Shown: positions 1 through 44,731 of the stretch, in pieces
Layout: every line of letters begins with the position of its first letter
How positions within the stretch are numbered: the first letter of the stretch is position 1
Origin: a virus
IMG/VR virus record: IMGVR_UViG_3300044624_000747
Coordinates: 1-44,731 of that record
DNA length: 44,731 bases
Strand: one strand, 5' to 3'
Notes under the pieces: generated by a model
Databases searched by the model: none
Told to the model about the DNA's origin: nothing
Seen by the model: only the letters and a program-made list of their open reading frames with translations
Made by a program: the position numbers and the translations under genes

Positions 1-699
1 GAAGTTAACCATATTGAATATTTATATGTTACTGTTCCATATGTTACTGTAGATGAAACTATATTAGAACTTGGGTATTCTTCAAGACCAGAAGATCCAA
101 ACTACTTTCCATATGATCGTATTATTGCGGCAGAGAGAACTGCTAGAATGCTTATTGACAGTTATTTAGGATTTTCTTTATCATTAACTGAAGGAACTAT
201 AACTGCATATGGCGACGGCGCTGATGTTTTGGTACTGCCATCAAGAATAAGAACTATTGAAAAAATAGTAGAAAATGATGAAATAGTCATAAATTATGAG
301 GGTGGAGAAGACTATAATATTTTTGGCTATGAAGTAGAAGTTACAGAAACTGGATATGGAGTTAGAATCGTTCCACCTAATCCTGGCGATGATATTGCTG
401 AACAAGAGTTCATTGATATAACAGGATATAGAAACGGTAGATTCAGAAATGGATATAGGTATGAAGTATCTGGACTTATTGGCTGGGACTACATTCCAAT
501 AGAAATAAAGCAAGCAGCATTCCTATTGATAAATGATTTATTGTGTAGTGAAAGTACATGGAGAAATAAGTATGTTAAGAAAATTAATAACGGTCAAATG
601 TCCATAGAATTTTCTGGACAAACATATCATGGTACTGGAAATGCGTTGGCTGACTCAATTCTTAATAAATTTAGAATGATTCAGGCTGTGATCATTTAA
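1..699 (+). CDS. head-tail connector protein (5' partial)
   Basis: The reading frame is open from the first base, so the gene is cut by the window edge. The in-frame ATG at 148 is probably internal, because the 49 codons before it are fluent protein (for example VDETILELGYSSRPEDPNYF). About 232 residues are visible. The helical stretches EIKQAAFLLINDLLCSE and RIIAAERTARMLIDSYLG, plus the position ahead of a neck/tail-terminator/major-tail series, fit the gp6-like or gp15-like adaptor that docks under the portal. This is assigned mainly by gene order and general character; no diagnostic motif exists for these proteins. It overlaps the next gene by one base (TAATG). Confidence 0.6.
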   Translation, partial: EVNHIEYLYVTVPYVTVDETILELGYSSRPEDPNYFPYDRIIAAERTARMLIDSYLGFSLSLTEGTITAYGDGADVLVLPSRIRTIEKIVENDEIVINYEGGEDYNIFGYEVEVTETGYGVRIVPPNPGDDIAEQEFIDITGYRNGRFRNGYRYEVSGLIGWDYIPIEIKQAAFLLINDLLCSESTWRNKYVKKINNGQMSIEFSGQTYHGTGNALADSILNKFRMIQAVII

Positions 700-1124
700 T
701 GTATGGATGCATACAAGGTTCAATTTTTACAATGAAGGCTGAAGTTCTGTATCAGATAACAGAGCAAGATGAGTCAACTAATGAAATATCTAGACGCTGG
801 GCTACACTAAAATTTATTAAATGCTCTATACTTCCAATAAATGAAAGTGGCGGGTCATCTACTTCAGATAACAAATCTTTTTCTAAAGAGTATATAGAAG
901 AACTAGAAACTAAGATGTATACTAAAGAGCAACTAAGTAAAAGATGGAGAATATCAAATATCAAGAATCAAAATAATGTAGATATTTATCAAGAGGTAGA
1001 CAATGTATCTTCCCCAAATACTGTGTTTGAGGTTCACGGTTCGCATCCAATCCTAGACATGTTTGGAAATATTCAATATTATGAAAATCATTTAAGAAGA
1101 GTACAGGTGCAGCCAAATGATTAG
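699..1124 (+). CDS. probable head closure / head-tail joining protein
   Basis: A 141-aa protein starting in a TAATG overlap with the connector gene. An alternative in-frame ATG lies at 732. The sequence is mixed alpha/beta with a C-terminal segment (VFEVHGSHPILDMFGNIQYY) resembling the beta-barrel end of small joining proteins. No catalytic motif is seen. In HK97-like phages the gene between connector and gp10-like protein is the head-tail stopper, which seals the filled capsid. The role here is inferred from order. It overlaps the following gene by 8 bases, which suggests translational coupling. Confidence 0.45.
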   Translation: MYGCIQGSIFTMKAEVLYQITEQDESTNEISRRWATLKFIKCSILPINESGGSSTSDNKSFSKEYIEELETKMYTKEQLSKRWRISNIKNQNNVDIYQEVDNVSSPNTVFEVHGSHPILDMFGNIQYYENHLRRVQVQPND

Positions 1125-1845
1125 TGTATATTTAGACCCATCATCAAAAAGCAGACTTTATGCAGAATTAGATGGAAAGGTTGATGGTATAAAAGAATTA
1201 GCATCTAGAAATACTGAAAAAGAGATGTTAGACGCAGCATACTCTATGGCTGCATTAAAGTTTATTAAATCAACTAATCTTTTAGCCAGATCAAAAAAAA
1301 CCTCTTTCCATCATGTTTATGAATGGGGAGAAACTGGTAAAGAAACTGGCAGATTATTTAGATTAATTAAAAGAAATAATGGCCTAGGTTCTGCAACAAT
1401 ATATACTAAGTTTAATTTATCCAAGAAAAGGTCACCTATATCTCCAATACTTAGAACTCCTGGAAATTCCGGTAGAGTTGTAAAAACTAGTGGTGTATTT
1501 AAAAATAAAGCAGAGGTTATGGAATCTGGAAAATCAGTAGGATTCATTACTACAAGAACTATTGCATTCGCAGATAAGAATAGAAACATAGTTTTTGTTC
1601 CTGCTGGGAAGTCTATAACAATTAGAAATCCAGGTGGACAAGATACCTCTGGTTCATTTAGTAAGCATTTTGCATTATGGTGGTCAACAAACTTTAATAA
1701 TATACTTGATAATTCTGGTGTTATAAAAAAGATAGAAACAAATGTCGCCAGAACACTAAATAGAAAAGGTGCTACTAGATCTGATGTTAGAAATGTTATT
1801 TCTAGCACCCTGGCTCAATATAAAACTATTGGAAGTGTTATCTAA
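1117..1845 (+). CDS. HK97 gp10-like neck / minor tail protein
   Basis: A 242-aa basic protein between the probable stopper and the tail terminator, which is the position of HK97 gp10-type proteins. It begins with a helix-rich segment (residues about 1-50), then a Lys/Arg-rich middle (LSKKRSPISPILRTPGNSGR), and carries a helical C-terminus with many basic residues. It is longer than typical gp10 family members (about 120-160 aa), so an extra domain is possible. Start ATG at 1117 lies inside the previous gene. The stop overlaps the next ATG at 1845 (TAATG). Function is inferred from synteny. Confidence 0.45.
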   Translation: MISVYLDPSSKSRLYAELDGKVDGIKELASRNTEKEMLDAAYSMAALKFIKSTNLLARSKKTSFHHVYEWGETGKETGRLFRLIKRNNGLGSATIYTKFNLSKKRSPISPILRTPGNSGRVVKTSGVFKNKAEVMESGKSVGFITTRTIAFADKNRNIVFVPAGKSITIRNPGGQDTSGSFSKHFALWWSTNFNNILDNSGVIKKIETNVARTLNRKGATRSDVRNVISSTLAQYKTIGSVI

Positions 1846-2354
1846 TGGCTGATTATACACAAAATGCTAGAACAGTAATGAATTCGTTCTTGTGGCAGGA
1901 ATTACAATCGGAAGGAATATTAGAGGCTAAAAATTATAGACCAGACGGGTCTACCAAGTCACTTATACCTATTGTTCCAGTTCAAGAACTACCAGAATTT
2001 AATAATTTAATATCAACTCAGCCATACCTACTTTATGATTATGAAGTAGAAGGCTATGGAGATCAATGGTGGATTTGTGAAGAAAGAATGCTTTATAGCG
2101 TTATTGGAACTAGCGTTTCAAAAATATCTGAAATAACTGAATTCATGATTGATTTATTTAGAAGATTAGATGATTCTGGAAAAGATGTTCAACTATCTAA
2201 TAGTAAAGATGACATTATAAAATTTTATTCAGTAGGTCTACAATCCGCTACTGCCCCGACCCCATTTGAGTCCGAGGGTGGCAGGATGATCGGAACAGTA
2301 GAAATTACATACAAATACTCTAGAATACTAGATAATAACGGAAGATTCCAGTAA
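1845..2354 (+). CDS. tail terminator (tail completion) protein
   Basis: A 169-aa acidic protein immediately before the major tail protein. Tail terminators of siphoviruses cap the tube and join it to the head, are about 130-170 aa, and sit at this position. The central segment (GDQWWICEERMLYSVIGTS, then a helix EITEFMIDLFRRLDD) and a strand-rich end (GTVEITYKYSRIL) match the alpha/beta plan of gpU-like proteins by eye. It is the last gene before a 92-bp gap that carries a promoter, so it probably ends the connector operon. Confidence 0.55.
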   Translation: MADYTQNARTVMNSFLWQELQSEGILEAKNYRPDGSTKSLIPIVPVQELPEFNNLISTQPYLLYDYEVEGYGDQWWICEERMLYSVIGTSVSKISEITEFMIDLFRRLDDSGKDVQLSNSKDDIIKFYSVGLQSATAPTPFESEGGRMIGTVEITYKYSRILDNNGRFQ

Positions 2355-2357
2355 TCT

Positions 2358-2385
2358 TTGTTTTAAAGTACTATCATGTTATTAT
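2358..2385 (+). promoter_or_regulatory. promoter of the major tail protein gene
   Basis: TTGTTT at 2358-2363 and TATTAT at 2380-2385 are 16 bp apart, and TG at 2377-2378 gives the extended -10 form TGTTATTAT. It lies at the start of the only sizeable gap in the connector region and just upstream of the gene for one of the most abundant virion proteins. Confidence 0.6.
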
Positions 2386-2403
2386 ATAAAAGAGGAAAGA
2401 TTT

Positions 2404-2457
2404 ATGCCGGATACTAATAATATCCGAAAGGTAGGTGTAAAAATAGATGGCCGATAA
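2404..2457 (+). CDS. possible 17-aa leader peptide before the major tail gene
   Basis: ATG at 2404 follows AGAGGAAAG (2391-2399) at good ribosome-binding distance and opens a 17-codon frame, MPDTNNIRKVGVKIDGR, whose TAA (2455-2457) lies 8 bases inside the major tail gene. A small stem GGATA/TATCC (2409-2425) lies inside it. The overlap would let ribosomes finishing the leader restart on the tail gene. It could be a chance frame; the good ribosome-binding site is the main support. Confidence 0.3.
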   Translation: MPDTNNIRKVGVKIDGR

Positions 2458-3151
2458 GGGTGAAGTTCGTAATATTATCGTCGGTGCAGCACAGGTCTTC
2501 ATTTCAAAGGGAGACTCAACTGATACCGCTAACTACAAGAAGGTCATGCCAGTATTTGGTTCAGCCGCTGCTGGAGATTACCTAACAGGTGCAGCAGTAG
2601 CAGACTGGAGAAACGTTGGATATACATCCGAGGGCTTCGAAATTTCATACGAACCACAATATGGTGAGGTTGAAGTTGACCAGTTGCTTGACTCTGCTCG
2701 TATCTTCAAGACGCAATTGCGCGTCATGCTTCGTACTTCCATGAGTGAGGGAACACTTCAAAATGTTCGTACCGCTTTTGGTCAGGCAAATGCTTCACAG
2801 GTTAATACTGTATACAATACAGCAAGTACAACAAGTGCAGCATCAGCATATGGAGGAACACTCAATGCTGATGGTTCTGGAAACAACGTCTTGCAATTAG
2901 CCGCAGGCGCTCTTGGTGAGGCACCAGTAGAAAGATCTTTGATCGCCGTTGGTCCTGGACCAACAACTGCTGCTGCTACTACAAAGACAGAGAGAATTTA
3001 TCTCGCTCGTCGCGTTCTTTCTATGGAGACTGTATCTCACGCTCTCCGCAGAAATGAGGCATCAGTATACCCAGTTACATTCCGCTGCCTTCCAGATGAT
3101 GATTTTTCTGGAGCAGAATACGGAGAAATTCTAGATAGAGTTTATTCCTAA
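2447..3151 (+). CDS. major tail (tube) protein
   Basis: A 234-aa protein placed between tail terminator and tail assembly chaperones, the fixed site of the major tail subunit. The text is typical of tube proteins: an early strand-rich region (IIVGAAQVFISKGDSTDT), a middle EISYEPQYGEVEVDQLLDSA segment, and a C-terminal strand region with RSLIAVGPGP and YPVTFRCLPDDDF. Ala, Gly, Thr and Ser are rich in the middle loop. Codon use is unlike most other structural genes: CGT/CGC predominate over AGA and ATA is avoided, as expected for very high expression. It has its own promoter upstream and a hairpin terminator just after it. Confidence 0.85.
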   Translation: MADKGEVRNIIVGAAQVFISKGDSTDTANYKKVMPVFGSAAAGDYLTGAAVADWRNVGYTSEGFEISYEPQYGEVEVDQLLDSARIFKTQLRVMLRTSMSEGTLQNVRTAFGQANASQVNTVYNTASTTSAASAYGGTLNADGSGNNVLQLAAGALGEAPVERSLIAVGPGPTTAAATTKTERIYLARRVLSMETVSHALRRNEASVYPVTFRCLPDDDFSGAEYGEILDRVYS

Positions 3152-3172
3152 TAACTAAATATTTTAAGGTGC

Positions 3173-3195
3173 AACCCCGTCTATTAGGCGGGGTT
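3173..3195 (+). terminator. rho-independent terminator after the major tail gene
   Basis: AACCCCG at 3173-3179 pairs with CGGGGTT at 3189-3195. The stem extends inward through T-G, C-G and T-A pairs to a 3-base loop, giving about 10 bp. A T-rich but interrupted tail follows (3196-3210). It would limit read-through from the strongly expressed tail gene into the chaperone genes. Confidence 0.8.
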
Positions 3196-3221
3196 CATCT
3201 TTATGTTTTTGCAGCCTATTT

Positions 3222-3230
3222 TGATATAAT
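3222..3230 (+). promoter_or_regulatory. extended -10 promoter TGATATAAT before the tail chaperone gene
   Basis: TGATATAAT directly follows the terminator and lies 26 bases before the TTG start at 3257. No good -35 is present, which the TG extension can compensate for. The same nonamer recurs at 26220, 32049 and 43156. Confidence 0.6.
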
Positions 3231-3256
3231 TTAATTAAGTTATTAGGAGGAATACG

Positions 3257-3592
3257 TTGGCTACAAACGTTTATGATACTGCCGAATTAGAATTAGACAA
3301 TGGAGATATTGTCATAATCAAACCACTTGCAATCAAGCAATTAAAAAAGTTTATGGCAGTTATTAGAGAATTAGATTCAGAAGAGATTAAAACAGAAGAA
3401 GATGCTATGGATATTTTTATTAAAGCATCAATGATTTGCCTAGAGAAGACCGCTCCATCTATTGCGTTCGATAGAGAAGCATTTGAAGAAGCAGTAAATG
3501 TCCCCACGATGATGAAGATCCTTGAAATTTGTGGAGGATTAAAAATGAATGACCCAAATCTACTGGGAGCGGCTCTAGTTGGAACGAACTAG
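3257..3592 (+). CDS. tail assembly chaperone, short form (gpG-like)
   Basis: A 111-aa protein with a TTG start chosen because AGGAGG (3245-3250) lies 6 bases upstream; no ATG is suitable. The sequence (ELELDNGDIVIIKPLAIKQL, then EDAMDIFIKASMICLE) matches the style of siphovirus gpG-like chaperones, which bind the tape measure and major tail protein during tail assembly but are not in the virion. Near its end, after codon 100, lies the slippery heptamer CCCAAAT that diverts some ribosomes into the -1 frame. Unshifted ribosomes end at the TAG 3590-3592. Confidence 0.85.
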   Translation: MATNVYDTAELELDNGDIVIIKPLAIKQLKKFMAVIRELDSEEIKTEEDAMDIFIKASMICLEKTAPSIAFDREAFEEAVNVPTMMKILEICGGLKMNDPNLLGAALVGTN

Positions 3593-3873
3593 ATCTAGCC
3601 GCTCTGGAATCTGAGGCATTTCTGTTGGGAAACTGGAAAAATTACGACGAACTGGAAGAAAATCTATCACTAGAAGAACTTCTAGCAGTACTTAATGCTC
3701 AAAGACGCCAGGAGCGTGAAAAGCAAAGGTTCCTTGCAGCATTGCAGGGAGTTGATCTTTCTGATCCAGAACCATTAGACATAACAGAACTATCAGGATA
3801 TGATGCTGCACAAGCAGGATTTGGAATAGGGCTTGGCCTAGGCCATGCCACCCAGGAGGTAGTTGAAGTTTGA
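3257..3873 (+). CDS. tail assembly chaperone, frameshifted long form (gpGT-like)
   Basis: Made by a -1 shift at 3553-3559: 100 residues of the short form, then about 105 residues ending at TGA 3871-3873, about 205 aa in all. The added part begins KSTGSGSSWNELDLAALESE and continues with EENLSLEELLAVLNAQRR, an acidic/helical T domain of the type that contacts the tape measure. The unshifted second frame has only a weak TTG (3625), so fusion is the likely way it is expressed. It overlaps the tape measure start by four bases. Confidence 0.8.
3553..3559 (+). promoter_or_regulatory. programmed -1 ribosomal frameshift site CCCAAAT
   Basis: In the frame of the gpG-like gene the heptamer reads C CCA AAT, the canonical X XXY YYZ pattern. 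After a -1 slip, the new frame from 3556 runs without a stop to 3873 and joins the downstream open frame. The shift direction (frame 2 to frame 1) is the one used by lambda-type G/GT genes. Confidence 0.85.
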
Positions 3874-6800
3874 GTCGTATAGATATTAATGTAGTTGCTA
3901 CTGGCAATTTTTCTACAATAGAAGCGCAGATTGCTAAATTAAAGGCAGACATTGCTGGGTTAAGTGCTGCTGGATTAGCAGTTAACCCACAGGCTACAAG
4001 GTCTATGCAGACCTATATATCTACATTCTCAGACGCATTAAATGCTAGTGGTAACTTTACCACAAAGATGGTCAATCTTACCTCAGAGACAGAGAGATTT
4101 GGAAGAAGCCTTGAAAGAGGAAATCTAAGGCTCGGACAATACTTTAGAACAGCCACACAACATATTAGAAGTCAACAAGGAGAAATTTCTAAATTAGCCA
4201 AAGAAAACGTAAGGCTAATGAATTCCAGGACACTCGCTCTTGGTGACGGTAGGGCAATGGTTATTACTCCTACTGGGATTGATGAGGCTATTCATAAACA
4301 ACAAATTCTTAATCAAGAATATAGAATTTTCAGACAGGTTGTTGCAGGAGGATCTACTCAATTAATTAACTGGGGAAAGAATACCCAATGGGCAGGACGC
4401 CAATTAACCGTTGGCCTGACTGTACCGCTAACCATATTTGGAGCGGCTGCAGGAAAAGTATTTATGGATGCAGACAAGCAACTAACAAGGCTTGCTAAGG
4501 TTTATGGAGATGCTTCCAAGGGAATGACAGACCAGTCTGAACTACAAGCAATCAGACAAGAGACACTTGGACTAGCAAAAGAAATTGCATCTACAATGGG
4601 TGTTGCTGTTACAGAAACATTGGGATTAGCCGCAGACATTGCCGCTACTGGAAAGCAAGGAAATGAACTTCTCGCTGCAACAAATGAGGCAGTAAGACTA
4701 TCTGTTTTGGGTGAAGTTGATAGGCAAGAAGCCATGAAAACAACTCTAGCAATTCAGACAGTATTTAAAAAAGATACCCAGGGTCTTGCAGATTCTATTA
4801 ACTTTCTAAATGCTGTAGAAAACCAAACATCTACAAGCCTAAATGACTTGTCTACGGCTATCGTAAAGGCTGGTCCAGTTGTACAAGGTCTTGGAGGATC
4901 TGTTGAAGATCTAGCCCTGATGCTTGTTGCTATGCGTGAGGGTGGAGTTCCTGCATCAGAAGCAGCAAATGCTATTAAATCTTCATTAGGTGCATTGATT
5001 AATCCAACTAAGCAGACTACAGAGGTTCTAAGTAAGTTCGGAATCAATATCAATGAAATAGTCAATAAAAATGCTGGTAATGTTATAGGAACACTTACAG
5101 ATCTACAATCTGCACTAGAAGGTTTAGATTCACTTTCTCGTCAAAGAGCAATCGAACAACTTTTTGGAAAGTTCCAATTTTCAAGAATCAATGCTCTTCT
5201 AAGCAATTTAAATAAGGCTGGAAGCCAGACTGAACAAGTCCTAGCCCTTGCTGGCATGAGTGCCGCTGATTTAGCAGCCAATGCTGATAAGGAATTAAAG
5301 GTTCTTACAGAATCTACAACAGTAAGATTCCAAAGAGCAGTAGAAACATTAAAGGCAAATCTTATTCCTATCGGTGAGGTTTTTGTCACTATTGCCACCG
5401 TATTGATTAATGTTGGAAATAAAATTTTAGACGTATTCAATAATCTTCCAGAACCAATACAAGCACTTTTGAAGGGTCTAGGGTATCTAACCGCCTTTGC
5501 TGGCCCACTAATTATGATTACAGGTGTCCTAGGCAACTTCTTTGGCTATCTAATCAAGGGTATCAGTTTCTTTATGGGAATAAAGAGGGCTGGAAGAGGG
5601 ATATTCCAGCACATCACAGAAGAGACTATAGCCGCAGAAAGTGCGACTCTTTCATTAACAGATTCAGCATTTAAAGAAGAAGAAGCATTTAAGCAATTAG
5701 CAGCAGCAATCGATATGCTAAATGCCAAACTTGAACAACTAGCACTTAATCTCAGAGAAGCCGCAGGAGCAGGGCAAGGAATTGCTACTATGGCTAATGC
5801 TGAAGCATCAGCCCTTGCAGGCGCAGGGGGGATGTATGGTGAACAAAGATTTAGATTTACAGGTGAGGGTGGAAAAACAAGTGGTATAAGCAAGCCACAT
5901 TATTATTCCGCCGCTAAATTCCTTGCTGCTACACGCGAAACAGGTGCCCCAACAGAGTTTGCTGGATTAACTGATGCACAGATTAAGGGCGGATTAAGAT
6001 CACAGCATATGATTGCTCCAGGTGGCGAATATGGTCTTATCCAAAGTCAATTAGGAAAGCAAACTGCAATATACAGTAATGAACAAGAAAGACAGGATTT
6101 CCTTAGCCAAATAACTGGAATTATTGGTAAGGGTGGATATACTGTAGATCCACAAGCAGCATTAAAGGCAGTTGTCGCAAGTAGAGAAGATTTTATTAAG
6201 AGGCAGGCTGAGTTTAGGGCAAGGTTAGAAGGACTTGCAGAGTTGCCAAGTGACGTATTAACTAGACTTAGTGCTTCATTAAATGAAGCATCAAAATCTG
6301 GTGGCGACGTTGCTGCTCAGGCTGAAAGGATTGTTTCACAAGCAATCGCAGAGGATAAAGCAGCGACTCGTAAATATGCTCAAACTCGCGCAGAAACAAT
6401 TGACCACCTATCATCTATGCAGAATTTAGGAACAGAAGATTTTGCAAAAGAGGCTGCTCTCTATACTGGCTCTAAAGAAGTTAGTGCTAGGGGGAAACTA
6501 ACTGCTAAGGGAATGACAGCAGATATAACTGCATCATTAGATGGTGCAGTTCAGGTTAGTATGGTGCAGTTAGGATCTCAGTTTGCTGCAGACTCAGAAC
6601 TTATGTTGAGAACAGCAACAGAAGAGGCAATTGGTCAAAGTCGTGACACATTCATATCTCAAGGTAAGAAGAGCGGCAGAAAACTAATTCAATTTGTTGA
6701 TACTTCTGGAACCAAGTTTATAGCAGATATAACAAATGGATTAGAGAATGCTATAGTTTATAGATTAGATGAATCTGGTAGAGTTATAGAATCTGCTCTT

Positions 6801-9800
6801 TCAAAATCTGCTGCTAAGAAAAAAATGTCAACATCTAGGGCTCAAACAGCAGTTGCTAAATTCCATGCTGCAGAAGATAGACTAGATGCAATGGTTGCTG
6901 CTGATATAGAGGCCGCTGCCTTGGCACAACAAAATGCAGCAGCAGGAATAGATAATCCTAATGCTGGAAAGGGCGGCATTAGAGGGCGTTTAGCAGGCCG
7001 TGGAGCAGGAGTTGCTATGGGCTTAGGGTCTGTAGCATCTATGGCTACAATGTTCGCTCCAACTGGAGATAATCAAGCATTAAATACTGGACTTAATATT
7101 CTTGGCGGCGCGGGGCTTGGTATTTCTATGGGCGCTATGGCTGGCCCTCCTGGAATGATCGTTGGAGGTATATTGGGAGCAATTATTCCTTCTGTGTCTG
7201 CAATGGCAGAAGCCACTCAAAAAACATATGATGAAGCCAGGGCAAGAATAGAAGCAATCAGATCACAATTTGGTCGCCTAAGTGAACAAGAACAAAACTT
7301 GCTTGGTGTAGATATTAAATCTATGTCAGAAATGACATTCAATGCGTTAAATAATAAAACTCAAGAAGCAGCAAGTGCCGTAGACGAATTTGCACAATCA
7401 ATTAGAGATGCTGCGGCTGGAACAGCAGAATACAATAAGGCTCAAACATTTAGAAATGCAACTAGTGCAGAAGATATTATGAGTTCTGGAGCATTTAGAT
7501 TACTAGTAGGATCTGCATTAGCAACTGGTGCTGATCAATCTGGGGTAAGAAATATTCTAGAGGCGTATATGAAGGCTACAGACAAGCAAGTATATGCTGC
7601 AGAAGTTTTTGCTGGTGCAGAGGAATCTATGTCAAGGGGTCTGGAAGGATTCATACAGTCTGAAAGAGACAGAGTAAGTGGTGCAAATAAAGAACTGCTA
7701 GCAGGATTCAAACAATATATGCCTGCCACATATGGAGAATTAAGTCCAATCCAGGCTGGTAAAGATTTTGCTCAGGCATCAAGAAGTTTTGAACAATTTG
7801 TTTCTCAAGGATTAAAAATTGAGGGAATGGACATAACCTCACTTGCAGCAGGGATAATAGATCCAAACTTTATAAGTCAATTAAGTAGAAATGCTACAGG
7901 TGCAGATGCTGGATTTGCTGGTCCACAAATATATCAAATTCAATTAAATGGTCAAGATATTAGTGCAGAGCAAAGTCAAGCAATATTAGACTCTATTTCT
8001 CCAATTACTCAAGGCGTAACTGCTGGAAGTAATATAAAGATGATAAACCCAGCCATTAAGCAGAACCTTGATTTGCTTCAAACTTATAGAGAAGAAGTTT
8101 CAGTAGTAGGTAAAGTAATTGCTGACGCATTTGCTACTCAGCCGTTAGAGGATTTTGAAGATAGCATTCTACCAATAGTAGAAATGCTAGGACTTACTAG
8201 AGATGAGATGCAACAATTTAGATCAGAACTTCCACAAGATGGTAGAGAGGTCTTTGATCAGATATTTGCCAGTACTCAGAGTATGACGGCTGCCATGGCT
8301 GCAGCGAGACTTGCTGTTGCAGAAGTTGGATATGATATTGATAAGTTGAGAGGCAAGACAGCAGGAGAAATCCTCCTTATTGTGAGACAAGTTATTGTTA
8401 CAGAACAGATCCAACAAGGTCTTGCAGACGTTACTTCTTCTGCAGAATTTAGTGGAAAGACTAGAGAGCAAAGATTACAAGATACTGGATCTGGTAGTGG
8501 CGGTGGTGGATCTGCCGATACATCTGGAATAGAAGATACATATGATAGACAGATTGAGAAGCAAGATGAATTAATTGAACGCATCAGAAAAGAAAGAGAA
8601 GAGCGTCAGAAGTTATTTGACCTAGAAAAGCAAGCATTCGACTTTGCTATGCAAGAGCAGGATCTAAAGAATCAAATTGCTCGCGCTAGGGCTGAAGGAA
8701 ATACTGCTGAAGCCGCAATGCTTCAATCCAGACTTGATAATGCTAGGGCTACGAATAAAGAGCAAGAAAATGAAAGACGTAGACAAGAAATCGAAGATCG
8801 TAAGATTGAAGCAGCAGAAAAGAGAAAAGAGGCTCTACAAAAGGCAAAGGAAATCGCTACCAAGGATGCTCAGGGCGGCGGTGGAGGTGGAGGATCTTCT
8901 GCAGAGAAGACTGCTAAAGAAGTAACATATCTTACTAGACAAGCAATTGATGGAGTACTAAAGGAAGTTGCAGAAGAGAATATATTCTTAACTCCAGAAG
9001 AATTCCTTCAATCAGAGCAAATTCAAAAGATGATGAAGCAATTGCGCGATGGATATGGTGCAACAGTAGAAGAAGCACAGGCATATGCAATGAACTTCTA
9101 CAATGCCAGCAATCAGATGGTGCTTAGTGCAGTAACCGATCTTGACGCAATAAGAGATCGCTTCACTCAACAATTTAGCCTTTATGAAGAGTTTACTAAT
9201 TTGCCAGATGAACAAAAGGCACAGATTCAATCTAATCTAGAATTTATAATGTTCAATCCAGTACTTTCCCGTGGAGAAAAGATAGACCAAGCAGTAGAAT
9301 TGTTCAGGAACCTTGGCATGGGGCCAAAGGAGGCTGCAGATGCTGCTAAAGAATCATATGATGTTATTAAGGGTCTATATGGAAGAAATGGCGCACAGAC
9401 TGTTGTAAATGAATTCAGAGATGAATGGTCTAAGATTAAAGACCAGTTCGATCCAGAAACAGCAAAAACTGTGTCTACCCTATTCCTTGAGGGGATTAAA
9501 GAAGGAAGTACTAAGCCAGAAATTCTTAATGCAATATCTGCTGAAATTTATAAATCTACATATACAGATGGCATAGAGAAGGGACTAAACCCAACAGTTG
9601 CAGCCGCACTAGCACAGGGCATGGCTGATGAAGTTAAGACTACAACATCTAATGCCTTAAAGAACTTCAATGTACAAGTTCCATTCGTTGCAACATATGA
9701 TGATGGTGTTCTACCAGATTTCCTTAAGAAGACTATGGCAGGCGGCTTAGGTTCAGCAAATAAGGGCATGAGAGCAATGGGATTCGATGTAAGTCATAGG

Positions 9801-10295
9801 TGGGAAGGCGACCTAGAAGTAACTGCTGATTTAGGCACATTAGGAACAGTAGATAATCCAATGTGGGTTAAGATGTCCGGTGGTGCTGCTAACGGAGGAC
9901 TTATTGCTAGAGGTACTGGTGGAATGATTTATGGTCCAGGTGGACCTACCGCAGACATTATTCCAACAATGCTTTCCAATGGAGAATATGTTATTCGCGC
10001 ATCTTCTGTTAAGAAATATGGAATTCCATTCCTAGATATGATTAATAAGGGAATGCTTCCTGCTATGGCTGCAGGAGGATATTCTAGATATCCATCTATG
10101 GTTGCTAGAATGGGCGGTGGAGGATACGCTTATCATGGAATGTCTTCTGGTGGATTGGCAAATGAGTCATCTGCAGAGTATAATATAAATGTTAACGTAT
10201 CTGGAACAAATGCCTCTCCTGAAGAAATAGCATCAGTTGTTATGCAAACCTTACAGCGTAGAGAAAAAATGAATCGGGCTGGTATTAGAATATGA
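3870..10295 (+). CDS. tail tape measure protein
   Basis: At 2141 aa this is the longest gene in the window. It sets tail length and is threaded through the tube for DNA entry. The TTG start is preceded by AGGAGGT (3854-3860). Early residues include a TP901-type domain (LAKEIASTMGVAVTETLGLA; VMREGG-like segment LMLVAMREGGVPASEAANAI). A hydrophobic stretch around residues 535-570 (LTAFAGPLIMITGVLGNFFG) is probably membrane-active, and another Gly-rich hydrophobic segment lies near 1050-1110. A long charged coiled coil (EKQDELIERIRKEREERQKL) lies near 1555-1640. The C-terminal region has GGMIYGPGGPTADIIPTMLS followed by NGEYVIRASS, a common tape measure end motif. By rule of thumb the length implies a tail of roughly 300 nm. 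Confidence 0.95.
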   Translation: MSRIDINVVATGNFSTIEAQIAKLKADIAGLSAAGLAVNPQATRSMQTYISTFSDALNASGNFTTKMVNLTSETERFGRSLERGNLRLGQYFRTATQHIRSQQGEISKLAKENVRLMNSRTLALGDGRAMVITPTGIDEAIHKQQILNQEYRIFRQVVAGGSTQLINWGKNTQWAGRQLTVGLTVPLTIFGAAAGKVFMDADKQLTRLAKVYGDASKGMTDQSELQAIRQETLGLAKEIASTMGVAVTETLGLAADIAATGKQGNELLAATNEAVRLSVLGEVDRQEAMKTTLAIQTVFKKDTQGLADSINFLNAVENQTSTSLNDLSTAIVKAGPVVQGLGGSVEDLALMLVAMREGGVPASEAANAIKSSLGALINPTKQTTEVLSKFGININEIVNKNAGNVIGTLTDLQSALEGLDSLSRQRAIEQLFGKFQFSRINALLSNLNKAGSQTEQVLALAGMSAADLAANADKELKVLTESTTVRFQRAVETLKANLIPIGEVFVTIATVLINVGNKILDVFNNLPEPIQALLKGLGYLTAFAGPLIMITGVLGNFFGYLIKGISFFMGIKRAGRGIFQHITEETIAAESATLSLTDSAFKEEEAFKQLAAAIDMLNAKLEQLALNLREAAGAGQGIATMANAEASALAGAGGMYGEQRFRFTGEGGKTSGISKPHYYSAAKFLAATRETGAPTEFAGLTDAQIKGGLRSQHMIAPGGEYGLIQSQLGKQTAIYSNEQERQDFLSQITGIIGKGGYTVDPQAALKAVVASREDFIKRQAEFRARLEGLAELPSDVLTRLSASLNEASKSGGDVAAQAERIVSQAIAEDKAATRKYAQTRAETIDHLSSMQNLGTEDFAKEAALYTGSKEVSARGKLTAKGMTADITASLDGAVQVSMVQLGSQFAADSELMLRTATEEAIGQSRDTFISQGKKSGRKLIQFVDTSGTKFIADITNGLENAIVYRLDESGRVIESALSKSAAKKKMSTSRAQTAVAKFHAAEDRLDAMVAADIEAAALAQQNAAAGIDNPNAGKGGIRGRLAGRGAGVAMGLGSVASMATMFAPTGDNQALNTGLNILGGAGLGISMGAMAGPPGMIVGGILGAIIPSVSAMAEATQKTYDEARARIEAIRSQFGRLSEQEQNLLGVDIKSMSEMTFNALNNKTQEAASAVDEFAQSIRDAAAGTAEYNKAQTFRNATSAEDIMSSGAFRLLVGSALATGADQSGVRNILEAYMKATDKQVYAAEVFAGAEESMSRGLEGFIQSERDRVSGANKELLAGFKQYMPATYGELSPIQAGKDFAQASRSFEQFVSQGLKIEGMDITSLAAGIIDPNFISQLSRNATGADAGFAGPQIYQIQLNGQDISAEQSQAILDSISPITQGVTAGSNIKMINPAIKQNLDLLQTYREEVSVVGKVIADAFATQPLEDFEDSILPIVEMLGLTRDEMQQFRSELPQDGREVFDQIFASTQSMTAAMAAARLAVAEVGYDIDKLRGKTAGEILLIVRQVIVTEQIQQGLADVTSSAEFSGKTREQRLQDTGSGSGGGGSADTSGIEDTYDRQIEKQDELIERIRKEREERQKLFDLEKQAFDFAMQEQDLKNQIARARAEGNTAEAAMLQSRLDNARATNKEQENERRRQEIEDRKIEAAEKRKEALQKAKEIATKDAQGGGGGGGSSAEKTAKEVTYLTRQAIDGVLKEVAEENIFLTPEEFLQSEQIQKMMKQLRDGYGATVEEAQAYAMNFYNASNQMVLSAVTDLDAIRDRFTQQFSLYEEFTNLPDEQKAQIQSNLEFIMFNPVLSRGEKIDQAVELFRNLGMGPKEAADAAKESYDVIKGLYGRNGAQTVVNEFRDEWSKIKDQFDPETAKTVSTLFLEGIKEGSTKPEILNAISAEIYKSTYTDGIEKGLNPTVAAALAQGMADEVKTTTSNALKNFNVQVPFVATYDDGVLPDFLKKTMAGGLGSANKGMRAMGFDVSHRWEGDLEVTADLGTLGTVDNPMWVKMSGGAANGGLIARGTGGMIYGPGGPTADIIPTMLSNGEYVIRASSVKKYGIPFLDMINKGMLPAMAAGGYSRYPSMVARMGGGGYAYHGMSSGGLANESSAEYNINVNVSGTNASPEEIASVVMQTLQRREKMNRAGIRI

Positions 10296-10801
10296 CACTT
10301 TTAACTCCTAGTATTATTAGATTAAAGTATGCTGCTGGGTCAGAATTTAATAGCGGTGCCAGCGTTGGTACAGGAACAATATTAACTCTATCTGATCATT
10401 CTAGATCCCCATTATCTGTTAACTATGAAATTATAGATAAGATGGGAAGAATGGCAGATGGGACTATGCGTAGATATGTTGTAGGCAAAAAATCTAAGTA
10501 TTCATGCCAATGGAATCTGCTTCCAACCATTAGATCCCAAGTTTCTGACGGCAATGCTGATGCTAGAGATATGAAAGAATTCTACGATAAGTATTGCTAC
10601 GCCCCCCTTGAGATGAGCATGTTCTATATGCAAAATGCTACAGAAAGAAGTAAGCCAACACAAAATTATGATAAAACATCAGATGCAAATCACTACATAG
10701 AAACAAAAAATGTTTTTTGGACAGAGTTTTCTTTTGATATAATTAAAAGATTCAGAAATTTTGATTACTGGAACATTACAGCAGAATTTACGGAGATCTG
10801 A
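10292..10801 (+). CDS. minor tail protein, distal-tail (Dit) position
   Basis: A 169-aa protein whose ATG overlaps the tape measure stop (ATGA). It carries no enzyme motif. It is strand-rich with aromatic clusters (KYSCQWNLLPTIRSQ; YWNITAEFTEI). In siphoviruses the gene after the tape measure encodes the distal tail protein that begins the baseplate, so that is the working role. The short length would fit the N-terminal ring-forming part of a Dit protein. The next gene starts one base after overlap with its stop. Confidence 0.5.
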   Translation: MTLLTPSIIRLKYAAGSEFNSGASVGTGTILTLSDHSRSPLSVNYEIIDKMGRMADGTMRRYVVGKKSKYSCQWNLLPTIRSQVSDGNADARDMKEFYDKYCYAPLEMSMFYMQNATERSKPTQNYDKTSDANHYIETKNVFWTEFSFDIIKRFRNFDYWNITAEFTEI

Positions 10802-13800
10802 TGCTTGGTAACAGCACGGTAAAAAATTATATTAAGAATAACTACGCCCTTGATGTTAAGCCAAGAGTTTTCTTAGAATTTAACGGAAATGATATAGGTT
10901 CTCCATATTTTTATGGTACTGGAACAAATCCAAGTAGCACATATGCTTCTTTAAACTTATCGCTATCTGCCTCAAATGGGGGAACAGTATCTACTGTAGA
11001 TGCACGCGGGGTAGCAACAGGTCTTTCTAATGACGTAAAAAAGGCTCAACTTATATATGGCAGTAACCCACTAGGACAGGTAGAAAAGTCTTTTACCTTT
11101 ACAACATTGGGTCCAGTAGGCGTAGAATCTATTAAATTTAATATGTTTTTAAAATCTGACTATGCCTATCAAATATCTAATAATAATTCTACAGCACTAG
11201 AGTCATTCAATGTAGTTTTGAAAGCATATGGATTAGACTCATCTAACAAAGTAGTTACATCAGAGGTAGTAACAAAGTCATTAACTGTAGATTCAATAGA
11301 TTGGCTACCAGTTACACTTTCATTTGCTAATCCAGATGATGCTGAAAATATTAATAGAGTTAAGTTAGAGGTTTCTATACATCCTACAAAAGAATACAGC
11401 GCGGGGCTATTGGTAGGCCAATTAATTTATTCAGAAGTATCTCCATACGAGGTTTTTGTTGAAAATAGACTTCCAGTAAAAGAAGTATTTGAAACTAATA
11501 GACCTGGAGAATTCTTGATTGATATGCCTTTAGCAGAAAGACCAACAGTAAATATTGCTAATGTTGCATTAAATCAACAATGTAGTCCATTACAGATGTG
11601 CATGAGTTATGCTATTGGGCCAAAGTATGAAAACATGCAAAGATCTGTGGCCCCGTTCCAAGGAAATCCATATAGTTACTATGTTTCTGGGTCTACTAGC
11701 ATACCGTCATCTTCTCAAAGAATGTGGTGCCTGTACCAAAATAAATTTAAAACTAATAAGATAGTTTTAAAAATTAATTCTATTGCATTTACCACAACGA
11801 ACTTTGCGGTTAAAATATTAACTTCATCTGGATGGAGTTCAACATTAATTAGTAGCCAGCAGTTTGACAATAACGGCATTTTAATTTTATATTATAATGG
11901 CACAACATGGACTACAACGAAGTGGTCTAACCATCTTTACCCAAGAATAAGAAAAACAGATGGTCAAATATACGTTCAAAATGGTGCATCCGATCTTGCT
12001 GGTACAGTTGAAATTCATGGCATATATTTTGAATGCAATAACATTCAAGTCGTCAATGCAGATTTACAAGGTGTCGGAGCATCTACATTAAGACTAGAAA
12101 TGATAGAAATTTCACCTAGGCTAGAAATAGATGTAACCGATTACTTAGAATCTTTTAACATTATTAAAGAATTAGATTCTAGTGATAGCGTGCTACCAAT
12201 TGGGAATATGTCATCAAATAGTGCTAAGATTTCCCTGTCTAATATTCCTATCACTAGGACAGAGCCAGACGTTCTTACTGGAGATACAGATCCAGATATT
12301 CCACCAATTAGTAATTTTTCTTCACTATCTCCAATTAAGGGTATGCTTAAAAAGGGAGCAAAGGTTCGGGGAGGATTTGATGTTGACACATCAACATCTG
12401 GAACAGGAGTTTCATCATCTAAAGTATATATCCCAGCATTTACTATGTATGTAGATGAATGGTCAGACAACGACTCTGCGATAGAAATCTCCGCGTTCGA
12501 CATTATCAAAAACCTTCAAACTACCCTCTGCCGTCCAGTATATATGAGAAGCGTGAAGATCCCAGAGGCCATCAGAGCGGTACTTGATCCAATAGGATTT
12601 GGAGACTATTACTATGAAGATCTATCTGACATTAGAGTGCTATCCTCTAATACTGATTCACAATTAGGATTCTCTGACAATGAAAAGATATCACATTTTT
12701 GGACCTCAAAGGATAGTTCAGTATCAGAGGTTCTTCAAGATTTAGCAAGGGTATATCAAATAGCAATGTATGCTGATGAGTATGGCGCTGTAAGATTTAA
12801 GTCACTATATCAATATAGTTCAGACTATAAAAAATTAACCAGCAGTCCAGCAACAAAATCTGTAGACCTATATGTTCAAGATAAAACAGATGTGAATTCA
12901 TTGAGCAACCTAGAGTCAGTTGACTTTGTTGAAAATGAAAAGCCACAGTCAATTTCTATTAAATATAAAATCCCACAGGTTGGATTAGAAGAGCCAGGAG
13001 CCAATACTAAAGAAGGCAAGAATCCAAGTTTATTATCAACTAAAAAAGAATCAACTAAAATAGTATGGACGTTGCAGGAAGATAATGTATCTCTCCCATA
13101 TATTGCAATAACTGGCAATGGAATTTTAGGTATTGCACAAAATTATATACCATATAGCCCACTACAATCTACAGTAATTTTTAGAGATATTCCATATTCA
13201 TCATTATTGCTAATAGATACTGAAATTGTTTCATATAATGGGAAAGAATATGAATTTACTTATAAAACATCCTCTGGTGGAAGTGCGATTAATCAAAAGT
13301 TTTGCATAACTAAACAAGAAGATATTGATATGATAGTTAGAAACCTTATGGCTAATGAAAATGCCAGATCTATATCATATGGCGAAACTGGGAAATTAAT
13401 GAATGTTCAGCGAGGACTGTATGGTACTACGCCAACTACTCATACTAAGACTTCTATATCTGGTGGAACTAGATGGAGGGCAAGACAGTTTACTAAGTCT
13501 AGCGGAGGATATAAAAACTCTACAGCGGTATCTTTAAACTCTAAAAATTTCTCAAATACAGAATTCGGAATACAGGTATCATGTGCTGATAATGATAAAA
13601 TCATATATGTAAGTCCTAATAATACTAACGACAATAGCGACATTGTTGGAAACAAAAAACGACTCTCTGCATCATTTAATATTTCAGATATTCCAAATAC
13701 AAAAGAGGGCTACCTAGGAGTAGCACTTGGAGTAACAGTAGATGGTGGGGACGACATAGACTCTGGACTCATAGTTTGGTTTGGCAAGCAAGCAAATAAA

Positions 13801-14520
13801 AATAAAAAAGAGCCAGTAGTCTTTATTGAGCAGATAGTCAACGGAAATAGAAAAACTCTAGTTGCTAAAGACGAATTTGAATATAGCGAAAGGCTGTTTG
13901 AAGAGGGAGAAAACCTAGAAGTCTTTATATCTATAAATGACCAAAGAGATGAATGCATGGTGCTTATTGGCGGCACATCAGCCTTTGCTAAAAAGGTTAC
14001 TGTTAAGCCAAATAAGAATGAAGAAAAAAGCAAGGATGACAAAGAGAAAAAAGAGTATAAGAATATGCCAGTTAAATTAGTTAAGCCGCTTCCAAAGTCT
14101 GGGTCATTTGGAGTAGTCGCTAGCAACTTTGGATCTGGAATACTAGGTCAATTCTTATTTGGAGCGTCAAAGAGGCCGGATGGTATGAACGATTTAAATA
14201 TTTATAATCTAAAGGATGATTATGCCATGTATAATGGTAAAACAGCATCTTCAACATACTTCATTGGTGAAAATAATCTACTTGAGAATATAGTTAGTAA
14301 GCAACTTATCCCAGGATTCAATGATGCAGCATCAGATAACTTTACTTATACTTCAACACCAATTGCCAGAGGCATGAGAGTTTTTGAAGTAGACTATGAT
14401 ACTTTCCCAGTAACTAGCACTCCTAAAGTAGAGTTTTTGGGATACACATACAAAATAGATTCTTGGCAGGCTGCTCCATTATTTACAAATAAATACTCAA
14501 ATTCAGAGGATGATAATTAA
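10801..14520 (+). CDS. large minor tail / baseplate protein
   Basis: A 1239-aa virion protein without a recognised catalytic motif. It starts with MLGNSTVKNYIKNNYALDVK. A central part (residues about 440-780; EISPRLEIDVTDYLESFNII and AIEISAFDIIKNLQTTLCRP) looks like a baseplate hub-type domain that organises the tail tip. A later strand-rich section (about 880-1060) resembles a concanavalin/laminin-G sandwich, with a Lys/Glu-rich low-complexity insert (KNEEKSKDDKEKKEYKN) near residue 1085. It sits between the Dit-position gene and the peptidase hub, and overlaps the next start (TAATG). Confidence 0.6.
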   Translation: MLGNSTVKNYIKNNYALDVKPRVFLEFNGNDIGSPYFYGTGTNPSSTYASLNLSLSASNGGTVSTVDARGVATGLSNDVKKAQLIYGSNPLGQVEKSFTFTTLGPVGVESIKFNMFLKSDYAYQISNNNSTALESFNVVLKAYGLDSSNKVVTSEVVTKSLTVDSIDWLPVTLSFANPDDAENINRVKLEVSIHPTKEYSAGLLVGQLIYSEVSPYEVFVENRLPVKEVFETNRPGEFLIDMPLAERPTVNIANVALNQQCSPLQMCMSYAIGPKYENMQRSVAPFQGNPYSYYVSGSTSIPSSSQRMWCLYQNKFKTNKIVLKINSIAFTTTNFAVKILTSSGWSSTLISSQQFDNNGILILYYNGTTWTTTKWSNHLYPRIRKTDGQIYVQNGASDLAGTVEIHGIYFECNNIQVVNADLQGVGASTLRLEMIEISPRLEIDVTDYLESFNIIKELDSSDSVLPIGNMSSNSAKISLSNIPITRTEPDVLTGDTDPDIPPISNFSSLSPIKGMLKKGAKVRGGFDVDTSTSGTGVSSSKVYIPAFTMYVDEWSDNDSAIEISAFDIIKNLQTTLCRPVYMRSVKIPEAIRAVLDPIGFGDYYYEDLSDIRVLSSNTDSQLGFSDNEKISHFWTSKDSSVSEVLQDLARVYQIAMYADEYGAVRFKSLYQYSSDYKKLTSSPATKSVDLYVQDKTDVNSLSNLESVDFVENEKPQSISIKYKIPQVGLEEPGANTKEGKNPSLLSTKKESTKIVWTLQEDNVSLPYIAITGNGILGIAQNYIPYSPLQSTVIFRDIPYSSLLLIDTEIVSYNGKEYEFTYKTSSGGSAINQKFCITKQEDIDMIVRNLMANENARSISYGETGKLMNVQRGLYGTTPTTHTKTSISGGTRWRARQFTKSSGGYKNSTAVSLNSKNFSNTEFGIQVSCADNDKIIYVSPNNTNDNSDIVGNKKRLSASFNISDIPNTKEGYLGVALGVTVDGGDDIDSGLIVWFGKQANKNKKEPVVFIEQIVNGNRKTLVAKDEFEYSERLFEEGENLEVFISINDQRDECMVLIGGTSAFAKKVTVKPNKNEEKSKDDKEKKEYKNMPVKLVKPLPKSGSFGVVASNFGSGILGQFLFGASKRPDGMNDLNIYNLKDDYAMYNGKTASSTYFIGENNLLENIVSKQLIPGFNDAASDNFTYTSTPIARGMRVFEVDYDTFPVTSTPKVEFLGYTYKIDSWQAAPLFTNKYSNSEDDN

Positions 14521-15530
14521 TGGCTACAGATGCTGAAAGAATTGCAATAGTTGTATCGTATGCACTAGCACAACTTGGAAAGCCTTATAGTTATACAGCC
14601 AGCCCTCCAAATTCATGGGATTGTTCTAAGTTAACAGCAGCAGCATATGCTCAAATAGGAATAAAACTTACTGCATACACCTATGTTCAAGAAAAAGAAA
14701 TGGTTCCTATTCCTGGCGTGACCCCAGGATCTACTGCTAATTTACAGCAAGGAGATCTATTATTTTTCTTTAAAAATAATACACATCATGTTTCTATGTA
14801 TATTGGAAATGATGAAATTGTTGAAGCATCCTCACCAGCAACAGGAGTTAGAACCGCCGAGACATGGTATCAATGGAATGTAACTAATTTCAGTTTTGCC
14901 CGTAGAGCAAAGGGTATCGGATCTATTTCAGATCCTGCACCAGATCCAAATAGCGGTGGCGGCGGTACTGATGGTGGTAATGATAGCAATCAAAGAGTAG
15001 TTAAAACTACAAGACAGGTTGGTCGTGGTGCCGTAGCATTATCTGGAGTATACGGAACTCCACAAACGGCAAGATTCGCTGCCCTAAATACTACTAATGA
15101 AACAGTATATTTAAATATATCTGATGGTGGAGATACAATAAGTGGTGCTGAAAACGGACTTCTTCAGGTAGTTGCTAATACTGTTTCTGCTGGAGATTCA
15201 TATGAAATCATAAGAAATATCCCTGGCGGTAAGAATAGTTATGAGATTTCTATAGATACTGAAATGATTCAAAGTCAATCTCAGGCAGAAGCAGTTGCAT
15301 CAATGATTTCTAGATCATTCTCATACAGGTATAAAGCAATAAATGTAAAGATCTTTGGCAACCCGCTAATACAAATAGGAGATATTGTTAAATTTAATTT
15401 TTATTCTGGCAAGGTCACAAGTTCCTCAGATGAATATTATATAGTTACTAAAGTCTCTCATGATTTTAACCAGGGACTTGATACTACTCTGACAATAAAA
15501 CCATTGATACAAACGGTCGCGGTGGTATAA
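14520..15530 (+). CDS. tail protein with NlpC/P60 peptidase domain fused to a hub-like domain
   Basis: A 336-aa protein. Residues 5-135 are an NlpC/P60 cysteine peptidase: Cys35 in WDCSKLTAAAY, the QQGDLLFF strand, and His90 in THHVSMYIG, the expected Cys-His pair. A Gly/Asp-rich linker (about 137-163) leads to a C-terminal domain ending YYIVTKVSHDFNQGLDTTL, which resembles the strand region found at the end of hub proteins. It probably cleaves peptidoglycan cross-links or stem peptides at the tail tip during DNA entry. Its position with minor tail genes argues against it being the free endolysin. Confidence 0.85.
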   Translation: MATDAERIAIVVSYALAQLGKPYSYTASPPNSWDCSKLTAAAYAQIGIKLTAYTYVQEKEMVPIPGVTPGSTANLQQGDLLFFFKNNTHHVSMYIGNDEIVEASSPATGVRTAETWYQWNVTNFSFARRAKGIGSISDPAPDPNSGGGGTDGGNDSNQRVVKTTRQVGRGAVALSGVYGTPQTARFAALNTTNETVYLNISDGGDTISGAENGLLQVVANTVSAGDSYEIIRNIPGGKNSYEISIDTEMIQSQSQAEAVASMISRSFSYRYKAINVKIFGNPLIQIGDIVKFNFYSGKVTSSSDEYYIVTKVSHDFNQGLDTTLTIKPLIQTVAVV

Positions 15531-15531
15531 T
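15504..15531 (+). promoter_or_regulatory. strong-looking promoter before the late tail-fibre genes
   Basis: TTGATA at 15504-15509 and TATAAT at 15526-15531 with 16-bp spacing, and TG at 15523-15524 giving an extended -10 (TGGTATAAT). The -10 includes the last bases of the peptidase hub gene. The TTG start at 15551 lies 19 bases downstream of the -10, so the leader would be about a dozen bases. Confidence 0.65.
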
Positions 15532-15550
15532 ATAATGGGAGTTGGTCTAA

Positions 15551-15934
15551 TTGGGAAAGCCAGATAATCAAAAAATTGATATAGAAGCCTTAAAAAGAGA
15601 ACTTCGTCAATACTTTAATTTAAGAATAAAGAGTGAAATTGATGAAGCATTAGATGAGGCTTTATTTCAAGGTTCCGACGATTCCCCATATGAAGATCCT
15701 ACTGGAGATACAGGAGATGGCGACACGGGGGATGAAACTAAAGAGCCGTCCCCAACTATTGTTGTAAAATTTAGAAATAACAACAATATATTCACTCTTC
15801 CAACAGAGATAAACTCGTTTGGTAATGTACTTATTTCAGGAGATGGTACTGCAGCAGTAAATGTCGTGGGTAGAATTTTTGATGAAACGACTGGCATAGA
15901 AAGTTATAAAGTGAGGATTAAGAGAATTGGTTAA
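15551..15934 (+). CDS. minor tail protein of unknown function
   Basis: A 127-aa protein starting at TTG 15551. Residues 1-40 are a charged helix (IEALKRELRQYFNLRIKSEI) suited to coiled-coil contact. Residues 50-70 are an Asp/Gly/Thr linker (DPTGDTGDGDTGDETKEP). The rest is beta-rich (PTIVVKFRNNNNIFTLPTEI). A helix-linker-sandwich plan is typical of small baseplate or collar adaptors. No homologue is recognised. It overlaps the next gene by eight bases. Confidence 0.5.
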   Translation: MGKPDNQKIDIEALKRELRQYFNLRIKSEIDEALDEALFQGSDDSPYEDPTGDTGDGDTGDETKEPSPTIVVKFRNNNNIFTLPTEINSFGNVLISGDGTAAVNVVGRIFDETTGIESYKVRIKRIG

Positions 15935-16862
15935 GGGTAAGTATATATTAAGAGTAGACAATAATGTTATTGCTGAATGCGATAATGTTATTACAGAAGA
16001 TGGCCTTTCGATAATTAGAAACTACCTTGCCGGATCTGCTAGATCATGGGCAGGATCAATTGCTGTTGGCTCATTGAATTTAAATAATCCAACAACTACA
16101 GACTCCGCATTAGAATTCGAAATATCAAGGGTTCCAGTTTTAATTTCTAGTGTTGATGACTCAGAGATAGTCCTAAATTCGACCTTGGGACAAGATCTAG
16201 AGGGAAGGATATTTGAACTGGGACTCTATCCAGAGGTAGTAAATGCTACCTCTCTTGGCTTTGATGATAAAATAATTGCAACCTTTTCTGAGGTATGGAC
16301 TGACTCTTCTGGAGTAGAATTAACATCTGGTAATTTTTCTGGAACAGAAGCATCTGTCGATGGACGATCTGGATATAGAAACCTTATCATAGGAAATTCT
16401 GGAATTACTGCAGTTCTAGAATCTGGAATTGATATTTCTGGCTACACACAACTTGACAGCATAACCATTCTTTATAACACATACTCAACAGGAAGTAACA
16501 AAACTGTTAGAATAACATTTTCAGATGACCAACTTCCAACAGCAGGAACAAAATATTATGACTTTACTCTAAGTGGGTCTGCAACTGGATACAAAACTGT
16601 AACAACATTATTAGGTAATTTCACTACTACTGGAGACTTTAATAATAATGTATCTAAAATTACAGTTTCTTCATCTGCAGCATCAGGAGCGGTAGTTCAT
16701 TTAGATGCATTTAAATTTAATGATACTGACGAAACCAACCTAGACTTTGCCCTAGTTAGCCGTGCTTTAGTAGGATCTGCAGGGGGTAATACTTCTAATG
16801 ATTATATTGTTAAGCCGTCTGGCGTAGAAATGGATATAGAATATAGGTTGGAGATTAGTTAA
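15927..16862 (+). CDS. probable baseplate / receptor-binding structural protein
   Basis: A 311-aa beta-rich protein with a TTG start at 15927, inside the end of the preceding gene. The N-terminal 120 residues (KYILRVDNNVIAECDNVITE; NYLAGSARSWAGSIAVGS) resemble adaptor domains found in minor tail proteins. Residues about 135-265 read as a jelly-roll sandwich (YRNLIIGNSGITAVLESGID and YTQLDSITILYNTYSTGSN), a fold often used to bind carbohydrates. No catalytic residues stand out. The position between hub and fibre genes supports a tail-tip location. Confidence 0.5.
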   Translation: MVKGKYILRVDNNVIAECDNVITEDGLSIIRNYLAGSARSWAGSIAVGSLNLNNPTTTDSALEFEISRVPVLISSVDDSEIVLNSTLGQDLEGRIFELGLYPEVVNATSLGFDDKIIATFSEVWTDSSGVELTSGNFSGTEASVDGRSGYRNLIIGNSGITAVLESGIDISGYTQLDSITILYNTYSTGSNKTVRITFSDDQLPTAGTKYYDFTLSGSATGYKTVTTLLGNFTTTGDFNNNVSKITVSSSAASGAVVHLDAFKFNDTDETNLDFALVSRALVGSAGGNTSNDYIVKPSGVEMDIEYRLEIS

Positions 16863-16863
16863 T

Positions 16864-19722
16864 ATGGCTATAGAGCAGAATGGTAAAACTTTTACGCTTA
16901 AGGGATTAGCGCCTAATGCTACATATATTGTAGAGGTTCTTGCAGTTCCTAAAGATGGAAAGCCTTCTGCATGGTCTAAACCAATTAAATTCCGCACAAA
17001 TACTAAAGATGTTCCTCCGCCACCCGTTACAGATTTGGTAGTGTCCTTTGATGGTTCAGGGTTTACTGCTAGTTGGGATGGATCAGCAGCACTTGCAGAA
17101 AAAGACTTTGCATATTTTAAAGTTACATTAACAAGCCCAGACTTCCCATTAATTACAAAAGTATATGCAGCGCAGTCACAAAGTTTTTCATTAGACTATG
17201 ACTCTATGCTATTCGCATTTGGAGGAGTAGCAAATCCAATAGTAATTGAAGTAAAATCTGTAGATAGAAGCGGAAATGAAAGTTCTGGTGTAAGTGAAAC
17301 TGGAGGCAACCCACCTCCAGCAGCACCACAAAATGTATCTGTTGCAGCAGAAATTATGGGATACCGTGTGTCCTGGGATACTCCAGAAGAAACAGATTAC
17401 TCATATACAAAAATATATGAATCATCTACTGTATCTGGAACATACACCGCTATAGAAAATGTTACTGCTACCCCATCTTCTATAAAGGTTGTAGGTTATT
17501 CAACTAGATATATAAAAGTTTCACATGTTGACACATTCGGCGGGGAATCTGAGTTAGCACCAACAACTGGGATAGAAGTAACACCACTTAATCCTGTTAC
17601 AGTAGATACAACTCCACCAGACCAAAGAACTAGCATTTCATATACTCCAGGCGCAGGATTCATGGAAATTTCTTGGGCCAATCCATCAGGAACTGTTAAT
17701 GAAGACTTGGCGGGTATTACAGTAAGATATGCTAGAACAGCATCTCCAACTAACTACACATGGGTAAACATTCCATTTACATATTCTTCACCATTAACTA
17801 GTGTAGCAATTGGAAATCTTTTACCACTTACATCATATGATTTTTCTATCAGCACGTTTGATAAAACTCAAAATAGAACTTCATATTCTACTACATCTAC
17901 TCAGGTAACTCTGGGAGATACTACTCCACCACCAAGGCCCAAAGCGCCTACAGTAACTGCTGGATCATCTGCTGGTGGCCCGATGCTTGTTATTATTTCT
18001 CAAGAGTCAATAGAGCATGGAACATCTACAGCCCTACCGCTTGACATAGCAGATGTTAAAGTATTTATGCTAAACTCTGGCTATAGTTCAGCGCCAGGAA
18101 CAGGAGTTTCTGCTAATGCTAATGCTTCTGAGATTGGAATGTTTTCTGCTGCATATAATGGCGGTACTAATCAAGGGAAAATCTATGTACCACTAGAACA
18201 GAATGAACAAAGATATTTTTATACTCGTATAACAGATACAAGTGGCAATATCTCAGATGCTTCTCCAGCAGTTCAATCATCTGCTATGACTGTATTTAGT
18301 AGCGCATATATATCAAGTTTAACTGCAGATAAAATTACAGCAGGAAGAATTAATGCTAATGAATATATACAAGTGGGAACTAGTTCAGAGCAAATAACAA
18401 TAAAAAGCACTAGCGCACTTGGTCAAATATTCTCTGGAACTGGGACGTATAATAACACTAATACGGGCATATATATTGATACTTCTGGAAAGTTTTCACT
18501 AAAAAATAGGCTGCTATTTGACGGTACTGATTTAACTGTAACTGGTACTATAAATGCCAAGGGCGGCACCTTTGATGGAAATGTAAAGATACAAAGTCCA
18601 GGCTCTATCTATGTTGGTTCAGCGCCAGATTCTGGTGCTAGATTAATAATGAATGCTAATGGTCTTACTGCATATAATACTTCTGGCACTTCTACTTTCA
18701 CTCTTAATGCAGCAACTGGTGACGTATCTATTTCTGGATATATCCAAACTGGCGGAGCAGAAGGAGATATTACAACAATATCTGGTAATAAAGTTAGAAC
18801 TGGAAGCATTGAGTCTGTTGGATATGTAGCACCAGCAGTAGGAAGCAACTTTGCTCAAGCAGGAGCAAAGTTTGATTTATCAAATGCAGAAATTCGTGCT
18901 ACTAATTTTTATGTTGCTGGAGGTAATGCAACATTTTTAGGAGAGGTTCGCGCTACTAGCGGGTACTTTGGAGATTCTGCTTATGGATGGCTTCTTACTA
19001 ATGGTAATGATCCTACCTATGGCAATTATACTGAAATTAAGACTGATACCCTTAGGTTAGTCTCAGATTTAACTGGATCAGTAAGAAACGGTTCTATCCA
19101 ATTTCTTACAACTGCTGGCGGGGTAATTGGGGAACTTAACACTACTGCCTCAAGTAAAAATTTCTCTGGACTAGGTTCTGGACTTGTTCTAGGTACTACC
19201 TTAGATTATCTATTTCTTCCAGGCTCAGGAAACTCTAATAGGGCTAGAATATACACCAACGGATTTGATTTCTACGGGCCAACTTCAGGCTTCTTAATGA
19301 GAATAAACAATAACGGCATTAACCTTGCAGGAGATTCAGACATTAATTTCTACAATGCTGATGCAAGTGCAATAAATGCTTCTATTAATTATCAGCCATC
19401 TACTAGCAATCTTGTTATTACTTCTGATGGTCAAATTAGATTAGTTGGTACTGCACTTAAATTTAATGGAGTAGATGTTGGTACTGGTGGTGGTTCTAGC
19501 GGAGTAAGTTCATTTAATACTAGAACTGGAGCAGTAACATTAACAGACGCAGATATTCAAGATTTGGGAGCAATATCTGGATTAGGACTTCTTACTGGAA
19601 GTGGGTTTAGAAATAGTTCAGCGACTACAACAGTAGAAGCATGGTATGGAACAACTGCATCAGCAGGATCGTTGCCTTCAGCAGCAAATTATCCATCAAA
19701 TACAATATTGGTAGTAATATGA
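16864..19722 (+). CDS. tail fibre protein with fibronectin type III repeats
   Basis: A 952-aa protein. Residues 1 to about 355 contain several fibronectin type III-like repeats with Pro-rich boundaries (TKDVPPPPVTDLVVSFDG; GNPPPAAPQNVSVAAEIMGY; TTPPPRPKAPTVTAGS). Residues about 480-700 are a fibre region opening with YISSLTADKITAGRINANEY and carrying NAKGGTFDGNVKIQSPGSIY, repeated beta/Gly-Ser text typical of trimeric fibres. Near the end lies SFNTRTGAVTLTDADIQDLG, a motif shared by many phage fibres. It is expected to contact the host surface. It is followed by a second receptor protein through an ATGA overlap. Confidence 0.8.
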   Translation: MAIEQNGKTFTLKGLAPNATYIVEVLAVPKDGKPSAWSKPIKFRTNTKDVPPPPVTDLVVSFDGSGFTASWDGSAALAEKDFAYFKVTLTSPDFPLITKVYAAQSQSFSLDYDSMLFAFGGVANPIVIEVKSVDRSGNESSGVSETGGNPPPAAPQNVSVAAEIMGYRVSWDTPEETDYSYTKIYESSTVSGTYTAIENVTATPSSIKVVGYSTRYIKVSHVDTFGGESELAPTTGIEVTPLNPVTVDTTPPDQRTSISYTPGAGFMEISWANPSGTVNEDLAGITVRYARTASPTNYTWVNIPFTYSSPLTSVAIGNLLPLTSYDFSISTFDKTQNRTSYSTTSTQVTLGDTTPPPRPKAPTVTAGSSAGGPMLVIISQESIEHGTSTALPLDIADVKVFMLNSGYSSAPGTGVSANANASEIGMFSAAYNGGTNQGKIYVPLEQNEQRYFYTRITDTSGNISDASPAVQSSAMTVFSSAYISSLTADKITAGRINANEYIQVGTSSEQITIKSTSALGQIFSGTGTYNNTNTGIYIDTSGKFSLKNRLLFDGTDLTVTGTINAKGGTFDGNVKIQSPGSIYVGSAPDSGARLIMNANGLTAYNTSGTSTFTLNAATGDVSISGYIQTGGAEGDITTISGNKVRTGSIESVGYVAPAVGSNFAQAGAKFDLSNAEIRATNFYVAGGNATFLGEVRATSGYFGDSAYGWLLTNGNDPTYGNYTEIKTDTLRLVSDLTGSVRNGSIQFLTTAGGVIGELNTTASSKNFSGLGSGLVLGTTLDYLFLPGSGNSNRARIYTNGFDFYGPTSGFLMRINNNGINLAGDSDINFYNADASAINASINYQPSTSNLVITSDGQIRLVGTALKFNGVDVGTGGGSSGVSSFNTRTGAVTLTDADIQDLGAISGLGLLTGSGFRNSSATTTVEAWYGTTASAGSLPSAANYPSNTILVVI

Positions 19723-20903
19723 TTATTTATAAAAATGCTGATGGTAACTGGAGAATACCAACAAGCATTGCAAAAAATGTTAGTGGAAACTGGCAATATG
19801 CAGATACAATAAGAAGAAAAAATGGTTCTGCATGGGACATAAATTGGCATAGAAATTCTTCTGCTTTTAGTACCGTAAATAATTTGCATCCGTTTTGGCA
19901 GTACAGTATGAATCCCACCTTTAATGTATCAGAGAATAACTACTTTGGTCTTTATGGGATGTATGAGTTATCCTTTGATACCGCACTAGGTGGACCAGAT
20001 CAAAATTGTAGATATACAGCAGGGGCTGGAGAATTAAATGTATATTTAACTCAAAAATATTCTAATAACTTTGCTGATGGGATTATTAGATCTAAGTGGC
20101 CTCTAAATGTACCATCAGGATCTGAATATAGAAGCAGGGTAGTTATTTCTAGCAGGACTCCAGCAAACGAAACGTTTGGAGTCATGCCATGTAGATATTA
20201 TAGATTACTAATAGATAAAGTAAGAGATGGTGCTGCCGCTAACTCTGTTCAACTTTCTGAATTTAGGCTTTTTGATGTTAATAAAAGTAATTTAAGCCCT
20301 ACATATAGTGGATCTGGAAGTTATCCAGCGGGGGAAGGACCAGTTCAGGCCGGAGATGGTAATCTTAATACAAAATGGTTAGACTTTACAGAAACATCAG
20401 CCATTTTAAATATGACTTTTGCATCAAATACAACAATTGGTGGGTATAGATTTGCAACGGCAAATGATGCTCCCGAGCGTGATCCAGTATCATGGAGATT
20501 GCAGGCAAGCACTAATAACTCAACATGGGTTACTATATCAACAATTACAGATTCAGTCGTGTCTACAGATAGACGGTCTTGGCAGCCAGACTTCTTTCTT
20601 CAGCCAACGATATTAACAGGATTTTGGTCAGCACCTACATATGAGGGTGCAGATTTTAAAGGAAGCGGAAGTTCAACACATTGGAGTGCAAGAATTGATA
20701 TAGCAAGAACATCAACATTTACCGAAGTAGGCACAGATTTTGAAACAAATTATTTTGTTAGCACTAAAACCCTAACTCATGATGTTGTATTCCCATCAGG
20801 AAACATATGGGCAAGACCTTTAATAAAAATAGCATCTGAATCAACTAATGCATTACCAGTAAGTTATAAAATATTACAATGGGATATTACTAGATTGGCA
20901 TGA
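19719..20903 (+). CDS. receptor-binding tail protein with F5/8 type C (discoidin-like) domain
   Basis: The start is taken as ATG 19719 (MIIYKNADGNWRIP), overlapping the fibre stop as ATGA, rather than the in-frame ATG at 19641, which would read 26 residues out of frame over the fibre gene. The product is 394 aa. Residues about 160-285 match an F5/8 type C / CBM32-like sandwich: RYYRLLIDKVRDG, SVQLSEFRLFD, DGNLNTKWLDF, TIGGYRFATAND and SWRLQASTNNSTWVTIS in the correct order. Such domains bind glycans. The N-terminus (NWRIPTSIAKNVSGNW) looks like an attachment repeat. This is the most likely host-recognition protein. Confidence 0.7.
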   Translation: MIIYKNADGNWRIPTSIAKNVSGNWQYADTIRRKNGSAWDINWHRNSSAFSTVNNLHPFWQYSMNPTFNVSENNYFGLYGMYELSFDTALGGPDQNCRYTAGAGELNVYLTQKYSNNFADGIIRSKWPLNVPSGSEYRSRVVISSRTPANETFGVMPCRYYRLLIDKVRDGAAANSVQLSEFRLFDVNKSNLSPTYSGSGSYPAGEGPVQAGDGNLNTKWLDFTETSAILNMTFASNTTIGGYRFATANDAPERDPVSWRLQASTNNSTWVTISTITDSVVSTDRRSWQPDFFLQPTILTGFWSAPTYEGADFKGSGSSTHWSARIDIARTSTFTEVGTDFETNYFVSTKTLTHDVVFPSGNIWARPLIKIASESTNALPVSYKILQWDITRLA

Positions 20904-20909
20904 ATTTAT

Positions 20910-21509
20910 ATGAATATATTTAAAAAAGAATTAAAAGAGAATCTGCCATTAGATCCATCAAATGAAATTGGATTCCAAAGAGCAAATAAATTTGTAGAAG
21001 ATACAATAAGCGGAGTGTGGCCTGAAGCATTTGCTGGGGGCTGGATGAATTTTATTACAATAGATCAGGGTAGCAATGAATTTGATACTAAAAAGTATCA
21101 AGTTATAGCAATTTATTTTAATGATCTTTATCCAGAAGGAACATTAATAGAATCTTCAGAGCCATTATTAAATATATATCCAGATGAGTACCCAGATGCG
21201 TACATTAGTTGGGGAACTATAGAATGGCAAATATGGGAAATATATGTAAAGCCAACTGTTCGCAGGGCACAGGTAGGAGCAACCTTGGCATGTTTAGCAG
21301 CAATATATGCAGCACAAAATGGTAAAGTAATTCAAAGGCCAGACGTTTCAACACCAAGTGCTATTCAATTAATGCAATTTATGCAAGAATATTATGCAGA
21401 TGCTTCTCCATATCCTAAAATAGTATCACAGGCATATAGAGTTTATACCCCATTTGAAGAAACAAGATTGTTATATGCTGAAGAGATGTTTGGAGGAGTA
21501 AATGAGTGA
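20910..21509 (+). CDS. GNAT-like acetyltransferase homologue, copy 1
   Basis: A 199-aa protein. Residues 109-140 (WEIYVKPTVRRAQVGATLAC, then LAAIYAAQNGK) resemble GNAT motif A: a strand, then R-x-x-x-V-G-A for the acetyl-CoA pyrophosphate loop, then a helix. It is related to the next gene: both share W-P-x-x-F-x-G-x-W-M-N near the start, P-D-A-Y-I-S, and the E-x-Y-V-K-x-x-x-R strand-loop. The substrate is unknown. Its location after receptor genes suggests either acetylation of a virion or host-surface component, or a structural role using the fold. The loop here is less canonical than in copy 2, so activity is uncertain. Confidence 0.5.
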   Translation: MNIFKKELKENLPLDPSNEIGFQRANKFVEDTISGVWPEAFAGGWMNFITIDQGSNEFDTKKYQVIAIYFNDLYPEGTLIESSEPLLNIYPDEYPDAYISWGTIEWQIWEIYVKPTVRRAQVGATLACLAAIYAAQNGKVIQRPDVSTPSAIQLMQFMQEYYADASPYPKIVSQAYRVYTPFEETRLLYAEEMFGGVNE

Positions 21510-22008
21510 AGTTATTACTATTCCTGAATTAGATGAGGGCGCTTGGCCCATAGAGTTTTCAGGGATGTGGATGAATACATTTAAAAACGTTCAAAGAAAT
21601 ACTCAAGTTCTATCTCTTTATGCAAATTCTAATCATGAAGAGGGCGAGATACTTGATACTGAAAATAGTCTTTCGATTAATCAACCATTCGACCTACCAG
21701 ATGCCTATATCTCAGTATATTTAGATAGTGGTGTTATTGCAGAAGTCTATGTCAAGGCTTCACTCCGTGGTAAAAAAATTGGCACTATGCTCTGTGCTTT
21801 CGCTAGGTCTTATTTACTAAAAAATGATATCATAGTGGTAGCGCCTAGCGGTATGACAAATGCCGCTGATAGTCTTTATAGGTATATTTCTTCAGAGTTT
21901 GGAGAGCCGTATGTTGAGCCAGAGGGGGTTCCTCTATTTTATGCCTACACAGACTTTAACGGAGGATGGACTATGGGAAAAATCAGAGAGGTAGAGACAA
22001 ATGTCTAG
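21502..22008 (+). CDS. GNAT-like acetyltransferase homologue, copy 2
   Basis: A 168-aa protein with ATG 21502 eight bases inside copy 1, preceded by GGAGG. Residues 79-106 read IAEVYVKASLRGKKIGTMLC then AFARSYLL, with R-G-K-K-I-G-T close to the GNAT acetyl-CoA loop R/Q-x-x-G-x-G/A. It shares blocks with copy 1 (W-P-x-x-F-x-G-x-W-M-N; D-A-Y-I-S), so the pair probably arose by duplication. It is about 30 residues shorter at the start. A general-base residue cannot be picked by eye. Confidence 0.55.
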   Translation: MSEVITIPELDEGAWPIEFSGMWMNTFKNVQRNTQVLSLYANSNHEEGEILDTENSLSINQPFDLPDAYISVYLDSGVIAEVYVKASLRGKKIGTMLCAFARSYLLKNDIIVVAPSGMTNAADSLYRYISSEFGEPYVEPEGVPLFYAYTDFNGGWTMGKIREVETNV

Positions 22009-22180
22009 CAATTTAGAATTAATTATACAAGAGTTGCAAAATAGAATTGGTCAGATCACATCGAACTATGAACTTCAAATGGCTATGTTAAAGGCACAGG
22101 CTATGGAAGAAATTAACAAGCGTGAAGAAATAATTAATAGTCTTCAGGCTACATCGGAGGAAGTAATTGTCAGCGATTAA
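22001..22180 (+). CDS. small coiled-coil protein
   Basis: A 59-aa protein from ATG 22001, overlapping the GNAT-like gene by eight bases and ending at TAA 22178-22180, inside the next gene. It is almost all helix with heptad-like spacing (LELIIQELQNRIGQITSNYE, then MEEINKREEIINSLQ). No family is recognised. The close coupling to both neighbours and the absence of intergenic bases support it as real. It may be a small tail accessory or assembly factor. Confidence 0.6.
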   Translation: MSSNLELIIQELQNRIGQITSNYELQMAMLKAQAMEEINKREEIINSLQATSEEVIVSD

Positions 22181-22565
22181 TGAGGCATATGCTCGTATAG
22201 ACTTTGCCACAATTCAGGAGTTAAAGAATAAGATTAATGATCTAGAGCGTAGGATTCCAACAGAACCTATTGCTAAAGTTCGCAATGAAGATTTAGCAAT
22301 TAAAAATACTAAGGTTTTTGCTACTGCAATACCTATCCCAAGCGGCTCATCAAACTCCATAAAGGTAAACTTTGGAAGTGGAACATTTACTTCATGGCCT
22401 GTTGTTACTGCAACATTATATGATCCCTCTGGTTCAAGCGGGGATACAGAATTACCTAACTTGATAATGAGAGATATTTCTAGACTTTCTGTAACTGTTG
22501 ATCTTAGGAGAAAGACTAAAAAGCGGCTTATCTTGCATGTCATTGCAATTGGCGAAAATGGATAG
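22167..22565 (+). CDS. putative minor tail protein with short coiled coil
   Basis: A 132-aa protein with a TTG start at 22167 inside the preceding small gene; CGGAGG at 22155-22160 is the ribosome-binding site. Residues 10-33 form a coiled coil (IQELKNKINDLERRI). The rest is a beta sandwich (SIKVNFGSGTFTSWPVVTAT; SRLSVTVDLRRKTKKRLILH) of the type seen in phage H-type/fibre tip domains. Its position at the end of the tail module makes a virion role likely. No enzyme motif is visible. Confidence 0.5.
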   Translation: MSAINEAYARIDFATIQELKNKINDLERRIPTEPIAKVRNEDLAIKNTKVFATAIPIPSGSSNSIKVNFGSGTFTSWPVVTATLYDPSGSSGDTELPNLIMRDISRLSVTVDLRRKTKKRLILHVIAIGENG

Positions 22566-22825
22566 TGTCTTATAAACCTCTTTTAGATTGGCAAAAAAGA
22601 AACAAAAAGGTAAAAGACGGATATGTTATTGTATGGACTCCAGAGCATCCTAAGTGCTTTGGAGGAGGATGGTATTATGAACACCGTCTTGTTATGGAAA
22701 AGAAATATTGTAGAATATTAAAGGACTGGGAAACAGTCCATCACATTAATGCTGACAAAGAATGCAATGAAGAGTATAATCTTTTTGTATGTACCCGCGC
22801 CCAGCATATGAAGGCGCATAAATAG
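22565..22825 (+). CDS. HNH endonuclease (HNH_3-like)
   Basis: An 86-aa protein with GTG start at 22565, overlapping the previous stop. The motif runs EHRLVMEKKYCRILKDWETV, HHINADKECNEEYNLFVCT, then a final AQHMKAHK: the His-His pair plus N-x-x-x-N-L and a late His are the HNH_3 pattern found in small phage nucleases. It lacks the Cys pairs seen in other HNH types. It may be a free-standing homing nuclease or a packaging helper; distance from terminase favours the former. Confidence 0.8.
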   Translation: MSYKPLLDWQKRNKKVKDGYVIVWTPEHPKCFGGGWYYEHRLVMEKKYCRILKDWETVHHINADKECNEEYNLFVCTRAQHMKAHK

Positions 22826-22836
22826 ATAGGAATTTT

Positions 22837-23592
22837 ATGAATAACGACCTAAAGTGGATGATGGTTTCAGACGTTCACTTCCCTAGACATGACCCGCGTA
22901 AGGTTGATCTTTTTCTAAAGGTAATGAAATGGTTCAAGCCAGACGCAGTAGACTTGCTTGGTGATATTGACGATGCAGATTCCACTAGTAGGTGGGCGGC
23001 AGATAAGCCGCTAGAAATGTCAATATCTATAGATGATGGAGGAGTTCGTGAGACAAAGCAGTTCCTTAAAGATATCAGAAAGATCGTCCCCAATGCTGAT
23101 TGCCATTTTCACGATGGGAATCATGGCTGGACTCGCCACGGCGAATACCTTGCTAAGAAAGCGCCGCAGTTCCTTGAAATAGTAACAGCAGACACGCTAT
23201 ATGATTATTCCAATGCTGGATTTGAATGGCATAATTGGAATGAGCCTCCTGTTCAAAGATTTGGAGATATGTATGGTCATCATGGAGAATCTATCTCTAA
23301 GCACGCTGGAGAGTCAGTTCGTAATGACGTAAATAACTGGGGCGTATCTCTAGTGCGTGGTCATTCACATAGAATGGGTGCATACTTCCAGACATATAAT
23401 CTTTCTGGTCAAGAGTTGCGTGGATACGAAATCGGGCATCTTTGTGATGAAGATCAGATGGATTACTCTATTCAAAAAAACTGGCAGGCAGGGTTTGCCG
23501 TAGCACATGTTGTTAATGATTACCCACATATGCAATTAATTCAGATACATGATTATACATGTGTAGTAGATGGGAAAGTATTTACTTCATGA
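22837..23592 (+). CDS. calcineurin-like metallophosphoesterase
   Basis: A 251-aa protein with the full metal-binding set: D12-V-H14, G42-D43 with D45, G94-N95-H96, and the final G175-H-S-H178-R. GHHGES near 147-152 gives another His. The length and lack of extra domains fit phage metallophosphoesterases of unknown substrate; some relatives are nucleases (Mre11/SbcD-type fold) and others hydrolyse cyclic or linear nucleotides. It precedes DNA-handling genes, so DNA or nucleotide substrates are likely. Start ATG 22837 has AGGAA upstream. Confidence 0.85.
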   Translation: MNNDLKWMMVSDVHFPRHDPRKVDLFLKVMKWFKPDAVDLLGDIDDADSTSRWAADKPLEMSISIDDGGVRETKQFLKDIRKIVPNADCHFHDGNHGWTRHGEYLAKKAPQFLEIVTADTLYDYSNAGFEWHNWNEPPVQRFGDMYGHHGESISKHAGESVRNDVNNWGVSLVRGHSHRMGAYFQTYNLSGQELRGYEIGHLCDEDQMDYSIQKNWQAGFAVAHVVNDYPHMQLIQIHDYTCVVDGKVFTS

Positions 23593-23765
23593 TGTTTCAT
23601 AAAAAATGTAATGGTGGTAATGTTTTCATTGATAGAGTATTTTCTCACGAACTTAGAATGGAACTATTCTGCCTTAGATGTGGCAAGAGATGGTTTATTA
23701 AAAGAGACAAGGGCGCACTTGGTAAATGGCTAAGTCATCAAGAATTAGAAAAGGTAGTTCGTTAA
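23589..23765 (+). CDS. small zinc-ribbon protein
   Basis: Start taken as ATG 23589 (ATGA overlap with the phosphoesterase stop) instead of the longer frame from 23559. The product is 58 aa: MMFHKKCNGGNVFIDRVFSH then LRMELFCLRCGKRWFIKR. An early Cys and the C-L-R-C-G pair suggest a single zinc ribbon. The function is not known. Its end overlaps the following DNA-binding gene by 40 bases. Confidence 0.6.
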   Translation: MMFHKKCNGGNVFIDRVFSHELRMELFCLRCGKRWFIKRDKGALGKWLSHQELEKVVR

Positions 23766-24238
23766 GATTCTTTTTCATCAATGGTCAGCATCATAGAGTA
23801 TTGAGATTAAGTCGTGCTGAAGATTTAATAACAGCGTGGAATTATGAAGAACATCGTCGCGTTAGTTATATATGGTCTGTAGCAAAACAAAATATGCAAA
23901 AAGCATTTACTATGAAACAAGTCTCAAAGATGTTCGATAGAGATCCATTAATGATTCATGAATATATTAAAGAGGGTAAGATACGACGACCAAAGCAAGC
24001 GTACTCCCTTGAAACAAAAGCACCAAGTAAATTTTTATTTAGTGAAGATGATTTAAGAGATTTACATTCATATCTCTTAACTGTACATCGTGGTCGTCCA
24101 AGAAACGATGGTCAGATAACTAATACTAAGTTAATGAGTAGGGCAGAGTTAGAAGCAATGATAAGACAAGAAACAGTCTTATACACTAAAGATAATAGCG
24201 GCGAGTATGTTCCCGTATGGAAACAGCCAGATTGGTAG
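23726..24238 (+). CDS. helix-turn-helix DNA-binding protein
   Basis: A 170-aa basic protein. Residues 65-95 (AFTMKQVSKMFDRDPLMIHE then YIKEGKIRRPKQAY) fit an excisionase/MerR-style winged helix-turn-helix. The C-terminal half includes FSEDDLRDLHSYLLTVHRG. Many actinophages carry a protein of this plan between structural and replication genes, where it is thought to act on DNA as a regulator. The ATG at 23726 lies inside the previous gene; a later start is possible because the first 40 residues overlap it in part. Confidence 0.55.
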   Translation: MAKSSRIRKGSSLRFFFINGQHHRVLRLSRAEDLITAWNYEEHRRVSYIWSVAKQNMQKAFTMKQVSKMFDRDPLMIHEYIKEGKIRRPKQAYSLETKAPSKFLFSEDDLRDLHSYLLTVHRGRPRNDGQITNTKLMSRAELEAMIRQETVLYTKDNSGEYVPVWKQPDW

Positions 24239-24241
24239 ATA

Positions 24242-24481
24242 ATGGGTAAAAAAAAGAAAGAAGAAGAGCCACTAGTTTTAGATCAGGATGGTATACTCAA
24301 TGAGTGTGCTACATCTTTAATGGCAGCATTCGACTTTGCGATTGAGCATAGGGATGTTGATTCTATGCTGGCAGTTTCAGATAGATGGCTTAGGCTATAT
24401 GCCATGCTCTCCCAGTTTGAAGAAGAAGGAAGTTCTGAACAACTAAAGTTAGGATTTATTGATGACAACCCACAATCATGA
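24242..24481 (+). CDS. small acidic protein of unknown function
   Basis: A 79-aa protein, Lys-rich at the start (MGKKKKEEEP) and then helical and acidic (LMAAFDFAIEHRDVDSMLAV; DRWLRLYAMLSQF). No family is recognised. It sits in a run of small early genes leading to the helicase, and overlaps the next gene by about 20 bases. Good reading and tight packing are the evidence that it is real. Confidence 0.55.
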   Translation: MGKKKKEEEPLVLDQDGILNECATSLMAAFDFAIEHRDVDSMLAVSDRWLRLYAMLSQFEEEGSSEQLKLGFIDDNPQS

Positions 24482-24680
24482 ATCAACAAATGTTAGAGTT
24501 GAACTACAATTTGTAAGAAATCTTGGAAATTATGAGAGCCTTAGAGTCTCTATCGGCGTGGAAGATTATGTTCGACAGGGAGAAACTGTTGACGCAGCAA
24601 CCGATAGGGTGTACTCTTTTGTAGAAGAGAAGGTAATCGAAAAGGTTTCAGAAATTGAGAAGGAGTTGAAGAATGGCTAA
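24462..24680 (+). CDS. small protein of unknown function
   Basis: A 72-aa product from ATG 24462; a TTG codon at 24459 directly before is an alternative. It has a strand (VELQFVRNLGNYESLRVSIG), a polar turn, and a long C-terminal helix (ATDRVYSFVEEKVIEKVSEI). This resembles small DUF proteins seen beside phage replication genes. It overlaps the following gene by eight bases, with GAAGGAG (24658-24664) serving as that gene's ribosome-binding site. Confidence 0.6.
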   Translation: MTTHNHESTNVRVELQFVRNLGNYESLRVSIGVEDYVRQGETVDAATDRVYSFVEEKVIEKVSEIEKELKNG

Positions 24681-24996
24681 GGCTGATACTAAACAGCCAT
24701 ATGCACTTCTAAGTCTTTATGAAAAACTGTATTCTGACAAATACAATAAGATTGCCCGACTTAACAAGTTTAAGGAAAAGTGGGCCATGCAAGATGTTAT
24801 CGAATCAGTCGGTTATGACAGGGCGCGAGAGTTGCTTGAGTATTATTTTCGTGTTACTAAGCAAGGGCATCCACTTCAATGGTTCTTCTATAATTTCGAC
24901 AGATTAGATGACATGCTGCTACAATCAAACGAAGATTCTCGTCGTCGTCAAAAGTTGCGAGAGGCTACTAAAAAAATGGTGGAGGAAAGTTCATGA
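24673..24996 (+). CDS. helicase-adjacent protein, possible helicase loader
   Basis: A 107-aa mostly helical, charged protein (LYEKLYSDKYNKIARLNKFK; MQDVIESVGYDRARELLEYY; WFFYNFDRLDDMLLQ). It overlaps the helicase start by ATGA, and similar small helical genes lie directly before DnaB-like helicases in many actinophages. A loading or accessory role is therefore plausible, but there is no ATPase motif and no direct evidence. Confidence 0.45.
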   Translation: MAKADTKQPYALLSLYEKLYSDKYNKIARLNKFKEKWAMQDVIESVGYDRARELLEYYFRVTKQGHPLQWFFYNFDRLDDMLLQSNEDSRRRQKLREATKKMVEESS

Positions 24997-26219
24997 ATAC
25001 AGAAGCAGCAGTAATTACATCAGTATGTCAGAATAAAGATATTGCTACTATTCTGGCAGATAACGTTGATGATATTTTCCAATCCCACCGCGACGTTTGG
25101 GAAGGTCTGAAGTCTTACTACTACAAGTTTAAGTCTGTTCCAGATGCTAATGTACTTCAGGAGAAGTTCCGTGATTTTGAGCCCGTCAAGGTTACTGCTG
25201 AGACTGGGTACTATCTTGACCAACTAAAGAATGAGTATCTTGCATCTCGTATGCGTAATCTACTCATGAAGAGTGGATCATCACTAAAAGAAAATGCTGC
25301 TGCTAGGGTTCTTGCAGATATGCAATCAGAAATTGCATCTCTTTCAAGGCTTACTAATAATGTGCGAGATGTTGATCTTACTGACTATGAGTTGGCAGAG
25401 AAGCACATTATCGCAGTCCAGGAACGCTCAGAAGTTATGGGTGGTAGTCCAGGCATCAAAACTGGTTTCACCGCGCTTGATTTAGCCTATCCTACTGGCA
25501 TGGCCCCAGGGCATCTTATTGTTGCTATCGGCTGGCCTGGTCGTGGAAAGACATGGCTTACCTCATACTTGGCATGTAAGGCATGGGAGCAGGGATTCAA
25601 GCCTATGATTGTTTCTCTAGAGATGAGTCCAGAGAATATGCGTGACCGTATCTATACTATGCTTGGAAGCGGAATGTTTAGAGCCTCCGACTTTTCCCGT
25701 GGCAATATTAACATTGATGATTTCCACAATTGGGCAAAGAAGCGTTTTGATGATAAGAATAGTTTTATTCTAGTATCTAACGAGGGGACAAATGAAGTTA
25801 CACCGCAGACAGTACAGGGTAAAATCGATCAGCATCGCCCCGACCTTGTTATCTTGGATTATCACCAGTTGTTTAATGACACTAAGCGATCTAATTCTGA
25901 AGTTGAGCGGAACCGTAATATCTCGCGGGAATTTAAACTACTAGCCGTTCGTAATAATATCCCTGTCATTGACATTACAGCAGCCACAATGGATGATGTA
26001 TCAGACCAACATTCGCCACCACTACTATCACAGGTAGCATGGTCAAAGGCTATTGAATATGATGCTGATATGGCAATGGCTGTGCATCGTCATCCAGATA
26101 CAAATATCATTGAAGTCGTTAGCCGAAAGAACCGTCATGGAACAGAATTTGCATTCTACCTAGACTGGGATATTGATCGTGGAGTGGTAAAAGAGATCTA
26201 TGACGATATCCCTGTTTGA
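24993..26219 (+). CDS. DnaB-like replicative helicase
   Basis: A 408-aa RecA-fold helicase that unwinds DNA ahead of the phage polymerase. Residues 1-125 form a reduced DnaB N-terminal helical domain. Residues about 155-400 are the motor: Walker A GWPGRGKT at 180-187, motif 1a with MIVSLEMSPENM, Walker B LVILDY near 285-290, and a final region with VVSRKNRHG containing the arginine/lysine pair used between subunits. It lies just before the primase gene, the normal partner. Start ATG 24993 follows GGAGG. Confidence 0.9.
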   Translation: MNTEAAVITSVCQNKDIATILADNVDDIFQSHRDVWEGLKSYYYKFKSVPDANVLQEKFRDFEPVKVTAETGYYLDQLKNEYLASRMRNLLMKSGSSLKENAAARVLADMQSEIASLSRLTNNVRDVDLTDYELAEKHIIAVQERSEVMGGSPGIKTGFTALDLAYPTGMAPGHLIVAIGWPGRGKTWLTSYLACKAWEQGFKPMIVSLEMSPENMRDRIYTMLGSGMFRASDFSRGNINIDDFHNWAKKRFDDKNSFILVSNEGTNEVTPQTVQGKIDQHRPDLVILDYHQLFNDTKRSNSEVERNRNISREFKLLAVRNNIPVIDITAATMDDVSDQHSPPLLSQVAWSKAIEYDADMAMAVHRHPDTNIIEVVSRKNRHGTEFAFYLDWDIDRGVVKEIYDDIPV

Positions 26220-26228
26220 TGATATAAT
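26220..26228 (+). promoter_or_regulatory. extended -10 promoter TGATATAAT
   Basis: TGATATAAT lies right after the helicase stop (TGA 26217-26219), 16 bases before ATG 26245. It is identical to the motif at 3222, 32049 and 43156. A transcript from it would have a leader of about 10 bases. Confidence 0.55.
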
Positions 26229-26244
26229 GATTTTAGGTATCATC

Positions 26245-26523
26245 ATGGGTAAAAAAATGAAAAGTTTTGGCATTAGTGGTCAAATAAACGATGACTCATC
26301 TATCCCAAGACTAAGACAAGAATATCAATATCTTATGGAACAAGATATGAGAAGTCAGGGCTACGTCCCCATGCTAGACCTTGACGTACAATTCTGGCTA
26401 GACTATAATGAAGAACAAGACATATACAATTTTGAGATAGTATTATATGGAGTATATGTCGGTAAAAAGAAAGCCTATCAGTATGAAGGCTTCTCAGGAC
26501 AGTCCTTGATACCTAAGCAATAA
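26245..26523 (+). CDS. small protein of unknown function before the primase
   Basis: Start taken at ATG 26245 (MGKKMKSFGISGQI), because the promoter at 26220-26228 would transcribe from about 26235; an in-frame ATG at 26200 would overlap the helicase by 20 bases. The product is 92 aa, with a strand-rich end (EQDIYNFEIVLYGVYVGKKK). No family is recognised. It lies between helicase and primase, so a replication accessory role is possible but unproven. Confidence 0.55.
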   Translation: MGKKMKSFGISGQINDDSSIPRLRQEYQYLMEQDMRSQGYVPMLDLDVQFWLDYNEEQDIYNFEIVLYGVYVGKKKAYQYEGFSGQSLIPKQ

Positions 26524-26531
26524 GGAAGCAA

Positions 26532-27491
26532 ATGCTCTTGGAAACTTACAGCCCCTCGCACATGCGAGCAATAGTAAGGCAACTTGGCCTGCACGTTGTA
26601 AGCGAAACATCTAATGACTTTTTATGCTTATGTCCATTCCATGGCAATAGGCATACACCATCATTTTCTGTAAGCCATCAGAAGGGCTTATATCTATGCT
26701 TTAATCCATCATGTGGAGCCAGCGGAACTATTGTTGAGTTGGTAAAAAATATTACACATCGTAATGAATTTGAGGCATTAAGATTTATTATTTCTGCACA
26801 GCAGACTGCACAGGAAAATTTCGAAGAAGAACTTGCAGAAATTCTAGACGAAAAGCCTGAGTACGCCGACTTTGACCAGAATGTCTTAGATCGCCTACAC
26901 TCTCAGATAAATGATAGATCTAGAGAATATCTAAATGGGCGCGGTATAAATGATGAATCAATAGATCACTTTAAACTTGGATATTCTGCAAGCCAAGATA
27001 TGGTAATTGTTCCAGTACATTCACCAGATGGAATTCCAGTAGGTCTTGTAGGTAGATCAATAGAGGGTAAGTCTTTTAAGAATAGTACAGGGCTGCCAAG
27101 AAATAAGACTATGTTTAATATTCATCGTGCTAAGAGAATGGGCGGTGCGGTAATTATAGTAGAGTCCTCCTTTGATGCGATTAGAGTACATCAGTCTGGA
27201 TATCCAAATGTTGTTGCTACTCTAGGAGGCTCCATGTCAAAGATAAATCTTAGTAATCTTAATAGAAACTTTAGTAAGATTATCATTATGACTGATGCTG
27301 ACGAGGCGGGAAGAAGTCTTGGGAAACTCATAGCAAATACTTTAAAGACAAAAGAAGTCTTGTGGGCACATTACTCAAATGATATCCTATATCCACATGA
27401 TGCGAAAGATGTTGGGGACATGACAGAAAAAGAGATTAGAACTTGTATAGAAAATTCCCTTGCAGACTACGAATACAGAATGGTACAATAG
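26532..27491 (+). CDS. DNA primase (CHC2 zinc finger and TOPRIM)
   Basis: A 319-aa primase. The zinc finger is at residues 32-61 (LCLCPFHGNRHTPSFSV, then CFNPSCGASGT) with Cys34, His37, Cys56 and Cys61. A catalytic core follows, with the TOPRIM Glu211 in VIIVESSFDAI, and Asp255 and Asp257 in TDADEAG. The helicase-interaction domain of DnaG is absent, and the helicase is a separate gene (24993-26219). It makes RNA primers for the lagging strand. Start ATG 26532 follows AAGGAAG. Confidence 0.93.
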   Translation: MLLETYSPSHMRAIVRQLGLHVVSETSNDFLCLCPFHGNRHTPSFSVSHQKGLYLCFNPSCGASGTIVELVKNITHRNEFEALRFIISAQQTAQENFEEELAEILDEKPEYADFDQNVLDRLHSQINDRSREYLNGRGINDESIDHFKLGYSASQDMVIVPVHSPDGIPVGLVGRSIEGKSFKNSTGLPRNKTMFNIHRAKRMGGAVIIVESSFDAIRVHQSGYPNVVATLGGSMSKINLSNLNRNFSKIIIMTDADEAGRSLGKLIANTLKTKEVLWAHYSNDILYPHDAKDVGDMTEKEIRTCIENSLADYEYRMVQ

Positions 27492-27535
27492 TTATACAGG
27501 GCATAATATAGCCCAATATACATAGGAGATATACA

Positions 27536-28201
27536 ATGGGATTAGTAAAAGGTCTTAAGGCCATGAACCAAACAATTGATCGCCCCGCTGCTTCTTCAGA
27601 CGGTCCTCGCGGTCGCTGGCTAAAGTTAAACGATGGTCAGAGTGTAAAGATTAAGTTTCTTCAGGAACTAGATCCTGATTCACCAAATTATAGCGATAAG
27701 GCTGGACTAGCATTTATTGCTGTTGAGCATACCAACCCATCTGATTACCGTCGCAAGGCTCTTTGCAGCATTGAAGACCAGGGTCGCTGCTTTGGATGCG
27801 AGATGCATCGTCGTGACCCAAAGGCTGGTTGGAAGGGTCGTAGCCGACTCTACTGCAACATCCTTGTAAACGATGGTAATGAAGATCCATACGTTGCAAT
27901 TTTCTCTCAAGGTACTGGCCCCAAGTCAGCCACACCTGAGATTATCCAGTACGCTGGAGAAACTGGAAGTATCACTTCCAACACCTGGCGATTGAAGCGC
28001 ACAGGAGAGCGTACCGATACAAACTACAGCATCATTCCACTACCTACGGATTCAGATCCAGTAGATATTGACGAACTAGAACTGTTTGATCTTGAGAAGA
28101 TCGCAGTTCGTGATGTTCCTTACGATGAGCAAGAAGGCTTCTACACAGGCGTTTCTGGTGGAGAAGATAGCGGTTCATCATCATCAAATGTTGAATGGTA
28201 A
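27536..28201 (+). CDS. single-stranded DNA-binding protein (T4 gp32-like type)
   Basis: A 221-aa protein. Residues 28-60 (GRWLKLNDGQSVKIKFLQEL) open an OB-type fold; residues 78-95 (ALCSIEDQGRCFGCEMHRR) place three Cys and a His for zinc binding, as in gp32-like proteins. The C-terminus is acidic and Ser/Gly-rich (GGEDSGSSSSNVEW), the usual tail for recruiting partner proteins. All 14 Arg codons are CGN, none AGA, unlike the tail genes, which suggests high expression. AGGAGA (27524-27529) precedes ATG 27536. It lies between the primase and polymerase genes. Confidence 0.75.
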   Translation: MGLVKGLKAMNQTIDRPAASSDGPRGRWLKLNDGQSVKIKFLQELDPDSPNYSDKAGLAFIAVEHTNPSDYRRKALCSIEDQGRCFGCEMHRRDPKAGWKGRSRLYCNILVNDGNEDPYVAIFSQGTGPKSATPEIIQYAGETGSITSNTWRLKRTGERTDTNYSIIPLPTDSDPVDIDELELFDLEKIAVRDVPYDEQEGFYTGVSGGEDSGSSSSNVEW

Positions 28202-28210
28202 ATAGAAATT

Positions 28211-28250
28211 ATGCTACGCTAGGGCGGTAGAAATACCGCCCTAGCAGCAT
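28211..28250 (+). terminator. long perfect hairpin between the SSB and polymerase genes
   Basis: GCTAGGGCGGTA (28218-28229) pairs with TACCGCCCTAGC (28234-28245) around a GAAA loop, and after a two-base bulge (AC) ATGCT pairs with AGCAT (28246-28250): 17 bp in all. No T-run follows, so it may be a weak terminator, an mRNA-stability or processing hairpin, or a translation control. The polymerase ribosome-binding site (AGGAG) starts only three bases after it. Confidence 0.65.
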
Positions 28251-28262
28251 TATAGGAGAAAA

Positions 28263-31200
28263 GTGACTGATTTAGTACATCTACATGTTCATAGCCATTA
28301 CAGTCTAATGGATGGCCTTTCCTCACCAGCAGAATTGTTGTCAGCCGCAAAAGATCTAGGTCAAACAGCCCTTGCTGTGACTGATCACGGCACACTATCT
28401 TCCCATCGTGATATGCAGAAGTCTGCACGCGAGGCGGGACTAAAGCCAATTCTTGGAGTAGAGGCTTATATCTCAGAGACAGATAGATTTGACAAGCGAG
28501 ATATCAAAAGTCGTGATGACAATACTCAGGTATTTAATCACATCATCCTGCTCGCTAAAAATCAGGATGGATTACAGAACCTTCAGAAGTTATCTGAGTT
28601 AGCATGGAACGAGGGCTTCTACCGCAAACCACGAATCGACTTTGAAGTGTTGAGTGATTATGGCGATGGTCTTATTGTTCTCTCAGGATGCCTTAATGGT
28701 CTTATCACTAAGGCAATTCAGCGCGGTGACGAGGAGAAGGCTCGCAATATGCTCAAGTGGTTTAAGAACCGCTTTGAAGATGACTTCTACATGGAAGTTC
28801 AGCCACATAATCCACCAGAGATTAATCATTCACTACTCAATCTAGCAGATGAGTACAAGATAAAGCCAGTCACTACATCTGACTGCCATTTTGCGCGGGA
28901 AGACCAGAGAGCAGTAGAAGAAGCACTACTCATCCTTTCTACTAAGCCTAATATGAATAAGGATGCATCTTACGCATCTGGCAAGCAGATCAAGGATGTG
29001 TTCGAAAGGCTTAATCACCTGTACCCAGAACGCCCCATCTCCTTTGAGGGCTGGGATCTATTTATTCAAAATCGTCTGGATATTGATACTTGGTATAAGA
29101 ATTCTGGAATTGATCGTACAGATATTTATGAAAGCACTCTAGAGATTGCTGATAAGATTGGAGAGTATGAGTATCATGAGAATCTATCCCTTCTTCCTAA
29201 GCCGAAGAAGAACCCAAATACACAGTTGCGGGAACTCTGCGAAAAGTCTCTCTCAGAAAGAGAATTAGATAACGATGAATACCGTACTAGGCTAGATGAG
29301 GAACTTGGAGTAATTGAGGACAAGGATTTTGCCTCATACTTCCTAGTAGTTGCGGATATGATTCAGTATGCAAAGGGAAATGATATTCTGGTAGGTCCAG
29401 GGCGAGGCTCTGCTGCTGGCTCTCTAGTATGCTACTTGCTTGGCATCACAGAAGTAGATCCTATTGAGTATGATCTATTGTTCTTCCGATTTATTAATCC
29501 AGAACGAAACGACTTCCCAGATATTGATACAGACTTTATGGACAGGCGTCGTAACGAGGTTAAGGAATACCTACGCAAAAAGTTTAAGAACGTTGCCAGT
29601 ATTTCTACCTTCCAGTATTTTAAGGACAAAGGTGTTGTTCGTGACGCCTCCCGCGTATTTGCAGTACCTCTAGGAGATGTAAATAAGGCTCTGAAGGGTA
29701 TTGAGACTTGGGAGGATTTTGAATCAAATCCAAATACTAGGTGGTTCCGTGATAAGTACCCAGAAGTGACGGACTTGGCTAGCAAGTTGCGTGGTCGTAT
29801 CCGTGCAGTAGGTGTTCACGCAGCAGGCGTAGTTGTTGCAAAAGAGCCTATCTCAAAGTATGCTCCGATGGAAACTAGAAGTGATGCTAACGATAAAGTT
29901 AGTGGAAGAGTTCCAGTTGTAGCATATGACATGGAGCAAGCAGCAGATATTGGACTGATTAAACTAGATGCTCTAGGACTTAAAACTCTTTCTGTCGTAA
30001 AAGATACGCTAGATATCATCAAGGATCGTCATGGTAAAGATATTGATTTGCACTCTATTTCACTAGATGATGAGTTAGTTTACCAAGATCTATCTAATGG
30101 ATTTACCAAGGGCGTGTTCCAGGCAGAAGCAACTCCGTACACTAATCTGCTAATTAAAATGGGCGTCGAAAGATTTGAAGATCTTGTTGCCTCTAATGCT
30201 CTAGTACGTCCTGGCGCTATGAATACCGTAGGCGCAGCGTACATTTCACGCAAGCAGGGGCGGGAACAAATTAAGTACGTCCATGAGATCATGAAGCCAT
30301 TTACTGAGCGTACATATGGCGTTATTATCTATCAGGAACAGGTAATGCAAGCCTGCGTCCACCTTGGAGGAATGACTTGGGCAGAGGCTGATAAGGTCCG
30401 TAAGATTATTGGCAAGAAGAAGGACGCTAAGGAGTTTGATGCGTTCAAGGATAAGTTTATTTCAGGAGCAGTAAATCATATTAGTGTAGAGGATGCAGAG
30501 CATCTGTGGCACGACTTTGAGGCTCACGCAGGATATTCATTTAACCGCTCTCATGCCGTAGCATATTCAATGCTTTCATACTGGACCGCATGGCTCAAGC
30601 ATTACTATCCACTAGAGTTCATCTTTGCTATTCTTAAAAACGAGGGCGACAAGGATGCTAGAACAGAGTACTTGCTAGAGGCAAAGAGATTGAACCTAAA
30701 GGTTTTACTTCCTCATGTTAATGAATCTGACATAGATTTTAGTTTACAGGGAGATAGCATTAGGTTCGGACTTGCAGATATTAAGTTTATTAGTGAAAGT
30801 ATTAGCAATAAATTAATTGCAGCAAGGCCATTTAGTAATTACGCAGAGTTAATTGAATTTTCCCAGAAGAAGGGGAGTGGTGTTAACAGTCGTGCTATTT
30901 CTGCACTTAACGCAATCGGTGGCGCGGCCTTTGATGATAATCCCCGTACTGGAAATGAATCTGAGAATTACTATGAGTATCTAAATATTCCTAAGTTTGA
31001 CGTTAAGGGAATTACTCCGTATGTAAGATCACAAGTATCTCCACTAGAAGACTTTACAGAAGACGGTTGCTACGTTCTTCTTGCTATGGTTAAGTCAATT
31101 AAGAAGGGGCAGGGATGGTCAAGAGTAGAATTGGTAGACGATACTGGAGCAATCGGGATCTTTCATTCCGAAAATACACAGATCGAAACAGGAAACATGT

Positions 31201-31538
31201 ACTTCTTCCTAGTAGGGGACAATCGAATTCATCGATATGTTACTATAGAGGACGTAGTTGATCGTAAGGCAGATCCCTTTATTGAATTCCTTTATATGGA
31301 AGAAGTCCTTGCTGGAGAAGGAGAAAAGTTTATAGTAGATTTTACTAACTATAAAACAAAGGCTGGCAAGATGATGGCACACGTTATTGTGTCTAATAAA
31401 GATAAAGAAATGCAGAGACTTATTGTGTTCCCCAAACTGTATGCACAAGCATTAGGAAAGATGAAGTCGGGAACAATTGTTGATTTGCAAATAGGCAAAA
31501 TGGAAGATGGAACACTAACAGTTAGGAATGTAGGATGA
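28263..31538 (+). CDS. dnaE: DNA polymerase III alpha subunit (DnaE-type)
   Basis: A 1091-aa C-family polymerase that copies the phage genome. The N-terminal PHP domain has H6-L-H8-V-H10 and HSHYSLMDGLSSP; a later EAYISETDR and TSDCHFARED complete it. The palm has GPGRGSAAGSLVCYLLGITE and the catalytic pair in FPDIDTDFMD (D420 and D422, inferred by comparison with E. coli D401/D403). Finger and thumb text includes HAAGVVVAKE, NALVRPGAM and SFNRSHAVAYSMLSYWTAW. A C-terminal OB domain is present (YVLLAMVKSIKKGQGWSR). It is slightly shorter than cellular DnaE. Start is GTG 28263 after AGGAG. No phage sliding clamp is visible in the window. Confidence 0.95.
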   Translation: MTDLVHLHVHSHYSLMDGLSSPAELLSAAKDLGQTALAVTDHGTLSSHRDMQKSAREAGLKPILGVEAYISETDRFDKRDIKSRDDNTQVFNHIILLAKNQDGLQNLQKLSELAWNEGFYRKPRIDFEVLSDYGDGLIVLSGCLNGLITKAIQRGDEEKARNMLKWFKNRFEDDFYMEVQPHNPPEINHSLLNLADEYKIKPVTTSDCHFAREDQRAVEEALLILSTKPNMNKDASYASGKQIKDVFERLNHLYPERPISFEGWDLFIQNRLDIDTWYKNSGIDRTDIYESTLEIADKIGEYEYHENLSLLPKPKKNPNTQLRELCEKSLSERELDNDEYRTRLDEELGVIEDKDFASYFLVVADMIQYAKGNDILVGPGRGSAAGSLVCYLLGITEVDPIEYDLLFFRFINPERNDFPDIDTDFMDRRRNEVKEYLRKKFKNVASISTFQYFKDKGVVRDASRVFAVPLGDVNKALKGIETWEDFESNPNTRWFRDKYPEVTDLASKLRGRIRAVGVHAAGVVVAKEPISKYAPMETRSDANDKVSGRVPVVAYDMEQAADIGLIKLDALGLKTLSVVKDTLDIIKDRHGKDIDLHSISLDDELVYQDLSNGFTKGVFQAEATPYTNLLIKMGVERFEDLVASNALVRPGAMNTVGAAYISRKQGREQIKYVHEIMKPFTERTYGVIIYQEQVMQACVHLGGMTWAEADKVRKIIGKKKDAKEFDAFKDKFISGAVNHISVEDAEHLWHDFEAHAGYSFNRSHAVAYSMLSYWTAWLKHYYPLEFIFAILKNEGDKDARTEYLLEAKRLNLKVLLPHVNESDIDFSLQGDSIRFGLADIKFISESISNKLIAARPFSNYAELIEFSQKKGSGVNSRAISALNAIGGAAFDDNPRTGNESENYYEYLNIPKFDVKGITPYVRSQVSPLEDFTEDGCYVLLAMVKSIKKGQGWSRVELVDDTGAIGIFHSENTQIETGNMYFFLVGDNRIHRYVTIEDVVDRKADPFIEFLYMEEVLAGEGEKFIVDFTNYKTKAGKMMAHVIVSNKDKEMQRLIVFPKLYAQALGKMKSGTIVDLQIGKMEDGTLTVRNVG

Positions 31539-31723
31539 GTGAGCAGGCAGTAGATCTTAATCTAGGGAAAGTGCTTATGGCTATTCTTAAAAGATATAAG
31601 AAGGTAGAAGTAAGTCCACAAGCATTACTAGAAGAAGTAGACGAAAACTATCAATTAAGAATTGATTTTAATGACGAGACAGAGATGTTTGAGATAACTC
31701 TGGAGGAGACAAATGAATCTTGA
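31535..31723 (+). CDS. small acidic protein of unknown function
   Basis: A 62-aa protein starting in an ATGA overlap with the polymerase stop. It has a short helix (KVLMAILKRYKKVEVSPQAL) and an acidic strand-rich end (YQLRIDFNDETEMFEITLEE). No motif identifies it. Its stop overlaps the following MazG-like gene by 11 bases, so it is expressed in the same operon as the polymerase. Confidence 0.6.
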   Translation: MSEQAVDLNLGKVLMAILKRYKKVEVSPQALLEEVDENYQLRIDFNDETEMFEITLEETNES

Positions 31724-32051
31724 TAAATTAGCAGAGCAGTTACATGAAACGGCTATAGAAAAAGGATTTTGGACTCCATTAGCATTTATGGAGCCAGGAG
31801 ATGATTTTATTTTCTATTGCAAGCAATTAGCAATGGTGCATTCAGAAGTGACAGAAGTCCTAGAGGCTTTGCGTAAGGATAAGGGGCAGGATGTTGTAGT
31901 TGAAGAACTTGCTGACATTATCATTCGCGTACTTGATTTATATGCTGGTCTATATAACAATGGTATCGTTACTGATTCATTAAATAAAACAGTTAGAAAA
32001 AAGGCAAGGGTAAATAAGGATAGGCCAAGACTTCACGGCGTTCGTGGATGA
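31713..32051 (+). CDS. MazG-like nucleotide pyrophosphohydrolase
   Basis: A 112-aa helical protein. The metal-binding set is E45-V-T-E48 on one helix and E64/E65 with D68 on the next (VVEELADIIIRVLDL), the E-x-x-E and E-x-x-D pattern of all-alpha NTP pyrophosphohydrolases. Such enzymes hydrolyse nucleoside triphosphates to monophosphates; in phages they may lower alarmone levels or steer dNTP pools. GGAGG is well placed before ATG 31713. Its TGA (32049-32051) is the start of a TGATATAAT promoter. Confidence 0.8.
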   Translation: MNLDKLAEQLHETAIEKGFWTPLAFMEPGDDFIFYCKQLAMVHSEVTEVLEALRKDKGQDVVVEELADIIIRVLDLYAGLYNNGIVTDSLNKTVRKKARVNKDRPRLHGVRG

Positions 32052-32057
32052 TATAAT
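32049..32057 (+). promoter_or_regulatory. extended -10 promoter TGATATAAT sharing a stop codon
   Basis: The TGA stop of the MazG-like gene is the first three bases of TGATATAAT. The next ATG is at 32067, nine bases after the -10. Transcription about seven bases after the -10 would give an almost leaderless message. There is no obvious ribosome-binding site before 32067. Confidence 0.6.
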
Positions 32058-32066
32058 AGTAATATA

Positions 32067-32336
32067 ATGGAAGGCTATGTCTTAAAGGGCATCGAAGATG
32101 AATATTTATTAGTTATTAAATCTAGTGAATATGAGGAAATTCTTTACCTTATCGACAGAATTGCCGCTAGTAGACTTAAAAGATATAAAGAGTTTGCCAT
32201 AGAATTAGAAAAGAGTTTAAATGATGATGGTCGCAGAAGAGATTCTGGCAAAACTAGACCCAAAAACACGACAAAGAATACAACTAGCAACAGAAGTAGA
32301 CGTAAAAAAACAAGCAACTCCAAGCATTGGTCTTAA
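32067..32336 (+). CDS. small protein overlapping the recA start
   Basis: An 89-aa frame. Residues 1-52 read as a normal alpha/beta protein (YVLKGIEDEYLLVIKSSEYE, IDRIAASRLKRYKEFAIELE). The last 35 (DDGRRRDSGKTRPKNTTKN onward) are low complexity and very basic, because they are read out of frame over the recA gene. The overlap is 116 bases, exceptional in this genome. Either the protein has an unstructured basic tail made by overprinting, or its real gene has a stop lost recently. A promoter lies nine bases upstream. Confidence 0.5.
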   Translation: MEGYVLKGIEDEYLLVIKSSEYEEILYLIDRIAASRLKRYKEFAIELEKSLNDDGRRRDSGKTRPKNTTKNTTSNRSRRKKTSNSKHWS

Positions 32337-33219
32337 TTTATCACTTAAAGGTGGACTAGGATATGGCAGACAGGTCATGGTCTGGGGAAACAAGAGTGCT
32401 GGAAAATCTTCATTCTGCCTACAAATGATTGGCATGGCGCAGAAAGAAGGAAAGACCTGTGCCTGGATTGATTCAGAATCATCATATTCAGCATCATGGG
32501 CGGAGGGGCTTGGGGTTGATTCATCCCAACTAATTTATTCTCCAGCCAAGACTATTAATGACATGGTAGATGTAGGAACAAGCCTAATGACTGCTGGTGT
32601 TGATATTATTGTAGTTGATTCTATCTCTGCACTACTTCCAGCCATCTACTTTGACAAAGATGGCGATGAATTAAAACAACTACAAGATACAAAGCAGATC
32701 GGCGCGGAAGCAAAGGACATGACACATGCAGTCAAAATGCTTAATTACGCTAATCAGGATACTCTCCTGGTACTCATCAGCCAACAAAGAAATCAATTTG
32801 GCAGTATGCACGCATCACATATCCCAACTGGAGGAATGGCCGTTAAGTTCTTCTCCAGCACGGTTATCAAACTCTGGTCATCAGAAGCAGAAGCAAACCA
32901 AATAAAAGATGAAGTACAGGTTGGCGATAAATTAATTCAACAAAAAGTTGGTCGTCCAGTAAACTGGATTGTAGATTATAACAAACTTGGACCTCCAAAT
33001 CTTTCTGGACAATATGACTTTTACTACCAAGGATCTCATGTTGGAATAGATAGAGTAGCAGAGGTACTAGACGTAGCAGAAATGATGGGTAAGGTAGAGC
33101 GAGGCGGTGCCTGGTACACGGTACTTGGTGAAAGGCTGCAGGGAAGGGCTAAGGCGGTTCAGTATTTAAGAGATAATCCAGAGGTAGTTGATACCTTAGA
33201 GGCTATGATTTATGGCTGA
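32221..33219 (+). CDS. RecA-like recombinase
   Basis: A 332-aa RecA/SAK4-type ATPase. Walker A GNKSAGKS lies at 56-63, Walker B DIIVVDSISALLP at 128-140, and VLISQQRNQFG with the following loop matches the RecA L2 region. The N-terminus (EEILAKLDPKTRQRIQLATE) followed by PSIGLNLSLKGGLGYGRQV is familiar from actinophage RecA proteins, so the start at ATG 32221 (three ATGs in a row, 32221-32229) is kept despite the long overlap. It pairs homologous strands for repair and recombination-dependent replication, with the nuclease genes just downstream as partners. Confidence 0.92.
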   Translation: MMMVAEEILAKLDPKTRQRIQLATEVDVKKQATPSIGLNLSLKGGLGYGRQVMVWGNKSAGKSSFCLQMIGMAQKEGKTCAWIDSESSYSASWAEGLGVDSSQLIYSPAKTINDMVDVGTSLMTAGVDIIVVDSISALLPAIYFDKDGDELKQLQDTKQIGAEAKDMTHAVKMLNYANQDTLLVLISQQRNQFGSMHASHIPTGGMAVKFFSSTVIKLWSSEAEANQIKDEVQVGDKLIQQKVGRPVNWIVDYNKLGPPNLSGQYDFYYQGSHVGIDRVAEVLDVAEMMGKVERGGAWYTVLGERLQGRAKAVQYLRDNPEVVDTLEAMIYG

Positions 33220-33391
33220 GTCCCTAGAAGATTTTCTTGAGGTTTCTAAAAAACAAAACACAATAAAGATACAGGGATCTCTAACATGTATTGAATGTGA
33301 CGAGGTAGTACCAGAAGGGCTTCTAGATGAGGATCAAATGATCTTAAGTTTTAGATGCTCTCTAAATCATGAATCTAGGGTTAAGATATAA
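33212..33391 (+). CDS. small zinc-binding protein
   Basis: A 59-aa protein from ATG 33212, overlapping the recA stop by eight bases and the next ATG by one (TAATG). It begins with an acidic helix (MAESLEDFLEVSKKQ) and continues with C-I-E-C at residues 26-29 and a late C-S-L-N-H, giving a possible Cys3-His zinc site. No family is recognised. It lies between recA and a probable nuclease gene. Confidence 0.65.
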   Translation: MAESLEDFLEVSKKQNTIKIQGSLTCIECDEVVPEGLLDEDQMILSFRCSLNHESRVKI

Positions 33392-33702
33392 TGTCTGAGG
33401 CTAACGAGATTAAGAGGGATGGTGCCAAGGGTCAGAAAAATTCTGGTCGTGGGCAATACCAAAAGGGTGACGCAAAGTGGCACAACTTTGTAGTTGATTA
33501 TAAAGAAACTGCTAAGTCAGTAGCAGTAAATAAGGAAATGTGGGCAAAGATTTGCACAGATACATTTCGCGTAGATAGAAGTATGCATCCACTTTTAAAA
33601 TTAATTATTGGTGAAGGTGCTTCAAAGGTCCGACTGGCAGTAGTAGAGTGGGATATTCTAGAAGAATTGGTAGAGGCTTATGAACGTGATAGAAGCAGTT
33701 AG
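33391..33702 (+). CDS. possible Hjc-like PD-(D/E)XK nuclease
   Basis: A 103-aa basic protein. Residues 28-36 (DAKWHNFVVDYKETAKSVAV includes D-Y-K as a D/E-x-K candidate) are followed by a helix with AKICTDTF and then strands LLKLIIGEGASKVRLAVVEW. This order (acidic residue, E/D-x-K strand, Ser-containing loop, helix, two strands) is that of archaeal-type Holliday junction resolvases and small phage PD-(D/E)XK nucleases. A Gly/Lys-rich start could bind DNA. A RuvC-like resolvase is also present in the window, so its substrate may differ. Confidence 0.45.
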   Translation: MSEANEIKRDGAKGQKNSGRGQYQKGDAKWHNFVVDYKETAKSVAVNKEMWAKICTDTFRVDRSMHPLLKLIIGEGASKVRLAVVEWDILEELVEAYERDRSS

Positions 33703-33997
33703 TGAGATTACAGAGTTTAATGAACTCTCAGAATTTATGCAAGACCCAGACCTTGATGCGGCAATGGAATTAATTATTAAGTTGATAGCCAAGCCAGATG
33801 TTCCAGCAGCCAAGGCACCAGAGATTATTACTAGGCTGCAGGCCATTGCTGCCAAGTTATCAATTATGTCTAGATACTATACAACTTTTGAGAAAGGGCC
33901 AGAAGCCTCTAAGAAAAAAAATGTTTACTATACAACAGCAGAAGCAATTAATAAGTTAGTAGATGCACTCAAATACAATGCGAGGTTTGGTCTGTGA
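33680..33997 (+). CDS. protein associated with the Cas4-like nuclease, unknown function
   Basis: A 105-aa helical protein (DAAMELIIKLIAKPDVPAAK, IITRLQAIAAKLSIMSRYYT) with a Lys-rich turn. Genes of this type regularly precede the Cas4-like nuclease in actinophages, and here its stop overlaps that gene's GTG. It probably works with the nuclease or recombinase. No catalytic motif is seen. ATG 33680 overlaps the previous gene by 23 bases. Confidence 0.5.
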   Translation: MNVIEAVSEITEFNELSEFMQDPDLDAAMELIIKLIAKPDVPAAKAPEIITRLQAIAAKLSIMSRYYTTFEKGPEASKKKNVYYTTAEAINKLVDALKYNARFGL

Positions 33998-34779
33998 GTA
34001 AAAATGTAGTTAAGAGTTTAAAGTTTAAAAAGGTAGACGGTTTCGATTATGCAGAGTTTTCTGCAATGATTGATAAGGCTTACAACGATAGAAAACGTGG
34101 TAAGCGGGACATGCAGAAGAAAACATTTAGCCCTAGTACCGTAGGGTATGGTCATGGAAACTGCCCAAGATATTGGTTTATTGCCTTTAATGGCGAGGAG
34201 TTCGATGAGAAATTCGATGCAACCGCCATTGCTAACATGCTTAACGGAACATATGCTCACGAAAGACTGCAAAAGATCATAGAGGAAACAGGCGTTCTAA
34301 AAGAAACAGAGCGAGAGATTATCTCAGAAGATCCACCCATTAGAGGCTTTGCAGATGTTGTGCTGGATTGGAATGATACAGAGATCGTTGGCGAAATTAA
34401 GACTACGAAAGAAGAGCAGTTTATCCATCGTCAGTCATCCATGAAGCCATCGTCCAACCACCTTTTGCAGATACTCACCTATATGAAGGTGGAGGGTGCG
34501 ACAGAAGGATTTTTGTTGTATGAGAATAAAAATACTCAGGAAATCTGTATCATCCCTGTCAGCATGAATGAGCGAAATGAGAAGATCATCAATGACACAT
34601 TCGACTGGATGCGCGAGGTATATGCCATGTATACCGAAAATATAATTCCGGCGAGAGGTCACGCGAAAACGTCATATGCGTGTGCAAATTGCCCAGTTAA
34701 GAAACATTGCTGGGCTGCGAGAAATAATAAATATGGCGAGGGTGTGGAAAAGGTTAGGACATTGGTGCCACCCAAATGA
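33994..34779 (+). CDS. Cas4-like PD-(D/E)XK exonuclease with iron-sulfur cysteines
   Basis: A 261-aa protein with GTG start at 33994. The nuclease core has H90 in GTYAHERLQKI, D121 in RGFADVVLDW, E134-I-K136 in VGEIKTTKE and Q159 in NHLLQILTYM. Four cysteines lie where a 4Fe-4S cluster is held in Cas4/AddB proteins: C57 (GNCPRYW) plus C230, C233 and C239 (ACANCPVKKHC). It probably resects DNA ends for the RecA-like protein. There are no CRISPR repeats or cas1/cas2 genes nearby, so a CRISPR role is unlikely. Confidence 0.85.
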   Translation: MSKNVVKSLKFKKVDGFDYAEFSAMIDKAYNDRKRGKRDMQKKTFSPSTVGYGHGNCPRYWFIAFNGEEFDEKFDATAIANMLNGTYAHERLQKIIEETGVLKETEREIISEDPPIRGFADVVLDWNDTEIVGEIKTTKEEQFIHRQSSMKPSSNHLLQILTYMKVEGATEGFLLYENKNTQEICIIPVSMNERNEKIINDTFDWMREVYAMYTENIIPARGHAKTSYACANCPVKKHCWAARNNKYGEGVEKVRTLVPPK

Positions 34780-35060
34780 TATGTGCGAATGATGGGTGTG
34801 AGAATACATTTAACAAATCTACCCATAATCAAAAATATTGCTCTGATGAATGTTGCAGAGAAGCAACAAATAGAAAGATCAGAGATAAATACTATGAGCA
34901 AAAAGAACGGCTGGCTGGAAAGAAAAGAAAATGCTCTACTAAGTCATGTAAAAATATATTAAGCAGATATAATGAAGAGAGCATGTGCAACGAATGTTTA
35001 GCAAAATTAGAAACTGACAAAAGAGCAGAACTCTTTAGGATAATAAATGTCTCTCGCTAA
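34776..35060 (+). CDS. zinc-finger protein with two Cys clusters
   Basis: A 94-aa protein starting in an ATGA overlap. The first cluster is CANDGCENTF with QKYCSDECCREA; the second is CSTKSCKNIL with MCNECLAKLE. Each gives a Cys4 ribbon, separated by a basic helix (RKIRDKYYEQKERLAGKKRK). The first ribbon resembles treble-clef finger text common in small phage DNA-binding proteins. It might act as a transcription factor or DNA-processing partner; placed between Cas4-like and RuvC-like genes. Confidence 0.65.
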   Translation: MICANDGCENTFNKSTHNQKYCSDECCREATNRKIRDKYYEQKERLAGKKRKCSTKSCKNILSRYNEESMCNECLAKLETDKRAELFRIINVSR

Positions 35061-35610
35061 ATTAGCCAAGTCGTCCGAAACCTCAGTATTAGGAATAGAT
35101 GCCTCTACGCGCAGCATTGCGTTCTGTCTTTTTCAGAACAGCAAGCCAGTAAAATGGGGCGAGGTATTCTTTGATGGTGGCGATGTGTACGAAAGGATTC
35201 TAGACGCAAAGAAAAAGGTGCGCGGGATTATGAATCAAATCCCGTCCGACTTTGTGGCTATTGAAGCAGCCGTCATGGTTCGTAGTGCTAATACAGGATT
35301 AAAGATGGCATATATATTTGGTGCTATAATGGCAGAGTTGATATTTGATGGTCGTAAGGTTGTAGAGGTTCATCCTATAACTTGGCAATCATATATTGGA
35401 AACAAGAACTTCACTAAGGCTCAGAAGGGACAGGTCAAGAAAGACTTTCCAGAAAAATCTGAGAATTGGTATAAGGCAAAGATTAGAGAGATGCGTAAGC
35501 AGAAAACAATTGACTTCTGTCAGAGTCTAGGGGTTACAGTAGAAAGTGACAATGTTGCTGATGCCTGCGGCATTGGATGGTACGCAATGAACAATATGGT
35601 GCGATCATGA
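35047..35610 (+). CDS. RuvC-like Holliday junction resolvase
   Basis: A 187-aa RNase H-fold nuclease. The catalytic acids are D18 (VLGIDASTRS), E73 (FVAIEAAVM) and D167/D171 (DNVADACGIGWYA), in the order of RuvC. The TWQSYIGNKNFTKAQKGQVK segment matches its central helix. It would resolve four-way junctions made by recombination before packaging. It overlaps the zinc-finger gene by 14 bases and the next start by four. Confidence 0.88.
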   Translation: MSLAKLAKSSETSVLGIDASTRSIAFCLFQNSKPVKWGEVFFDGGDVYERILDAKKKVRGIMNQIPSDFVAIEAAVMVRSANTGLKMAYIFGAIMAELIFDGRKVVEVHPITWQSYIGNKNFTKAQKGQVKKDFPEKSENWYKAKIREMRKQKTIDFCQSLGVTVESDNVADACGIGWYAMNNMVRS

Positions 35611-35768
35611 AGTTATATGAAGATGTAAATTGGCTACGAAAGAGATATGTCATAGAAAAAAAGACGACTCAGCAGATGGCTAAAGAGGCTGGATGCTCTC
35701 ACATGACTGTCCAAAGAGCATTAGAAAAATATGGACTGATTAAAAATCAGAGAAGGTGGACTAAATGA
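35607..35768 (+). CDS. small helix-turn-helix protein
   Basis: Start taken at ATG 35607 (ATGA overlap with the resolvase stop) instead of an in-frame ATG at 35577, giving 53 aa. Residues 23-43 (TTQQMAKEAGCSHMTVQRAL) are a clean helix-turn-helix of the type in resolvases and regulators. The rest is basic (RKRYVIEKK, KNQRRWTK). It is likely a DNA-binding regulator or accessory factor; its position just before the glycosyltransferase block may make it relevant to that block. Confidence 0.6.
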   Translation: MKLYEDVNWLRKRYVIEKKTTQQMAKEAGCSHMTVQRALEKYGLIKNQRRWTK

Positions 35769-37177
35769 ATACAATGTCCTATGTTGTTTGTTGGGACTCA
35801 GTTTACGAAAACTGTCTTAATATTGAAATGAATCTAAAGTCTAATAATTTAGATTATAAAATAATTAATTCATCAAGTTCCCCACCATTAAATAATCAAT
35901 GGATGGACATTGGTAATATTTGGTACTACCGACAGTTTCATGCCGCCCTAAAAGATTTTTCAAATACCGACCACGAACTATTTTGTTTTATTGCGGGAGA
36001 TCTAGTAGGAGATTTCGCACAAGTAATTAAAACTGCCCAGGAAGAATTAAAAAATGAAAAAATTGGAGTATACGCACCATATTTCACTCATGAGGCTTGG
36101 GGAGAAGGATGCTCTTCTATATCAGAACTAGATAATAATTTAATTATATCAACGCAAACAGATGGAATATTCACAATTCTTAATAAAGAATTGGCTAGCG
36201 AGATGCTTAGTTTTTTTGATTATCTGTCTCAAACAGTTGATCTGTCACAGATGAAATCTGGCTGGGGTGTAGATTATGTGTATAACATAATGGCTATCTA
36301 TAAAGATTTTTATATTTGTAGAGATAAAAGATTTGTTATTACTCATCCAGTAGGAAGTAGTTATGATCACGGTCCAGCAACTTCTGAAATGAATACAGTT
36401 CTAGAAGTATTTATAGGGTTTTGTGAAAATAATTTAATTTCCCGCGCAGAGATAGATAGATTATTCAGATTAATAAATCATCGTCGTGATGGCGGTGACG
36501 TAAATATTTCTGAATTATACCCATCTTCAAATGCTCTCCCCTATCATTTGATTAGTATTAATGATGATAGGATTAAGAACAAGCAAAATATTCATCAAAT
36601 AATGGGTGATAGAGATTATTTAGGTTTAGCCTGTTTAAATGGTAATGACCAATCAGCCCGTGAGAAGTTCTTTGCGGATAACCCAGAATTTAAGATAACA
36701 TGGGATGGATTCAAGGTGGGGGAGATTGGCAACTTCGCCAGCCACTTCATTGCTTGGAAGTACCTTATTCATTCGTCAATGGACCGCGTAGTAATTTTTG
36801 AGGACGATTCAGTAGTTGAAGAGGACTTTATTGAAAGAGTTTCTAAGATGATGGAAGAACTTCCTAGAGACTGGGATATTTTTAGTATTTTCGTGCATCC
36901 AAATCAACATGATAGATATAATGATAAAGACTCTGGAGATGTTGTTAAGGCTTACCAGGATTGGTCAACACTATGCTATGTTATATCTAAGTCTGGGGCT
37001 AGAAAACTATATAAGTATGTTTGCGATAATGGCATGGACTATCCAACAGACTGGTTTATATTCCGACATGCAGAGGAGCATAATTTTAATGTATTTACTC
37101 TTCACCCAAAATGTGCGCTTCCAGTAGTAATTGATGAGAGTCAGCCATCTTTAGTTCAGAATACTGAGAAAATATGA
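35765..37177 (+). CDS. two-domain glycosyltransferase (C-terminal GT25-like)
   Basis: A 470-aa protein. Residues about 255-460 match the GT25 (lipooligosaccharide) family: HLISINDDRI, VGEIGNFASHFIAWKYLI with the E-x-G...S-H...W pattern, and VVIFEDDSVVEEDF as the metal-binding acid strand. The first 220 residues have their own alpha/beta start (VVCWDSVYENCLNIEMNL) and FCFIAGDLVGDF, suggesting a second GT-A-like domain. It probably transfers sugars to a phage or host target. It starts a four-gene block with nucleotidyltransferase, methyltransferase and purine enzyme. The ATG overlaps the previous stop (ATGA). Confidence 0.7.
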   Translation: MNTMSYVVCWDSVYENCLNIEMNLKSNNLDYKIINSSSSPPLNNQWMDIGNIWYYRQFHAALKDFSNTDHELFCFIAGDLVGDFAQVIKTAQEELKNEKIGVYAPYFTHEAWGEGCSSISELDNNLIISTQTDGIFTILNKELASEMLSFFDYLSQTVDLSQMKSGWGVDYVYNIMAIYKDFYICRDKRFVITHPVGSSYDHGPATSEMNTVLEVFIGFCENNLISRAEIDRLFRLINHRRDGGDVNISELYPSSNALPYHLISINDDRIKNKQNIHQIMGDRDYLGLACLNGNDQSAREKFFADNPEFKITWDGFKVGEIGNFASHFIAWKYLIHSSMDRVVIFEDDSVVEEDFIERVSKMMEELPRDWDIFSIFVHPNQHDRYNDKDSGDVVKAYQDWSTLCYVISKSGARKLYKYVCDNGMDYPTDWFIFRHAEEHNFNVFTLHPKCALPVVIDESQPSLVQNTEKI

Positions 37178-37824
37178 TACTAGGAGTTCTTCCCGCCTCA
37201 GGTAAAGCGTCAAGACTTAGTGGTATCCCAAAGTTTTGTTTACCTATAAATGATAATCAAACCCTTCTTGAGTGGCATGTAAATAAAATGAAGGAAGTTT
37301 GTGATGATGTTAGAATTTCTACGAGAGAAATGTGGTTACCAATAGTTGAAGGACTGAACCTTGATGTAGAAATAGTTATTGTTGAGCCGTCAAGTATGGC
37401 TGATGCAATATTAAAAACATCTAATAATAAATCTGATAATATTATAGTTGGAATGCCAGATACTTTTATTTTAAAAAGTAAAGATAATTTCTACGGAAGA
37501 ATGATAGAAAAGAATTCCCCAGTAGTCCTAGCCTCATGGGAATGTGATAAATTCTTAAAGGGAAAGGTCGGACAGATAGAGTTGTCAGGCGATAGGATAT
37601 TAAGTATTGTTGATAAGGACGAGAACTGCCCCTTTGAAAGAATGTGGGGAGCAATATATTTAAATGGTACGGTAGGGCTACTGGACCCTAAGCAAGATGT
37701 TATAGGCGACCAGTTCAATTCTTGGATAAGAGATGGGGTAGTAACTACTCATGTTCCATGCTCTGGTAGTTATGTTGACGCTGGTAATTTTATTGGATTG
37801 AAGAGGATGTATTCTGAATTATGA
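37174..37824 (+). CDS. sugar nucleotidyltransferase (NTP transferase family)
   Basis: A 216-aa protein. Residues 6-24 (LPASGKASRLSGIPKFCLPI) are the G-x-G-x-R-x(3)-P-K signature loop of nucleotidyltransferases, in slightly altered form, and VGMPDTF (residues about 93-99) carries the metal-binding Asp. It would activate a sugar phosphate with NTP to an NDP-sugar donor, plausibly for the adjacent glycosyltransferase. It lacks the C-terminal repeat of GlmU-type enzymes. Starts overlap as ATGA on both sides. Confidence 0.75.
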   Translation: MILGVLPASGKASRLSGIPKFCLPINDNQTLLEWHVNKMKEVCDDVRISTREMWLPIVEGLNLDVEIVIVEPSSMADAILKTSNNKSDNIIVGMPDTFILKSKDNFYGRMIEKNSPVVLASWECDKFLKGKVGQIELSGDRILSIVDKDENCPFERMWGAIYLNGTVGLLDPKQDVIGDQFNSWIRDGVVTTHVPCSGSYVDAGNFIGLKRMYSEL

Positions 37825-38468
37825 AATCTTTAAATGAATATTTAAAATCTGGCAGGCTATCGTATTCACAAAATAGTCAAGACTTACTAGTAACTTATTA
37901 TTATGGAGATAAGCCTGGGTTTTTTGTGGAATTTGGCGCGATGGATGGGATAGAGTTAAGTAATACTCTACTTCTAGAAAAATATTATGGATGGACTGGT
38001 ATAGTAGCAGAACCAATACCTATGTTCTCTGATAAAATATCTAAAAATAGATCTTGCAGTATAGAATATAATTGTGTATCAAATAGAAGCGGGGATGTTG
38101 TAGAGTTTTATGAAACATCTTTCCCAGCACTTTCAACAATTGCAGATTATGCATATAGTGATCATTGGGGTCAGACAAGAGAAGATCATGTAGTTCATAA
38201 AATTGAAACTATATCTTTAAAGGATATGCTTAGTAAGCACAATGCACCAAGTATTGTTGACTATTTATCAATTGATACTGAAGGCTCCGAATTTGATATT
38301 TTATCCGCTTTTGATTTTTCTACAAGGTTTAACATAATAACGTGCGAGCATAATCACTCAAGTATGAGGGAGCCAATATATCAATTATTAACTTCACATG
38401 GGTATAAAAGAATATATGAAGACATATCGGCATGGGAAGATTGGTATATTCATGAAGATTTTAGATAA
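37821..38468 (+). CDS. FkbM family methyltransferase
   Basis: A 215-aa protein. SAM-binding text is FFVEFGAMDGIELSNTLLLE (residues about 33-52) and GIVAEPIPMF; SIDTEGSEFDILSAFDF (residues about 151-167) is the FkbM hallmark. These enzymes O-methylate sugars or small molecules. Its place in a glycosyltransferase/nucleotidyltransferase set suggests that it caps a sugar with a methyl group. The ATG overlaps the previous stop as ATGA. A 30-base gap follows. Confidence 0.85.
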   Translation: MKSLNEYLKSGRLSYSQNSQDLLVTYYYGDKPGFFVEFGAMDGIELSNTLLLEKYYGWTGIVAEPIPMFSDKISKNRSCSIEYNCVSNRSGDVVEFYETSFPALSTIADYAYSDHWGQTREDHVVHKIETISLKDMLSKHNAPSIVDYLSIDTEGSEFDILSAFDFSTRFNIITCEHNHSSMREPIYQLLTSHGYKRIYEDISAWEDWYIHEDFR

Positions 38469-38498
38469 TAAATTAAAGAATAGTATAAGGACTAATCA

Positions 38499-39539
38499 AT
38501 GAAGATGTATAAAGATTCATCAATGTGCTTTGATGATATTTTATTAGTACCACAGCACTCTACAGTTTTAAGCCGCCGTGAAGTAGATATTTCTACAACC
38601 ATTGGAACTAATGGTAGAAGCATAAGAATGACCGTTCCAGTTATTGCTGCACCTATGGATACGGTATGTGATGGGAATATGGCATATTCCATAAGAAAGT
38701 TAGGCGGCTTTGGAATTATACATAGGTATATGTCAATAGAATTTATGAGGAGAGAACTTGACTTTATAAGTTCTACAGATGCTGTTTCTTTAGGAGTGGC
38801 AGTTGGCGCTAAGGGAGATTACTTAGAAAGGGCTTTTGTTGCCGTTTCTCACGGTGCCCATTTAATTTTAGTAGATACCGCTAATGGTCATAGTGAATAT
38901 GCAATTAAGGCAGTTAAAGAGATTCGTCGTAATGTCGGAAACAAGGTCCACGTTATGGCTGGAAATGTTTCAACTTATGAAGGATTTATGAGACTTCAGG
39001 ATGCTGGCGCAGACTCTATTAGAGTTGGAATCGGTGGAGGATCTGTATGTACTACTAGAATTGTTAGTGGTCATGGTATGCCAACACTAGCATCTATTTT
39101 AGATGTAAGGTCTAAGATACCGTATGGAGAAGGCGCGTCCCTAGTTGCTGATGGAGGTATCAGAAATAGTGGCGATGCTGTTAAGGCTTTAGCCGCAGGA
39201 GCCGACGCGGTGATGCTTGGAAGTTACCTTGCTGGTACTGATGAGTCTCCTGGAGAAGTGCATGTAAGTGGTGGTAAAAAATATAAAATCTTTAGAGGCA
39301 TGGCTAGCGCAGAAGCACAGTTGAGTGCAATTGGTAATGTTTCAGTTGCAGAAGGAGTAGAGACAACAGTATCTTACAAAGGCACGCTAGAGTACGTCCT
39401 TGAAGAATTTAAGGGTGGCCTAGGTAGTGGACTTTCATATACTGGCGCTCATAATCTAAAAGAATTATATGAAGATTCTATGTTTATCAAAGTAAGTCAG
39501 GCAAGTCTTAGCGAAAGTAGGCCACATGCCCAACATTAA
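38499..39539 (+). CDS. GMP reductase / IMP dehydrogenase family enzyme
   Basis: A 346-aa TIM barrel. Family signs: FDDILLVPQHSTVLSRREVD, VIAAPMDTV, catalytic Cys184 in GGGSVCTTR, ADGGIRNSGDAVKALAAGAD, and IFRGMASAEAQ. It has no CBS pair, and its length equals GMP reductase (E. coli GuaC about 347 aa). After the RGMAS segment the Arg-Tyr dyad of IMP dehydrogenase is not present (LSAIGNVSVAEGVE), which points to GMP reductase chemistry (GMP to IMP). A CBS-less IMP dehydrogenase cannot be excluded. The gene may shift purine pools towards adenine nucleotides. A TATAAG box at about 38486-38491 could be its promoter. Confidence 0.8.
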   Translation: MKMYKDSSMCFDDILLVPQHSTVLSRREVDISTTIGTNGRSIRMTVPVIAAPMDTVCDGNMAYSIRKLGGFGIIHRYMSIEFMRRELDFISSTDAVSLGVAVGAKGDYLERAFVAVSHGAHLILVDTANGHSEYAIKAVKEIRRNVGNKVHVMAGNVSTYEGFMRLQDAGADSIRVGIGGGSVCTTRIVSGHGMPTLASILDVRSKIPYGEGASLVADGGIRNSGDAVKALAAGADAVMLGSYLAGTDESPGEVHVSGGKKYKIFRGMASAEAQLSAIGNVSVAEGVETTVSYKGTLEYVLEEFKGGLGSGLSYTGAHNLKELYEDSMFIKVSQASLSESRPHAQH

Positions 39540-39798
39540 TACTGAAAAAGAAATCTCTAGAGTCTGTAAAGAAATAGAAGAATTACTTATTAAAAAGAAT
39601 CGTGCCTACGGAAACTCCGCGCTTGATCCAGTAAGAATATTTTCACAAGCAAATCCTACAGAGCAAATTAAAGTTCGTATAGATGATAAACTTAGCAGAT
39701 TTGCCAATGGTGGGGAATTCCCTGGGGATAATGATATTGACGACTTAATAGGTTATCTGGTATTATTAAAGGTAGCGAATAGCGACAACTGGAGATAG
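39526..39798 (+). CDS. DUF1599-like (nucleotide modification associated) protein
   Basis: A 90-aa protein. Residues 24-80 carry KNRAYGNSALDPVRIFSQAN, then QIKVRIDDKLSRFANGGEF and DDLIGYLVLLKVANS, matching the small helical family I know as DUF1599 / nucleotide modification associated domain 1 (recalled, not searched). The helical D/E-rich plan is like MazG-type pyrophosphohydrolases. It overlaps the purine enzyme gene by 14 bases, so the two are probably made together and may act on the same nucleotide pool. Confidence 0.6.
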   Translation: MPNINTEKEISRVCKEIEELLIKKNRAYGNSALDPVRIFSQANPTEQIKVRIDDKLSRFANGGEFPGDNDIDDLIGYLVLLKVANSDNWR

Positions 39799-39799
39799 G

Positions 39800-39973
39800 A
39801 TGCCTCTTTATACTTATTATTGCAAAGTATGCGATTTAGACTTAGAAGTAATGTCTAAAATTTCAGATAGAGATGATCAGCGTTGTGAAGACTGTGGATA
39901 TTCAATTATCAGGAATATAGATAGGCCAGGTATGGTCTGGAGTCCCACTCGTAATAATGGATACTCTCTTTAG
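39800..39973 (+). CDS. FmdB-type zinc-ribbon protein
   Basis: A 57-aa protein starting one base after the preceding stop, with GGAGA (39791-39795) upstream. MPLYTYYCKVCDLDLEVMSK and C-E-D-C-G give two CxxC pairs (Cys8/Cys11 and Cys29/Cys32) in the layout of FmdB/CxxC_CXXC_SSSS ribbon proteins, which actinophages often carry before the terminase region. Function is unknown; a regulatory or nucleic-acid role is usual to suppose. Confidence 0.75.
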   Translation: MPLYTYYCKVCDLDLEVMSKISDRDDQRCEDCGYSIIRNIDRPGMVWSPTRNNGYSL

Positions 39974-39981
39974 GAGATAAC

Positions 39982-40281
39982 ATGCCTCGTAAGAAAAAAG
40001 AATATGACTATGTTCCATATAGCATTAATCCAAATATTCATGTGTATTATGAATTAGAATTTTTAAAAGATGTTATAAAACCAGGAGATAAAATTACCTT
40101 TAAAAATATTCGTGGTGAATTTACCTTTATTTTGATGGCACATAACTCAGAAAAAGATGTTACCTGGATAGATTGTAGGAATCCTGCAACTGGAGAATAT
40201 CGTTCATTCTATGTAGATAGACTTAAAGGTTTAGTAAGGGCTAAAAAGAGTAGAAGGAAGAAGCAACTTGTCAGAGATTGA
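39982..40281 (+). CDS. conserved-type phage protein of unknown function
   Basis: A 99-aa basic protein, strand-rich (INPNIHVYYELEFLKDVIKP, KITFKNIRGEFTFILMAHNS) with a Lys/Arg-rich tail (GLVRAKKSRRKKQLVRD). The KPGDKITFKNIRGEF part resembles a small SH3/KOW-like barrel. AGGAGA precedes ATG 39982. Proteins of this sort are common beside actinophage terminase genes but have no assigned role. Confidence 0.6.
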   Translation: MPRKKKEYDYVPYSINPNIHVYYELEFLKDVIKPGDKITFKNIRGEFTFILMAHNSEKDVTWIDCRNPATGEYRSFYVDRLKGLVRAKKSRRKKQLVRD

Positions 40282-40783
40282 ACTAACTAGTTCATTTGAT
40301 CAGATGAATTTAGTTGTAGAAGAATTACTTAAGGGTAAGAATCCTACAGACATTTCTAAATTCTTAGGTATAAAAAGATCTGAGGTATTAGAGCATATAG
40401 ATACCTGGCGAGAGTTGGTGTCTGGAGACTCTAGAATTAGAGAGCGTGCAAAAGAAGCCCTGGCTGGCGCAGATCAGCACTACTCCATGATCATTCAGCG
40501 TGCCTGGGAGACTGTTGATCAGGCAGATGCTAACCAGCAATACAACACTAAGGCAAGTGCCTTAAAAATGATTGCTGATGTAGAGCAAAAGAGAATTGAT
40601 ATGCTCCAAAAGGCGGGTCTGCTAGAGAATAACGAAATGTCTGCACAACTTCTTGAGACAGAAAGAAAGCAAGAAGTTCTAGTTGGTATATTGAAAGAAG
40701 TTACATCTAAATGCGATGTTTGTAGAGTAGAAGTAGCAAAAAGACTTAGTGAAGTTACTGGTAAGGTAGAAGAAGTTGGTTGA
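40268..40783 (+). CDS. small terminase subunit (probable)
   Basis: A 171-aa protein with TTG start 40268 (AGAAGG upstream at 40254-40259). Residues 20-50 (LLKGKNPTDISKFLGIKRSE, VLEHIDTWREL) form a helix-turn-helix for recognising phage DNA. A long helical middle (residues 60-115) is the oligomerisation region, and the end has C-D-V-C-R-V-E-V. It lies directly before, and overlaps by eight bases, the large terminase, the usual arrangement. Confidence 0.75.
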   Translation: MSEIELTSSFDQMNLVVEELLKGKNPTDISKFLGIKRSEVLEHIDTWRELVSGDSRIRERAKEALAGADQHYSMIIQRAWETVDQADANQQYNTKASALKMIADVEQKRIDMLQKAGLLENNEMSAQLLETERKQEVLVGILKEVTSKCDVCRVEVAKRLSEVTGKVEEVG

Positions 40784-42566
40784 TTTTTCTGACTTTCTTG
40801 ACGCACTAGATGGCGATCTTTTTGAAGAAAGTCCAGTAACGATAGAAGAATTTGTTACTGATAATAATTATCTAGATTTACCTCCATTGTCTGATTATCA
40901 ATACCAGGCGATTAGAGCCATGACTCAGGTTTATAAAAAAGAAACACTAAGCAAATGGCTTGGTACAGAAAATGGAGAAAAGAGATGGACGCAGACCTGT
41001 AATGAAGTAATATTACAGATTGGTAAAGGAGGGGGCAAAGACTTTATCTCCACCATTGGTTGTGCGTATGTAGTCCACTTGCTTCTATGTCTTAAAGATC
41101 CAGCAAAGTATTATGGTAAACCACCAGGCGATTCAATTGACATTATTAATATTGCTATCAACGCAGTTCAAGCAAACCGCGTCTTTTTTAAAGGAATTAA
41201 AAGAATCGTTGAGCGATCTCCCTGGTTCCAGGGAAGATATATTCCAAAGGCGAACTCTATCGAATTTGATAAATCCATAACTATTCACTCTGGACACTCA
41301 GAAGCAGAGTCATGGGAAGGCTACAACGTTCTAATAGCGATCCTTGACGAGATATCAGGATTTGAATTAGAAAATACTACTGGTAGACAAAGCCCAAAAA
41401 CATCTTCTGCTATTTATAAAATGTATAAAGGATCGGTAGATTCACGATTCCCGGATTTTGGGAAAGTTGTTATGCTTTCATTCCCAAGATTTAGGAATGA
41501 CTTTATCCAACAAAAATATAATGAAGCGGTAGCAGAAAAAGAAACAGTTATTAGAGCGTACACCTTTAAAATAGATCCAGACCTACCAGATGGTCAAGAA
41601 GAGAATGAATTCTCTATTGAGTGGGAGGAAGATCATATTGCTTCATATACCCTGCCAAGGATGTTTGCACTCAAGAGGCCAACATGGGACTTTAATCCCA
41701 CTAGGAAAATAACAGACTTTACAGTTGCATTCTACAAAGATCCGCTAGACGCCTTTACTAGATTTGCTTGTATGCCTCCAGAAGCAACAGATGCATTCTT
41801 TAAGTCACGGGAGAAGATAGAAATGGCATTTTCTAATCCTAAGATTCTTGTAGATACAGATGGAAGATTTGATAGTTCATTTATCCCACAACAGGATAAA
41901 GAATATTTTGTCCACGTTGACTTAGCGCAAAAACATGACAATTGTGCAGTATCTCTTTCCCATGTAGATTCATGGGTTCAGATGAAGATCGCTGGAACAT
42001 TTACTGAGGCTTCACCCCGTGTAATTGTAGATGCAGTTAGATATTGGCAGCCTACCTCTACACAAAGTGTTGACTTATCTGAGGTAAAAGACTATATTAT
42101 TCAATTGCGTGAGCGCGGTTTTAACTTAAGAATAGTTACGTTTGACAGATGGAATTCTCATGACATGATGCAGCAGTTAAAGGCATATGGCATAAATACA
42201 GAAATTCTTTCTGTTGGAAAGAAGCACTATGAAGACTTTGCTATGTTAATAACTGAAGAAAGAGTTCATGGTCCAAATCTTAAACTATTAATTGATGAAT
42301 TATTACAACTAAGAATTCGCGGAGATAAAGTAGATCACCCTAGAAAGGGAAGTAAGGACTTAGCAGACGCCGTGTGTGGATCAATATATAATGCTATTGC
42401 TAAAACACGACGCGACCAAATGCAAGAAATAGAAGTATATTCCTACGATATGCTTGAATCTGATAGCGATAGAGAGTTACAATTAAGAAGTGGAAGGATA
42501 AGGAATGAAAATCTTATTATGCCACCAAATATATCAAATGCTCTAGACAGCATGGAAATAATATAA
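40776..42566 (+). CDS. terminase large subunit
   Basis: A 596-aa packaging motor with TTG start 40776. The ATPase domain has an unusual Walker A QIGKGGGKDF (residues 81-90) and Walker B VLIAILDEISGF (185-196). The nuclease domain shows VHVDLAQKHDNCAVSLSHV (first Asp near residue 382), RIVTFDRWNSHDMMQ, and KDLADAVCGSIYN with the last Asp. It cuts the concatemer and drives DNA into the capsid. After it comes a tRNA array rather than the portal gene, so the capsid genes lie beyond the window. Confidence 0.95.
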   Translation: MVDFSDFLDALDGDLFEESPVTIEEFVTDNNYLDLPPLSDYQYQAIRAMTQVYKKETLSKWLGTENGEKRWTQTCNEVILQIGKGGGKDFISTIGCAYVVHLLLCLKDPAKYYGKPPGDSIDIINIAINAVQANRVFFKGIKRIVERSPWFQGRYIPKANSIEFDKSITIHSGHSEAESWEGYNVLIAILDEISGFELENTTGRQSPKTSSAIYKMYKGSVDSRFPDFGKVVMLSFPRFRNDFIQQKYNEAVAEKETVIRAYTFKIDPDLPDGQEENEFSIEWEEDHIASYTLPRMFALKRPTWDFNPTRKITDFTVAFYKDPLDAFTRFACMPPEATDAFFKSREKIEMAFSNPKILVDTDGRFDSSFIPQQDKEYFVHVDLAQKHDNCAVSLSHVDSWVQMKIAGTFTEASPRVIVDAVRYWQPTSTQSVDLSEVKDYIIQLRERGFNLRIVTFDRWNSHDMMQQLKAYGINTEILSVGKKHYEDFAMLITEERVHGPNLKLLIDELLQLRIRGDKVDHPRKGSKDLADAVCGSIYNAIAKTRRDQMQEIEVYSYDMLESDSDRELQLRSGRIRNENLIMPPNISNALDSMEII

Positions 42567-42567
42567 T
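42562..42567 (+). promoter_or_regulatory. -10 box TATAAT before the tRNA region
   Basis: TATAAT overlaps the terminase stop region and lies 15 bases before the first tRNA base, a usual spacing for a tRNA promoter. The TG extension found in the other -10 boxes is missing, and no clear -35 is visible. Confidence 0.4.
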
Positions 42568-42582
42568 ATAGTAATACTGTAC

Positions 42583-42656
42583 GGGGCGGTGGCGCAGTCG
42601 GTGAGCGCAGTACTCTTATAAGGTAAAGGTCGTGGGTTCAAGTCCCACCCGCCCTA
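42583..42656 (+). tRNA. tRNA-Ile (anticodon UAU)
   Basis: A 74-nt cloverleaf: acceptor GGGGCGG with CCGCCCT (one G-T pair), D stem GCGC/GCGC, T stem GTGGG/CCCAC with loop TTCAAGT. The anticodon loop at 42615-42621 is CTTATAA, anticodon TAT, reading AUA. The anticodon stem has a G-A mismatch at the top and a T-G pair at the bottom. CCA is not encoded. AUA is common in this AT-rich genome and avoided in highly expressed phage genes. Confidence 0.85.
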
Positions 42657-42658
42657 CG

Positions 42659-42792
42659 GTTGCAGATGGCAATATCTTAGGATGGTGTAGTTACATACAA
42701 ATATCCCGTTATAGCGAGTCTGTGCGAGTTGAGAGCGTTGAATTCGTTTCTAGCGTCTTTCGTGCGTAAGAGGGTTCGTAGCCGTCTGCAAC
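42659..42792 (+). ncRNA. candidate structured RNA between two tRNAs
   Basis: GTTGCAGATGGC (42659-42670) pairs with GCCGTCTGCAAC (42781-42792) through 12 bp with one G-T wobble, enclosing 110 nt. No reading frame of note crosses it. Inside, a stem of GAGCG/CGTTT (with two G-T pairs) around TTGAATT (42638-42644) looks like an anticodon arm, GGTTCG near 42773 looks like a T loop, and GATGGTGTA at 42681 matches the start of the phage tRNA-Gly/Gln body. It is not a normal tRNA. It could be a degenerate or split tRNA or an undescribed phage RNA. Confidence 0.5.
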
Positions 42793-42795
42793 TTA

Positions 42796-42869
42796 CGGGA
42801 TGTGGCGCAGTTTGGTAGCGCACCTGCTTTGGGAGCAGGGGGTCGGAGGTTCAAATCCTCTCATCCCGA
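42796..42869 (+). tRNA. tRNA-Pro (anticodon UGG)
   Basis: A 74-nt cloverleaf with a fully paired acceptor stem (CGGGATG/CATCCCG), D stem GCGC/GCGC, anticodon stem CCTGC/GCAGG with loop TTTGGGA (anticodon TGG), T stem GGAGG/CCTCT with loop TTCAAAT and discriminator A. CCA is not encoded. A protein gene begins two bases after its last base. Confidence 0.95.
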
Positions 42870-42870
42870 C

Positions 42871-43158
42871 ATGGAAATATTATTTGGTTTAACCATAGTT
42901 ATGGTAGCAATAGAGGCTATAGCAGTCTATTATATTATTAGGCATGTTAAGCAAATAAGTTCTGGTTTTAATAAATATGTGTCAAATGTTAATGACAGTA
43001 GTGAAATTAATGAAACAATAAATATATACCAAGAAAAGATTTTAGAATTAGAAGAAAAGAATAAAAAACTTAGTTTAGAGAATAAACTGCTTCAGGAAAA
43101 AATAAGCAAGATTAGTAAACAAATGAAACAAATTAGTGATCATTTTAAACCAAACTGA
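42871..43158 (+). CDS. membrane-anchored coiled-coil protein (lysis or anchor candidate)
   Basis: A 95-aa protein. ATG 42871 is only one C after tRNA-Pro. Residues 3-23 are a single transmembrane helix (ILFGLTIVMVAIEAIAVYYI), followed by a basic patch and a long heptad coiled coil from about residue 45 (INIYQEKILELEEKNKKLSL, ENKLLQEKISKISKQMKQ). This is the plan of inner spanins, of some one-helix holin-like proteins, and of membrane anchors. No endolysin is identified nearby, so a lysis role is only possible. A longer frame from 42802 would begin inside the tRNA and is rejected. Confidence 0.65.
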   Translation: MEILFGLTIVMVAIEAIAVYYIIRHVKQISSGFNKYVSNVNDSSEINETINIYQEKILELEEKNKKLSLENKLLQEKISKISKQMKQISDHFKPN

Positions 43159-43164
43159 TATAAT
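43156..43164 (+). promoter_or_regulatory. extended -10 promoter TGATATAAT sharing a stop codon
   Basis: The TGA stop of the coiled-coil gene (43156-43158) forms the first three bases of TGATATAAT, as at 32049. The next gene's ribosome-binding site (GGAGG, 43173-43177) and ATG 43183 follow, giving a leader of roughly 12 bases. Confidence 0.6.
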
Positions 43165-43182
43165 TAATGTATGGAGGACTCA

Positions 43183-43407
43183 ATGGAAACTGAAGTTCAG
43201 GAAGAAGTAAGAGTTCTTACCAAGATGGATATGTGTGATGCTCCTAAGTGTCCCGCCCAGGCTTGGGTAATAGTAAAGTTTGTTACAGGAGAGTTGTACT
43301 TCTGTGGACACCACTTTGATAAATATGAAGTTAGTATTATTCGTGACGCTTACGATATTGTAGATGAAAGAGAATTTATCAATGCTAAATCAGAATCTTC
43401 TGCTTAG
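43183..43407 (+). CDS. small zinc-binding protein (DUF7455-like)
   Basis: Start taken at ATG 43183, five bases after GGAGG; an in-frame ATG at 43171 contains that ribosome-binding site and is less likely. The product is 74 aa. MCDAPKCPAQAWVIVKFVTG and LYFCGHHFDKYE give C-x4-C ... C-x-H-H. This text matches a small zinc protein family common in actinobacterial genomes (recalled as DUF7455), which supports an actinobacterial host. Function is unknown. Confidence 0.7.
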   Translation: METEVQEEVRVLTKMDMCDAPKCPAQAWVIVKFVTGELYFCGHHFDKYEVSIIRDAYDIVDEREFINAKSESSA

Positions 43408-43894
43408 TAAAAAAGATAAAATAAAAATTGTTAAAGAGCGTGACGGATTTGCATGTGCTATATGCCTAAAGGATTTCAAGGCAAACTCTGATGTAACATT
43501 AGATCATTGGATTCCCCGATCAGCGGGAGGCTCAGAAGATGTATCTAATCTTAGGCTGGCTCATAAAAAATGCAACGCATGGAAAAGTGATAGGATTCCA
43601 AATGAAGATGGAACAATTCCTCCGCGCCCTCCAAGGGCTAATTATCAAAATAGAAGGCGGAGAAAGCAGGAAATACTAGAGGCTTTATGTACTGATTGCT
43701 ACGATGGAAGATTGCTTCTTGAAGGAGAAAACTGTCCGATATGCGGAATTCCTGCTGGACCACATGATTGGCCCCATTGGGCAAAGCGCCCAGCAAATAA
43801 ATGTGATCATACTCCACCAGAATGGTGTTGGGCATGTTCTATAGGAATAGTTGACCGAAAGCCAGTATTTCTGGTATTATTAGAAGGTAAATAG
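43382..43894 (+). CDS. HNH endonuclease with extra zinc knuckles
   Basis: Start taken at ATG 43382 (MLNQNLLLSKKDKIKIVKER), 170 aa, with AAAGAG upstream; ATG 43364 is an alternative. The HNH core runs CAICLKDF, VTLDHWIPRSAGG and NLRLAHKKCNAWKSDR, with D-H, N and H as the catalytic set and a Cys4 zinc frame. A C-terminal Cys-rich part (CTDCYDGRLLLEGENCPICG, CDHTPPEWCWACSIG) adds two more knuckles. It may be a homing-type nuclease inserted in the tRNA region. A second, smaller HNH gene is at 22565. Confidence 0.85.
   Translation: MLNQNLLLSKKDKIKIVKERDGFACAICLKDFKANSDVTLDHWIPRSAGGSEDVSNLRLAHKKCNAWKSDRIPNEDGTIPPRPPRANYQNRRRRKQEILEALCTDCYDGRLLLEGENCPICGIPAGPHDWPHWAKRPANKCDHTPPEWCWACSIGIVDRKPVFLVLLEGK
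43872..43880 (+). promoter_or_regulatory. possible extended -10 TGGTATTAT before tRNA-Gln
   Basis: TGGTATTAT lies in the last codons of the HNH gene, 18 bases before tRNA-Gln. It has the same form (TGnTATTAT) as the major tail promoter. Because it overlaps coding sequence, it could be chance. Confidence 0.35.
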
Positions 43895-43898
43895 ATAG

Positions 43899-43969
43899 TC
43901 CCTGATGGTGTAATGGTAGCACAAATGACTTTGGATCATTTAGTTTTAGTTCGAATCTAGATCGGGGAG
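43899..43969 (+). tRNA. tRNA-Gln (anticodon UUG)
   Basis: A 71-nt cloverleaf: acceptor TCCCTGA/TCGGGGA (one T-G pair), D stem GTGT/GCAC, anticodon stem AATGA/TCATT with loop CTTTGGA (anticodon TTG), T stem TTTAG/CTAGA with loop TTCGAAT and discriminator G. CCA is not encoded. Four bases separate it from the HNH stop. Confidence 0.93.
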
Positions 43970-43983
43970 CAGGAGGGGATAGT

Positions 43984-44175
43984 ATGCCTTGGAAAATAGT
44001 AAGAGACTTTGGTGACTGCAATGGATATGCAGTAGTCAAAGAAGGAACAAACGAAATTGAAGGTTGTCATGCAACTAGATCAGAAGCAGTAGCACAGCAA
44101 CGTGCGCTATACGCATCTGAAAATAAGTCAGACTCCGTGTGGGACGGCGCATTTATAGAAAAGGGATACAATTGA
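43984..44175 (+). CDS. small actinophage protein with GYAVVK...GCH motif
   Basis: A 63-aa protein with AGGAGGGG upstream of ATG 43984. MPWKIVRDFGDCNGYAVVKE then IEGCHATRSEAVAQQRALYA is a compact module that I recall as common in actinophages, either alone or as a tail on capsid-maturation or structural proteins. Its role is unknown. Two Cys residues could pair or bind metal. It overlaps the next start (TTGA). Confidence 0.65.
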   Translation: MPWKIVRDFGDCNGYAVVKEGTNEIEGCHATRSEAVAQQRALYASENKSDSVWDGAFIEKGYN

Positions 44176-44309
44176 CACGCGATAAGGTAATTGAAAAACT
44201 AAAAGCCAAGAAGATGAAAAACTCAGCATCTTCTACTGAGATTAGTTCTTTTATTGCAGGATGGAATCAGGCAATCAAAGAGGCGATTGATCTTTTAGAA
44301 AAAGATTAA
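44172..44309 (+). CDS. 45-aa helical protein
   Basis: TTG 44172 overlaps the previous stop as TTGA and opens a 45-codon frame that is wholly helical (RDKVIEKLKAKKMKNSASST, FIAGWNQAIKEAIDLLEKD). It fills the gap before tRNA-Gly exactly, ending six bases before it. No family is recognised. Overlap style and amphipathic pattern are the evidence. Confidence 0.5.
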   Translation: MTRDKVIEKLKAKKMKNSASSTEISSFIAGWNQAIKEAIDLLEKD

Positions 44310-44315
44310 TCTTCC

Positions 44316-44386
44316 GCGAGTGTGGTGTAGAGGTAACACATCTGCCTTCCAAGCAGTTATCGCCAGTTCGATTCTGGTCACTCGCT
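44316..44386 (+). tRNA. tRNA-Gly (anticodon UCC)
   Basis: A 71-nt cloverleaf with a fully paired acceptor stem (GCGAGTG/CACTCGC), anticodon stem TCTGC/GCAGT with loop CTTCCAA (anticodon TCC), T stem with loop TTCGATT and discriminator T. It starts six bases after a small gene. CCA is not encoded. Confidence 0.93.
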
Positions 44387-44388
44387 CT

Positions 44389-44422
44389 GTCTGTGCCTTG
44401 CTTCTCACGACAGGGCACAGGC
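44389..44422 (+). other. hairpin between tRNA-Gly and tRNA-Arg
   Basis: GTCTGTGCC (44389-44397) pairs with GGCACAGGC (44414-44422) through nine bp with one T-G pair around a 16-base loop. It fills most of the 40-base spacer and ends four bases before tRNA-Arg. No T-run follows. It may guide tRNA processing or separate the folding of the two tRNAs. Confidence 0.5.
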
Positions 44423-44426
44423 CCAA

Positions 44427-44499
44427 GTGCCTGTGGCGCAACGGATAGCGCAAATGGTTTCTACCCATTAGGTTGGGGGTTCGAATCCCTCCAGGCACA
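44427..44499 (+). tRNA. tRNA-Arg (anticodon UCU)
   Basis: A 73-nt cloverleaf: acceptor GTGCCTG/CAGGCAC, D stem GCGC/GCGC, anticodon stem AATGG/CCATT with loop TTTCTAC (anticodon TCT, reading AGA), T loop TTCGAAT and discriminator A. CCA is not encoded. AGA is the main Arg codon of the tail genes, so the tRNA matches phage demand. A protein gene starts two bases after it. Confidence 0.94.
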
Positions 44500-44500
44500 C

Positions 44501-44617
44501 ATGAAAAAAATATGTCACAATTGTAAAGTTGAAAAAGATCTAGAGCAATTTTTATTAGTACCAGGGCAAAGAGTTGGTACTAGAGGAGTTTGCTCTGATT
44601 GCCTCAGGGCCAGATAG
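44501..44617 (+). CDS. 38-aa zinc-ribbon protein set between two tRNAs
   Basis: ATG 44501 is one C after tRNA-Arg and the TAG (44615-44617) lies inside the acceptor and next bases of tRNA-Tyr. The product has C-H-N-C at residues 5-8 and C-S-D-C at 32-35, with F-L-L-V between. This is the Cys4 leader found at the front of some HNH nucleases (C-x2-C...K...F...C-x2-C), here as a free mini-protein. It may be a remnant, a regulator or a true small gene. Confidence 0.6.
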   Translation: MKKICHNCKVEKDLEQFLLVPGQRVGTRGVCSDCLRAR

Positions 44618-44690
44618 TCCCCAAGGTGGGGAAGGTGACTGTAAATCACCCGCGAAAGCATGGGGAGTTCGATTCTCTCATCTGGCACCA
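44609..44690 (+). tRNA. tRNA-Tyr (anticodon GUA), CCA encoded
   Basis: An 82-nt class II tRNA: acceptor GCCAGAT/ATCTGGC, anticodon stem GGTGA/TCACC with loop CTGTAAA (anticodon GTA), a longer variable arm (44651-44662), T stem GGGAG/CTCTC and loop TTCGATT, then A and CCA. The D arm (TCCCC/GGGGA with a five-base loop) is tight. It is the only tRNA here that encodes its CCA, and its first nine bases are the last codons of a protein gene. Confidence 0.9.
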
Positions 44691-44691
44691 T

Positions 44692-44731
44692 GGAAGTATG
44701 GCAGAGTGGTTATTGCAACGGTTTGCTAAAC
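44692..44731 (+). tRNA. tRNA-Ser (anticodon GCU), cut by the window end
   Basis: GGAAGTATGGCAGAGTGG is the usual class II Ser start, and the anticodon arm GGTTTGCTAAAC holds loop TTGCTAA (anticodon GCT, reading AGC/AGU). The variable and T arms lie beyond the window. It begins one base after the CCA of tRNA-Tyr. Confidence 0.8.

Follow-up and report, generated by a model that had tools for sequence, protein, structure and literature searches.

A phage RNA family encoded among tRNA genes carries complementarity to helix 69 of the host 23S rRNA

A structured RNA between tRNA-Ile and tRNA-Pro

What occupies the 138-nt gap between tRNA-Ile(UAU) and tRNA-Pro(UGG) in the IMG/VR virus record IMGVR_UViG_3300044624_000747? 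We analyzed the complete record (44,731 nt; hereafter the window), in which the terminase gene (40776-42566) lies upstream of tRNA-Ile(UAU). A sequence-only reading had described a 12-bp helix closing a non-coding element with tRNA-like fragments inside, and had proposed either a degenerate, intron-bearing or rearranged tRNA or a new RNA of the phage that matures along with the tRNA transcript. The features of the locus are as follows.

42658..42793, + strand: whole RNA element; match to covariance model R1 with 73.1 bits, fold z −3.7
42583..42657, + strand: tRNA-Ile(UAU), called by ARAGORN and Rfam; 0 nt upstream of the element
42796..42870, + strand: tRNA-Pro(UGG), called by ARAGORN and Rfam; 2 nt downstream of the element
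42658..42670, + strand: 5′ arm of the closing helix P1; both-side changes in 12/12 core pairs, G.U 16 versus A.C 2
42781..42793, + strand: 3′ arm of P1; basis as for the 5′ arm
42676..42694, + strand: block A, CTTAGGATGGTGTAGTTAC; complement of 23S rRNA 1910-1930, with target A1919 bulged
42680..42706, + strand: hairpin presenting block A; minimum-energy fold, stem covarying among homologues
42714..42779, + strand: variable second arm; minimum-energy fold, very variable in length and nearly absent in the 77-nt class
42759..42765, + strand: block B, TTCGTGC in the clade of this phage; complement of 23S rRNA 1964-1970

P1 is formed by positions 42659-42670 (GTTGCAGATGGC) and 42781-42792 (GCCGTCTGCAAC), which pair over 12 bp including one G.U, and is extended by a thirteenth pair, also G.U, between 42658 and 42793. 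A 142-nt stretch with the element folds at −49.3 kcal/mol, compared to −36.0 ± 3.6 kcal/mol for dinucleotide shuffles (z −3.7; 0/200), and the minimum-energy fold of the free RNA contains a hairpin at 42680..42706 (GGAUG-GUGUA-GUUACA loop). Rfam 15 holds no family for the element, even at E ≤ 10, and both ARAGORN and Rfam call the flanking tRNAs only.

Homologues were gathered as contigs by exact pattern and by terminase similarity, and a covariance model, R1, was built. R1 matches 73 places in IMG/VR, corresponding to 53 distinct sequences. Many related phages carry elements of 77-138 nt beside tRNAs, and 46 of the 64 terminase-matched contigs with sufficient downstream DNA have the RNA (45 by script, plus L043 as an R1 match). 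Among the 53 distinct homologues all 12 P1 pairs are changed on both sides and 99.2% of cells are paired, despite very different arms, e.g., GGCTATATACGT/ACGTATATAGCC, TACGGTAAGCA/TGCTTACCGTA, and GGTTCTGTGGC/GCCACAGAACC. The whole-structure covariation score is 0.648 versus 0.247 ± 0.012 in shuffles and 0.05-0.10 with slid partners, and the hairpin stem covaries as well (UAUA/UAUA, UGUA/UACA, UUUA/UAAA). The closing helix of the sequence-only reading is therefore real, with covariation far above chance, and the compensatory changes that had been named there as the test are strongly positive. Because P1 shows 16 G.U wobbles but only 2 A.C mismatches among the homologues, the plus strand is the RNA strand.

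The tRNA upstream of the element differs among members (Ile, Leu, Gln, Met, Thr, or Asp). Most members follow a tRNA, in which case they mostly start 0-2 nt after it, and the element usually ends 2-12 nt ahead of the next tRNA. These tRNA-abutting ends suggest that the RNA is released by tRNA processing. Of the earlier proposal, the new phage RNA is thus borne out by a covarying non-Rfam family with fixed tRNA spacing, and its processing with the tRNA transcript appears probable. The element is a genuine structured RNA gene, outside tRNA and outside Rfam 15.

The family core pattern CTTAGGATGNTATAGTTAC matches only once in 257 Gb of bacterial and archaeal genomes, in a Cellulosilyticum MAG; this candidate was rejected as a family member and treated as chance, as there is no model match at the motif. 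A slightly looser, one-nt-short core pattern is found in 116 stretches of IMG/VR. Since the core is essentially absent from the cellular genomes and present in these viral stretches, the family is viral. In one close relative (L016 5789-5891), a natural deletion has removed tRNA-Ile together with the first half of the RNA and left the 3′ half in place.

The most conserved part of the RNA is complementary to helix 69

Inside P1, one motif is nearly invariant, C(C)UUAGGAUG-n-UAUAGUUAC, whereas the remainder of the RNA varies. The GATGGTGTA run, which had been read as tRNA-Gln-like, is part of this conserved motif and shares its complementarity to 23S rRNA, a feature that the sequence-only reading had not mentioned. 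No part of the RNA is more conserved than block A, although many members were fetched via block-A patterns and block A could not vary in those; P1 covariation, the members found by terminase, and block B are unaffected by this bias.

Read as its reverse complement, CUUAGgAUGnUAUAGUUAC corresponds to actinobacterial 23S rRNA 1910-1930 (E. coli numbering), about 1 nt short opposite A1919/C1920. This region comprises helix 69 (H69) and the strand after it and reads GUAACUAUAACGGUCCUAAGG in E. coli and GUAACUAUAACCAUCCUAAGG in Arthrobacter. Block A fits the actinobacterial H69 stem (CCAUC) and not the E. coli stem (CGGUC). Since Streptomyces phages are the nearest relatives in culture when terminases are compared (∼60% identity), the match to the actinobacterial form agrees with prediction, and both would fit an actinobacterial host. 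A CCGTTATAG match to E. coli 1914-1922 in the clade of the phage under study was dropped, because actinobacterial 23S rRNA differs there.

All 31 distinct block-A variants, several of them with insertions, have predicted duplex energies of −24 to −31 kcal/mol on the target, compared to an average of −7.9 kcal/mol for random rRNA windows; the copy at 42676..42694 reaches −29.8 kcal/mol with Arthrobacter 23S rRNA. Each of the 31 leaves A1919/C1920 or a direct neighbour unpaired in the predicted duplex. Mismatched variants include UUUAG (L017) and CUUAG followed by A, C, or U, and the exact complement CTTAGGATGGTTATAGTTAC has no occurrence in IMG/VR.

When the cost of opening both partners is included, with no topological penalty charged, the phage element at 42658..42793 still has a net binding energy of −13.6 kcal/mol (shuffles +4.5 ± 3.0; 0/100). 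Six other RNAs give −10 to −16 kcal/mol, their shuffles averaging about +4, and 0/100 shuffles reach any of the seven. A nested cofold of the P1-enclosed tRNA-cluster class with 23S rRNA showed no gain over shuffles; this method forbids kissing pairs and must break P1 to pair block A, and was replaced by the opening-cost calculation. As block A sits within P1, any 23S pairing of the tRNA-cluster class must be kissing-like. Global duplexfold gave no useful information for whole elements against rRNA, since its duplexes span hundreds of bases. The family carries specific complementarity to 23S rRNA at a fixed site, beyond chance.

A second complementary block adjoins the first target

After removal of block A, the downstream halves of 15 dissimilar RNAs were scanned blindly for complementarity along the full length of 23S and 16S rRNA. 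The stretch 23S 1955-1974, which adjoins the block A target on its downstream side, came out best (0/300 shuffles), and a repetition on Arthrobacter 23S rRNA had the same outcome (0/1000 shuffles). Examples of this block B are GCCATTCGT (L073), CCATT(T)CGTGCA (L176), CCATT-GTGCAG-TTC (L139), and TTCGTGCA (L015). Block B comprises only 7 nt in the clade of the phage under study, is longer in other clades, and does not occur in the 77-nt class.

In these RNAs block A lies 5′ of block B, an order opposite to that of a simple antisense RNA. Joint pairing would therefore cross, and both blocks may not bind together; the two pairings may be alternatives or form a kissing arrangement.

A second RNA class in cultured Streptomyces phages

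A motif search of cultured phages returned a weak-score match in Streptomyces phages, in a stretch without annotation that follows the endolysin gene. This second-class RNA is present in about 45 Streptomyces phage records, e.g., Samisti12 and Blueeyedbeauty.

Samisti12 MF347639.1 ∼24.29-24.40 kb (L215 1447-1556), + strand: unannotated second-class small RNA gene; anti-23S blocks and hairpins

Its sequence, CATTCGTGC-CGCTA-g-CTTAGGATGG-TATAaTTAC, contains both antisense blocks with an intervening CGCTA, in true antisense order and with the H70-H71 stretch skipped. A joined antisense query, drawn up after the first second-class example had already been seen, finds the RNA with E = 9e-6 (Blueeyedbeauty) to 4e-4. 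The gene has a sigma-70-like promoter site (TTGAAA-17-TATCCT) and a GC hairpin followed by UUUU, which in our own reading resembles a terminator, although the scan did not score the hairpin as one. Nested cofold binding of the second class to 23S rRNA amounts to −28.9 versus −6.7 ± 3.1. Rfam holds no family for this RNA (Samisti; RsmY 16.8 bits versus a cut-off of 57), and R1 does not match the second-class Streptomyces phage records, indicating that the two classes have the anti-23S blocks and little else in common. To us, nothing speaks more strongly for 23S rRNA as the target than this second class.

A proposed mode of action on the 50S subunit

Bridge B2a, which contacts the small subunit, has helix 69 as its core. 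Two unrelated RNA classes carry specific complementarity to two adjacent 23S sites, one of them helix 69 with the strand after it, and pairing with 23S rRNA is very probably the basis of the RNA's function. Our best explanation, which we regard as likely, is a phage RNA that pairs with helices 69-71 of the host 23S rRNA and would keep the 50S subunit from entering 70S ribosomes.

Once transcribed, the RNA would probably be cut from the tRNA transcript by processing of its tRNA neighbours. P1, with its 12-13 bp, would hold the hairpin, the loop and flank of which (block A) complement helix 69 and the following strand. Block A would then pair over ∼19-20 bp with 1910-1930, always leaving a kink at A1919/C1920, and the weaker block B would pair with 23S 1962-1974. 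Because pairing at 1910-1930 and 1962-1974 is incompatible with the native folds of H69 and H70, it would in cells probably take place on free or maturing 50S subunits. As H69 forms bridge B2a and the region lies at the subunit interface, the pairing should hold domain IV open. A bound 50S subunit would be stopped from maturing or from joining 30S, and host translation would be lowered or redirected during infection. Since the phage itself needs ribosomes, such inhibition would have to be temporary or confined to newly made 50S subunits.

Displacement of H69 breaks B2a and blocks subunit association, as by ObgE and RRF (PMC4028186), and mutation of helix 69 causes inactivity or a defect in forming 70S (PMC1190176). 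An antisense PNA directed against H69 inhibits E. coli growth, for which PMC7038079 cites Kulik 2017. A block of 50S subunits as the outcome is a plausible but tentative suggestion. It is finely balanced whether antisense RNAs against H69-71, in two unrelated architectures, serve large actinophages as a general control of 50S maturation or subunit joining.

Other explanations for the RNA

The main rival explanation accepts the pairing with 23S H69-71 and has the RNA help the ribosome, as an rRNA chaperone, as a modification guide at A1919/C1920, or as a shield against a nuclease or toxin that cuts in this region. It owes its rank to the overlap between the unpaired A1919/C1920 and the site methylated by TlyA: every variant keeps the gap there or at a direct neighbour, and C1920 is the position of 2′-O-methylation by TlyA, an enzyme important to B. 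subtilis ribosome assembly (PMC12805891). The location among tRNAs, i.e., among translation-supporting genes, would suit a helper as well. We nevertheless find this role doubtful, as Rfam gives no match to a guide-RNA family, including C/D and H/ACA, a protein enzyme already modifies the site in many bacteria, and pairing would take native H69 apart instead of making a site in it accessible.

That the RNA is structured for an unrelated job, e.g., as a protein-binding RNA or a processing spacer, with an incidental 23S complementarity, appears improbable. Covariation of P1 and the hairpin is also seen in many protein-binding RNAs, but two independent blocks match neighbouring 23S sites (0/1000 shuffles), and those blocks are all that the second, unrelated class has in common with this RNA.

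Read from the minus strand, the element contains GUAACUAUA...CCUAAG, like 23S rRNA itself, and could be a sense mimic of helix 69 that acts as a decoy for H69-binding enzymes or drugs. This is very improbable, since the P1 wobbles assign the RNA to the plus strand, the tRNAs lie on that strand, as do the putative promoter and putative terminator hairpin in the Streptomyces class, and the stem of the mimic hairpin does not stay paired in L041, L043, and L057 (by eye).

Bacterial Y RNAs (YrlA) occur near tRNA genes and likewise have a closing stem, and two relatives in culture, Phredrick and Boopy, have genes for Ro-like (TROVE) proteins close to tRNA arrays. Still, there is very little to recommend a YrlA-like RNA that works with a phage Ro60 protein: TROVE was found in 0 of 15 virus records (14 of which match R1; some may not be complete), and both TROVE-bearing relatives are without the RNA. 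Unlike YrlA, the phage RNA thus has no TROVE partner in the virus records searched and no Rfam match, and its core is anti-23S.

A degenerate, split, intron-bearing, or rearranged tRNA can practically be dismissed: the element does lie between tRNAs, and the letters of the GGTTCG and anticodon-arm-like fragments are literally present, but neither ARAGORN nor Rfam calls a tRNA there, even at E ≤ 10, the element stays conserved and covaries even though different phages have different tRNAs upstream of it, and its invariant part has no counterpart in tRNA.

Relation to known systems

A phage RNA that pairs with H69-71 and blocks 50S subunits, the explanation we prefer, would share its proposed outcome, displacement of H69 and breakage of B2a, with the 50S anti-association factors ObgE and RRF (PMC4028186), which are proteins, unlike the phage RNA. 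With the anti-H69 PNA, as described in PMC7038079, it would share the target and the base-pairing principle. The PNA is synthetic, whereas the phage RNA is natural, virus-encoded, and structured, with a kept kink and a second site.

The small stable T4 RNAs C and D (rnaC/species 1 and rnaD/species 2) are likewise non-coding RNAs of 119-139 nt within a phage tRNA cluster, but neither matches R1 at E ≤ 10. We know of no function for either of them. The hairpin loop TCGCTACC of T4 rnaD (L232 554-672, minus strand) is kept in 10 Tevenvirinae and complementary to 23S 1929-1936, maybe by chance; its other complementary 8-mer varies among these phages, and 8-mer matches occur about as often as expected by chance. 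The 8-mers are suggestive, but with one of them not conserved rnaD is at most a candidate anti-23S RNA.

The snoRNAs U3, U8, and U14 and the C/D and H/ACA guides pair with pre-rRNA and act via conserved antisense elements to rRNA. The phage RNA is likewise antisense to rRNA, and differs by its phage/bacterial setting and by having no match to a guide family in Rfam.

Phage proteins acting on ribosomes are known; in the open-access literature we came across no phage RNA reported to base-pair with the functional rRNA of the ribosome. If our explanation is true, RNA-rRNA pairing would join the strategies of phage takeover, and the RNA would be a natural counterpart to anti-helix-69 antisense antibacterials as well as a tool for selective 50S block. 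It also suggests checking other orphan phage RNAs in tRNA clusters, e.g., T4 rnaC and rnaD. As the second class sits in cultured Streptomyces phages that are propagated on laboratory hosts, the idea is testable at once.

Additional observations in the window and in related phages

In the phage under study, the 108-nt gap between tRNA-Arg and tRNA-Tyr looks like a conserved 38-aa CxxC...CxxC microprotein (MKKICHNCKVEKDLEQFLL...CSDCL; 44501-44617) that runs into the tRNA-Tyr gene and is also found in L004, L005, and L013. Related small zinc-finger-like proteins with CDxP/CDQC...CGHH are encoded in the tRNA region at 43171-43407 of this phage and at L044 6296-6544. An ORF at 38499-39539 of the same phage resembles a GuaB-type IMP dehydrogenase (by eye).

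The Ro60-like TROVE proteins beside tRNA arrays are located at L205 14421-16037 (Streptomyces phage Phredrick) and L206 825-2438 (Gordonia phage Boopy). Phredrick further contains an unannotated 184-nt gap between two tRNA-Pro genes (L205 10621-10804), which has no R1 or Rfam match and might hold another RNA.
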